NCBI GenBank assembly: GCA_001725155.1
Contig: MEFP01000023.1
Span: 1-47,347 of the forward strand
Reading direction: 5' to 3'
Length of the DNA: 47,347 nucleotides
Source of the DNA: Lysobacteraceae bacterium SCN 69-320
GTDB taxonomy: Bacteria > Pseudomonadota > Gammaproteobacteria > Xanthomonadales > Rhodanobacteraceae
Within the stretch, counting starts at the first letter, position 1. Every line of letters starts with the position of its first letter. Below, in pieces: positions 1-47,347 of this stretch. The notes below the pieces were generated by a model. That model saw only the letters and a list, made by a program, of their open reading frames with translations. It made no database searches and was not told the DNA's origin. The translations under genes and the position numbers were made by a program.

Positions 1-2
1 CC

Positions 3-2858
3 GGCAGCACCGTGACGTTCCAGAGTGTCGGCTCCTGCGTCGTCAATGCGAACCAGGCCGGCAATGCGAACTACGCCGCCGCCCCGCAGGTGCAGCAGAC
101 CTTCGCGGTCGGCCAGGGCAGCCAGACGATCAGTTTCACGTCGACCGCGCCGACGACGGCCACGGTCGGAGGTGCGTCGTACACGGTCGCCGCGACGGCG
201 ACGTCGGGCCTGCCGGTCAGCTTCACCATCGCCGCCGGTTCGAGCAGCATCTGCGCGATCGCCGGCAGTACGGTCACGTTCCAGAGCGTCGGCAGCTGCG
301 TCGTCAACGCGAACCAGGCCGGCAATGCGAACTACGCCGCCGCGCCGCAGGTACAGCAGAGCTTCGCGGTCGGCCAGGGCAGCCAGACGATCAGTTTCAC
401 CTCGACCGCGCCGACGACGGCCACGGTCGGCGGCGCGTCGTACACGGTCGCTGCGACAGCCACGTCGGGCCTGCCGGTCAGCTTCAGCATCGCAGCGGGT
501 TCCAGCAGCGTCTGCACGATCGCCGGCAGCACGGTGACGTTCCAGGGCGCCGGCACCTGCGTGATCAACGCGAACCAGGCCGGCAATGCGAACTGGAACG
601 CCGCGCCGCAGGCGCAGCAGACGTTCGCGGTCGGCAAGGCCAGCCAGACGATCAGTTTCACGACGACCGCGCCGGCCGGCGCCACTGTCGCCGGCACGGC
701 GTATACGGTCGCTGCGACGGCCACCTCGGGCCTGCCGGTCACCCTGAGCATCGCCCCGGGCGCGACGGGCGTCTGCACCCTGTCGGGGTCGTCGGTGACG
801 TTCGAACACGCCGGCACCTGCGTGATCAACGCGAACCAGGCCGGTGACGCGAACTGGAATGCGGCGCCGCAGGCGCAGCAGAGCTTCACGGTCGGCGCGG
901 GCAGCCAGACGATCAGCTTCACCTCGACGGCGCCGACGGGGGCGCAGATCGGCGGCCCGACCTATACGGTCTCGGCGACCGCAACCTCGGGTCTGCCGGT
1001 GAGCTTCAGCATCGACCCGAGCTCCAGCGCCGTCTGCACGATCGCGACCGACGTCGTCACGTTCATCGGCGGCGGCAACTGCACCATCAACGCGAATCAG
1101 GCCGGCGACTCGGACTGGGCGCCGGCGCCGCAGGCGCAACAGACTTTCGGCGTGACCAGCTGCCTGAGCCTTGCGATCGGCCAGGTCGTCTACGGCAGCA
1201 TGCCGGCGGCGGCCAATCTCTGCGTGGCCGGCGACGCGGCGCAGGCCACCGAATACACGCTGATGCCGATCAACGACAGTGCCAGCGCCGAGACGGCGAC
1301 GCTGAGCCTGACCGGCACCAACATCCAGGCCGTGACCGGTCCGCCGTCGCCGCGCCCGGTGGAAACGCCGCTGGCGCCGCTGCAGGAAAGCAGCGTCGAT
1401 TCGCACGGCGGCGTGCCGATGCCGCCGGCGTTCGCCGACGGCCGTCAGCCGACGGCGGCCGATTTCGTCGCGCGTCCCGAGGGCGGCGTCGTTCCGCTGA
1501 CCGTGGGCCAGCTCATCGACATCAACGCGTCGATCGGCTCCTGCGGCGCGGCGCCCGACATCCGCAAGGGCCGCGTCGAGGCGATCTCGGCCTCGGGGGC
1601 CGGGCAGCAGCTGTATTACGCCGTGCAGGAAGTCCAGGAACTGGTCCCGGGCGGCGGCAACTGGCAGCCGGCCGTGGTGGGCGGTTTCTCGGCCGGCCAG
1701 TTCCAGAACCTCATGGACGCGTTCGTGCAGTCGCCGCCGGGTTCGACGCCGACGGTCGGCATGCTCTCGAGTCTCAAGACCGGCGCCCACGACCTGCTGA
1801 CGACGAACTACGGCGCGATGACCGACCTCGACAACAACGGCGGCATCATCGTGTTCTTCACGAAGAAGATGAACGAGCAGAGCCCGCCGGCGTCCTCGGC
1901 CATCACCAGTTCGCTGTTCCAGCCGCGCGACCTGTTCAGCGCGGCGACCTGCGGCGGCAGCAACGAGGGCGAGTACATCTACACCATGGTGCCGGACCCG
2001 ACCGGCTCGGTGAACAGCAACGTGCGCACGGTGAGCTTCGTCTACGGCAGCACGACGACGTGGATGGTTCACAACCTGTCCCACCTGCTCAACGCCACGC
2101 GCCGCTTGTATTTCAACGGCGCGGCGCCGCTGGAGCAGACCTGGCTCGACGAGTCGCTGGCCATGGTCATGCAGGAGCTGGTGTTCTTCAACACGTCCGT
2201 AGGCCTGACGCCGCGCCAGAACATCGTCGTCACGAACCTGACCACGGGGCCGAATGCGTCCGTCCGCGTCGCGGCGTTCAACACGTTCGAGAACCCGTTG
2301 TTCGGCTATGCGCGCGATTACTTCTTCCAGGTCGCCGGCGCCAACAGCAGCAAGCGCGCCGGTCCGCTGATGACGACGGCGTTGAATGCGGCGACGCACG
2401 ACACCACGACCGCGAGCGCGACGGCGACCTTCCTGTTCCTGCGCTATGCGATGGACCGCAAGAACACCGGCGATGCCGCGATCATCGGTGCGCTGGTCAA
2501 CAGCCAGCTGGTCGGCACGGCCAATCTGCAGGCCGTGCTCAACGTCGATCTGAAGGCCTGGTCGCACGACTTCCTCGTCGCCATGTATACCGACGACGCG
2601 GTCGCCGGCATCGCGCCCGAGTACACCGCGCCGAGCTGGAGCTACCGGTCGCTCTACACCGCGCTCAACGGCTCCTATCAGCTGGCCGTGAATCCGCTGA
2701 CCAACGGCACGCCGCTGAACTTCGTGCTGCGCCCGGGCGGCGGCACGCGCTATGCGCGCTTCGGCGTGGCGGCGGGCCAGACCGCGGACCTCGGCCTGAC
2801 CGAGGCCGGCGTTACGCCGACCTCGCCGATCACGATGGCGATCGTGCGCACGAAATGA
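3..2858 (+). CDS. Secreted Ig-like repeat protein with degenerate M30-like zinc-protease domain (5' partial)
   Basis: The reading frame is open from the first bases, so the N-terminus and any signal peptide lie outside the window. Residues encoded by about 3-1163 are tandem 87-residue units starting SQTISFTSTAP and ending near QAGNANYAAAPQ; these resemble Ig-like repeats of bacterial surface proteins. The C-terminal half (about 1500-2858) resembles M30/hyicolysin-type peptidases: a HxxxH helix, then a WLDES segment about 22 residues later that matches the third-ligand region. The usual HExxH is HNLSH here (2070-2084), so the catalytic Glu is replaced by Asn. I infer a surface or secreted protein that has probably lost peptidase activity and may act by binding. 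The C-terminus is complete at 2858. Confidence 0.75.
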   Translation, partial: GSTVTFQSVGSCVVNANQAGNANYAAAPQVQQTFAVGQGSQTISFTSTAPTTATVGGASYTVAATATSGLPVSFTIAAGSSSICAIAGSTVTFQSVGSCVVNANQAGNANYAAAPQVQQSFAVGQGSQTISFTSTAPTTATVGGASYTVAATATSGLPVSFSIAAGSSSVCTIAGSTVTFQGAGTCVINANQAGNANWNAAPQAQQTFAVGKASQTISFTTTAPAGATVAGTAYTVAATATSGLPVTLSIAPGATGVCTLSGSSVTFEHAGTCVINANQAGDANWNAAPQAQQSFTVGAGSQTISFTSTAPTGAQIGGPTYTVSATATSGLPVSFSIDPSSSAVCTIATDVVTFIGGGNCTINANQAGDSDWAPAPQAQQTFGVTSCLSLAIGQVVYGSMPAAANLCVAGDAAQATEYTLMPINDSASAETATLSLTGTNIQAVTGPPSPRPVETPLAPLQESSVDSHGGVPMPPAFADGRQPTAADFVARPEGGVVPLTVGQLIDINASIGSCGAAPDIRKGRVEAISASGAGQQLYYAVQEVQELVPGGGNWQPAVVGGFSAGQFQNLMDAFVQSPPGSTPTVGMLSSLKTGAHDLLTTNYGAMTDLDNNGGIIVFFTKKMNEQSPPASSAITSSLFQPRDLFSAATCGGSNEGEYIYTMVPDPTGSVNSNVRTVSFVYGSTTTWMVHNLSHLLNATRRLYFNGAAPLEQTWLDESLAMVMQELVFFNTSVGLTPRQNIVVTNLTTGPNASVRVAAFNTFENPLFGYARDYFFQVAGANSSKRAGPLMTTALNAATHDTTTASATATFLFLRYAMDRKNTGDAAIIGALVNSQLVGTANLQAVLNVDLKAWSHDFLVAMYTDDAVAGIAPEYTAPSWSYRSLYTALNGSYQLAVNPLTNGTPLNFVLRPGGGTRYARFGVAAGQTADLGLTEAGVTPTSPITMAIVRTK
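120..1163 (+). repeat. Four in-frame 261-bp tandem repeats
   Basis: Units begin at 120, 381, 642 and 903, each 261 bp (87 codons), with a partial unit from 3 to 119. Units 1 and 2 are almost identical at the DNA level; units 3 and 4 are more diverged (for example NANWNAAP for NANYAAAP). Each unit carries two Cys that could form an intradomain disulfide. Exact length with no indels suggests expansion by recombination under selection for the protein fold. Confidence 0.9.
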
Positions 2859-2974
2859 CCGCCAGCGGCGCGCGGCCTGGACACAGGCAGCGCGCCGCTG
2901 CGGTTCGGAAGCTTCCGAGCCCGCCGTGGGCTTCGCGCCGAGGCGAGGCTTGACGCGTCCGGTAACATGGCCGG

Positions 2975-4807
2975 ATGGAATCCCCGGCTCTCGAACTCCT
3001 TCATCGCGTCTTCGGCTATACGAGTTTCCGCGGCGAACAGGCCGCCATCGTCGATCATCTGAGCGGCGGCAACGATTGCCTCGTGCTGATGCCGACCGGC
3101 GGCGGCAAATCGCTGTGCTACCAGGTTCCCGCACTGCTGCGCGATGGCACGGCCATCGTCGTCTCGCCGCTGATCGCGCTGATGCAGGACCAGGTAGACG
3201 CGCTGACCCAGCTCGGCGTTGCCGCGGCCTTCCTGAATTCCTCGCTGTCGCCGCAGCAGCAGCGCGAGGTCGAGCAGCGCCTGCTGCGGCGCGAGCTCAA
3301 GCTGCTCTACGTCGCGCCCGAGCGCCTGCTCGGCGAACGCATGCTGGAACAGCTCGAACGCGTGCCGATCTCGCTGTTCGCGATCGACGAGGCGCACTGC
3401 GTCTCGCAATGGGGCCACGATTTCCGTCCCGAATACCGCGGCCTGAATCTGCTGCACGAACGCTTCCCGCACATTCCGCGCATCGCGTTGACCGCAACCG
3501 CCGACGCGCCGACGCGCGGCGAGATCGTCGAACGGCTCGGCTTGGCCCAAGCACGCCAGTTCGTCGCGAGCTTCGACCGGCCGAACATTCGCTACAGCGT
3601 CGTGCAGAAGGACAACGCGCGGCGCCAATTGCGTGCGTTCCTCGACGAGCGGCGCGGCGAATCCGGCATCGTCTATTGCCTGTCGCGCAAGAAGGTGGAC
3701 GAGACCGCGGCGGCGCTGGTCGAGGACGGCTTCGACGCGCTGGCCTATCACGCCGGCATGGAGCAGGCGCAGCGCGCGGCGAACCAGCAGCGCTTCCTGC
3801 GCGAGGACGGCGTCGTCATGGTCGCGACGATCGCGTTCGGCATGGGCATCGACAAGCCCGACGTACGCTACGTCGCGCATCTGGACCTGCCCAAGAGCAT
3901 GGAAGGCTATTACCAGGAAACCGGCCGCGGCGGCCGCGACGGGCTGCCGGCCGAAGCCTGGCTGTGCTATGGCCTCGGCGACGTCGTGACCATGAGCCAG
4001 ATGATCGCCCAGTCCGAATCGGGCCAGGAGCGCAAGCGCGTGGAACGCGCCAAGCTCGAGGCGCTGCTCGGTTATGCGGAAGCGACCGGCTGCCGGCGCC
4101 GCCTGCTATTGGCGTATTTCGGCGAAACGCGCACGGCCGACTGCGGCAACTGCGACAACTGCATCAGCCCGCCGCGCAGCTGGGACGCCAGCGAAGTCGC
4201 GCAGAAGGCCCTGTCCGCGGTCTACCGCACCGGGCAGCGCTTCGGCGTCGGTCATCTCGTCGCCGTGCTGCGCGGCGAGGACAGCGAGAAGATCCGCAGC
4301 TGGAATCACGATCAGCTCAGCGTCTACGGCATCGGCCGCGATCTCGACGCGCGCCAGTGGAGCGGCGTATTCCGTCATCTCGTCGCGGCTGGCCATCTCG
4401 CCGCCGATCACGAAGGCTACGGCACGTTGCACCTGACCGAATCCAGCCGTGCGGTGCTCAAGGGCGAGACGCGCGTGCTGATGCGTTACGAGGCGGCCGA
4501 AGGTCAACGCCGCGCCGAACGCAAGGCCGCACGCAAGCGCGGCGGCGCGACCGCGCACAACAGCCTGCAGATCGGCGAGGACGAACGTCCGCTCTGGGAT
4601 GCGCTGCGCGCCGTGCGCGCGCGGCTGGCCAAGGAACAGAATGTGCCGGCCTACGTGATCTTCCACGATGCGACCCTGCTGGACATGCTGCGCGAGCACC
4701 CGGTGTCGCTGCGCGAACTCGCCTCGATCAGCGGCGTGGGCACGACCAAGCTCGAGAAATACGGCGAGGCTTTTCTCAGCGTGCTGACTGCGGAAACGGC
4801 GGACTGA
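2975..4807 (+). CDS. recQ: ATP-dependent DNA helicase RecQ
   Basis: This is a superfamily 2 3'-5' DNA helicase of the RecF recombination and fork-repair pathways, 610 aa, the usual bacterial length. The Walker A segment PTGGGKS has its lysine at residue 45, and the DEAH box is in [17 protein letters not shown] near residue 137. Motif VI is the [10 protein letters not shown] segment. The RecQ zinc site is complete (C373, C390, C393, C396). A winged-helix region follows, and a single HRDC domain covers roughly the last 80 residues. The ATG at 2975 places the conserved N-terminal [10 protein letters not shown] motif at the normal distance. It stands alone, 116 bp after the repeat protein. Confidence 0.96.
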
Positions 4808-5425
4808 GCGCCGGCTGCAATGCCGCACTGCACGGCGTCGGCGACGCAGGAGTTTTCCGGTAGCGCGCCGACGCGACGAGGCGGCGCCGGCGCCGGCGCC
4901 GTCCAGCGGCCGCGCGGTGCTGGTCGTCGCATCGCACGTTTTCTCGGCCTTCATGGCGCGTCTGCCGGCGGCGGGGCGTTTGTCGGACGTGCTCGCTCTA
5001 CGGCGACCGCGTTGCCGGCTGTGTCGGTCCGCCAACCCCATTGCCGCCCATGGCCGTCCGGCCCGGTGGACGTTCGAGGCCGTGCGAACCCGCGGTTCCG
5101 GGCGACGACCTTTCACCCCACGAGTCCGGCGCAGGTCAGCACTCGTCTCCGCTGATCAAGCGCTTGCGCGCTCGATCGCGAGCGGCACGTTGCCGTGCCG
5201 CGGGCTCCTCGGCGTCTTTCGGGATGCCCCTGCAGGGAGGGCTTGTTCAGGCCGGCGCCGAGAAGCGCGATCCCGCCGGACGCTTTTGGGCGAGCCGTCT
5301 GAAAACCCTCCCCTTCAAGCGGAGGCATGGGCGGGGATGGGGTTGCCTCGTGCTGTCGAGTACGAGGCCAAAACCGCGGCAGACGCCAGCCATCACGGCA
5401 GCGTCGATCCCGCAGCCGGCGGCGC
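4808..5425. other. Non-coding stretch between recQ and the NTF2-like gene
   Basis: I see no supportable gene in this interval between convergent genes. It contains a run of alternating GGCGCC/CCGGCG palindromes (about 4880-4905) and a CCCTCCCC...GGAGG segment near 5308-5325 that could fold. No T-tract terminator was found. Confidence 0.5.
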
Positions 5426-5965
5426 TCAGGACTCCGCAGCAGGCTTGGTCGCGGCCGGTGCGCGTCGCGGCATCGCGTTGGCGTTGTCCATGTCCGCGGC
5501 GATGCGCCAGATGCCGTCGCCGCCTCGGCGCAGCACCAGCACGAACTTGCCGAAATCCGGCTGGCCGGCCTGTCCACCGAAACCGCCGATGACATAGGCC
5601 ATGTCGCCCGACTCGGCATAGTGCAGCGCGCGCAGCGCGAGCGGCGAGCCGCTGGTGCCCGCATAGGCGGCGCGGATCGCGTCGGCGCCGGTTGCCGGCG
5701 GCTGGCCGTTCGGCAGCGCATAGCCGTCGGCGACGAACAGGCGCGCGAGCGCTTCGTTGTCGCGCGCGATCCAGGCTTTTTCGTAGTCCCGCAATACGCG
5801 CGCGATGGCCGGCGGCAAGGTGACGGACGGCAGTGCAGCGGTCGACGCCGGCGCGGGTGGTGTGGCCGATGCAGTTTCGCCGGACGCGGCTGGCGGTGCG
5901 GCGAATGCATCCGGCAGCAGCACCGCCGTCAGCGGCAGCAGGCAGAGGGCAAAGCGTGGGGTCAT
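5426..5965 (-). CDS. Secreted NTF2/SnoaL-like (DUF4440-type) protein
   Basis: The 179-aa protein starts with MTPRFALCLLPLTAVLLPDAFA, a convincing Sec signal peptide, followed by an Ala/Pro/Thr-rich linker to about residue 48. The rest fits a cone-shaped NTF2 fold: a helix with YEKAWIARDNEALARLF, a loop with DGYALPNG, and strands ending in WRIAADMDN. Such domains occur in small enzymes, binding proteins and immunity-type proteins, so function cannot be assigned. I chose the ATG at 5965 because a GGAG lies just upstream and longer versions would bury the signal peptide behind an Arg-rich stretch. It appears monocistronic. Confidence 0.75.
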   Translation of the reverse strand: MTPRFALCLLPLTAVLLPDAFAAPPAASGETASATPPAPASTAALPSVTLPPAIARVLRDYEKAWIARDNEALARLFVADGYALPNGQPPATGADAIRAAYAGTSGSPLALRALHYAESGDMAYVIGGFGGQAGQPDFGKFVLVLRRGGDGIWRIAADMDNANAMPRRAPAATKPAAES

Positions 5966-6241
5966 GGAACTGCTCCGGAACGGGGGGAAACCTGTTCGAC
6001 GCAATATGCCGGCGTTTTTCGTCACCCGCCGGCGCACGAGCGGCCATCGGCGGATGTTCGCGCGATTTTCGCAACGGACGCAGCTGGCGCGGCGGTGTGC
6101 AGGCGGCGAACAGGCTGCCACACCGCTGCGGCGCTGCGGGCGGTATAGGCGCACGCGGTGATGCGCTGCCAGTCGCTGCGCTGACCGGCGCGGATTGACT
6201 GCAGTCGGCCGGCGGTCGCGCTGCCTGCCGGCGCCGCCGCG

Positions 6242-8098
6242 TCAGTTGTCGTAGATACGCACGAGACGCGACGTAGGCGCGAACGTGATTGCCGGTGCCG
6301 GGCTGCCGAGTGTGAGGTTCTCCAGCACATAGCCGCGGCCGCCGGCATAGCGCACGCGTTCCCAGCCGCGGCGCTGGCTGCCGGAATTGTTGGCGAACAA
6401 CAGTCCGCCGCCGGCGGGCGCCGATGCGTAGCTCCAGCTGCCCCAACTGGGCGCATCCAGCCGGTCGAGGCGGCCACCGGGCTGCATGATCCAGCCGAAT
6501 GGCCAGCAGATCGGATCGCTCGTAAGCCGGTCGAGATCGCCGTAGGGCGTGCTGCAGAAATCGCCGTTGATGCGCGACTGGTAGCCGGTCGGCGGTGCGG
6601 CCGGACTCCAGCCGCTGGCCTGCGCCGGCAGCAGCAGGCCGACCAGATAGATGTCCCGGGTTGCGTCCTGCATGCGCATGACGCTGCGCCAGACGCCGGG
6701 CTCTTCCTCGTTGACGAACTGCAGCGTCGCCTGCGTCGTGCCGTACTGCAGGTTCACCAGGCCGGTGCCGGCCGCGCTCCAGCTGAAGCTGCGCGCGCGG
6801 CGCCGCGTGGTGCCGGTACCCGCGCCGAAATCGTGGATGTCGTAGCCGTAGCGGCCCTCGGCGCTGGCGTTCGCGGCGCCGAGATCTTCGGGCAGGGACA
6901 GCACGAAGCTGCCGCCCGTCAAGGTCGGAACCGCGGAACTGATCAGGGCCGGCAGCGGCTCGCCGGCCGTGTCCGCCGGGAGGACTGGCAGCGCGGCCTG
7001 ATGGCGCGTGGGGATTTCCGGATTGTCGGGATAGCGATAGCGCATCGCGAAAGACACCGCGTGGCGCGTGACCCCGCCGGGGCCGTAGCTGGGGCGCAAT
7101 GCGAGAGCCATGTTCTCGTAGAGCACGCGTACCTGATTGCCGCCGACGAGGTCATAGAAAGTCTGGCTGCTCAGCGGCTGGCCGTCGCTGCGCGCCAGCG
7201 TGTAGCCGCCGCTGCCGTCGGCCGTCACCGTGACGGCGGTAGGCTGGATTGCGCCGGTGTAGACACTGCCGCTGCTGCCTTGCAGGCGGTACGCAAGCAC
7301 GTATTCCTGACTGGAGCCGAGCACGCTGCTGTAGGCCGAGTAGGGCAGATAGGTGACGGCATTGGCCAGCGCCGCGGTCGGCACGGCGGCGGCGTCCTGC
7401 GGCAGGGTCAGCGCAACCGCGCAATAGGCCGAGTCGGCCGGCGTCGTGCAGGTCGTCGTGTTGAGCGCGTCGACCGCCGCATACAGCGCCTGGGCCGATG
7501 CGGGCGCGAGCACGGCCGCGAAGGTGTTCGTCGCGCCCGCCGGCAGCGCCAGTTCGCCGCGGGCGATCAGGGCCAGGCCGTAGACGAGATATGGCTTCGG
7601 TGTCGAGGCGCGCGCGGCGCGCTCGAATACGGCGCGATCGGTGATCCGCGTGAAACCTGCATGGCCGCGCAGCGCGGCGTTGACGGCCGTGCTGTAAGGC
7701 CCCAGATGCGCGAAGGCTTCCTGGCTCTCGTCGACGCCGCTGCTGCTGCCGAGGTTCTGCAGCCGCGACAGCGGTCCGAGCGCCCCGGCCCAGACTTCGT
7801 GGGCGCGCGCGTCGCGACCGTAGCCGACGAGGTCGACCAGCGGGTCGCCGGCGAGGTAACGCTGTTCGAGATGCACGCGGTAGCGGCCGTCGGCGCCGGA
7901 CTGGGTGGTCGCGACGTAGCTGCCTGCGAAGGCCTCGATGGTTGCGCCGGCCAGCGGCGCCGGATAGCCGATGCGGCCGCTGACGACGAAGGCGGGTTCC
8001 ACGCCGCTGTGGAAGATCCGGTCGCCAGGAGTCTGCGCCCGGGACGGCGGCGACAGCAGGGCGCTCCCCAACAGCAGTACGGCGATGGCTCGACGCAT
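6242..8098 (-). CDS. Secreted protein of unknown function with N-terminal carboxypeptidase-regulatory-like module
   Basis: The 618-aa protein begins with a signal peptide (MRRAIAVLLLGSALLSPPSRAQ). Residues about 30-85 look like a CarboxypepD_reg/Ig-like surface module (SGRIGYPAPLAGATIEAF then GADGRYRVHLE). The remainder is rich in short beta strands, Gly, Ser and Tyr, with no catalytic motif I can name. The ATG at 8098 was preferred over upstream codons because GGAGAG precedes it at good spacing and the signal peptide starts there. The C-terminus ends normally with a TGA, and no sorting signal was seen. I infer an extracellular or outer-surface protein. Neighbours give no functional hint. Confidence 0.7.
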   Translation of the reverse strand: MRRAIAVLLLGSALLSPPSRAQTPGDRIFHSGVEPAFVVSGRIGYPAPLAGATIEAFAGSYVATTQSGADGRYRVHLEQRYLAGDPLVDLVGYGRDARAHEVWAGALGPLSRLQNLGSSSGVDESQEAFAHLGPYSTAVNAALRGHAGFTRITDRAVFERAARASTPKPYLVYGLALIARGELALPAGATNTFAAVLAPASAQALYAAVDALNTTTCTTPADSAYCAVALTLPQDAAAVPTAALANAVTYLPYSAYSSVLGSSQEYVLAYRLQGSSGSVYTGAIQPTAVTVTADGSGGYTLARSDGQPLSSQTFYDLVGGNQVRVLYENMALALRPSYGPGGVTRHAVSFAMRYRYPDNPEIPTRHQAALPVLPADTAGEPLPALISSAVPTLTGGSFVLSLPEDLGAANASAEGRYGYDIHDFGAGTGTTRRRARSFSWSAAGTGLVNLQYGTTQATLQFVNEEEPGVWRSVMRMQDATRDIYLVGLLLPAQASGWSPAAPPTGYQSRINGDFCSTPYGDLDRLTSDPICWPFGWIMQPGGRLDRLDAPSWGSWSYASAPAGGGLLFANNSGSQRRGWERVRYAGGRGYVLENLTLGSPAPAITFAPTSRLVRIYDN

Positions 8099-8240
8099 GG
8101 ATCTCTCCGTCGCTACGGGCAATCACCAGCTGTTGCGTCAGTGCGGGGAAACTCTCAGGCGCCGGTCAGTCTTCGCCGGTGATGCGGTAGCACCAGACGG
8201 TGGCGCTGACCGGTGCATCGCAGCGCGCCGATCCGATGCA

Positions 8241-8915
8241 TCAGCGCGGCGGCTGTGCGTCCTCGGGCAACCCGCGCCAACGCTGCAGCACGAGGTGCGT
8301 GGGCCAGAACACCAGCAGCGGCAGGCCGACGAACAGCAGGGCCAGCCAGGCCCAGCCCGGCATGAAGGTCTGCGTGGCTGCATCGCTGAAGCCGTAGACG
8401 TAATTGACGTTGACCGGCACGTTGGGTTGCGCCGGATCGGCCGGCGGCGCCGGCAGGAACAGGCGCGAGACCGCCAGCAGTGCCCAGGCCAGCAGGGTCC
8501 AGCCGGGCAGCGCGCGCCGGTCGTAGCCCAGCCGCGCGACCAGGTACAACAGCACGAACGGCAGCCAGGCGTGGAAAGACGACAGTCCGCGCGCGAACAG
8601 CGGTATGCCCGGATCGAACATGTAGGCCGTCATCGACAGCAGCGGCATGCCCAGCCAGCTCGCGATCAAGTCCGCGCACCAGACCAGCTGCGGCACGATC
8701 AGGCCCACGGCCGGCAGCGAAGCGAGCAGCGGCGATTCGGTCCAGATCGCGGCCAGGGTGAGGAACATGGCGACGTCGCAGAAGTAGAGGAAATTCGTCG
8801 GCCCGTAGGTGATCCAGTAGAACGGCACGAGCACGGCCATGAACGCGGTGAAGCCGAGCTTGAGCGCGAGCGGCAGGCGCGGCGCAGGATGGATGACGGC
8901 TGCCGTCGCGGACAT
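8241..8915 (-). CDS. Multi-pass inner-membrane protein of unknown function
   Basis: The 224-aa protein has about six hydrophobic segments. The first carries the distinctive string FYWITYGPTNFLYFCDVA, and a later one carries NVNYVYGFSD before the last two helices. I recall this pattern from unannotated membrane-associated proteins but cannot name a function. No catalytic residues stand out. The ATG at 8915 gives a short polar N-terminus before helix 1. It lies between two oppositely styled secreted proteins with gaps over 140 bp, so it is probably monocistronic. Confidence 0.75.
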   Translation of the reverse strand: MSATAAVIHPAPRLPLALKLGFTAFMAVLVPFYWITYGPTNFLYFCDVAMFLTLAAIWTESPLLASLPAVGLIVPQLVWCADLIASWLGMPLLSMTAYMFDPGIPLFARGLSSFHAWLPFVLLYLVARLGYDRRALPGWTLLAWALLAVSRLFLPAPPADPAQPNVPVNVNYVYGFSDAATQTFMPGWAWLALLFVGLPLLVFWPTHLVLQRWRGLPEDAQPPR

Positions 8916-9074
8916 GGACGATTTCCCCCGCAGATCAGCGACGGATAGTAGCGAGTGCGGCGACCGTCGGGGCGGCGGCCATGGTGGTCCTCGATGTGGC
9001 CTGCCCGCCGCGGTCGGGGGGCGCCGTGGGTCAGAGGTCCGGCGGCGCGCGGCTGCACCGGCGGGCCGCGCCGC

Positions 9075-10394
9075 TCAGCGAGCCGGCGCCGGCCGCGCGA
9101 TGCGCAGGATCGCGCGGTTGCGGTCGTCGGTGACCCAGATCGCCCCGTCGCCGGCGACGGCCAGGGATACCGGCGCCCCGCGCGGATGCGCGCCGTCGAC
9201 CCGATCCCAGCCTGGTGTCAGCACGCGGCCCTTCACGCTCGGCGCGCCGGCCGGATAGGGCAGCGAGCCGCGCGGATAGATCGCATAGTGGCCGCCGAGG
9301 TCGGTCAGCGGAACGCCGCGCGCGTCAGTCTCGACCGCAACGATGCGGCCGCCGGTGCGGCGATAGCCGTGCCAGGTCGTCAGCAGGCGACCCTGCAGGC
9401 GCGGGAACAGCGCGCCGTCGTAGTAGATCAGGCCCAGCGGCGCCGCATGCGGCGGCAGCAGGGCCCGCGGTCGCTCGCGTTCGCTGCAGCGCGCCTGCGT
9501 CCCGCTCCAGCCCGGCAGCGGCGTCTGCAGGTCCACGCAGTACGGCCAGCCATAGTGCGCGCCGGGGCGCAGCACGTTGATCTCGTCGTAGGGATGTTCG
9601 GGATCGTCCAGATCCACCGAGTTCTCGCCCTGCAGCAAGGTGCCCGAGACATGCCGCACCAGGGCGATGGAATTGCGCAGTCCCGCCGCGAGCACTGTGC
9701 TGTCCTCGCTCCAGCGTCCGTCGCCGAGATAGGCGTGGCGGCGCACCTGGGCGGTGTCGGCGGATTCGCGACAGGCGCCGTCGGCATCGGCGCGCGGCGT
9801 GCCGTCGGCGTCGAGGCAGCGGTCGCTCGGCGCGCCGACATCCACGAGCAGGGCGTCGTCGCCGTCGAACACGAAACTCGACAGCGGATGGCGGTTGTCG
9901 TGCAGCCGGTTGTCGGGCAGTCCGCCGATCACGGTGGCGACACTGGCCGCGACGTCGGCTGCGTCGGGATCGAGACTCAGGATGCGGTTCATCTCCGACA
10001 CGTAGATGCGCCCGTCCGGACCGCGCGCGACCGTATGCGGCATGCTCAGTCCGGTAACGAGCCTGTGCCAGGCGATCGTGCCGTCGCCGTGCGGCGACAG
10101 GCGCCAGACCGCGCCATGTCCGGCCTCCCAACTGCCGAGATCGGTGACCAGCCAGTCGCCGCCGGCCAGCGCGAGCAGGCCGCGCGGCAGGCGCGGACCG
10201 TCCGCACCTTCGCCCTGCCAGACCAGGCCCAGGCAATAGCCCGGTGCCATGCGCACGCGGGTCGCCGGCCAGCCGTCGCAGTCGCCGGTCTGCGCGTAGC
10301 GTTGATCGCCGGCGGCCTGTGCCGGCGCGACGCAGGACAGGGCCAGCAGCAGCGCCAGCCGCCCGCTGAAAGCCGTTCGATGCGGGTTCCCCAT
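9075..10394 (-). CDS. Secreted PQQ-type sugar dehydrogenase (glucose/sorbosone dehydrogenase fold)
   Basis: The 439-aa protein has a signal peptide (MGNPHRTAFSGRLALLLALSCVAPAQAA) and a six-bladed beta-propeller typical of soluble PQQ-dependent glucose and L-sorbosone dehydrogenases. Visible family marks are LPRGLLALAGGDWLVTDLG, GPDGRIYVSEMNRI, GLRNSIAL, GENSVDLDD, PYDEINVL and HYGWPYC, plus a final propeller strand GDGAIWVTDDRNRAILRI. Four or more Cys in the central part may form disulfides. The family oxidises sugars in the periplasm with PQQ, but several relatives have unknown substrates, so the reaction is inferred. The ATG at 10394 places the signal peptide correctly. Confidence 0.83.
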   Translation of the reverse strand: MGNPHRTAFSGRLALLLALSCVAPAQAAGDQRYAQTGDCDGWPATRVRMAPGYCLGLVWQGEGADGPRLPRGLLALAGGDWLVTDLGSWEAGHGAVWRLSPHGDGTIAWHRLVTGLSMPHTVARGPDGRIYVSEMNRILSLDPDAADVAASVATVIGGLPDNRLHDNRHPLSSFVFDGDDALLVDVGAPSDRCLDADGTPRADADGACRESADTAQVRRHAYLGDGRWSEDSTVLAAGLRNSIALVRHVSGTLLQGENSVDLDDPEHPYDEINVLRPGAHYGWPYCVDLQTPLPGWSGTQARCSERERPRALLPPHAAPLGLIYYDGALFPRLQGRLLTTWHGYRRTGGRIVAVETDARGVPLTDLGGHYAIYPRGSLPYPAGAPSVKGRVLTPGWDRVDGAHPRGAPVSLAVAGDGAIWVTDDRNRAILRIARPAPAR

Positions 10395-10615
10395 GGGCGC
10401 GATGCTGCCGCCGGGGGCGCGGCCCTGACAAGGCGCAGCGCTGGCGCTGCCGGTCGAGGCGGCGCTCGCGCCCGGTGTGCGCCGCGGTCAGTCGTCGGAG
10501 CGCGCCGACGTTCGCGTGCCGGACGGCAGGGCCCGCGGCGCGGACCGGCTGTCGCAGCGGTTGAGACTCGCGCCGGCTATAGCCGCTACCCCGTCTCAAC
10601 CGCCGATACGCCGCC

Positions 10616-13006
10616 ATGTCTACCGACCTCGCCCGACTGATCGCCGAGCGCCAGCCGGCGCCGCCCGACCCGGCGCGCCTGCTCGCGCGCCTCGCCCGGC
10701 GCTATGCAGACCGCATCACCGGTCATTTCACCGTGCCGGCGCGCGAAGGACGTTATGCGGAACTGCCGGCCGAGCTCGCGCCGGCGCTGCGCACGGCGCT
10801 GCAGACGCGCGGCATCCGGCAGCTGTACAGCCACCAGGCGCAGGCCTGGGAGTCGGTGCGCGCCGGCCGGCATACCGTCGTCGTGACGCCGACCGCGTCG
10901 GGCAAGAGCCTCTGCTATACCTTGCCCGTCGTCGACGCGGCGCTGCGCACGCGCGCCAAGGCGCTGTACCTGTTTCCGACCAAGGCGCTGGCGCAGGACC
11001 AGGTCGCCGAACTGCTCGAACTCAACCGCGCCGGGGATCTCGGCCTGCGCGCGCATACCTTCGACGGCGACACGCCCGGCGATGCGCGCCAGGCCATACG
11101 CCTGCACGGCGACATCGTCGTCAGCAATCCCGACATGCTGCATCAGGGCGTGCTGCCGCACCACACGAAATGGGCGCAGTTCTTCGAGAACCTGCGCTAC
11201 GTCGTCATCGACGAGATCCACAGCTACCGCGGCGTGTTCGGCTCGCATCTGGCCAACGTGCTGCGCCGGCTCGCGCGGATCTGCGCGTTCTACGGCACGC
11301 AGCCGACGTTCATCCTCTGCTCGGCCACGATAGGCAATCCGCGCGAACATGCCGAGGCGTTGATCGGCCAGCCGGTCAACGCGATCAGCGAAAGCGGCGC
11401 GCCGGTCGGCGAGAAGCACGTGCTGCTGTGGAATCCGCCGGTGATCAACGCCGATCTCGGCCTGCGCGCCTCGGCGCGCTCGCAGGTCACGCGCATCGCG
11501 CGCGCGGCGATACGCGCCGGACTCAAGGCGCTGCTGTTCGCGCCGTCGCGGCTCATGGTCGAGGTGCTCACCAAGTACCTCAAGGACGTGTTCGATCACG
11601 ACCCGCGCAAGCCGGCGCGCATCCACGCCTATCGCGGCGGCTACCTGCCGACCGAGCGCCGGCGCACCGAGCAGCTCATGCGCAGCGGCGCCGTCGACGG
11701 TCTGGTCAGCACCTCGGCGCTGGAGCTCGGCGTCGACATCGGCGCGCTCGACGTCGTACTGCTGCAGGGCTATCCGGGTTCGATCGCGGCGACCTGGCAG
11801 CGTTTCGGCCGTGCCGGCCGGCGCCAGCAGGCGGCGATCGGCGTGCTCGTCGCATCGAGCCAGCCGCTGGACCAGTACATCGTGCGGCATCCGGAATTCT
11901 TCCGCGACGCGCCGCCGGAACAGGCGCGCATCGCGCCGGACCAGCCGCTGATCCTGCTCGATCACATCCGCTGCGCCGCGTTCGAGCTGCCGTTCGTCGA
12001 CGGCGACGGCTTCGGTCCGGTCGAACCCGCGGCGTATCTGCAGGTGCTGGCCGATTCCGACGTCGTGCACCGCGAAGGCCAGCGCTGGGAATGGATCGCC
12101 GACGCGTATCCGGCCAACGCGGTCAACCTGCGCGCGGTCGCCGACGGCAATTTCGTCGTCGTCGACCGCAGCGACGGGCGCCAGGCCATCATCGCCGAGG
12201 TCGACTATTCCAGCGCCGCGCTGACCCTGTACGAAGGCGCGATCCACATGGTGCAGTCGCTGCCCTATCAGGTGGAGAAGCTCGACTGGGACGGCCGCAA
12301 GGCCTATGTCACGCGTACCAACGTCGACTACTACACCGACGCGATCGACTACACGCGGCTCAAGGTGCTCGAACGTTTCGACGGCGTGCGTGCGGGCCAG
12401 GGCAATGCCTATCACGGCGAAGTGCACGTCGTACGCCGCGTCGCCGGCTACAAGAAGATCCGCTACTACACCCACGAGAACATCGGTTACGGCCCGGTCA
12501 CCCTGCCGGACCAGGAGCTGCATACGACGGCGCTCTGGTGGCAGCTGCCGCAGGAGGCGCTGGACGAAGCCTTCGCTTCGCGCCAGGACGCGCTGGACGG
12601 CTTTCTCGGCGCGGCCACGGCGCTGCATACGGTAGCCAGCGTGCGCGTCATGGCCGAGGCGCGCGACCTCATGAAATCCGTCGGTAGCGGCGATGCGAGC
12701 GCCTTCGTCGAGCGCGACCAGCGCGGCCGCGGCCAGTGGCGCGCGGCCGAGGCCGGCGCCGACGCCGAGCGCTTCACCCCGACGGTCTATCTGTACGACA
12801 ACTACCCCGGCGGCGTGGGCCTGAGCGATCCGCTGTTCCGCGTGCAGGCCGAACTGGTGCGCGAAGCCGCGGCGCTGGTCGATGCCTGCAGCTGCCGCGC
12901 CGGCTGCCCGGCCTGCATCGGCCCGGTGCTCGCCGCCGCCGAGGACGCCGCGGCCACGCCCAAGGCGCAGGCCCTGCGCGTGCTCGCGTTGCTGCGCGGC
13001 CCATGA
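10616..13006 (+). CDS. mrfA: MrfA/YprA-type DEXH helicase with C-terminal DUF1998 zinc domain
   Basis: This is a superfamily 2 helicase, 796 aa. Walker A is PTASGKS (K97), the DEIH box is at 199-202, and motif VI is RFGRAGRR. The C-terminal part is a DUF1998 domain ending in the cysteine cluster C758-S-C760-x3-C764-x2-C767, the zinc site of Bacillus MrfA. MrfA works with an exonuclease (MrfB) to excise mitomycin-type DNA adducts independently of UvrABC. Here the helicase stop overlaps the next start by ATGA (13003-13006), and that gene is the exonuclease, so the pair is translationally coupled. The start follows a CGCCGCC stretch without a strong Shine-Dalgarno site. Confidence 0.92.
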   Translation: MSTDLARLIAERQPAPPDPARLLARLARRYADRITGHFTVPAREGRYAELPAELAPALRTALQTRGIRQLYSHQAQAWESVRAGRHTVVVTPTASGKSLCYTLPVVDAALRTRAKALYLFPTKALAQDQVAELLELNRAGDLGLRAHTFDGDTPGDARQAIRLHGDIVVSNPDMLHQGVLPHHTKWAQFFENLRYVVIDEIHSYRGVFGSHLANVLRRLARICAFYGTQPTFILCSATIGNPREHAEALIGQPVNAISESGAPVGEKHVLLWNPPVINADLGLRASARSQVTRIARAAIRAGLKALLFAPSRLMVEVLTKYLKDVFDHDPRKPARIHAYRGGYLPTERRRTEQLMRSGAVDGLVSTSALELGVDIGALDVVLLQGYPGSIAATWQRFGRAGRRQQAAIGVLVASSQPLDQYIVRHPEFFRDAPPEQARIAPDQPLILLDHIRCAAFELPFVDGDGFGPVEPAAYLQVLADSDVVHREGQRWEWIADAYPANAVNLRAVADGNFVVVDRSDGRQAIIAEVDYSSAALTLYEGAIHMVQSLPYQVEKLDWDGRKAYVTRTNVDYYTDAIDYTRLKVLERFDGVRAGQGNAYHGEVHVVRRVAGYKKIRYYTHENIGYGPVTLPDQELHTTALWWQLPQEALDEAFASRQDALDGFLGAATALHTVASVRVMAEARDLMKSVGSGDASAFVERDQRGRGQWRAAEAGADAERFTPTVYLYDNYPGGVGLSDPLFRVQAELVREAAALVDACSCRAGCPACIGPVLAAAEDAAATPKAQALRVLALLRGP

Positions 13007-14121
13007 GCGCGCTGGTCGAAAAGCTGCAGCGGCTGCGCCGCGAGGCCGGCGTGCGGCAGGACGCCGCGTCGCCGCGCGGCGGTGCGGTGGCAGCCGCGGC
13101 GAGTGCGGTACCGGTGGCGGCCGATATGGCCGGCGCGAGGCGGAGGCCGGATTCGCCCGATGCAGCCGCCACGCAGATGCCGGGTGCAGCCGGTAGTCCG
13201 GCCTTGCCGGCCGGTTCCGCCGACGCGGGGGCTGTCGGCGCGGGGCGCAGGCCGCTCGCCGCCGCGGGCACGACGAAGCTTGCGGCAGGGGAGCTCGCGT
13301 CGCGCGATGCCGCCGCGGCCGCGCTCCCGTCCGCGGCGATGCCCGTGGCGCGTGCCGTCGCCGAACTCGCGCGGCTGCGTCGTCTGCTCGACCTGCGTCC
13401 CGCGCGCAGCCTGGCGCCGCGCACCGCCCCCGCGCCGGAGCCGCCGCTGAGCGGCGACTGCATCGCGCCGGGGCTGTACGCGATCGAGCGGCGCTATGCC
13501 GCGGTCGCGACTGCGCCGCTGCTGCCGCCGCGCTGGTGCGACGGCGCACCGGTCGCGCGCGAACGTTTCCTGTGCTTCGACACGGAGACCACCGGCCTGG
13601 CCGGCGGCAGCGGCACGCGCGCGTTCATGATCGGCGCGGCCGACTGGCATGGCGGCGAGCTGCGCGTGCGTCAGCTGTATCTGACCGCGATGGCCGGCGA
13701 GGCGGCCATGCTCGACGCCTTCGCCGCCTGGCTGCGCCCGGACACCGTGCTGGTCAGCTACAACGGTCGCAGCTACGACGCGCCGCTGCTGGCCACGCGC
13801 TATCGCCTGCAGCGCCTGGCCGATCCGTTGCGCGGCCTCGCCCACGTCGATCTGCTGCATCCGGTGCGACGCGTCTATCGCGGGCGCTGGGAAAACTGCC
13901 GGCTCGCCACGATCGAGCGGAACGTGCTGCGCATCGTGCGCGACGACGATCTGCCGGGCTCCGAGGCGCCGGCGGCCTGGCGCAGCTATCTGCGTGCGGG
14001 AAAGACCACGGACCTGCTGCGCGTGCTCGAACACAATCGCCAGGATGTGGCGACCCTGGCGCGTCTGCTGGAGCACATGGATCAGAACGCGACGCCGGCG
14101 GCCTGGCTCACTTCGGCTTGA
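13003..14121 (+). CDS. mrfB: MrfB/YprB-type RNase H-like exonuclease
   Basis: The 372-aa protein has an Ala/Arg-rich, low-complexity N-terminal 140 residues, then a DEDD exonuclease domain: FDTETTGLAGG (D193, E195), SYNGRSYDAPLL (third Asp) and the closing EHNRQDVATLARL segment (fourth Asp). This is the YprB ribonuclease H-like family; in Bacillus, MrfB is the metal-dependent exonuclease partner of MrfA in repair of mitomycin C damage. The four-base overlap with the helicase gene supports joint production. The long disordered N-terminus is unusual and may be a tether. Later starts are possible, but ATG 13003 is preferred because of the overlap. Confidence 0.9.
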   Translation: MSALVEKLQRLRREAGVRQDAASPRGGAVAAAASAVPVAADMAGARRRPDSPDAAATQMPGAAGSPALPAGSADAGAVGAGRRPLAAAGTTKLAAGELASRDAAAAALPSAAMPVARAVAELARLRRLLDLRPARSLAPRTAPAPEPPLSGDCIAPGLYAIERRYAAVATAPLLPPRWCDGAPVARERFLCFDTETTGLAGGSGTRAFMIGAADWHGGELRVRQLYLTAMAGEAAMLDAFAAWLRPDTVLVSYNGRSYDAPLLATRYRLQRLADPLRGLAHVDLLHPVRRVYRGRWENCRLATIERNVLRIVRDDDLPGSEAPAAWRSYLRAGKTTDLLRVLEHNRQDVATLARLLEHMDQNATPAAWLTSA

Positions 14122-14457
14122 GCCAGTCGCCGGCGTGCGGGGGGAAGCAGGAAGACCGGAATCGTCAACCGTACCGGAATCCGGGTCGATTCCGAGGCAC
14201 GCAAGGGACGGCGAAACGCACGCGCAGCGGGCGTTTGGCGGGGTTGCGGGTGCGTGCGGCAGGGCATGGCGGCATTGCTGCTGGCGTAGTCCGGATCTTT
14301 GCGAAAAGGGGGCCTGGATGGGATCGCGGGAGGTGGCGAGCTTCCGTGCAGCTGCGCCGCGACCCCACCCGGGCTGTGAAACGTCAGGGCCCGCTCAGTA
14401 AACCCTGTCGTGGCCGCGTACTGCTCCTGCTGCCTTTGTCCGGCGCGGCCAGGCCGG
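14122..14457. other. Intergenic stretch between convergent mrfB and a small gene
   Basis: I found no gene. A pair of near-repeats, ACCGGAATCGTC and ACCGGAATCCGG, lies around 14155-14185. I saw no clear terminator with a T-tract. Confidence 0.4.
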
Positions 14458-14733
14458 TCAGATGATGCGGCACTGCAAGCCGCAGAGCTGGTCCTCGTGC
14501 AAGGCGTCGGCGACGTGGCGCCAGGTCCGGTCCGGGTTCAGCTCGCCGCGATAGAGCATCGCGTCGATCTCGATCTCGAACGTCGGCCACTCGTCGCGCG
14601 GCGTCTGCAGTTGACGTACGCGATAGTGTCCGTGTGGCATGGCCTCGAACAGGATGTTCAGCAAGGTTTCGCGCGCGAGATCCGGCTCCTGGTTGATCGC
14701 GACTGACCGCATGCTGGTCCAGTTGAAGCCCAT
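14458..14733 (-). CDS. Small conserved-looking cytoplasmic protein, unknown
   Basis: The 91-aa protein starts MGFNWTSMRSVAINQEPDL and alternates short amphipathic helices and strands (YRVRQLQTPRDEWPTFEIEIDAMLYR), suggesting a compact alpha/beta fold. The ATG at 14733 has an excellent GGAGGGAG site just upstream, which decides the start against a longer frame. There is no signal peptide and no motif I recognise. It lies downstream of the two-component pair on the same strand, but the intervening 156 bp makes co-transcription uncertain. Confidence 0.65.
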   Translation of the reverse strand: MGFNWTSMRSVAINQEPDLARETLLNILFEAMPHGHYRVRQLQTPRDEWPTFEIEIDAMLYRGELNPDRTWRHVADALHEDQLCGLQCRII

Positions 14734-14889
14734 GGCTCCCTCCGTCGTCACCGGGGTTGATCACAATGTAGCAATCTCCACGTCGCACGGCGCGCGGAGT
14801 TTCCCCTACGCGCAACCGGGATTTGAGCCTATGCCGGTAGACATGCGCCGCCGTCGCGCCGTGGAAGGAGCGGTGGCGCGGTTCGCTGC

Positions 14890-15618
14890 TCAGTCGGCGC
14901 GCAGGCCGAAGCGCTGGCGCAGGACTTCGCAGTAGCCGCGCCCGGACAGCAGCGTCGCGCCCGACTCCAGACGCAGGCGGTAGCGCGCGGAATCCAGCGG
15001 CTCGATTTCGGCCACGCCGCCGAGGCGTACGAGCAGCGAGCGGTGGATGCGGGCAAAACGCTGCGGATCGAGCTCGGTCTGCAGCGCCGTCAGTGTCTTG
15101 CGCACCACGAAGCTGCGGCCGGCCGCGTGGAGCTCCACGTAATTGGCCTGGGCGACCACGTAGTCGATGCTGTCCACGGCAATCAGCTGCAGGCGCCGTC
15201 CGATCGGCAGCGCCAGGCGTTCGGCGTAGCGCGGCCCGGGTGTCGGCACGTCGCTGCGCAGCCGTTCGCGTACGCGCTGCAGGGTTTCGCGCAGGCGCTC
15301 GGGCTCCACCGGCTTGAGCAGGTAATCCGTTGCGGCGATCGAGAATGCACGCAGCGCATGCTGTGCGTAGGCGGTCACGAAGACGACGCTCGCCGGTGGC
15401 GGCTGCAGTTGGCGCAGCGCGTCGAAGCCGTCGCACTCGGGCATCGCGATGTCGGTCAGCAGCAGGTCCGCCGGCGCGCGCGCCCAGCCGGCGGCAAGCG
15501 TCGCGGCGCACTCGTAGTCGCCGCAGATCACCAGGTTGGGGTCCGCCGCGAGCAGGCGGCGCAGGCGTGCTCGCGCCAGCGCTTCGTCGTCGACGATGGC
15601 CACGCGCAGCAGCCTCAT
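14890..15618 (-). CDS. LytTR-family response regulator
   Basis: This is a 242-aa two-component regulator. The receiver domain (1-120) shows acidic residues D10 and D11, phospho-acceptor D56 in LLLTDIAMP, and K102 in DYLLKPVE. A LytTR DNA-binding domain (about 135-240) contains IDSIDYVVAQANYVELH and FARIHRSLLVRL. The family, including AlgR and LytT, binds tandem direct repeats and controls surface structures, exopolysaccharide or metabolism. The ATG at 15618 overlaps the sensor kinase stop by four bases, which fixes both the start and the pairing. The target genes cannot be read from this window. Confidence 0.93.
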   Translation of the reverse strand: MRLLRVAIVDDEALARARLRRLLAADPNLVICGDYECAATLAAGWARAPADLLLTDIAMPECDGFDALRQLQPPPASVVFVTAYAQHALRAFSIAATDYLLKPVEPERLRETLQRVRERLRSDVPTPGPRYAERLALPIGRRLQLIAVDSIDYVVAQANYVELHAAGRSFVVRKTLTALQTELDPQRFARIHRSLLVRLGGVAEIEPLDSARYRLRLESGATLLSGRGYCEVLRQRFGLRAD

Positions 15619-16706
15619 GCCGCGCCGGCCTGCGCCTGGCTCGGCACCGTGCGTTGCGGAATGCATACCCGTACGTCGGTGCGGCCTGCGGAGTCGGTCT
15701 GCATGCTGAGCCGCCATGCGTCGCCATAGAGGCAGCGCAGCCGCGCACGGGTATTGGCCAGGCCGATGCCGAAGCCGTTGTCGACCGTATTGGCCGGCCC
15801 GGCTACGCCGTCGCTGACCACACTCAACGCCAGCTGCTGCCCTTCGGCGGCCGCGCCGATCTGTACGCGGCCAGGTCGGCGCCGCGGCGTGATGCCGTGG
15901 ACGATCGCGTTTTCCACCAGCGGCTGCAGCAGCAGCGCCGGTACGAAGAAATCCAGGCAGTCCGCGTCGATGCGCCAGTCCAGTTGCAGGCGCCTGCCGA
16001 GCCGGATCTGTTCGATCGAAAGGTAGTGGCGCAGTAGCGCGACTTCTTCGGCGAGCCGGACTTCCTGCCGGGTCGAGTTCGACAGGCTGCGCCGGAGCAG
16101 TGCCGACAGCGACAACAGGGCGTGTTCGGCAGCGTCGGCGTCATAGTGGATGAGTTCGGCGATGGAATTGAGCGCATTGAACAGGAAGTGCGGATTGAGT
16201 TGCGCCGCCAGGGCGTCCAGGCGCGCGTGCGTCAGGCCGGCTTCGAGTTCGCCGATGCGCTCTCGCTGCCGGCGTGCGCGCTCCGCGTAGACGGGGGCAT
16301 GCACGATGCCGATGACCGCGCAGCACAGCGGTGCGCTGTGGCGGGCGCTGCCGAGCAGCAGTTCCGTGAGGTCAGGCGTTTCGGGATACCAGTAGTGCAG
16401 CAGCGGGTCGAGCAGGCCGACATAGGCCGCGCGCAGCAGTACGACGACGGCGACGGCGGCGGCGAGCACCGGCAGGCTGCGCTGCCAGCGGCCGCGTTCC
16501 AGCGGAAACCGTTCGACGAGTGCGTACAGCGCGACGCTCACCGGAATCCACGGCAACATGCCGGCGGCGCTCAGGCGCAGCGCCTGAGCCGGTCCCAGCG
16601 GCTTGCCGTCGAACCAATAGACGCCCATCAGCTGGCCGGTCAGTGCCAGCGTGTAAGCCAGCCACCCGGCTGCGGCCAGCAGCCAAAGCGAAGTCGAGCG
16701 GCGCAT
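15615..16706 (-). CDS. LytS/AlgZ-type sensor histidine kinase (His_kinase family)
   Basis: The 363-aa protein has four transmembrane segments in residues 1-140 and no obvious periplasmic sensor domain. The phospho-acceptor H173 lies in LNPHFLFNALNSI, diagnostic of the His_kinase (HPK7/8-like) family. The N box is LQPLVENAIVHG and the G box is GFGIGLANTRARL. It should phosphorylate the adjacent LytTR regulator, with which it shares an ATGA overlap. AlgZ-like kinases are sometimes atypical, but the ATP-site motifs here look intact. The signal is unknown. Confidence 0.92.
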   Translation of the reverse strand: MRRSTSLWLLAAAGWLAYTLALTGQLMGVYWFDGKPLGPAQALRLSAAGMLPWIPVSVALYALVERFPLERGRWQRSLPVLAAAVAVVVLLRAAYVGLLDPLLHYWYPETPDLTELLLGSARHSAPLCCAVIGIVHAPVYAERARRQRERIGELEAGLTHARLDALAAQLNPHFLFNALNSIAELIHYDADAAEHALLSLSALLRRSLSNSTRQEVRLAEEVALLRHYLSIEQIRLGRRLQLDWRIDADCLDFFVPALLLQPLVENAIVHGITPRRRPGRVQIGAAAEGQQLALSVVSDGVAGPANTVDNGFGIGLANTRARLRCLYGDAWRLSMQTDSAGRTDVRVCIPQRTVPSQAQAGAA

Positions 16707-17133
16707 GAAAGGGATTCGGCCCTGCGGCGGCGGGAAGGATGGCCGGCACGACGGCAGTCGCGCGCGGCGCGGCGATGCCGTGATACCGGCCCGGACACTA
16801 GAGCAGCGCAGCGGCGCTCACAAGCGATCGGCGGCGTTCGTCCTGGCCGGCGTGCAGTTCGTCCCAGCCGATTGCGCGCGTTCGCCCGGGGGCGTCGGCG
16901 CGGGGAAGCTCCAGGCCGTGCCGCGGCGGGTCGTGCGGTGTCCCTTGCGCGGCCTGCGCAGGCCGCCAGCAGCCGGCGACAGCCCGTGTGTTCGTCGCAG
17001 CGGGCCTGCTGTTCGTCCATCGGAAAAGGCGGCCGGTCCCGTCGCCGTTGCGGCGCGACCGGCGCGCACGCCCAACTGTGACGGCCGGATCGCCGCGGCG
17101 GCCCGCGGCGGGCGAAACCATCGACGCAATGAC
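16707..17133. other. Intergenic region between divergent kinase and glutaredoxin genes
   Basis: No supportable gene was seen; a long open frame here is only the high-GC extension of the glutaredoxin frame. A perfect 14-bp palindrome GGCCTGC/GCAGGCC lies at 16951-16964 and could be an operator or hairpin. Promoters for both divergent genes must lie here, but I cannot place them. Confidence 0.4.
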
Positions 17134-17541
17134 ATGAACATGCGCCTATTGACTCGTTGGCTACTGCCGGTTGCGGCTCTGCCGGCCTTCTTCCTCGGCG
17201 GTCTGCATTTCGCACCTGCGGCGAGTAACGCCTGGCGCAGCTGGTTCCCGCCGCCGGAGTTCGTGAGCGGCGATTTCTCCGCACTGCAGGCGGCGGCGCA
17301 AAGCCGCGTCGTGCTGTACGCGACCTCGACCTGTCCGTATTGCGCCCAGGTGCGCCGCCTGCTCGACGGCGCCGGCGTGAGCTATCGCGAATACCGCATC
17401 GACGCGTCCACCGCGGCGGACGCGGAGTTTCGCCGTCTCGACGGCCGTGTCGTGCCGCTGCTGTTCATCGGCCAGCGGCGTATCAGCGGATTCCGCGAGC
17501 AGGCTATCCGCGATGCGCTCGCGGTGTTGCCCGCGCAATGA
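17134..17541 (+). CDS. Membrane-anchored glutaredoxin
   Basis: The 135-aa protein starts MNMRLLTRWLLPVAALPAFFLGG, one N-terminal transmembrane or uncleaved signal segment, then a short linker and a glutaredoxin fold (about 57-135). The active site is C67-P-Y-C70 in ATSTCPYCAQVRRLLDGAG, the cis-Pro is in DGRVVPLLFIG, and GFREQAIRDAL closes the fold. Orientation suggests the domain faces the periplasm or is tethered at the inner face. It may reduce or isomerise disulfides. A secreted eight-Cys peptide is encoded 55 bp downstream on the same strand, a possible substrate. ATG 17140 is an alternative start. Confidence 0.85.
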   Translation: MNMRLLTRWLLPVAALPAFFLGGLHFAPAASNAWRSWFPPPEFVSGDFSALQAAAQSRVVLYATSTCPYCAQVRRLLDGAGVSYREYRIDASTAADAEFRRLDGRVVPLLFIGQRRISGFREQAIRDALAVLPAQ

Positions 17542-17596
17542 AAGGCGCAGGGCCCGGCCTGGGAGAGGGCCTGTTCACTGCTGGAGGACATTGCTC

Positions 17597-17812
17597 ATGA
17601 AGAAGTTCCATTCGACGGTATTTGCGCTCGCTCTGGCCCTGGCCGGCGGACTCGGCGCGGGTTTCTCCACGGCCAGCGTGGCCGATCCCGGATGTATCGG
17701 CGGCTGCATGTCGGCGCGCTACGAGTGCAAGGCGATGTGTCCCGGATTGAACGGCGTCTGTGCGGCGGCTTGCGACGCCGGGTACCAGGCCTGCAAGGCA
17801 GCCTGCGGCTGA
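17597..17812 (+). CDS. Tiny secreted peptide with four regularly spaced Cx3C motifs
   Basis: The 71-aa precursor has a signal peptide (MKKFHSTVFALALALAGGLG, cleavage near ASVA-DP), leaving a mature peptide of about 43 residues with eight Cys. Their spacing is exact: C-x3-C-x6 repeated four times (CIGGC, CKAMC, CAAAC, CKAAC). An 11-residue period fits two to three helical turns, so all Cys could line one helix face or staple a helical hairpin. I do not recognise a named family. GGAGG at 17583-17587 sets the start. Metal (for example copper) binding or disulfide-rich peptide are both possible. It lies directly after the membrane glutaredoxin. Confidence 0.8.
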   Translation: MKKFHSTVFALALALAGGLGAGFSTASVADPGCIGGCMSARYECKAMCPGLNGVCAAACDAGYQACKAACG

Positions 17813-17877
17813 CAGGGCGCCGGCGCGCCGGCAGGCCACGGACGGCTCGCCGGCGCGACATCCCCGGCCGGGGCGGC

Positions 17878-18117
17878 TCACTGCGCGCGCAATGCCGGGT
17901 GCGCGCTCCAGGCCGGCATCCGGCGCATGTAGTCGCGCGTGCGTGCTTCAGCGTCGGCGCGTGCCAGCGCCGGCTCGCGGCCGAGCAGCCATTGCACCAT
18001 GCGCTCGAAGCGTTCCTCGAACGGTTGCAACTGGCCCCGTTCGTCGACGCAATAGGCGCAGTAGATGCCGCTGTCGATGTTCATGCCGCAGCTCTGGCAA
18101 TGGTCGGTGTGGTTCAT
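17878..18117 (-). CDS. Small putative zinc-ribbon protein
   Basis: The 79-aa protein has one zinc ribbon near its N-terminus, formed by CQSC (8-11) and CAYC (20-23), as in the zinc_ribbon_2 family. A helical tail follows with ERFERMVQWLLGREP and DYMRRMPAWS. Proteins of this family are often encoded beside transcription regulators and their role is unsettled. The start overlaps the MarR stop by ATGA (18114-18117), so the two are translationally coupled. It may act as a cofactor or ligand-handling partner of the regulator. This is inference. Confidence 0.85.
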   Translation of the reverse strand: MNHTDHCQSCGMNIDSGIYCAYCVDERGQLQPFEERFERMVQWLLGREPALARADAEARTRDYMRRMPAWSAHPALRAQ

Positions 18118-18569
18118 GGCGGACTCCGTGGGGGCAGGGAAAGGCGGGCGGCGTCGACGAGCGCGCGCAGCCCGGCGACGAGCTGTTCGCGCTGCGCCGG
18201 GGTCAGGCGCGTCATCGCCGCGTCCAGCGCCTCGAGCGACAGCACGCTCTGCGAGCGCTGCAGCACGGCCTCGCCCGCGTCGGTCAGCCAGAGCAGCACG
18301 CGGCGGCGGTCGCGACCGTCGGGGCTGCGCGCGATCCAGCCGTTGGCCTCGATGCGGTCGACGAGTTCGCTGACCGCCGACAGCGCGCGGCCGAAATGGC
18401 GTGCGGCCTCGCTGACGGTCAGCGGGCCCGTGCGTGCGAGGTGCTGCAGCACGGCCAGGGTTTCCGGCGACGGGCGTTTCTCGTGCAGCGCCCAGCGCGC
18501 GTGCAGCAGTTCGTACACCGCCGGGTAGAGGCGGGCGACTTCGGCGGTGCTCGTGTCGGGTTCGGACAT
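18114..18569 (-). CDS. MarR-family transcriptional regulator
   Basis: The 151-aa protein has the winged helix-turn-helix layout of MarR: dimer helix at the N-terminus, TGPLTVSEAARHFGRALSAVSELVDRIEANGW as helices 3-4 (residues about 45-76), then the wing ending in DGRDRRRVLLWLTDAGEAVL. MarR proteins usually repress a neighbouring gene and are released by phenolics, oxidants or metals. The start at 18569 matches the usual length and places the first helix correctly. It heads a two-gene operon with the zinc-ribbon gene. The target may include the divergent small gene at 18759. Confidence 0.9.
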   Translation of the reverse strand: MSEPDTSTAEVARLYPAVYELLHARWALHEKRPSPETLAVLQHLARTGPLTVSEAARHFGRALSAVSELVDRIEANGWIARSPDGRDRRRVLLWLTDAGEAVLQRSQSVLSLEALDAAMTRLTPAQREQLVAGLRALVDAARLSLPPRSPP

Positions 18570-18758
18570 GCGGCGGGATTGTAGGAACGGCGAATGCTTC
18601 GGCAATCCCGAAGCATTGCCGTCGCCGGCGTCGGCGGTGCATCCGGCTGCCGGCGTACTGACGAATTGTTCCGTCGCCGTCTGAGGTAAAACCCTGCTTG
18701 TGCCGCCGCGGCGGTGCGGCAGTATCGAAAGTACCGCGTCGGCAACGGACTGGCCGCC

Positions 18759-19004
18759 ATGATCCTGCGCAAATACCACGTCGTGTTCGATGCCCTGGCC
18801 CAGGTCTGGGAACTGCGCCGGGTCACCGCCGACGAAACGCCGGAACTCGTCGCGCGCTACCCGACGCGCGAGGCCGCGGTCTGCGGCTGCAAGCGCTACT
18901 GCGGACAGTTGCGCCGCTGCGGCTGGGTCGCCGACCTGTTCGCGTTCGACCGCGACGGCCGCCTGGCCTTCGAGCAGCTATTCGATCCGGGCATGCCGGC
19001 TTGA
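18759..19004 (+). CDS. Small DUF2188-like protein, tentative
   Basis: The 81-aa protein begins MILRKYHVVFDALAQVWELRR. It contains PTREAAVCGCKRYCGQL and ends FDRDGRLAFEQLFDPGMPA. The order (strand, turn, strand, helix after a TREAA motif, strand with RDGR) resembles the small DUF2188 fold, but the match is by eye and weak. Three cysteines lie in the helix. A longer form from 18714 is possible; the shorter start fits the fold better. It is divergent from the MarR gene, so it could be a regulated target. Confidence 0.55.
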   Translation: MILRKYHVVFDALAQVWELRRVTADETPELVARYPTREAAVCGCKRYCGQLRRCGWVADLFAFDRDGRLAFEQLFDPGMPA

Positions 19005-19089
19005 TGCCTCCGACGCACTGGCGGGTGCGTCCAGCCGCTACCATCGCCGCCGGCAGCTGCGGCCGGCGCAGCGCAACCGATGGCCGCGA

Positions 19090-19614
19090 ATGCGCCTTCC
19101 CCTGTTTGCCGTGCTGGCGCTATTGGCCGGCTGCACCTCCGAACTGAAATCCCCCGAAACGCTCAAGGCGCAGGAGGCTGCCGAAGCGCAGCTGTTCGAG
19201 GACTGGTTCGCGCACAACGGCCATATCGACGACCACGGCCAGCTGCGCGGCGCGCCGTTCGTGAGCACGCCGCAGCGCTGCGACGATCCGGAAGTGCCGG
19301 GCATGCTGACCGAGTTCTACATGCGTGTGCCGCAGGAGCTGATCGACGACTTCACCGCCTCCAATCCGCCGGGTGCGGCTCCCGTGCGGCTGACCACGGC
19401 GCAGGGCAGCGTGCTGGTTGCCGATAACGAGGCGGGCGCCGCTGGGCCGCCGTCGCGCGGCCGCGTCTCGCGCGTGGGCTTCAGCCAGGCCGGCGACCGG
19501 GCTTTGCTGTGCTGGGGCGGCACCTTCGTCGTGCTGCGCCGCGAGGAACGCTGGAAGCCGGTGCAGTTCATCGAGTCCAGCCAGATCAGGCGGCTCGCGC
19601 AGGCACCGCGCTAG
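19090..19614 (+). CDS. Lipoprotein of unknown function
   Basis: The 174-aa protein begins MRLPLFAVLALLAGCTSELK, with a lipobox (LLAGC) and Cys15 as the lipidation site. Ser at +3 and Thr at +2 do not signal inner-membrane retention, so outer-membrane placement is plausible. The mature domain (about 40-174) has DWFAHNGHIDDHG, a pair of Cys (CDDPEVPG and LLCWGG), and a compact beta-rich end. I do not recognise the family. The gene follows the DUF2188-like gene by 85 bp on the same strand. The ATG at 19090 is chosen because it begins the signal peptide. Confidence 0.75.
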   Translation: MRLPLFAVLALLAGCTSELKSPETLKAQEAAEAQLFEDWFAHNGHIDDHGQLRGAPFVSTPQRCDDPEVPGMLTEFYMRVPQELIDDFTASNPPGAAPVRLTTAQGSVLVADNEAGAAGPPSRGRVSRVGFSQAGDRALLCWGGTFVVLRREERWKPVQFIESSQIRRLAQAPR

Positions 19615-19649
19615 GCGCGCGATACCAGGCCCCTTGCTGCGCGAAGCGG

Positions 19650-20033
19650 CTACTGCGCGTTCTGCGGCAGGCCGTCGGTGATTTCGTAATAGTCGCCCTT
19701 GTCGGCGACGAAGATATGGATGCCGAGCTGCGTACCGGTCGGTGCCTCGAAGGCGCCCATCGCGATACCGATCTTTTCGCGGTCCGGCGGCGGATCCCAG
19801 AACAGCGCCGAGCCGCAGGTTGCGCAGAAGCCGCGGCGCACGCGCGCCGAGGACTGATACCAGGTCAGATGCTCGGCGCCGTGGATCGTCAGATCCTTGC
19901 GCAGCACGTCGGTGGAAACCCAGTAGTGCCCCGAGGTCTTGCGGCAGTTCGTGCAATGGCAGGCGTCGGGCGCATGCAGCGGTGCGGCGACCTCGAAACG
20001 CACGGCGCCGCAGAGACAGGAACCTCGATGCAT
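19650..20033 (-). CDS. GFA/CENP-V family zinc protein
   Basis: The 127-aa protein shows the complete GFA cysteine pattern: CLCG (C6, C8), CHCTNC and CATCG. HYWVS, FCATCGSALFWDPP and DYYEITDGLPQ are typical of the family. Founding members were described as glutathione-dependent formaldehyde-activating enzymes; most members have no proven substrate and simply bind zinc. The ATG at 20033 starts MHRGSCLCGAV, the normal family N-terminus, so the longer Arg-rich frame was rejected. It converges with the lipoprotein gene 35 bp away. Confidence 0.9.
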   Translation of the reverse strand: MHRGSCLCGAVRFEVAAPLHAPDACHCTNCRKTSGHYWVSTDVLRKDLTIHGAEHLTWYQSSARVRRGFCATCGSALFWDPPPDREKIGIAMGAFEAPTGTQLGIHIFVADKGDYYEITDGLPQNAQ

Positions 20034-20070
20034 GACGTGCTCCGGCAGGCCCCGCCGGCGGGGCCGGCAT

Positions 20071-20382
20071 TCAGGGTGTCGCCGATGGTCCACGGCGGCG
20101 GCAGAGAAACGCAAGGGTGAGCACGGCCAGGAACAGGCCGTAGCCGAGCAGGCTCGCGAGCACCTGTTTCCAGATCGCGCCGGCGTGCGGGTCCGCGTTG
20201 GCCATGCCCCAGTAGCCGCCGAACGCCGCGGCGACTACGGCGAGCACGAGCGCGGCCGCGTCGAACAGGCGCTGCGCCGAGGTCGCGGGCTTGCGCCGCG
20301 TGCGCCAGTACACGATGCCGAGCACGAGGTACCAGGGCAGCAGCAGGATCAGCGACAGATTCAGGGCGACGACGGGATTCAT
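20071..20382 (-). CDS. Small membrane protein, last gene of the cytochrome operon
   Basis: The 103-aa protein has three hydrophobic segments (residues about 5-27, 40-60, 72-95), with the RTRRKP loop on the cytoplasmic side and ending CRRRGPSATP. I know no function for it. It starts four bases after the DUF2909 stop, so it belongs to the same transcription unit as the two cytochromes and the MocR regulator. An assembly or quinone-side role is possible but unsupported. Confidence 0.75.
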   Translation of the reverse strand: MNPVVALNLSLILLLPWYLVLGIVYWRTRRKPATSAQRLFDAAALVLAVVAAAFGGYWGMANADPHAGAIWKQVLASLLGYGLFLAVLTLAFLCRRRGPSATP

Positions 20383-20386
20383 CGCT

Positions 20387-20590
20387 TCACCCGACGCCGT
20401 GGGGCTGCACGAAGCCGGTCGCGATGCCGGCGATCAGCAGCAGGATCAGCACGACGGACAGGGCGATACGCCGCGTCAGCGCCTTGACCATGCGACCGCT
20501 GCCGCCCTTGTCGGTCATCATGAAATACAGCCCGGCACCGAGGTTGTAGACGATCAGCGCAAGGAAGGTAAGAACGATCAGGGTTTTCAT
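20387..20590 (-). CDS. Twin transmembrane protein (DUF2909)
   Basis: The 67-aa protein matches the DUF2909 pattern throughout: MKTLIVLTFLALIVYNLGAG, LYFMMTDKGGS, MVKALTRRIALS and a C-terminal PHG. It has two transmembrane helices. In many proteobacteria this small gene sits in the cytochrome c oxidase (cox) cluster, which suggests a role in oxidase assembly or stability. Here it sits instead in an operon with two c-type cytochromes and a MocR regulator. Its start overlaps the MocR stop by ATGA (20587-20590). Confidence 0.88.
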   Translation of the reverse strand: MKTLIVLTFLALIVYNLGAGLYFMMTDKGGSGRMVKALTRRIALSVVLILLLIAGIATGFVQPHGVG

Positions 20591-22008
20591 GCGGTAGTCC
20601 TTTGCAGGTCGTGGACGAGTGCGCCGAGGCGGCGCAGCGCCGGCAGCACGTCGCTGCCGGGGTGGCCGCAATTGATGCGCAGGCAATCGCGGAACCGGTG
20701 GTCGGGCGAGAACACGTGGCCCGGCGCTATGCCTATGCCTTCGTGCAGCGCCGCTTCGTGCAGGCGCATCGCGTCGAGGCCGGCGGGCAGGGCGAGCCAG
20801 AGGAAATAGCCGCCGCGCGGCCGCGTCAGCCGCGTGCCCGGCGGAAACGCACTTTCGATCGTCGCGATCGCGGCGTTGCGGCGCGCGGTCAGCGCTGCAC
20901 GCAGGCGGCGCAGGTGACGGTCGTAGCCGCCTTCTTCGAGGTAATGCAGGATCGCGATCTGCGCCGGCGCCGACGCGGCCATGGTCGTCATGAGGATCTG
21001 CCGCTGTATGCGCTGCGCTTCGCGGCCCGCGGCGATCCAGCCCACGCGATAGCCCGGCGCCAGGCACTTGGAGAACGACGAGCAGTGCAGTACGAGGCCG
21101 TGCTCGTCGTAGGCCTTGGCCGGTCGTGGCCGCTGCGTGCCCGCGTACAGTTCGGCGTACACGTCGTCCTCGATCAGCGGTACGCCGTGACGGGCCAGCA
21201 AAGTGACGAGCGCGCGCTTGCGCGCCTCGGACATCAGGCTGCCCAGCGGATTCTGCAGGGTCGGCATCAGCCAGCAGGCGGCGATGCGCGTGCGCGACAG
21301 CGCTTCGGCCAGCGCGTCGAGGTCGATGCCGTGCTCGGGATCGGTGCGGATCTCCAGCGCCTTCAACTTCAGTCGTTCAATGGCCTGCAGCGCCGCGTAG
21401 AACGCCGGCGACTCGATAACGACCGTATCGCCGGGCTGGGTCACCGCCTGCAATGCGGCGTTGAGCCCTTCGAGCGCGCCGTTGGTCACGAGGATCTCGT
21501 CGGGCTGCACGCGTATGCCGTCTATGCGGTAGCGCAGTGCGATCTGCTCGCGCAGGCGCGGATTGCCCGGCGCGATGTTGTCGACAATGGCCTCGGGCGC
21601 GAGCCGGCGCAGGCCTTTGGCCGCGGCGCGCGCGAGCTGCGCCAGCGGAAACAGGTCCGGCCCCGGAAACGCCGAGCCCAGCGGCGCGATGCCCGGCGAG
21701 CGCGCCGCGCGCAGCACTTCGAACACCAGATCGCTGACCGCGACTTCGTTGGCCTCGCCGGCCGGTGCGGCCACGGCCAGCGCCGGTCGCGCCGGCGTGG
21801 CTGCGGCCGACACGTAGAAGCCCGACTGCGGCCGCGCATGGATCAGCCCTTCGCGCTCCAGCCGCTGATAGGCCTGGAACACGGTCGAGGCGCTGACGCC
21901 GCGGCGCGCGCGCGCCTCGCGCACCGACGGCAGGCGGTCGCCCGGGACGAGCTGGCCGCTGCCGATCAGCGCGGCGATTTCGTCGGCGTATTGTTCGTAG
22001 AGTTTCAC
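20587..22008 (-). CDS. MocR-type regulator (GntR winged helix fused to PLP aminotransferase fold)
   Basis: The 473-aa protein has a GntR winged helix (residues about 1-70: GDRLPSVREARARRGVSASTVFQAYQRLEREGL) joined to a fold-type I aminotransferase domain. The PLP lysine lies in HCSSFSKCLAPGYRVGW, and an Asp/Tyr pair is present in IEDDVYAELY. MocR proteins sense PLP, GABA or amino-donor ligands and act as regulators. The gene starts four bases after the tri-haem cytochrome stop and overlaps DUF2909, an unusual position for a MocR gene inside an electron-transfer operon. Confidence 0.93.
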   Translation of the reverse strand: MKLYEQYADEIAALIGSGQLVPGDRLPSVREARARRGVSASTVFQAYQRLEREGLIHARPQSGFYVSAAATPARPALAVAAPAGEANEVAVSDLVFEVLRAARSPGIAPLGSAFPGPDLFPLAQLARAAAKGLRRLAPEAIVDNIAPGNPRLREQIALRYRIDGIRVQPDEILVTNGALEGLNAALQAVTQPGDTVVIESPAFYAALQAIERLKLKALEIRTDPEHGIDLDALAEALSRTRIAACWLMPTLQNPLGSLMSEARKRALVTLLARHGVPLIEDDVYAELYAGTQRPRPAKAYDEHGLVLHCSSFSKCLAPGYRVGWIAAGREAQRIQRQILMTTMAASAPAQIAILHYLEEGGYDRHLRRLRAALTARRNAAIATIESAFPPGTRLTRPRGGYFLWLALPAGLDAMRLHEAALHEGIGIAPGHVFSPDHRFRDCLRINCGHPGSDVLPALRRLGALVHDLQRTTA

Positions 22009-22012
22009 GGCT

Positions 22013-23299
22013 TCAGCGCTCGTCGATGCCGCCCCAGGCGTCGACGTCGCCGGGACTGACCGGGCGCGGATTGGCGCCCCAGCGCGCGCGCAGGGTGCTG
22101 ACCAGTGCGGCGACGTCGGTGGAGGACAGCTTCTGTGCGAACGGCGGCATCGTGTAGGGCTGCGGGTTCTGCGGCGTGGCCGGACCGACCGCGCCGAACA
22201 GGGTCAGCTTGATCGCATTGACCGGGTCCGGGCCGGTGATCGCCGAGGATGTGACCAGCGCCGGGTACTTGCCGTCCTTGCCGCGGCCGTCCTTGCCGTG
22301 GCAGTCGGCACAATTTTCGTCGTAGAGGCGGTCGCCGCGGGCACTCTGCTCGGCCGACAGCGCCCAGTTCGCCGGTTCGCGCCGCGACGGCGCCGGCGGC
22401 GGCAGCGCGCGCAGATAGGCTTCCACCGCGTCGGCGTCGGCGGCATCGAGATACTGCAGGTTCTGCGCGACCACGTCGGCCATCTTGCCGTAGGCCGCAT
22501 GGCCGTCGACTGCCGCGCCGCGCAGATAGGCTGCCACGGTGCCGGGCGCATAGGTCTGCAGGGTCTGCGCGTTCAGGGCCGGCGCATACCAGCCGAGCAC
22601 GCGGCCGCCGTCCAGGCGCGTGGCCGACTCCAGCGAGGCGAACAGGCCGCGTGTACCGTGGCAGACCGCGCAATGGCCTATGCCTTCGACGATGGCCGCG
22701 CCGCGTGCATTGGCCGGCGCGGCCGTGCGCGGCGGATCGGGCCGGTAGTAGAGCAGGCGCCAGGCGGTCATCGCGCCGGGCAGATTGGCCGGGAATTCGA
22801 GCCGATCGGCGGCCGGCGTCGCGGCGACGGCCGGCACGGTGGCGAGATAGGCGAACAAGGCGTCGATGTCCGCCTCCGGCAGCCGCGCGAAATTCGCATA
22901 CGGAAACACCGGCGACTGCACGCCGTTGCGGCTGACGCCGTGGCGCATGGCGTGGCGGAACTCCTGCAGCGACCAGGCGCCGATGCCGTGCTGCGGATCG
23001 GACGTGAGGTTGCTGCTGTAGATCGTGCCGTAGGGCGTGACGAAGGCGCGTCCGCCGGCATAGGCCGCGCCGCCGTGGGCGGTATGACAGCCGGCGCAGT
23101 TGCCGATGCGCGCGAGCGCGCGACCGCGTTCGGCCAGGGCCGGATCGTCGGGCACGACGCGGGCGAAGCCCTGCGGCACCTGGAACGGCGCGCTGCCGCC
23201 CTGTTGCAGATACAGCAGGGTGATCCAGCCGGCGGCGATCAGCAGCAGCGGCAGCAGCACGATCGTGGCGAACAGCAGGCGTCGGCGCAGACGGCTCAT
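22013..23299 (-). CDS. Tri-haem membrane-anchored c-type cytochrome
   Basis: The 428-aa protein has an N-terminal transmembrane anchor (RLLFATIVLLPLLLIAAGWI) and three haem-binding CxxCH motifs: CAGCH, CAVCH and CADCH. The layout and the strings TPYGTIYSSNLTSDP and GIGAWSLQEFRHAMRHG resemble the cytochrome subunit of periplasmic alcohol, gluconate or aldehyde dehydrogenases. It should carry electrons from a periplasmic dehydrogenase to the quinone pool or an oxidase; no catalytic subunit is adjacent. Its start overlaps the c4-like gene stop by ATGA (23296-23299). Confidence 0.9.
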   Translation of the reverse strand: MSRLRRRLLFATIVLLPLLLIAAGWITLLYLQQGGSAPFQVPQGFARVVPDDPALAERGRALARIGNCAGCHTAHGGAAYAGGRAFVTPYGTIYSSNLTSDPQHGIGAWSLQEFRHAMRHGVSRNGVQSPVFPYANFARLPEADIDALFAYLATVPAVAATPAADRLEFPANLPGAMTAWRLLYYRPDPPRTAAPANARGAAIVEGIGHCAVCHGTRGLFASLESATRLDGGRVLGWYAPALNAQTLQTYAPGTVAAYLRGAAVDGHAAYGKMADVVAQNLQYLDAADADAVEAYLRALPPPAPSRREPANWALSAEQSARGDRLYDENCADCHGKDGRGKDGKYPALVTSSAITGPDPVNAIKLTLFGAVGPATPQNPQPYTMPPFAQKLSSTDVAALVSTLRARWGANPRPVSPGDVDAWGGIDER

Positions 23300-24012
23300 G
23301 GCTGCACCTGCTGCGCATGCGGCAGACCGGCACAGGCCAGCGGCGGCAGCAGGCTGCCGGCAGCGGCCGGGCGATGCGGCTCGGTGTGTTCCTGCGCCGA
23401 CAGCCAGCCCGCCAATGCGCGGATCTCGGCCGGCTCCAGCTTGCGCGCGATGTCGGCCATGCAGTCGGGCTGCTGCGCCCTGCGCACGCCGGTGCGCCAG
23501 CCGCCGAGCTGGGCCACGAGGTATTCCTCGGGCAGTCCGACCAGAGCCGGGACGGCCGGCTCCAGTCCGGCCAGATCGGCGCCGTGGCAGGCCGCGCAGG
23601 CCGGCAGGCCGCGCGCGGCATCGCCGTGTTCGATCAGCGCCCGGGCCCGCTCGGCGAGGGCCGGCTGCACGGTCCGGACCGGCGCGTCCGGCACGCGGGT
23701 GCGCGGCGGCAACGCGGCGAAATGCTCGGCGATCGCCTGCAGATAGGCATCGTCCATGTTGCGCATGAGCCAGCCCATCTGCGGGTAGTTGCGCCCGCCG
23801 TCGCGGAACGCGCGCAGCTGGCGCAGCAGGTAGCCGGCAGGCTTGCCGGCCAGGTGCGGGTAGTACTCCGAACCGGTCGCGCCTTCGCCTCTGGCGCCGT
23901 GGCAGACGTTGCAGGCGGCCAGGTGTTCGGTCAGATCGTCAGGCGCCGATGCGGCCCAGGCCGGCAGGCTCAGTGCTGCCAGTATCGGAAACAGATAGCG
24001 GAAAGTGTTCAT
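23296..24012 (-). CDS. Di-haem cytochrome c4-like protein
   Basis: The 238-aa periplasmic protein has a signal peptide (MNTFRYLFPILAALSLPAWA) and two class I haem domains, CNVCH (34-38) and CAACH in the second half, each followed by the usual Met-bearing region (GGRNYPQMGWLMRNM; CMADIARKLEPAEI). Cytochrome c4 proteins deliver electrons to cbb3-type oxidases or nitric oxide pathways. It is the first gene of a five-gene operon running to 20071. The ATG at 24012 opens the signal peptide directly. Confidence 0.9.
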   Translation of the reverse strand: MNTFRYLFPILAALSLPAWAASAPDDLTEHLAACNVCHGARGEGATGSEYYPHLAGKPAGYLLRQLRAFRDGGRNYPQMGWLMRNMDDAYLQAIAEHFAALPPRTRVPDAPVRTVQPALAERARALIEHGDAARGLPACAACHGADLAGLEPAVPALVGLPEEYLVAQLGGWRTGVRRAQQPDCMADIARKLEPAEIRALAGWLSAQEHTEPHRPAAAGSLLPPLACAGLPHAQQVQP

Positions 24013-24027
24013 GCCGCTATGGTGATG

Positions 24028-24084
24028 GGATCAGTTGCGCCCGAACAGCGTCAGTTTTTCTGCTGTTTGTGCGGATCAGTTGCG
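24028..24084. promoter_or_regulatory. Direct repeat upstream of the cytochrome operon
   Basis: GGATCAGTTGCG occurs twice, at 24028-24039 and 24073-24084, 45 bp apart (about four helical turns), between the receiver gene and the cytochrome c4 start at 24012. It could bind a dimeric regulator, for example the operon's MocR, since MocR proteins often use direct repeats. This is inference. Confidence 0.4.
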
Positions 24085-24119
24085 GCTGCGGTCCGGGCCT
24101 GACCGGGCCCGGTCTATGC

Positions 24120-24476
24120 TCAGGCGCTGAGCAGACGCAGCAGTTCGGCCGGCTCGGCCGGCTTGACGCAATGCGCATCGAAGCCCGCGGCCTGCGAGCG
24201 CGTGCGGTCCTCGGCGGAGCCGCGCCCGCTCAGCGCGACGAGGCGGCAGCGCGGACCGGCGTCGGCACTGAGCATCTGGGCGACTTCCCAGCCCGACAGG
24301 CCCGGCATGTCGATGTCGAGCAGGGCCGTGTCCGGTTGCGTCGCGCGGCATATGGCCAGCGCCTCGTTGCCGTCGCGCGCGGTATGCACCACGTGCCCGC
24401 AGAGCCGCAGCAGCTGCGCGAGCGTCATCAGCAGCTGCTCGTCGTCGTCGGCGACGACGATCGTCAATGAAACCAT
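24120..24476 (-). CDS. Orphan single-domain response regulator (receiver only)
   Basis: The 118-aa protein is a CheY-like receiver with no output domain: acidic triad D10-D11-D12, phospho-acceptor D54 in ALLDIDMPG, the ALSG switch, and lysine in HCVKPAEPA. It has two unusual cysteines (C26, C43). No histidine kinase is adjacent. It lies 113 bp downstream of the universal stress gene on the same strand and may be co-transcribed with it, which would place it in the FNR-type regulon. GAGG upstream supports the ATG at 24476. Confidence 0.88.
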   Translation of the reverse strand: MVSLTIVVADDDEQLLMTLAQLLRLCGHVVHTARDGNEALAICRATQPDTALLDIDMPGLSGWEVAQMLSADAGPRCRLVALSGRGSAEDRTRSQAAGFDAHCVKPAEPAELLRLLSA

Positions 24477-24589
24477 GACTGCGTTTACCTCGCCCCTGAG
24501 TCTCCAGTCTGAGCAAGGCGCAGTGAAAGCGGGGTGTTCGCGCGGCCGCCGGTGTTGCGGTTTTTGCCGGTGCTGCCGCTCGCGCCCGC

Positions 24590-24955
24590 TCAGGGCACCA
24601 CGAGCACCGGTATCGGGCTGGCCGCGAGCACCTGCGTCGCGACGGAGCCCAGCGGCCGCGACGCGGCGCGGTCGCGCGCGCCGAGCACGACCGCGTCCGC
24701 AGCGATCTCGCCGGCCACGCGCAGGATGCCGGCCGCCGGCGCTTCGACCGTGATGTGTTCGACGCAGGGCAGGCCGACGCTCGCGCAGACCGCGCGCGCA
24801 TAGCGCAGCGGATCGCCGTCGCCGGCCGATGTCGCGCCGTGCGCGTGATACAGCACGAGGGCCAGGACCGGATCGCGCGGCAACCAGTGCAGCGCGACGT
24901 AGTCGAGCAGGCGCTCGCTGGATTCGCTTGCGTCGATGGCGACGAGCAGCTTCAT
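24590..24955 (-). CDS. Universal stress protein (UspA family)
   Basis: The 121-aa protein has one Usp domain: MKLLVAIDASESSERLLDY at the N-terminus and VLGARDRAASRPLGSVATQVLAASPIPVLVV at the end. The ATP-binding signature G-x2-G-x9-G-S is altered: the second Gly position reads Asp (GARD...LGS), so ATP binding is doubtful. A perfect FNR/Dnr-type box is centred 64.5 bp upstream of the start, matching known Anr control of usp genes in pseudomonads. A role in anaerobic survival is inferred. Confidence 0.9.
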   Translation of the reverse strand: MKLLVAIDASESSERLLDYVALHWLPRDPVLALVLYHAHGATSAGDGDPLRYARAVCASVGLPCVEHITVEAPAAGILRVAGEIAADAVVLGARDRAASRPLGSVATQVLAASPIPVLVVP

Positions 24956-25012
24956 GCCGGCGGTCCGCGGATCAGTATCGGCGGATGCTGCGCAGGGCCG
25001 TGACGGCCGTCA

Positions 25013-25026
25013 TTGATCCAGATCAA
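25013..25026. promoter_or_regulatory. Perfect FNR/Dnr-type box between usp and the fnr-like gene
   Basis: The sequence is TTGAT-CCAG-ATCAA. Its centre is 64.5 bp upstream of the usp start (24955) and 111.5 bp upstream of the regulator start (25131). It probably activates usp and may give autoregulation of the regulator. Confidence 0.85.
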
Positions 25027-25130
25027 GCTGCGGCGGGCGGCCAGATCCGAAGCTGTTCGGCGCAGCCCGCGCCGGCCGGCTATGCTGGCGCCAACCGCCG
25101 TGCCGCAGCGTCGACGAAACAGGAGAAATC

Positions 25131-25889
25131 GTGGAGGCCAGAGTCAAGCAGAGCGCGACCGACCGGGCGCCGGCGATCGGCGCCGGCAGCGAGGCCAGCG
25201 GCTTCTGCGCGACCTGCGTCTTCGGCTCGGCCCTCACCCCGCACGGCATCGACCGCGCGCTGCTCGACGAACTGCAACTCGTGATGCGGCATGTCGGTCC
25301 GTTCCGCCGCGGCGCCGCGGTGTTCCGCGCCGGCGAGCCGTTCCGTGCGCTGTATGCGGTGCGCGGCGGCGTGATCAAGACGGTGTATGCCGGCAACGCC
25401 GGGCGCGAATACATCGCCGGTTTCCATCTGCCCGGCGAAATGGTCGGCCTTGCGGCCATCCATGCCGGACGCTTCCCGTGCGATGCGATTGCCGTCGATA
25501 CGGCCTATCTGTGCCGCTTCGAATTCCGTTCGCTGTCCGCGCTGACCGCGCGCGCGCCGGCGGTGCAGGAACAGCTGTTCCGCCTGCTGAGCCGCGACAT
25601 CGGCAATGCGATCCTGCTGGCCGGCGATCATTCCGCCGACGAGCGCGTCGCGGCCTTCCTGATCCGGCTCGGTCGCCGTTTCGTGCTGCGTGGCTGTTCG
25701 GCCAGCGAGTTCCGCCTGCCGATGGGGCGGCGCGACATCGCCAATCATCTGGGCCTGGCGCCGGAAACCGTGAGCCGCGCCTTCGGCCGCCTGCAGCAGC
25801 AGGGCTGGATCCGCGTGCGCGAGCGCAACGTGAGCCTGCTGCGCAACGACGAACTGCTGCGCCTGGCCGGAGCATTGCTGCCGGCCTGA
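25131..25889 (+). CDS. FNR/ANR-type Crp family regulator with altered cysteine set
   Basis: The 252-aa protein has a Crp/Fnr cyclic-nucleotide-like sensor fold (about 50-170) and a C-terminal helix-turn-helix with E212-TV-S215-R216, the residues FNR uses to read TTGAT half sites. Canonical FNR needs four Cys for [4Fe-4S]. Here two N-terminal Cys remain (C26, C29); the third position, expected six residues later, is L35; C128 matches FNR C122; an extra C117 lies close by. The cluster may be rebuilt with C117 or lost, as in Dnr. Matching boxes precede usp, norB and nirK. It is divergent from usp. Confidence 0.92.
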   Translation: MEARVKQSATDRAPAIGAGSEASGFCATCVFGSALTPHGIDRALLDELQLVMRHVGPFRRGAAVFRAGEPFRALYAVRGGVIKTVYAGNAGREYIAGFHLPGEMVGLAAIHAGRFPCDAIAVDTAYLCRFEFRSLSALTARAPAVQEQLFRLLSRDIGNAILLAGDHSADERVAAFLIRLGRRFVLRGCSASEFRLPMGRRDIANHLGLAPETVSRAFGRLQQQGWIRVRERNVSLLRNDELLRLAGALLPA

Positions 25890-25970
25890 GCGGCGCGGCG
25901 ATTCGCCGCAGCCGGCAATCGCCTGATCGAACACGACTGTCGCGGGCCCGCCGGTGCAACCGGACGAGGC

Positions 25971-25984
25971 TTGACTTGGATCAT
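25971..25984. promoter_or_regulatory. FNR/Dnr-type box upstream of norB
   Basis: TTGAC-TTGG-ATCAT matches eight of ten consensus positions. It is centred 64.5 bp upstream of the norB ATG, the same distance as the perfect box before usp and within one base of that before nirK. Confidence 0.65.
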
Positions 25985-26041
25985 CGCTTTCCGCGACCGG
26001 CAATCGCAGGCTGCGTTTTTCCATGGCCGCGAATTAGTCAC

Positions 26042-28327
26042 ATGTCCACGACCAAACGCCTCTGGATCGCACTCGGCACCTTGCTTGCCGTCACCTTCGC
26101 CACCTTGCTCTGGATCGGTGGCGGCATCTATCAACAGGCTCCACCCTTGCCCGAACGCGTCGTCGCCGAAGGCGGGCAGACCGTGTACACGCGCGCCGAC
26201 ATCGAACGCGGCCGCCAGGTCTGGCAAAGCATGGGCGGCCATCAGGTCGGCTCGGTCTGGGGCCACGGCGCGCTGGTCGCGCCGGACTGGACCGCCGACT
26301 GGATACACCGCGAATCGCAGGCCCTGCTCGACGTCTGGGCGCAGCGCGACAGCAACCGCCGCTACGCCGATCTCGACGAGCCGGCGCAGGCGGCGCTGGC
26401 CGTGCGTCTGCGCAAGGAGGTGCGCACCAACACCTACGATGCGGCGAGCAAGACCCTGCAGGTGTCGGCCGACCGTGCTGCGGCGATCGAACACGTCGCC
26501 GGACACTACGTGAGCCTGTTCGGTGACGATCCGGCCACTGCTGACCTGCGCGGAACCTATGCGCTGCGCGACCGCACGGTCGACACGGCCGAACATCGCC
26601 GCGCGATGGCCGGCTTCTTCTTCTGGACCGCCTGGGCCGCGACTGCGCAGCGTCCCGGCGCCGAGGTCAGCTACACCAGCAACTGGCCCTACGATCCGCT
26701 CGTCGGCAATACACCGACCAGCGACGCGTTTCTCTGGAGCGTGTTCAGCGTGCTGTTCATGATCGCCGGCATCGGCCTGCTGGCCTGGCACTACGCGGTC
26801 TGGCACGGCAAGGAAAAGCCGCTGACGCCGCCGGCCGTGGACCCGATGTCGCTGATCACGATCACTCCGTCGATGCGTGCGACCGCGAAGTATTTCTGGA
26901 TCGTCATCGCCTTGTTCCTGACCCAGATCCTGCTCGGTGCGATCACCGCGCACTACCAGGTCGAGCGCGATTTCTACGGCATGGAGCTGTCGAGCATCCT
27001 GCCGTATTCGCTGACCCGCTCCTGGCATACGGAGCTGGCCGTACTGTGGATCGCGACGGCCTGGCTCGGCACCGGCCTGTACATCGCGCCAGCCGTCTCG
27101 GGACACGAGCCGCGCTTCCAGCGCCTGGGCGTGAACCTGCTCTGGGTCTGCCTGCTGATCATCGTCGTCGGCGCGTTCGCCGGCCAATGGTTCGCGGTCA
27201 TGCAGAAGCTCGGCCTCGAACACAATTTCTGGTTCGGTCACCAGGGCTGGGAATTCGTCGACCTCGGCCGCTTCTGGCAGCTCTTCCTGTTCATCGGCCT
27301 GGTGCTCTGGCTCGTGCTCATGGGCCGCGCGCTGTGGCCGGCGCTGCGCCGCCGCGACGATCTCGCCTCCATCGTTGCGCTGCTGTTCCTGTCCACGGTC
27401 TGCATCGCCGCGTTCTATGCGGCCGGCCTGATGTGGGGCGAGCACAGCCATCTGTCCATCGTCGAATACTGGCGCTGGTGGGTCGTGCATCTGTGGGTCG
27501 AGGGCTTCTTCGAAGTGTTCGCCGTCGCGGTGGTCTCGTTCCTGTTCGTCAAGCTCGGTCTCGTGCGCGCACGCACGGCGACGGTCAACGTGCTGTTCGC
27601 GACCATCGTGTTCATGGCCGGCGGCGTGCTCGGCACCTTCCATCATCTGTACTTCGCCGGCACGACGACCGCGGTCATCGCGCTCGGTGCCTCGTTCTCG
27701 GCGCTGGAAGTCGTGCCGCTCGCGCTGATCGGCCTCGAAGCGCACGAGACCTGGTCGCACGGCCGCGCGACGCCGTGGATGCAGCGCTATCGCTGGCCGA
27801 TCCTGTTCTTCCTCGCCGTGTCGTTCTGGAACCTCGTCGGTGCCGGCCTGTTCGGTTTCCTGATCAACACGCCGCTGGCGCTGTACTACATGCAGGGACT
27901 GAACCTCACGCCGCTGCACGGACACACGGCGCTGTTCGGCGTGTACGGCATGCTCGGCCTGGGGCTGATGCTGGTCTGCCTGCGCGGTCTGCGCGCCGAC
28001 CAGCCGTGGGCCGAAGGCTGGCTGCGCGGCGCGTTCTGGTCGATGAACATCGGGCTGTCGCTGATGGCGCTTCTGACCTTGCTGCCGCTGGGCGTGCTGC
28101 AGCTGTCGGCCGTGCTCGAACACGGCTACTGGCAGGCGCGTTCGGCCGAGTTCATGAACCAGCCCATCGTGCATCTGCTGGTCTGGATGCGCGTGCCCGG
28201 CGACACCTTGTTCGCGGTCGGCGCGCTGCTGTTCGCCGGCTTCGTCGCCAGACTGTGGCTGGTTCGCGGCCGTAGCCGCTCAGCGACGGCGCCGGTCGGC
28301 CCGGCGCTGCCGGAAGCCGAGTCATGA
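26042..28327 (+). CDS. norB: Quinol-dependent nitric oxide reductase (qNor)
   Basis: It reduces nitric oxide to nitrous oxide at the inner membrane with electrons from quinol. At 761 aa it has the qNor length: an N-terminal helix and hydrophilic domain (about 35-225, the part fused from NorC without a haem motif), then about 12 helices of the haem-copper oxidase fold. Haem-ligand histidines lie in the SRSWHTELAVLW-like segment (H328) and HGHTALFG (about 626-628). The non-haem iron site is H483, H534, H535 with Glu487/Glu491. It overlaps nnrS by ATGA. No norD/norQ genes are nearby, as usual for qNor. Confidence 0.95.
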   Translation: MSTTKRLWIALGTLLAVTFATLLWIGGGIYQQAPPLPERVVAEGGQTVYTRADIERGRQVWQSMGGHQVGSVWGHGALVAPDWTADWIHRESQALLDVWAQRDSNRRYADLDEPAQAALAVRLRKEVRTNTYDAASKTLQVSADRAAAIEHVAGHYVSLFGDDPATADLRGTYALRDRTVDTAEHRRAMAGFFFWTAWAATAQRPGAEVSYTSNWPYDPLVGNTPTSDAFLWSVFSVLFMIAGIGLLAWHYAVWHGKEKPLTPPAVDPMSLITITPSMRATAKYFWIVIALFLTQILLGAITAHYQVERDFYGMELSSILPYSLTRSWHTELAVLWIATAWLGTGLYIAPAVSGHEPRFQRLGVNLLWVCLLIIVVGAFAGQWFAVMQKLGLEHNFWFGHQGWEFVDLGRFWQLFLFIGLVLWLVLMGRALWPALRRRDDLASIVALLFLSTVCIAAFYAAGLMWGEHSHLSIVEYWRWWVVHLWVEGFFEVFAVAVVSFLFVKLGLVRARTATVNVLFATIVFMAGGVLGTFHHLYFAGTTTAVIALGASFSALEVVPLALIGLEAHETWSHGRATPWMQRYRWPILFFLAVSFWNLVGAGLFGFLINTPLALYYMQGLNLTPLHGHTALFGVYGMLGLGLMLVCLRGLRADQPWAEGWLRGAFWSMNIGLSLMALLTLLPLGVLQLSAVLEHGYWQARSAEFMNQPIVHLLVWMRVPGDTLFAVGALLFAGFVARLWLVRGRSRSATAPVGPALPEAES

Positions 28328-29559
28328 AAGCGCCGTCGGGCGGCTTCGCGCCGACCGAGGCGGCAGCCCTGCTCGCGAGCGCGCCGCACCGGCTGATGTT
28401 CTTCGCCGGTGCGGCCAGCGTGCTGCTGTCGATGATCTGGTGGACAGGCGTGTTGCTGGTCCAGGCGCGCGGCGGCAACGTCGCGACGCCGCTGCCGCCG
28501 GCCTGGCTGCATGCGGCATTGGCCCAGTACGGCATGCTGCCGCCTTTCATCTTCGGTTTTCTGCTGACCGTGTTTCCGCGCTGGCTCGGTCAGCCGGCGC
28601 TGACGCGGCGCAGCTATGTGCCGGTATTCGCCGGCGTCATGGGCGGCTATCTGCTCTCGCTGGTCGGCGCGGTCGGGTCGGCGCCGCTGCTCGCGCTGGG
28701 CTTCAGCGCGATTCTCGCGGGCTGGCTGTTCGGCGTGTACCAGCTGGCCGGCGTGCTGCGCCGTGCCGGCCGGCGCGACCTGCATGCGCTGTCGTGCCTG
28801 GCCGCGCTGAGTGTCGGCGCGCTCGGCGTCGCCCTGTTCTGCGGCGCGCTCTGGGGGCTGCTGCCGCCGGCCGCGGCCTGGTTCAGCGGCCGCATGGCCG
28901 CGCTGCTGTTTCTGCTGCCGGTCTATTTCACGGTCTGCCACCGCATGATTCCGTTCTTCAGCGGCGTCATCGTCGGGCCGGCCTACCGCTCGTTCCGTCC
29001 GGTCTGGATCCTGCCGGTAGTCTGGGGGCTGCTCGTTGCGCATGTCGCGCTCGATGCGTTCGGCCTCGCCGGCTGGCTATGGCCGGTCGACGGACTGCTC
29101 GCCGCGCTGTTCGCACTGCATGCGCTGCGCTGGCAGCCGTGGCTGTGCCGGCGTGCGGGGCTGCTGCTCGTGCTGCATCTGGCCTTCGCCTGGCTGCCGC
29201 TGGCCTTCAGCCTGTTCGCTCTGCAGAGCGCCGGCTTCGCGCTGTACGGCTCCGACGCCTGGGGCCGCGCACCGCTGCATGCGCTGACCATCGGCTTCTT
29301 CGGCTCCATGCTCGTGGCCATGGTCACGCGCGTCTCGCAGGGGCATTCGGGCCGGCCGCTGGAAATGGGGCCCACGGCCTGGTTCGCCTTCGCCGGCGTG
29401 CAGCTCGTCGCGGTGCTGCGCATCGCGGCGCAATGGCTGCCGTCGGCGCCGGTCTGGATGGCGGTCGCCGCCGTGGGCTGGCTGCTTGCGTTTCTGCCCT
29501 GGGTCGTGCGCTATGTGCGGATCTACTGGCGTCCGCGCGTGGACGGCAATCCGGGTTGA
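28324..29559 (+). CDS. nnrS: NnrS family haem/copper membrane protein
   Basis: The 411-aa protein has about 12 transmembrane helices and the NnrS marks PPFIFGFLLTVFPRWLGQP, CHRMIPFFSG and HALTIGFFGSMLVAMVTRVSQGHSGR. NnrS proteins bind haem and copper and reduce nitrosative stress, probably by protecting iron proteins from forming iron-nitrosyl complexes. The start overlaps the norB stop by four bases, so it is made together with the NO reductase. This fits a detoxification role during denitrification. Confidence 0.93.
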   Translation: MKAPSGGFAPTEAAALLASAPHRLMFFAGAASVLLSMIWWTGVLLVQARGGNVATPLPPAWLHAALAQYGMLPPFIFGFLLTVFPRWLGQPALTRRSYVPVFAGVMGGYLLSLVGAVGSAPLLALGFSAILAGWLFGVYQLAGVLRRAGRRDLHALSCLAALSVGALGVALFCGALWGLLPPAAAWFSGRMAALLFLLPVYFTVCHRMIPFFSGVIVGPAYRSFRPVWILPVVWGLLVAHVALDAFGLAGWLWPVDGLLAALFALHALRWQPWLCRRAGLLLVLHLAFAWLPLAFSLFALQSAGFALYGSDAWGRAPLHALTIGFFGSMLVAMVTRVSQGHSGRPLEMGPTAWFAFAGVQLVAVLRIAAQWLPSAPVWMAVAAVGWLLAFLPWVVRYVRIYWRPRVDGNPG

Positions 29560-29565
29560 GGAGTC

Positions 29566-29955
29566 ATGGTCGAGTTCTACCTGCAGATCAAGTTCGTCCA
29601 CATCGCCGCGGTCATCGCCTCGGGCAGCCTGTTCGGCCTGCGCGGGCTGCTGATGCTCGCGGGCTCGCCCTGGAGCCAGCATGCACTGCTGCGATACATG
29701 AGCTACGCCATCGACACGACCCTGCTGACCGCGGCGCTGATGCTGACCACGATCATCCGCCAGTACCCGGGCGCGCAGTCCTGGCTCACGGTCAAGGTGC
29801 TGTGCCTCGTCGTCTACATCGTGCTCGGCACGTTCGCGCTGAAACGCGGCCGCACCTACCGCGCGCGCCTGGCCTGCTTCATCGCGGCGATCACGGTCTA
29901 TCTGTTCATCGTCAGCGTCGCGCGGGCGCACAGTCCCTGGGGCTGGTTCGCCTGA
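29566..29955 (+). CDS. SirB2 family membrane protein
   Basis: The 129-aa protein has four transmembrane helices and the SirB2 pattern: FVHIAAVIASGSLFGLRG, SYAIDTTLLTAALML, VKVLCLVVYIVLGTFALKRG. The conserved His near the N-terminus (H12) and the Asp in helix 2 are present. Function is unproven; the family often lies near nor and nnrS genes. It follows nnrS by six bases and a strong hairpin follows its stop, so norB-nnrS-sirB2 is probably one operon. Confidence 0.9.
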   Translation: MVEFYLQIKFVHIAAVIASGSLFGLRGLLMLAGSPWSQHALLRYMSYAIDTTLLTAALMLTTIIRQYPGAQSWLTVKVLCLVVYIVLGTFALKRGRTYRARLACFIAAITVYLFIVSVARAHSPWGWFA

Positions 29956-29972
29956 GCGGAGGCTCGGCGAAG

Positions 29973-30003
29973 CGGCCCGCGCCGGCGTACGCAGCGCGGG
30001 CCG
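29973..30003 (+). terminator. Hairpin after the norB-nnrS-sirB2 operon
   Basis: A 10-bp perfect stem CGGCCCGCGC / GCGCGGGCCG encloses an 11-nt loop, starting 18 bp after the sirB2 stop. No T-tract follows, so it may terminate weakly or protect the 3' end. Confidence 0.6.
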
Positions 30004-30293
30004 GTGCTGCCGCCACGCCGAACTCGGGCGGGAGCTGCCTGCCGACTCGCGTCATCTGATCGCGTCGCGGGGCGGTCCGCGGCCGGCAGTCGCCGGTCGG
30101 CAGCGGTGCCGTGCGTGCGGCAGCGCGACCTTTTTGCGTGCCGCTGCAATGGCCTGCATGACGAATCCTGTCTGAGCCGACAACGAAGGCGCGGGCGGGC
30201 ACGCCGAAGCGACGACAACCTGCGTGACCTGTGAGCTGCATAGTTCTGTAGGGCTGGCAGCGTCGGACTCACCACCGCAAGGGGAGAGCCCAC
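30004..30293. other. Intergenic region upstream of the desaturase gene
   Basis: No gene is supportable here. GGGGAGAG just before 30294 is the ribosome binding site of the desaturase gene. No FNR-type box was found, which suggests that pair is outside the denitrification regulon. Confidence 0.4.
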
Positions 30294-31358
30294 ATGTCAC
30301 GGGTACGCGACGACATTTCCTCGAAACTTCATCCGCTCGCCGACTGGATCGTCACGGTCATTTCCGGTTGTCCCGCCAGGCATCACGTCGAGCGTTCCTG
30401 GTCGCCGGCGATGCTGGTGAGTGTTTCCTTCGCCTGGCTGGCCGCCGGCGCGGCCTGCCTGTATGCGGCCTCGCTGCCGATCGCGATGTTCTGGTGCGTC
30501 GCCGCATTCGTGGTCGGCAGCATCGTCTCCACCGGCGCCGTGCGCTATATGCAGACCGTGCTGATGCACTACGCAGCGCACAATGCGCTGTTTCGGACGA
30601 GGCAGGCCAATCTCCGGTACTCGGCGATCGTGTCGGCGCTGTTCATGCTGCCGTCGCCGGAGGATTACCACCGCGAGCACGTGCGCGAGCACCACCGCAC
30701 ACTGCAGATGTTCGCCACGCGCGGGGATCCCGATGCGGCGTTCCTGCTCGGCCTCGGCTTCGCGCCGGGCACGCCGCTGGCGAAGCAGCGGTGGCTGTTC
30801 TTCAAGACGCTTTTCAATCCGTTCTTTCACTGGGCGATGATCCGTTCGCGGATCGCCAGCGCGGCCGGACGCTCCCGCTCCGCAGCCGCGGCCGTCGTGC
30901 TGATGCTCGCCGCTCTGGGCGCGGCCGTCGTGCTCAATCCGGTGTTCGGCCTTGCCGTGCTGTTCGCGCTGTTTCCGCTCGCCGCCTGCGCCGCGCTGCT
31001 GCAGTTCCTGTCCGAGCATCTGTGGTTCGCCCCGCTCGTCGACGGCGAGCGCGCGCGGGAGCGCCTGATCCGGCTGTCGCACGCGCGGTTCTGCTGCGAT
31101 CCGCCGGCGTCTTCGGCACTCGGCTGGGCGATCTGGTGGCTGCGCCTGTTCTGCGTGCACCTGCCCGTGCGCGTGATGGTGCTCAACGGCGATCTGCCGC
31201 AGCACGACATGCATCACCTGCACCCGACGGAGGATTTCCAGACGTTCGGCGCCCAGCGCCGGGCGTTGAACGACGGTGGCGTCGCTACCCGCGAGTACTG
31301 GGGCTACGGCTCCGCAATGAACGCAGTCATGCAGCACATCGAAGGAGCAGCGCAATGA
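30294..31358 (+). CDS. Membrane fatty acid desaturase-like protein
   Basis: The 354-aa protein has four or more hydrophobic segments and the three His boxes of the membrane di-iron desaturase/hydroxylase family: HYAAH (92-96), H126-x2-H-x3-HH (126-134) and QHDMHH near 302-307. These ligate the diiron centre that inserts double bonds or hydroxyl groups into acyl chains using oxygen. The substrate is not evident; the short loop between boxes 1 and 2 and the Cys-rich tail differ from standard acyl-lipid enzymes. It overlaps the DUF2000 gene by ATGA. A partner reductase is not encoded here. Confidence 0.85.
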   Translation: MSRVRDDISSKLHPLADWIVTVISGCPARHHVERSWSPAMLVSVSFAWLAAGAACLYAASLPIAMFWCVAAFVVGSIVSTGAVRYMQTVLMHYAAHNALFRTRQANLRYSAIVSALFMLPSPEDYHREHVREHHRTLQMFATRGDPDAAFLLGLGFAPGTPLAKQRWLFFKTLFNPFFHWAMIRSRIASAAGRSRSAAAAVVLMLAALGAAVVLNPVFGLAVLFALFPLAACAALLQFLSEHLWFAPLVDGERARERLIRLSHARFCCDPPASSALGWAIWWLRLFCVHLPVRVMVLNGDLPQHDMHHLHPTEDFQTFGAQRRALNDGGVATREYWGYGSAMNAVMQHIEGAAQ

Positions 31359-31771
31359 ACTACGAGAACAACGAGCTGAAGACGGTGGTCGTGATCAAGG
31401 CCGGCATCCGGTCGTCCGAGGCGATCAACGCCGCCGTGCACCTGGCCCTGGGCCTGCCCGGCGAGTCGGCGGATCGCTTCCGCTTCGAGGACTACCGCCG
31501 CCGCGACGAGACCGTCGCGATGATCTCGACCTATCCGGTCATCGTGATGGCGTCGAAGTCCGACACTCACCTCGGGCGCTTCTTCGCCGAGTGCCGGGAG
31601 GCCGGCATCGACAGCAGGGCGTTCATCCGCACGATGATCGGTCCGTCCCTGGCCGAGCAGCTGCGGGCGACCGCGGCCGACGAGTCGCCGGACTATCTCG
31701 CCGTCGTGGCGTTCGGACCCAGCGATGTTCTGCGTCCGCTGACCAAGCGGTTCTCGCTGCTGCAGGATTGA
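31355..31771 (+). CDS. DUF2000 family protein (peptidyl-tRNA hydrolase II-like fold)
   Basis: The 138-aa protein shows DUF2000 marks: KTVVVIKAGIRSSEAINAAVHLALGL, YPVIVMASKSDTHLGRFFAEC and RAFIRTMIGPSLAEQ. The family adopts a Pth2-like alpha/beta fold, but no activity is established. The start overlaps the desaturase stop by four bases, so the two are translationally coupled, an unexpected pairing that hints at a joint pathway. The reading frame is complete and the downstream hairpin ends the unit. Confidence 0.85.
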   Translation: MNYENNELKTVVVIKAGIRSSEAINAAVHLALGLPGESADRFRFEDYRRRDETVAMISTYPVIVMASKSDTHLGRFFAECREAGIDSRAFIRTMIGPSLAEQLRATAADESPDYLAVVAFGPSDVLRPLTKRFSLLQD

Positions 31772-31783
31772 TCGGGTTGGCCT

Positions 31784-31821
31784 GCGCGCTCCGGATCGGG
31801 CGAAGCCCGGCCGGAGCGCGC
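31784..31821. terminator. Strong two-tier hairpin between convergent genes
   Basis: An 11-bp perfect stem GCGCGCTCCGG (31784-31794) / CCGGAGCGCGC (31811-31821) encloses a second stem CGGGC / GCCCG. It sits between the DUF2000 stop and the convergent ATPase stop, so it likely serves both directions. No T-tract is present. Confidence 0.7.
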
Positions 31822-31837
31822 GAGGCCCGCGCCGCCG

Positions 31838-33994
31838 TCAGGCCGGCTCGGCGTCGATCTCGGAGTTGCCGTAGGGATAAAGATGGTTGAACGGTTTGCG
31901 CAGGCTGATTTGCGCCGAGCGTATGCCGTTCAGAGAAAACGTCTGGTCGTTGGGGTCCTTTCCGACCGCCCGGGGCTTGTTGATGCCGAAGTCAAAGCCC
32001 TTCAGCGCCCCCGACACACCCTTGACCGTATTTTTGTTGTTCACGTGGTAAGCGAGACGGTATTTCTGACTCAGTTTTTCCATCTGCCTGTTGGTCTGCC
32101 TGACTTCGCCGATCGAGACTTCTTCCTTGCTCCTGATGCAGGCGCAGATCAGGATGCTGACCGCGAGCCGGTCGAAACGGTTCGTTACGGCCAGCGGCTC
32201 GTGGCCTTCTGCCCTCACCAGCAGGCTCGGGCCTTCGGTGTAGATTTCCGCGATGGGCCGGAACAGCTGTGCGGGACAGCGCAGCAGGTTGCCGGACTTG
32301 AACCGGCGATCGACGCCGAGCTTTTTTTGTTCTGCGTCGAGGAAGGCCGCGAGCGAGGAATGCGCGACGAGATACGCCGCACCCAGCAGCCGCTCGCGGG
32401 CCGTCTCGACGTTTTCTGCCTGCTTGAACGTACGCCCTCCATCGAACAGATCGCCGTAGAAGTCAAGAATGTGGCCGCCGTCGTCCGGCATCGGAACGCC
32501 GATCAGCCCGAGCTGGCGCAGACGGATCAGGGTTTCGAACTCGTCGTCGCCGACGCCGAAGGGGTTCGGCTGGTCGTCGGTTTCGAACGCTCTCAGCAGT
32601 GGGCGCGTCCGGTAGATCACATTGCAGCGGAACAGCTTCTTCAGCAGCGCCGTGCGGCGAATCGCAATTTTCTGGGACGAGTCGTCGAAGCCCGGCAGGA
32701 AAGAGGGCACCGAATACCGCAGGTGATCCTCGCACAGGATCTTGGCGCCCTTCTCGATGGCGATGCGGACCTCAGCGGGCCGGCGCACCATCGCAAGTTC
32801 GGATATCTGCCGCCCGATTTCGACGACGCACCGTGGGTAAGGCAGCGAGTGGCGCAGAACGCGGTCGAGCGCTTTTTCGCCGGCGACGGTCTCGCCGTCG
32901 CGAAAAAACGCCGAGAGGCGCACTTCACGACTGCCAGCGGGCGTCATTTTCTGCTGCTTCATCCAGAGGTCGATGTTCGCCTCGAATACGGCTTGCAGCT
33001 CGTCGGAGGTGTAGTGCAGGTTGAGGACGTATTCCTTCAGCTGGGCCTTGGCTTTGGTGCGGCTCTCGATTTCTCCGCGCGCCGTGGCATAGGCCACGAT
33101 CCTGCCGCCGCTGCCGTTCCATAGCTGGACGAGGGCGTCGGCAAGACCGCACTGGATCGCGCTCCAGACTTCGACGGTATCGGCCGCCACTTTGTCTGCC
33201 TTCTCTCCGTCGTCTTCGCTCGAAGGCTGCGCCGGGGCGGCGCCGTTGCCGGCGGTGGCCGGACTGCTGAAATGTTCGGCCAGCGGCCGATTTTGCTCGT
33301 CGCAGAAAGCCTCGTCGATCGAGTCGATCAGGATGACGAAGCGCGATTCGCCCGGCAGCGCGCTGATGTTGATCTCCGACGCCGCGGTCGCAAGGCCGCG
33401 GAAATCCCCCTGACTGTTGACGAGGTTCTCGATGATCTGGCTGAGGAAGTCGCCTTTCGAACCTTCCGGGTAGAGATCCCAGACCTTGCCGACGAGCGCC
33501 CTGGTTTCCGGGCTGCCCGTCAGATAGCTCTTGAGGAATTCGTCCTTGATCGCGTTCGCCTTGTGTCGTTCGTACAGTTCCACCCGGGCCAGGCGGATGC
33601 GGGCCAGTGCGGCGATCAGGAAGTGGAACAGCGAGCACCAGGCGTCGGAGCTGCGGTAAGCCGACTGCTTCTTGAGCGGAATCCGGATCTTCCGCGCGCC
33701 GAGCAGGGTCGAGCGTCCGCCGACGCTGTCGGTCGCATACGACGCGAATACCAGCTTGAGGGTGGCCTCGTATTCCTTGAGCAGTGCCTCTTTGCAGCGC
33801 AGCAGCAGCGTCTTTCCCGATCCTTTCGAACCGACCAGCATGTAAGGGGCGCCAATCAGTTCGGACTCGGGATCGCGGACCTCGTGCGCGGGCACGAAAT
33901 TCCGGATTTCCTTCGGCCCGAAAAGATGCGTCATCACCTCCTTCAGATTGTTGAAATTGATGACGCCGGCGTCGTTCGTCCACGGTCTCAACAT
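31838..33994 (-). CDS. Stand-alone P-loop ATPase (Sll1717-like), possibly defence-related
   Basis: The 718-aa protein has Walker A in MLVGSKGSGKTLLLR (K61) and Walker B FVILIDSIDEAF near 218-229, followed by an acidic insert and a long helical C-terminal region, the layout of large single-protein ATPases annotated as Sll1717 family. No effector domain is obvious. Codon choice is visibly more AT-rich than flanking genes (runs such as TTTTTTTG, many Lys and Asn codons), and it has its own AT-rich promoter, both signs of acquisition. The start at 33994 removes a 15-residue extension; GGGGGTGAG precedes it. A phage-defence role is only inference. Confidence 0.8.
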   Translation of the reverse strand: MLRPWTNDAGVINFNNLKEVMTHLFGPKEIRNFVPAHEVRDPESELIGAPYMLVGSKGSGKTLLLRCKEALLKEYEATLKLVFASYATDSVGGRSTLLGARKIRIPLKKQSAYRSSDAWCSLFHFLIAALARIRLARVELYERHKANAIKDEFLKSYLTGSPETRALVGKVWDLYPEGSKGDFLSQIIENLVNSQGDFRGLATAASEINISALPGESRFVILIDSIDEAFCDEQNRPLAEHFSSPATAGNGAAPAQPSSEDDGEKADKVAADTVEVWSAIQCGLADALVQLWNGSGGRIVAYATARGEIESRTKAKAQLKEYVLNLHYTSDELQAVFEANIDLWMKQQKMTPAGSREVRLSAFFRDGETVAGEKALDRVLRHSLPYPRCVVEIGRQISELAMVRRPAEVRIAIEKGAKILCEDHLRYSVPSFLPGFDDSSQKIAIRRTALLKKLFRCNVIYRTRPLLRAFETDDQPNPFGVGDDEFETLIRLRQLGLIGVPMPDDGGHILDFYGDLFDGGRTFKQAENVETARERLLGAAYLVAHSSLAAFLDAEQKKLGVDRRFKSGNLLRCPAQLFRPIAEIYTEGPSLLVRAEGHEPLAVTNRFDRLAVSILICACIRSKEEVSIGEVRQTNRQMEKLSQKYRLAYHVNNKNTVKGVSGALKGFDFGINKPRAVGKDPNDQTFSLNGIRSAQISLRKPFNHLYPYGNSEIDAEPA

Positions 33995-34093
33995 CTCACC
34001 CCCCCCGTCAGGTTCCTGTCGTGCCGATGCGTGCCGCATGGTGCCGGCCGTGTCTCCGGTATGGCCGTCGTGCTGAGTGCGGATCGAACCGGA

Positions 34094-34121
34094 TATATAT
34101 TTTTTCCGGCAATGCTTGCAA
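34094..34121 (-). promoter_or_regulatory. Sigma70-like promoter of the ATPase gene
   Basis: On the minus strand a TTGCAA (-35, 34116-34121) and TATATA (-10, 34094-34099) are separated by 16 bp, in an AT-rich island within high-GC DNA. The start codon lies about 90 bp downstream. Confidence 0.65.
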
Positions 34122-34441
34122 GGTTCCTTGGCCGGGCGAAACGGCAGGCTTGCGCCACGTGATGGATCCGACGGGGTCGGGCAATCGTGGCGTCTTTTCG
34201 CCGCCTGCAGGACCTTGCGTACTGCGGTCGCGTGCGTTTCGCCGACGGCGCAACGCCGTGGCGGCAGTGCAAGATCCCGAACGGTGGCGTATCCCGGTCC
34301 GACCCCTCCCGGTGTCGCGAGTCTGGATCTCCTGTCGCCCGGGCGGTATTCCTCTCAGTGCCCGCGCGCCGGCGCGCGGAAACCGCGCTGCAACTCGTCG
34401 ACACGCTGGATGGCTGTCCGGGCGTCGGCTGTCCGGGAGTC
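34122..34441. other. Intergenic stretch between the ATPase promoter and the nir operon terminator
   Basis: I found no convincing gene. Base composition returns to high GC. It may be the join between the acquired ATPase segment and the nir operon. Confidence 0.4.
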
Positions 34442-34467
34442 AAAAAAAACGCCGGCAGCGCCGGCGT
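34442..34467 (-). terminator. Rho-independent terminator of the nirK-nirV-sco operon
   Basis: Read on the minus strand, stem ACGCCGGC with loop GCT and stem GCCGGCGT is followed directly by eight T. It lies 50 bp after the sco stop, so it ends that operon. Confidence 0.9.
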
Positions 34468-34517
34468 CGGGTAACGGGAACGAGGAAGTGCCGCCTGCTT
34501 GGTGCAAGTCTCGGAAT

Positions 34518-35102
34518 TCAGTCCCCGGCGGCGTTCAGCGCCGCCTTCACGGCGTCGACGAATTCCGCGTCGGCGGCGCCGCCGAGACGTTCGGTGCGGG
34601 CGAGGCGGCGGCCCTGCGCGTCGAGCAGGACCAGGGCGCTCGTGTGATTGAACTCGCCGTCGGCGAGTTCGCGGTAGCGCACGTCGAGCAGCGCGGCGAG
34701 CTGGCGCACCGCGGCCTTGTCGGTGCGTGCGAGAGTCCAGCGCCGCGTATCCAGCGAGCGCTTGTCGACGATGCCGCGCAGCGCGGCAGGGTCGTCGCGT
34801 GCGGGGTCCATGCTGACGATCAGGAACGCGACGCGGTCGCGCTGCGCGGGTTCCAGCGAACGCTCGACCGCCTTGGCGCTGTCGATGATCAGCGGGCAGA
34901 CATAGCGGCAGGAGGTATAGAACAGCGAGACGACCTGCGGCTTGCCCACCCGGTCGGCGAGATGGAAATCGTGGCCGTCCTGGTCGGTGAAACCGGCGGT
35001 GAGCTGGTAGACCGAATCGCCGGGCAAACCGCCGGCCGCCGCCGCCGTTGCGAGCAGCAGGCCGCCGAGCAGTGCGGACAGGGTGTTGCGGAAGAACGTC
35101 AT
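34518..35102 (-). CDS. SCO1/SenC family copper chaperone
   Basis: The 194-aa protein has a signal or anchor sequence ([20 protein letters not shown]) and a thioredoxin-like domain with the copper motif C65-x3-C69 (TSCRYVCP) and the distal His153 (FNHTSALVLL). SCO proteins insert copper into the CuA site of oxidases or act as thiol reductants. Here the gene is the third of a unit after nirK and nirV, with an ATGA overlap (35099-35102), so it probably helps to metallate the copper nitrite reductase. A terminator follows. Confidence 0.93.
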   Translation of the reverse strand: MTFFRNTLSALLGGLLLATAAAAGGLPGDSVYQLTAGFTDQDGHDFHLADRVGKPQVVSLFYTSCRYVCPLIIDSAKAVERSLEPAQRDRVAFLIVSMDPARDDPAALRGIVDKRSLDTRRWTLARTDKAAVRQLAALLDVRYRELADGEFNHTSALVLLDAQGRRLARTERLGGAADAEFVDAVKAALNAAGD

Positions 35103-35881
35103 GGTGTCGCTCCGGCAAGGTCGCGGGCGCAGCGGAAACCCAGGTTGGCGGTGACGTCCTGCGCCTGCAGCGCGGACAGCATCGCGGTACGCATCAGCAC
35201 GGCGTAGTTCTCGCGGTCGGCCGCCGACAGCGCGCCGGCGCCGCAGAACTGCAGCTTGTCGGCACCGCCCTGGTCGCGGTTGTCGGCCGACATCAGCAGC
35301 GAACCGGCGTCGTCGACCCACTCCCAGATCAGGCCGTGCAGGTCGTGGATGCCGTGTACGTCGGCCGGCTGGCTGCCGACGTCGGCCAGTGGCCGCGAGC
35401 TCGGATTGGCATACCAGCGCAGTATGCGTTCGCGCCAGGCCGGGTCCTGACGCGCATCCTCGCGCGTCTCGTCGGCCGCGGCCGCGTATTCCCATTCGAT
35501 CCAGCTCGGCAGGCGCGCGCCCTGCGCCTCGCAATACGCCTGTGCGGCAAACCAGCTGACCTGGACCACGGGCTGCTGCGCCGAAGCCGCGCCGGGATCC
35601 AGTGCGCCGGCCCAGTGCTGCAGATAGCGCGATTCGGCGAATACGGCCGCGACGCGGCCGCGCTGCCATTGCGGGTGGGCTTTCACGAAGGCGAGAAAAT
35701 CGCCGTTGCTGACCGGCGTGCGCATGAGCTCGAACGGCCGCACGCGCACGCCGTCGCGCGTGTCCTCGTAGGCCAGCACGCTGCGGAACGCCGGATTGCC
35801 CGGCAGCTTCGCCCAGCCCGGCTCCGCCGCGCCGGGTGCGGCCAGCGCGGCGGTCAGGACGAGAGCGAGCAGGCCGTTCAA
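35099..35881 (-). CDS. nirV: NirV: formylglycine-generating-enzyme-like (SUMF1 family) protein
   Basis: The 260-aa protein has a signal peptide ([18 protein letters not shown]) and a SUMF1/FGE fold: [61 protein letters not shown] and a C-terminal GFRCARD. NirV is a conserved but poorly understood partner of nirK in denitrifiers. The start is most likely TTG at 35881, which overlaps the nirK stop (TTGA), because the signal peptide begins there and no nearby ATG fits. Whether it keeps FGE-type chemistry is uncertain: few Cys are present. Confidence 0.9.
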
Positions 35882-37347
35882 TGTGCGGCGCCTTCGGCGT
35901 GCGGCGTCGCGGCGCGCACGGCCTTCACCTCGTCCTTGCGCACGCGCTCGCCCTGGTTGCCCCAGTTGTTGCGCACGAAGGTCAGGATATTGGCGATCTC
36001 GTCGTCGGTGAGCTGACTCATCGGCGGCATGACCGAGTCGTAGCGCTGGCCGTTGACCTCGACCGGGCCGGTCAGGCCGCGCAGCACGATCCTGATCAGG
36101 TCTTCGGATTTCTGCTTGGCCAGGAAATCCGATTTCGCCAGCGGCGGAAATACGCCGGGCAGGCCGGCGCCCGAATCCTGATGGCATACCGAGCAGGTGC
36201 CCGCATACAGCGCCTTGCCCGCGGCGATCTGCTCGTCCTGTGACAAGGTGCCGGCGGCGGCCGACTTGGCGGCGGTGTCGACGGCGACCAGGGTCTCGGC
36301 CTTGTCGCCGAGATAGACCGAGTCGACTTCCTTGCCGGAATAGATGGCCAGGTTCGGCGGGCCGTCGACCTTGAGCACGCCGAGCGCGCCCTTGTTGAAT
36401 GCGCGGAAGATCGAATGGTCGACGAGCACGTAGCTGCCGGGCACGTCGAGCTTGAACTCGGCGATCATCGCGCCGCCGGCCGGCACCAGCGTGGTCTGCA
36501 CGTTCTCCTGGAAATGCGTGCCGCCTTCGTACCAGACCTTGTCGAAGATCTCGCCGATCACGTGGAAGCTCGACACGAGATTCGGGCCGCCGTTGCCGAC
36601 GTAGAGGCGCACGCGCTCGCCGACCTTGCCGGTCAGTGCGCGGTCGCCGGTCAGTGCGGTTTCCGAGCCGTTGAACAGCACGTAGGTCGGGTTCTCGTCG
36701 ATGGCCTTTTGCATGTCGAACGCCTGCAGGCCTTTCTCGCGGAACTTGCCGACGGTGTAGAAATCGCCCTGCATCACGTAGTACTCGCGATCCACCGGCG
36801 GCAGCCCTTCGGGCGGCTCGACGAGGATCAGGCCGTACATGCCGTTGGCCACGTGCATGCCGACCGGCGCCGTCGCGCAGTGGTAGACGTAAAGGCCGTG
36901 GTTGAGTGCCTTGAACGTGAACTGCGACGAATGTCCCGGCGCCGTGAAGCTCGACGCCGCACCGCCGCCGGGGCCGGTGACCCCGTGCAGGTCGATGTTG
37001 TGCGGCATCTTGGAAGTCGGATGATTGTTCAGATGGAACTCGACCGTGTCGCCCTGGCGCACGCGGATGAAGCTGCCGGGCACGGTGCCGCCGAAGGTCC
37101 AGAACGTATAGGTGCTGCCTTCGGCGATCGGCAGTTCCTTCTCGATGACCTCGAGCTCGACCACGACCTTGGCCGGCTTGTTGCGTCCGGTCGGCGGCGG
37201 AACCTGCGGCGGCGAGGTCAGTACCGCATGCACGGTTTCAGCGGCCTTGGGGCCGGTTTTCGTCGCGCCGTCGGCGGCCGTCGCGACGCCGGCCAGGCCG
37301 GCTGCGGCGAGCGCAGCGCTTATCGTCAATGCCCGTATGGATCTCAT
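35878..37347 (-). CDS. nirK: Copper nitrite reductase NirK with C-terminal cytochrome c domain
   Basis: It reduces nitrite to nitric oxide in the periplasm. The 489-aa protein has a signal peptide (about 1-25) and two cupredoxin domains. Type 1 copper ligands are H116, C157, H165 and M170; type 2 ligands are H121, H156 and H311; catalytic D119 and H262 are present. A class I cytochrome c domain (about 370-465) with CSVCH (385-389) and a Met in VMPPMSQL makes it a three-domain NirK that carries its own electron donor, as in Ralstonia. ATG 37347 has GGGA at good spacing; 37353 is the alternative. It heads nirK-nirV-sco. Confidence 0.96.
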
Positions 37348-37403
37348 CGTCATTCCCGTTTCCGTGTCAGCGACAGGTTGCGCCGGATGCCGGGAAAGGC
37401 GCA

Positions 37404-37417
37404 TTGATCCGGATCAA
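37404..37417. promoter_or_regulatory. Perfect FNR/Dnr-type box upstream of nirK
   Basis: TTGAT-CCGG-ATCAA, centred 63.5 bp upstream of the nirK start. The geometry matches the boxes before usp and norB, consistent with activation from near -41.5. Confidence 0.88.
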
Positions 37418-38731
<1,314 letters not shown>

Positions 38732-38903
38732 CGGAGCTGCTCCACGCGCCGTCCACGCTCAGGCGCGATGTCGCGCCGCGCTTCGCGCTCCCGGCGGCCG
38801 CGGGCCTGGCGTACGGACTCACGGAAACGCGCCTGGCCCGGGTCGGCCCGGCGCACTCGCAGCGGCACCGCGCATCATGCGAGCCGAGGCTGTCGCGGCG
38901 CCG

Positions 38904-40256
38904 TTACTGCAATCGCCGACGCCGCGCGCAGGCGGCGCCCCAGCCCAGTCCCAGCACCGCGGCGATCAGGGAGCCCAGCAGCACGCCGAGCTTGGCCGCG
39001 TCGAGCAGCTGCGCATCCTTGAAGGCCAGCAGCGCGATGAAGATCGCCATCGTGAAGCCTATGCCCGCCAGCAGTCCGACGAGGACGATGCCGCTCCACG
39101 CGGTATCCGGCGGCAGCCGTCCCCAGCCCAGGCGCACCATCAGCACGCTGACCGCGACGACGCCGAGCGGCTTGCCGAGCACGAGAGCGAGGGCCACGCC
39201 GAGCATCGTCTGCTGCGGCCCCGCGTCGGCGAGGTTCACGCCGCCCAGGCTCACGCCGGCATTCGCCAGCGCGAACGCGGGCATGATGAGATAGGCGACC
39301 CAGGGATGCAGCGCCAGCTGCACGCGCACGACCGGCGGCAGCAGCTCGCGCTGCGCGAGCCGCAGCTGGCGCGCGGGCCGGACCAGTTGCTCGTCCTGGG
39401 AGCCTTCCTCGTGCTGCGCCAGATCCTTCGCGATGCGCGAGACGAGTTCCCGCGGTTTCTCGCGCATGGGCCTCGACCGCACCGGCGTCAGCAGGCCGAG
39501 CACGACGCCTGCAAGGGTAGGATGGATGCCGGCCTTGAGCAGTCCGCTCCAGAGGATCACTCCGGGAACTGCGTAGGCCAGCGCCGAGCCGACGCCGATC
39601 CGCTGCATGCCCAGCAGCAGCGCGATGCCGAGTCCGGCGATGGCGAAGCCTGCGACATCGAGTCCGCCGGAATAGAACAGGGCGATGATCAGGATCGCGA
39701 AGATGTCGTCGATGATCGCCAGCGCCAGCAGAAATACCCGCACGCCGTTCGGCACGGCGCGGCCGAGCAGGGCCAGCACGCCGACGGCGAACGCGATGTC
39801 GGTCGCCGTCGGCACCGCCCAGCCGTGCTGCCGCTCCGCAGTGCCGTTCATCGCGAGATAGATCAGTGCCGGCGCGACCACGCCGCCGATGGCCGCGCCA
39901 ACCGGCAGCGCGGCCTGGCGCAGATCGCTGAGCGCGCCTTCATGCATCTCGCGGCGGATCTCCATGCCGACGACGAGGAAGAACACGGTCATCAGCGCGT
40001 CGTTGATCCAGAAGTGCAGCGACTGCGAGAACACGTAGCTGCCGATGCCGACCGACAGCGGCGCATGCCAGAGCGCGTCGTAGCTCGCCGCATACGGTGA
40101 GTTCGCCCAGAGCAGGGCGATGACCGCCGCAGCGACCAGGACGATGCCGCTGACGGCTTCGATGTGCAGGAAGCGCTCGACCGTGGCGAAGGCGCGCTCG
40201 GCCAGGGCCTGGGCGCGCGGAATGTCGTGGCGTTCGGGAATCCGGTGCATGGGCAT
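38904..40256 (-). CDS. nhaA: Na+/H+ antiporter NhaA
   Basis: The 450-aa protein has about 12 transmembrane helices and the NhaA marks [40 protein letters not shown] and the ion-binding Asp pair in [19 protein letters not shown]. It exports sodium in exchange for protons at the inner membrane. A polar insert (about 275-315) is longer than in Escherichia coli. The ATG at 40256 ([11 protein letters not shown]) is chosen; longer frames add an implausible non-hydrophobic extension. It converges with the aldo/keto reductase gene, with 172 bp between stops. Confidence 0.95.
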
Positions 40257-40567
40257 GACGACTCCGCGCGGCGGCCCGACCAGCGCTTGAGCCTGCCGCG
40301 CTGCGTCATGCAGCGGACACCCGTTCGCGAGTGTAGCGGGCGGCGTCGCGGCAGGCGATAGCGCACTGAAATCGTGCCTGACCGCGTTCGGAGGGCAAGG
40401 CCTCTGTCCAGGTGCTGTCTGCGGGCGATGACGCATGACCGGTTTCGCAAGCGCGATGCGCAGCATTCGACAGTCGAAGCTCAGTTGCTGAACCGGGCCT
40501 GCTTTGTGTGCGCGCTGTACGCGTACGGACACGAACCAGCGCACCTACGCCGCCGGCGGGCTCCCTG
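40257..40567. other. Intergenic region upstream of nhaA
   Basis: Divergent spacer that presumably holds the nhaA promoter. I saw no recognisable operator, RNA gene or repeat. Confidence 0.35.
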
Positions 40568-41134
40568 ATGCGTGCGTTTGCTCTCGCCACCCTTGTCGCA
40601 TCGTGCATCGCCGGCGCGGTCCCGAGCGGTCCGGTCAATGCGCCGTGCAGCAGCACCACGACGGCGGGCAGCGTCGTCAACGGCACGCAGGGGGCGATCA
40701 ATCCCGCCGCCGGCGTCGGCTACCGGACCTGTTGCGCGCCGGGCATCCCGTGCGTCGACCGGGACCCGCCGCAGAAGGCCAGCATACGAAACACCGATGC
40801 GTTCAATCCGTCCGAAACGAATGCCGCGCCGATCCGGGCCGTGCAGTCGCGAATCGAACGGGCGCCACTACGATCCGAATCGCAGGTGGCCGGTCCGCGC
40901 GCACGGCGACTGACGTTCAGTGCGGGGAAGCGCGGCTGCGTGAGGGGCTTGTCGAAAGAATGGCCTGTCCGCCGAGGGGCGGCTTGCTGCTCCGTTCTTC
41001 GTGCCATGGCCTCCCCGGCGTCAGGCGCGATTTGCAGTTGGGGGTGCCGCGCCGATCCGGATGCGACAATCTGGCTAAATGGAATCTGTGGATTTTTTAT
41101 CAGATGCTGCAAGCGATCGCCAGCCTGCCGATGA
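40568..41134 (+). CDS. Possible small secreted protein, uncertain
   Basis: The frame begins MRAFALATLVASCIAGAVPSG, a plausible signal peptide, and the next 50 residues are Ser/Thr/Gly-rich with a CC pair (GYRTCCAPGIPC). After about residue 80 the sequence becomes Arg-rich and unlike a protein, so it may be a remnant whose true end was lost when the adjacent island inserted. It ends 90 bp before the tRNA-Phe fragment. I recognise no family. Confidence 0.28.
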   Translation: MRAFALATLVASCIAGAVPSGPVNAPCSSTTTAGSVVNGTQGAINPAAGVGYRTCCAPGIPCVDRDPPQKASIRNTDAFNPSETNAAPIRAVQSRIERAPLRSESQVAGPRARRLTFSAGKRGCVRGLSKEWPVRRGAACCSVLRAMASPASGAICSWGCRADPDATIWLNGICGFFIRCCKRSPACR

Positions 41135-41224
41135 AAAGGCGCCACGGACTGGAACAGGGGGCGACAGAGAGAATCAGAAGTCGAGCGAGGCTCTGGTGGA
41201 ACCGCGCAGGTGCATGATCTGGAT

Positions 41225-41270
41225 GGTGGCCGGGGACGGAATCGAACCGCCGACACGGGGATTTTCAAGA
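41225..41270 (-). tRNA. 3' half of tRNA-Phe (GAA), probable island attachment site
   Basis: Read on the minus strand, the segment starts at TTGAAAATCCCCGTGTC (anticodon loop with GAA and 3' anticodon stem). A T-arm follows with GGCGG / TTCGATT / CCGTC, then acceptor strand CCCGGCC and ACCA. The 5' half is missing: no GGGGA anticodon stem or D-arm lies upstream (41271-41300). This is a truncated tRNA-Phe, as left by site-specific integration into a tRNA gene. An integrase gene begins 183 bp away. The intact tRNA copy should lie beyond the right edge. Confidence 0.8.
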
Positions 41271-41452
41271 GCTGTACCAGCTGCCCAGAGGCACGACTCA
41301 GATTGGTCGTTGCAATAAAAACAACGTCTTGCACTCGTTTCGTATCGCACCAGGCCGCAGCAAACCGCAGCTGACTGCAGGTTTCAGGGAGCCACAGGGG
41401 AGCCACAAACTCGGGTAGGCTTCCGCCAGCGCCAACGGCCAGGAAGCCGCCC

Positions 41453-43072
41453 ATGTCCACGTCCGTACACCTGGACCTCACCCCGAAGATTCTCGATTCG
41501 TTGCGTTTCGACGTGATGCCGGACGAGCGCGGCAAGTTCGCCAATCCCACGCCCCCCGGCACGCGAGAGTGGGTCGTACGCGACCTGGGCGTCCGAGGCT
41601 TGCTCCTCCGCCTGACGCCACGCACCACGACGTGGTACGTCCAGCGGAAGGTGGCGGGGGCGCCGATGAAGCGGGCCATGGGCCACTGGTGGAGCGCCGA
41701 CGGAGGCTACCGGCGCCTGTCCCTCACCGACGCCCGCAAGCGCGCGAAAATCTGGCTCGGGCTCATGGAGCAGGGCATCGACCCGTTGGTCGAGCGGAAG
41801 AAGCGCGAACGGTCGGCGCAGGCGGAGCGGGCCCGCGACGGCCTTACTCTGGCGGTCGCGTTCGCCGAATACGCCGAAGCCCGGGCGCGCAAGGCGAAGG
41901 CCAGCACGACCACCGACCGAGCCAAGGTACCCAAATGGATGGCGGGGGCGCCGCTGTGGGCCATGTCCCTGGCGGACATCAACGAGGCGGCCGTGGAAGC
42001 CACCTTCGGCCCGATGCTGCGTGCCACGCTGCACAAGACCAAGGCGCCGGCGTGGGGGCCGCGGTCGTTGAGCCACGGCACGCTCTCGAAACTCTACGCC
42101 TACTGTTCGGCCGCCTACGCGCGGTCGGCGCCGAAGGCCGGGTTGCCCACCGGCCGCGGCGTCGGGCCGTTCGCCGCGTGGCGGGCCGACCAGCCGTGGC
42201 CGGCCGCGGTTCGGCGGAGCACCTACCTATCCACGGGTTCGGACGTCGGGCAGAACTGGCTGTGCGAACTCGTGAAGGCCCAGCAGCGCGCCCACGACCC
42301 GAAGATTCTGTTGGACCGCCCCGACCCGCGCGGCGAAGGCCTCAAGCCGCACGCGAGCGTGCTGGTCGACTTCTTTCTGTGCGTGCTGCTGTGGGGTTCC
42401 CGCAAGCAGGAAACGGCGCGGCTCCAGTGGAAGGACGTGGACTTCGACCGCAACTTGCTCGTCTTTCCCGGAGCCATCACGAAATCCGGCAAGGACGGCG
42501 TGGCGCCGCTAACCCCTTGGGCGCGAGAAATCCTCGAAGCACGCCGAGCCGCCAACGACCGCTGGCGTCCGGAAGACGTCAGTCAGTGGGTGTTCCCGTC
42601 GCGCCAGCACGGCAAGCCGTTGGCCAACGCGCGTTCCGTGCTGGTGGCGTTGAAAGAGCAGACGGGTTTGTGGATTACGGCGCACGACCTCCGGCGGACG
42701 ATGGCCACCGACCTGGGACGAGTCCGCGTCCCCGTTGAGGAGTTGGGCCGTCTGCTCGTGGTCGGCGCGGCGCTGAACCACGCGCGCGGTGCCACGGGGG
42801 CGGTCCCCAGCAACGCGACCGAGGGATACATCCAGGAGCAAGCGGAGCTGCTGCGGCCGCACTACCTGGTTCGGGAGAATCGCTTGCGGAAACTGGCGGG
42901 CTTGCCGCCGCTGCAGGCCGATGCGCCCGCACCTGAGGCCGGAACCGGCAAGCAAGCAGCATCGGTGGAGGGTCTGGACTTCGATGCGTTGCTTCGCCTC
43001 ATCGAGGATGACGATGGGGCCGCGCAGAAGGTGTTGGAGGCGCTGTTGCGAAGGAAGACAGCACGCGCGTAG
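41453..43072 (+). CDS. Tyrosine-type site-specific integrase
   Basis: The 539-aa protein catalyses integration and excision of the island. The catalytic domain shows the first Arg in LWGSRKQETARLQW (about 317), the HDLRRT box (H411, R414), and nucleophile Tyr459 in ATEGYIQEQ. The N-terminal 110 residues contain a DUF4102-like start (DLGVRGLLLRLTPRTTTWYVQRK, RLSLTDARKRAKIWLGLMEQG), typical of P4-type integrases that use tRNA 3' ends. It sits next to the tRNA-Phe fragment, reading away from it. The N-terminus at 41453 follows the usual family length. Confidence 0.93.
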   Translation: MSTSVHLDLTPKILDSLRFDVMPDERGKFANPTPPGTREWVVRDLGVRGLLLRLTPRTTTWYVQRKVAGAPMKRAMGHWWSADGGYRRLSLTDARKRAKIWLGLMEQGIDPLVERKKRERSAQAERARDGLTLAVAFAEYAEARARKAKASTTTDRAKVPKWMAGAPLWAMSLADINEAAVEATFGPMLRATLHKTKAPAWGPRSLSHGTLSKLYAYCSAAYARSAPKAGLPTGRGVGPFAAWRADQPWPAAVRRSTYLSTGSDVGQNWLCELVKAQQRAHDPKILLDRPDPRGEGLKPHASVLVDFFLCVLLWGSRKQETARLQWKDVDFDRNLLVFPGAITKSGKDGVAPLTPWAREILEARRAANDRWRPEDVSQWVFPSRQHGKPLANARSVLVALKEQTGLWITAHDLRRTMATDLGRVRVPVEELGRLLVVGAALNHARGATGAVPSNATEGYIQEQAELLRPHYLVRENRLRKLAGLPPLQADAPAPEAGTGKQAASVEGLDFDALLRLIEDDDGAAQKVLEALLRRKTARA

Positions 43073-43249
43073 CGCGTAGGGGACGAGGGAAACGACTCTA
43101 CGCTTTCGAGCGGTCCGACGGGAATTGCAGGTCGGTATCATCAGGCGCCGCCCAGATTGATTGAGCGTCGCTTTTCGCCCAAATCTATGGCGGGCTAGCA
43201 TCCAGCGAATCAGAGGCGCGGTGTTGGTGTCGTCGCAGACCGCATGTTC

Positions 43250-43870
43250 TTATTCTGATTTGAGCCACCAACTTCCAGTGGTCCGAGCGTTCAGTTCCAA
43301 TCCGGGAAACGTCAGCGCTAAGAAATCGGCCAGTGCTTCAATGAATCGTCCCATCTCGACAAGGTCGAGCTCATACCCATTGAGTAGACAATACCTTCCG
43401 TCCTGAGACGTAAAAGGAATGTGTGGTCCTCCATTTGTCTTTCCACCGATGATTTTCTCGTCGATATGTTGACTTTCATCCCTAAAACTTTTTACCGCAT
43501 TTATGGTGCTTTTCCATTGTGCCAAAAATGCCTTGATGTTGGGCGGAGGTGGATTCATCGACTTCAACGCTTTGATGCTCTTTATGGCAATTGCAAGGTC
43601 GCCAATGCAGTCGTCGATGGCCGCCGGAAACTCCAGAATGGGCAACCACTGTCCATTTGGCGGTTCCCGGCTCCAGCGCGCACGCTCGTCAATCTGCGCA
43701 AGGACCAGATTTCTGGCTTCGCTGTAATGTCGGGCGGCTTTCACCAGCCGAAAGACCGCTATCTTCCTGAGTCCTTCGTATCGAACATCCGCATGAGATG
43801 CCTGTCCGAGCACGGATTCCAGAAATGCAACGGAATTCAGCGTGTTGAATGGGCGCTGCAAAGCAGGCAT
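43250..43870 (-). CDS. HEPN-like protein of the island, unknown
   Basis: The 206-aa protein is mostly helical. It has R130-x4-H135 (RDESQH), the Rx4-6H pattern of HEPN ribonucleases, after a long helix DDCIGDLAIAIKSIKALKS. The family call rests on this motif and helix content only. Composition is lower in GC than the chromosome to the left, in keeping with an acquired gene. A TTG start at 43933 with AGGAG nearby, or CTG a few codons on, could add about 20 residues. No obvious antitoxin partner is adjacent, though the gene lies between the integrase and the DUF3883 gene. Confidence 0.6.
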   Translation of the reverse strand: MPALQRPFNTLNSVAFLESVLGQASHADVRYEGLRKIAVFRLVKAARHYSEARNLVLAQIDERARWSREPPNGQWLPILEFPAAIDDCIGDLAIAIKSIKALKSMNPPPPNIKAFLAQWKSTINAVKSFRDESQHIDEKIIGGKTNGGPHIPFTSQDGRYCLLNGYELDLVEMGRFIEALADFLALTFPGLELNARTTGSWWLKSE

Positions 43871-44074
43871 CTGGCATTGGTCTGGCAGCCCGATTGGCCT
43901 CGGCGAACTCGGCGGATGCGGTTTCAGAGTCAATCTCCTACAACGTGTCGCGGTTCCGACGATTGCATCATCGTCGTCGGCTATTGCCGAGGGTGAGCGA
44001 ACGAGCTTGGCTCGGCGTGTTTTTCCGGCGCTCGATTGCTGCTGGAGGGGAAAATGCGGAGCACGGAACGTCTT

Positions 44075-44971
44075 TCAATCCTGTCGGTCCACTGGCAGCA
44101 CCGCGTGAAAAAGCTTTGGCGTCATCGCGCCTCCCTGTTCGAGGGCTAGAGCGGGATTACGTACGACGAAGACTCTTCCTGTCTTGAGCGATTTCTCCAG
44201 TTCGACCAAATACAGAAACGCCTCGTTTCCGTAGCGCTTCATCGTATTGAGTTCGCCTTGGGACAGGTAGAAGCCGCTCTCGATGTCCCCGGTCGTTGCT
44301 TTCACCTCGATGTAGCGGGTGCCCTGGCTGGATACACTCCGGATGTCGTAGCCGGAATCCACGAACTTTGCTGCTTCGTGGACGACTCTGAACCCAGGTT
44401 CTACCTTGGCATCGTCTTTCAGCCTTTTTCTTTCGAATGCCAAGGCCACCTTCTCTCCGGCCTTTCCGATTTTCTTTTGTTGGCGAAGGCGTTCTTCGAG
44501 GGCCTCCACCGTCATCACCGGCTTCCTGCGTCGCCGACCCGGCCCCTTCCCGGAGGATTCGGATGCTTCCGGCTGGTCGATGGCGGCGCCGTCGAGTTCC
44601 AGAACGTGGAGGTGGTCCCGATTGAATCCTCCGGGCGGCAGGCTGTCGAGCCAATTCAGCAGCGCCGCGCGCGTGCGCGCGCTGACCTTGTCCAGTTCGA
44701 TGAACTTTTTCCCCGTTATCGTCTGAATTCGTTTCCGCGTCGCGCCGCCGGGACGAATCTTGTGAACGCGCTTGCCGCGGTAGTCCGCCAAGCGGAGACC
44801 GGCGTACGCGCAGAACTTTGAAAGGCCGAAGTAATCCTTGCCGCCCTCTCGCAGATGGACGAAATGCCTTGGCACGGTGCCGAGCGCGTCGAGCTGGAGG
44901 CGCGGGTCGCTCCGCGCAAACGTCCGAACGGATTGGGCGAGTTCAACGTCGTTTCTGCACAGTTGCGCCAT
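44075..44971 (-). CDS. DUF3883 domain protein (nuclease-like fold)
   Basis: The 298-aa protein has an N-terminal half of unknown type (with FGLSKFCAYAGLRLADYRG) and a C-terminal DUF3883 domain from about residue 165: GKAGEKVALAFER, AAKFVDSGYDIRSVSSQGTRYIEVKATTGD, FYLSQGELNTMKRYG, FLYLVE. The D...E-x-K arrangement (GYDI then YIEVKAT) matches the PD-(D/E)xK nuclease core, and DUF3883 is common in restriction and defence proteins. A linker rich in Lys/Arg (RRRRKP) separates the halves. The ATG at 44971 has GAGAGAA upstream. It diverges from the three-gene operon to the right. Confidence 0.82.
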   Translation of the reverse strand: MAQLCRNDVELAQSVRTFARSDPRLQLDALGTVPRHFVHLREGGKDYFGLSKFCAYAGLRLADYRGKRVHKIRPGGATRKRIQTITGKKFIELDKVSARTRAALLNWLDSLPPGGFNRDHLHVLELDGAAIDQPEASESSGKGPGRRRRKPVMTVEALEERLRQQKKIGKAGEKVALAFERKRLKDDAKVEPGFRVVHEAAKFVDSGYDIRSVSSQGTRYIEVKATTGDIESGFYLSQGELNTMKRYGNEAFLYLVELEKSLKTGRVFVVRNPALALEQGGAMTPKLFHAVLPVDRQD

Positions 44972-45142
44972 GAAGTTCTCTCGTTCGCCGACCGCCCGCG
45001 TTCGGTGCTCTGGTTTCTGAATTGAACCGGCCGCTCGTGTCAAGCCGCTGACTGCACCGCCAGTCGTCGCTGCCAGCGACGGTGGCGTGGGTGTTCCAAC
45101 CGTTGTCTGCGGCCACCGCGACCAATCTCGCAGCGGTGGCGC

Positions 45143-45191
45143 TTGACACCAAGCCGTCGTGAGCTCAGCATTCTCACTGCGATTGGTGAGA
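45143..45191 (+). promoter_or_regulatory. Promoter and dyad before the three-gene operon
   Basis: TTGACA (45143-45148) is a good -35; the -10 is weak. A perfect dyad TCTCAC-N8-GTGAGA (45172-45191) overlaps the ribosome binding site GGTGAG seven bases before the ATG at 45198. It could be an operator or a hairpin that hides the ribosome site. Confidence 0.55.
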
Positions 45192-45197
45192 TATGTC

Positions 45198-45761
45198 ATG
45201 ATCTATTCCATCAGGCGGTTGGCGAACACCGAGGTTGCGGCGGGGGCTCAGGCTGGTCGGCGGGTGTTCGTCGCCCTGGTGTCGGCCGTGTCGCAGCCCT
45301 CAGAGCCCCAGCCGGTGTTCTTGGACTTCAAAGGGATTGAGGCGGCGACGGGTTCGTTCCTCCGCGAATGCGTGTTTGCTTTCCGCGACCACTGCAGGCA
45401 CGCGATGGAAAACGCCTACCCGGTGGTGGCCAATGCCACAGCCGTGGTCGTTGAGGAGCTGGCCTTCTACGCCAAGAGTCAGGCAGATGCGGTGTGGCAC
45501 TGCGAGCTGTCGGAGCATGGACGGGTGGGTTCTCCCAACCTCATCGGGCGGGACAACCTTGAGGCGGGCCAGCAGCAGGCATTGAAGTGGGTGGACGAGT
45601 TGCCGGAGGCCACGGCACCCGCCATGACCCAGCAATCCGGACAGGCGGTAGGCGCCACCGCCTGGAACAACCGCCTTTCGGCGCTGGCCGCCAAGGGGCT
45701 CATCATGGAGCAGCGGCGCGGCAAGACCAAAATCTTTCGTCCGGTATTGGGAGCTTCCTGA
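45198..45761 (+). CDS. STAS-like (DUF4325-type) protein with C-terminal winged helix
   Basis: The 187-aa protein has a STAS-like core (VFVALVSAV, then PVFLDFKGIEAATGSFLREC, residues about 22-58), as in DUF4325 proteins, and a C-terminal segment AWNNRLSALAAKGLIMEQRRGKTKIFRP that looks like a winged helix. STAS-like proteins usually act as switches with anti-sigma-like ATPases; none is seen here. Gene ends overlap the next start by one base (TGATG). The start could be upstream (GTG 45159), but ATG 45198 places the fold and a GGTGAG site best. It is the first gene of a three-gene unit. Confidence 0.7.
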   Translation: MIYSIRRLANTEVAAGAQAGRRVFVALVSAVSQPSEPQPVFLDFKGIEAATGSFLRECVFAFRDHCRHAMENAYPVVANATAVVVEELAFYAKSQADAVWHCELSEHGRVGSPNLIGRDNLEAGQQQALKWVDELPEATAPAMTQQSGQAVGATAWNNRLSALAAKGLIMEQRRGKTKIFRPVLGAS

Positions 45762-46111
45762 TGGGACTGGATTACATCCGCACCACGCGGGGCAAGCCCT
45801 GGCGCAAACAGTGGGCGCAGGGCTTGAACTTGATGAACGAGCCCACGCTGTTCGACATCGCGTTCAACACGCGGCGGCGGACCGTTTCTGCATTCGTTGA
45901 AGTCGAGAATCCGCCCGCTAACGGCGCCGAACTCTTGCTGGAGCTGATTGGCTCCGATGCGTTCGTCTTTGACGGCCAGCGCCGCGTCGCGAGGGTGGAG
46001 AACCTCCCCGATGACGTGCTGGTGTTGCTGCATCGTACCGACAACATCGCCCTTGCCACGGTGGAACACGTCAGCTTGTTCGGCGACATGATGGAGCTGT
46101 CCCTGAAATGA
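45761..46111 (+). CDS. 116-aa protein of unknown function in the island operon
   Basis: The protein starts MGLDYIRTTRGKPWRKQWAQGLN, a basic N-terminus, then alternating strands and ends HVSLFGDMMELSLK. It has no Cys and no recognised motif. It is overlapped on both sides: one base with the STAS-like gene and ATGA (46108-46111) with the Cys-rich gene. Tight coupling suggests a subunit or chaperone of the next protein. I do not recognise the family. Confidence 0.7.
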   Translation: MGLDYIRTTRGKPWRKQWAQGLNLMNEPTLFDIAFNTRRRTVSAFVEVENPPANGAELLLELIGSDAFVFDGQRRVARVENLPDDVLVLLHRTDNIALATVEHVSLFGDMMELSLK

Positions 46112-47286
46112 TCGCCCAACTTCCGAACGTCGTCCTCCTGCCGGACGGACCGACCTGGGACGATTCGCGTGCGAACCCCCTGGCGCTCGGTTGCCGCACC
46201 TGTCCCGATTTCGCCGCTTGCGGAGGGCTCCACACGGCCGATGCCGCCTTCGATTGCGGCGATCGGTGCAAGTGCGCCGACCCGTCGGCTTGCGACGTGG
46301 TGTGCCGCAAGAAGCCAGCCCGGTTCCGTGCTCAGCGCTTGGAGATCGGTGGGTTCTCGCTCGACAACGTCGAGCGCGCGCCGGTGTTGCCACACCCCGC
46401 CTTTCCGCTGGTTGTGCCGCTCATTGACCACGGCTATAGGCGAACGGGCACGCTCAAAGAAAGCTTTGTGGCCGTTCCGCTCTATCGGCTTTACAACAAA
46501 GGCACGGGCATCCCGTTCTTCTCCAATAAGGCGGAGGTGTGCGCGCATTTTCGCATTTCCCTCGATGCGACCATCATCGCGTCGGGCGTGGCCCGGGATT
46601 TCCGCATCGAACCCTGGTGGGGCTTTTCGACCCCCGAGTTCCTGAAGCAACTGAGCTCGTTGGGAATCGCGCTGTTCACCGTGCCCAATTTCAGTGTGTT
46701 CAGCGACGTGCCGCGGACCGACAACCTTCACGCCATCAAGCGCATCGGGCTGTCGTATGCGGCCATGGTCAACGCCGGCTTGCCGACGGCCCTTCATTTG
46801 AACGCCCGCACGGAACGGGACTACGCCAACTGGCTGAAGTTCATTCGGGAGCGGCAAGAGGTCCAGGCCGTCGCTTTTGAGTTCGGAACCGGCGCGGGAA
46901 GCGAAGGGCGGATCGACTGGCACATTGCGCAACTGTGTGCACTGGCCGATGGGGTAGGTCGCCCGTTGATCCTGGTGCTTCGTGGGGGGATACGTCGCCT
47001 CGTACAGTTGCACGCGCACTTTTCCCGCGTGGTAGTCCTCGACACCATGCCTTTCGCGAAGACCCGCCAGCGCCAACGCGCGGTGGTGAAGGACACGGGA
47101 TTTCTGGCTTGGCCGTCCGCCGCCGAAGAATTCGGCCGCGGCAAACCTTTGGACGCTCTGCTTGCGCACAACATCGAGCTGTCCCGCCGCGCCATCATCG
47201 ACCCGCCCGAGCCGCTGTACCACTCACGTGCTATTGCGGGAGTCCGGGTGAACCGCCCCGAGAATCCTGGAGGCTCCGGATTGTGA
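46108..47286 (+). CDS. Cys-rich, DUF4417-like (TIM-barrel-like) protein
   Basis: The 392-aa protein carries eight Cys between residues 29 and 66 (CRTC, C38, C50, C54, C56, C62, C66), suited to a metal cluster or zinc. The middle (about 145-330) has alternating strands and helices, with VPNFSVFSDVPRTDN, LPTALHLNARTERDYANW and AFEFGTGAG, faintly like DUF4417 of phage and island genes. The C-terminal part is Arg-rich (TRQRQRAVVKDTG). Radical-SAM type CxxxCxxC is not seen. The assignment is weak. It ends the three-gene operon and is followed by a hairpin. Confidence 0.6.
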   Translation: MIAQLPNVVLLPDGPTWDDSRANPLALGCRTCPDFAACGGLHTADAAFDCGDRCKCADPSACDVVCRKKPARFRAQRLEIGGFSLDNVERAPVLPHPAFPLVVPLIDHGYRRTGTLKESFVAVPLYRLYNKGTGIPFFSNKAEVCAHFRISLDATIIASGVARDFRIEPWWGFSTPEFLKQLSSLGIALFTVPNFSVFSDVPRTDNLHAIKRIGLSYAAMVNAGLPTALHLNARTERDYANWLKFIRERQEVQAVAFEFGTGAGSEGRIDWHIAQLCALADGVGRPLILVLRGGIRRLVQLHAHFSRVVVLDTMPFAKTRQRQRAVVKDTGFLAWPSAAEEFGRGKPLDALLAHNIELSRRAIIDPPEPLYHSRAIAGVRVNRPENPGGSGL

Positions 47287-47310
47287 GTCACGCCACCATG
47301 GCGGACTCAC
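47283..47310 (+). terminator. Hairpin overlapping the stop codon of the last gene
   Basis: GTGAGTC (47283-47289, includes the TGA) pairs with GACTCAC (47304-47310), with an inner stem CGCC / GGCG around a five-base loop and a single bulged A. It ends the operon; no T-tract follows within the window. Confidence 0.65.
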
Positions 47311-47347
47311 GGATTGCTGCGTAGTAGCGTGCCTCGGCTTCTGCCGG

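Follow-up and report, generated by a model that had tools for sequence, protein, structure and literature searches.

Three overlapping genes at the end of a contig from Lysobacteraceae bacterium SCN 69-320 belong to a recurring four-gene set, A-B-C-D. On balance, we read this set as a self-contained, stress-switched immune cassette that responds to damage and carries a new kind of effector. The whole stretch of DNA analysed (47,347 nucleotides) is referred to as the window. It holds, all on the plus strand, gene A (45198..45761), coding for a putative CapS-like repressor with STAS and winged-helix (wHTH) parts; gene B (45761..46111), coding for a 116-residue protein with an N-terminal helix and a small barrel of tentatively HIRAN-like fold; and gene C (46108..47286), coding for a cysteine-rich protein with a predicted TIM-barrel fold like that of tRNA-guanine transglycosylase (TGT) and DpdA. 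Gene D codes for a GHKL kinase.

In the proposed scheme, A would occupy a palindrome that lies across the promoter of its own gene and would hold A-B-C silent. D, a CapK/VapK-like GHKL kinase, would be activated by a sign of phage attack or of DNA damage (single-stranded DNA in the case of CapK). It would then phosphorylate A at the invariant Ser53, upon which A would release the DNA and the operon would be expressed. B, being small and HIRAN-like, may bind at the ends of single-stranded DNA. C would be the effector, with its barrel and an eight-cysteine metal or Fe-S domain, and would act on nucleic acid by base removal, base exchange or binding. The fully specified form of this scheme is a four-gene immune system in which a DNA-damage kinase acts with a STAS-wHTH repressor to free an effector of TGT fold that contains Fe-S or zinc, removes or exchanges nucleobases, and is guided by B as a HIRAN-like binder of single-stranded DNA ends. 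We offer this form tentatively and lean against it in its full detail.

The scheme would extend the newly described CapK/CapS damage switch to a cassette with the same two uncharacterised proteins in 51 loci. With C, which combines eight cysteines with a predicted TGT-like fold, it would add a new type of effector. Direct tests of the switch can start from the predicted operator, the kinase and the serine.

Recurrence of the Four-Gene Set

The first-pass annotation had described A, B and C as a three-gene operon with overlaps of 1 base (A/B) and 4 bases (B/C). The ORF coordinates agree with this and the trio is real and recurs, but the full unit also comprises a fourth gene, that of the kinase D, which the annotation lacked. 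A tblastn search of plasmids gave 10 records, 8 of which were fetched; A-B-C is present in 6 of the 8 fetched. Scanning genomes with the C alignment yielded 44 loci and a viral scan yielded one, a single viral contig, so that 51 loci were available including those from plasmids. Profiles for A, B, C and D were searched over all ORFs of the 51 loci. Among these loci, gathered via C, both B and D were found in 51 and A in 50, which is more than chance. The exception (L045) is B-C-D without a recognisable A. Because C served to pick the loci and trio loci supplied the scan pattern, the co-occurrence holds for this close subfamily. By the profiles used, the distant plasmid relatives L008 and L009 are devoid of A, B and D; the candidate for a B-like partner in Salinibacter (L008) scored only 0.5% and is not claimed. 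Neither the window C nor a distant Streptomyces relative had a tblastn match in phages.

D is convergent with C in 27 of the 51 loci, co-directional and downstream in 21, and upstream in 3. In 26 of the 27 convergent loci it overlaps C in antisense by 42 to 183 bases. In two plasmid records, the gene annotated after C is in all likelihood spurious, an ORF that runs antisense to D. In a tree of C (45 loci and the window; plasmid loci left out), the placement of D requires two changes, the minimum for three states. The window C, flagged as a long branch, lies in a group where the remaining 24 rows are all convergent (support 96/90). The convergent locus L032 groups instead with the two upstream cases. 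Pairwise identities of A, B, C and D correlate at 0.92-0.97 (43 loci), as is expected of linked genes anyway.

The hosts are Pseudomonadota and Planctomycetota, together with one acidobacterial and one armatimonadete assembly. The latter two are metagenome bins and could contain misplaced contigs. Scans of 369 genomes from the class and 197 from the family of the window genome each recovered C once, in the window genome itself, so that the cassette is most likely a foreign acquisition there.

An Insertion Element at the End of Gene C

The last 99 bases of the window (47249..47347, no strand assigned) run off the contig and recur at three further contig ends in this genome (98.99-100% identical), with diverged copies elsewhere in it. 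One copy, on contig C8, is bounded by both inverted ends of an element that encodes a transposase. We take this element to belong to the IS3 family, judging from the letters of the transposase and the terminus TGAACCGCCCC. It enters gene C at codon 381. The gene has its own sequence up to 47248, and its last 38 bases are from the element.

Since this stretch recurs as an element end, the insertion sequence supplies the final 12 residues of C as well as the stop codon and the hairpin across it. The hairpin noted in the first-pass annotation does fold there (-25.2 kcal/mol, z -2.0; 6 of 200 shuffles equally good), but as it belongs to the element, it was rejected as a terminator of the operon.

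In the 27 convergent loci, the stop codon of D is 204-264 bases beyond the RGG codon of C. The junction in the window is at 268, which places the element close to the expected end of D. D was not found when the assembled window genome was searched with its profile (control genomes were positive, 6/6), and D may be in an unassembled part. With the tail of C cut off by the element and D not found, the window copy is probably a remnant, locked or dead.

The Putative Regulatory Pair: Kinship with CapS and CapK

Sequence comparison relates A to CapS and D to CapK, and indicates that the switch half of the cassette is a variant of this pair. CapK/CapS is described as a kinase-repressor pair that activates immune operons in response to DNA damage (Chambers and others, EMBO J 2026, PMC13373217). 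According to the same paper, CapS binds a palindrome at its own promoter and is phosphorylated at the STAS serine S54. CapK has an N-terminal HTH and a W68 that stacks on single-stranded DNA, is triggered by such DNA, and was mutated at N218.

(a) A profile of 44 A proteins matches PDB 9z71 (E 0.0027) and 9z72 (E 0.057). These are CapS structures from E. roggenkampii and V. cholerae, of the series 9z71-9z73 (PMC13373217). Upon hhalign comparison with CapS from a plasmid of E. roggenkampii (L069), where it is encoded upstream of a multiubiquitin/ThiF operon, A scored 93.6% (E 2.2e-7) over 158 columns, nearly its whole length. Ser53 (codon 45354-45356 in the window) is present in 44 of 44 aligned proteins and is aligned with S54 of CapS. 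A had been called a STAS-like DNA-binding protein from the window alone, and the kinship with CapS over STAS and wHTH bears this out. DUF4325 (PF14213) is matched by 14 of 44 A members at E 0.01 (best 2.1e-6). The window protein itself (E 0.0042, 17.2 bits) is below the 23-bit cut-off.

(b) D compared with CapK scored 96% (E 4e-9) over 136 GHKL columns. E136, N140 and the glycine boxes are kept in 44 of 44 aligned D proteins, and N140 aligns with N218 of CapK; this refers to the relatives, as the window has no D. All six D members scanned match HATPase_c_2 at E 1 (best 6.7e-8), with the first of them falling just under the Pfam cut-off. Among PADLOC families, DrmA was matched by 8 of 44 D proteins (best E 1.1e-5), CARF8 by 3 and JAB by 1. 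A PDB sequence search gave a histidine kinase at E 0.073.

(c) The cassette shares with CapK/CapS the combination of a STAS-wHTH protein that has a conserved serine with a GHKL kinase, a palindrome at the promoter of the STAS-wHTH gene, and a location among immune genes. There are also differences. In a shallow alignment of four D proteins with CapK, D is without the N-terminal HTH and has no aligned partner for W68. D comes after C in 48 of 51 loci, often in antisense. The CapS half-site is TTAA, while CTCAC/GTGAG is found in the cassette. The main text of the CapK/CapS paper does not use the words DUF4417, transglycosylase or HIRAN (PMC13373217). The first-pass suggestion of a new sensing module does not hold for this half, which is related to a published switch.

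(d) A protein-level toxin-antitoxin system is an alternative, which we consider unlikely. In the VapKSC system, as described in PMC13373217, VapS is a STAS antitoxin that is freed by a CapK-like kinase, VapK has no HTH, and VapC has a PIN domain. Correspondingly, A would block C (or B-C), phosphorylation of A by D would free the toxin, and the wHTH of A would serve for autoregulation only. D resembles VapK in having no CapK HTH, and both systems combine such a GHKL kinase with a STAS protein and a further protein in one operon. The overlap of A and B in 43 of 50 loci is of a kind that is frequent when products act together. However, A has a wHTH, unlike VapS, and aligns with CapS over nearly its full length; a palindrome is present at the promoter; and the cassette has two other proteins, B and C, in place of a PIN nuclease, family searches of A, B and C having given no match to a PIN domain. 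We retain transcriptional repression by A as the preferred reading.

(e) The four-gene set was not found in the open-licence papers on DUF4417, as far as their available text goes. Among the matches listed for open-licence papers, none ties a TGT fold to CapK/CapS immunity. In the CapK/CapS literature, PMC13373217 alone was relevant by title and abstract among the matches listed; in PMC13236601, the match is in the reference list only. The matches listed from the phage-defence literature do not include the term "STAS-like".

The Promoter of Gene A

Gene A had first been taken to begin at 45143. This start was rejected: the TTG at that position is in another frame, where it opens a different short ORF, and it coincides with a -35-like box (TTGACA, 45143..45148, plus strand) for the A-B-C promoter. 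The likely start is ATG 45198, with GTG 45159 as an alternative. Seven bases 5' of the ATG is an operator-like palindrome, CTCAC-N8-GTGAG (45173..45190, plus strand). Over the 47 kb of the window, the pattern matches only here (expected 0.10; a match in 9 of 100 shuffles).

The pattern YTCAY-N7-10-RTGAG is present 5' of A in 38 of the 50 loci and in the window, i.e., in 39 of 51 regions, compared to a mean of 0.21 and a maximum of 3 in shuffles. The pattern was written after viewing these same sequences, so that the shuffles flatter the count. The other 12 of the 50 loci are without the palindrome as written. Among the 39 palindrome-bearing regions, 37, the window included, have a TTGA at a distance of 26-30 bases on the 5' side, and this spacing is part of the basis for the -35-like box. 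A double repeat of 34-35 bases occurs exactly once in 31 of the 51 loci, always beside A; the window has no such repeat and carries only the inner palindrome. Across the 657,509 bases of the 51 loci, there are 11 further, weaker matches to the palindrome. Of 30 upstream regions of D, one matched a looser pattern and none a stricter one. We predict that the palindrome is an operator over the promoter of A.

These data also bear on the idea that the cassette is a regulator only, with B and C helping to sense damage and an adjoining defence operon as the output. CapKS is reported to control adjoining immune operons (PMC13373217), and defence genes are among the neighbours of the cassette. Yet, within the locus stretches searched, the strong double palindrome is found only 5' of A (31 of 31), the matches elsewhere being weaker, and the neighbours differ between plasmid loci while the cassette stays the same. 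We regard this idea as very improbable and retain C as the candidate effector.

Gene C: A Cysteine-Rich Protein with a Predicted Barrel

(a) The cluster of eight cysteines that had been noted in C is confirmed. It is N-terminal (46192..46305, plus strand) and comprises residues 29, 32, 38, 50, 54, 56, 62 and 66. Seven of these are present in 46 of 46 aligned proteins, the window included, and C54 in 45 of 46. The model of C is a barrel (pLDDT 82.0), with low values for the cysteine region and both ends; because of the low pLDDT of the cysteine region, the model contains no metal site.

(b) The predicted fold is like that of TGT and DpdA. The first four Foldseek matches in the PDB are a bacterial TGT, an archaeal TGT, QTRT2 and QTRT1 (E 2.2e-4 to 6.3e-4, probability 1.00, TM-scores (TMq) 0.37-0.46). 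Other TIM barrels are within a tenfold E-value of these. Among viral proteins, Foldseek matched a queuine ribosyltransferase of Mycobacterium phage Bella96 (E 3.2e-4) and a TGT of Achromobacter phage Motura (E 3.8e-3), and many further viral matches are unnamed.

(c) By eye, the likeness does not extend to the known catalytic residues. The motifs of TGT and DpdA (TDSGGF/DSGAF and FDCVMPTR/VDSSSW) were not seen in C by eye in strand order. By the same reading, the place of the TDSGGF aspartate of TGT is L, V, A or I in 46 of 46 C proteins, and that of the TGT nucleophile is D in 29, E in 16 and S in 1 of 46. The zinc site of TGT, with its CxCxxC cysteines, is C-terminal, unlike the N-terminal cysteine cluster of C. 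The first-pass suggestion of a TGT-like TIM barrel stands at the level of the fold.

D164, N194, H230, E258, R292 and G293 of C are conserved in 45-46 of 46 proteins, and the first five are at strand ends or at most five residues past them. This speaks for an active site, though not that of TGT.

(d) Homology at the sequence level between C and TGT or DpdA was considered and set aside. C against the TGT and DpdA profiles gave 0.1-0.2%, with the reservation that the control, TGT against DpdA, also gave just 2.6%, so that the profile test is blind. Sequence searches of the PDB with C gave no credible match. Neither did Pfam, including DUF4417, for the window protein and seven members, and NCBIfam gave only scattered weak matches for the window protein and 46 members.

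(e) C had been called DUF4417-like, and this label does not stand as a family assignment. Membership in Pfam DUF4417 (PF14386) was rejected, with 0 of 7 C members matching at E 1. "DUF4417" is a label that C relatives carry in the NCBI annotation, and the likeness is confined to that annotation. DUF4417 is described as fused to ParB-type domains in phages (PMC12704722). A separate scan for PF14386 in 200 genomes of the phylum gave zero matches, but likewise zero in its 14 controls, which makes it uninformative.

(f) C might be a DpdA-like enzyme that modifies bases of DNA or tRNA, marking self or altering translation under stress, so that the cassette would modify and not kill. The fold fits, and the distant Streptomyces relative of C adjoins a ParB-like gene, as do three of the phage DpdA genes examined. 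In contrast, the TDSGGF and DSGAF motifs were not seen, and no gene of 7-deazaguanine synthesis is listed in the eight annotated plasmid loci or among the first 25 of 65 Pfam families of the flanks. We judge this possibility improbable and return to C as an immune effector that may bind a metal.

Gene B: A Small HIRAN-Like Candidate

In the AlphaFold2 model (pLDDT 83.8), B consists of a helix plus a small barrel. Foldseek matched it to Rad5 (probability 1.00 and 0.96) and to isolated HIRAN chains of HLTF (probability 0.98-0.99, E 0.14-0.2), the HIRAN matches overall being at E 0.05-0.2. This weakly suggests a HIRAN-like fold. The predicted fold is shared with the HIRAN domains of HLTF and Rad5, but the Pfam HIRAN model is absent among the matches of 45 B members. 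A PDB sequence search with B gave no credible match. A partnership of B with C is a hypothesis of the scheme above.

Genomic Neighbourhood

The recurring set is often beside defence genes. In a flank scan of 98 proteins (the nearest long ORFs, some surely spurious, with one protein possibly matching several families), the first 25 of 297 PADLOC families include AriA (5), Gabija GajA (4) and AbiEi (4). The first 25 of 65 Pfam families include ResIII (4), OLD-like TOPRIM (4), Mrr (3), SIR2 (2), Piwi (2) and DUF499 (2). As these counts have no background control, they represent an association, not an enrichment. The first-pass proposal that a STAS-like DNA-binding protein controls, or is part of, a metal-containing TIM-barrel-like enzyme pointed in the right direction; such control is probable, and C may contain a metal.

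In the window, the set is on an island. A 227-residue neighbour (43250..43933, minus strand) had been called HEPN-like, which was not upheld, as four family libraries gave zero matches. The two other neighbours are as first described: the tyrosine integrase of the island (41453..43072, plus strand) matches PF00589 (4e-13), and the gene divergent from A (44075..45199, minus strand), which is outside the cassette, has a NOV_C (NO VEIN C-terminal) domain (PF13020, 1.6e-11), presumably the former DUF3883. The listed start of the NOV_C gene overlaps A, and the true start is probably further in. Its product resembles the PADLOC TmtA and PD-T4-1 proteins.

Cassette variants and their annotation in other genomes

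In Acidisphaera (L045, 6465-8886), the genes for the protein with a tentative HIRAN-like fold (B), the Cys-rich protein with a predicted TGT/DpdA-like fold (C) and the GHKL kinase (D) are present as B-C-D, and no CapS-like repressor (A) is recognisable at this locus. A single Xanthobacter autotrophicus genome has two diverged cassette copies (L010 and L012). Two plasmid records (L002 and L003) each have an annotated hypothetical protein at 7234-8133, antisense to D. These are most likely spurious ORFs, the real gene being that of the kinase on the opposite strand.

On a Streptomyces plasmid, a ParB-like gene overlaps a distant relative of C (L009, 4565-6987). This resembles phage DpdA, which has a ParB-like gene nearby in three of the cases examined.

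Other features of the window

The NOV_C-domain protein (44075-45199, minus strand) is similar to the ends of the PADLOC proteins TmtA, PD-T4-1 and PDC-S36. It is a defence candidate independently of the cassette.

The stretch at 41220-41290, adjoining the integrase gene, has what we take to be the pattern of a tRNA gene tail. ARAGORN reported no tRNA gene for this sequence, which may perhaps represent an attachment site.

An nhaA-I riboswitch (RF03057, 49.9 bits) is located at 40267-40322 on the minus strand. Downstream of it is a minus-strand ORF, presumably encoding an NhaA antiporter as judged from reading its sequence.
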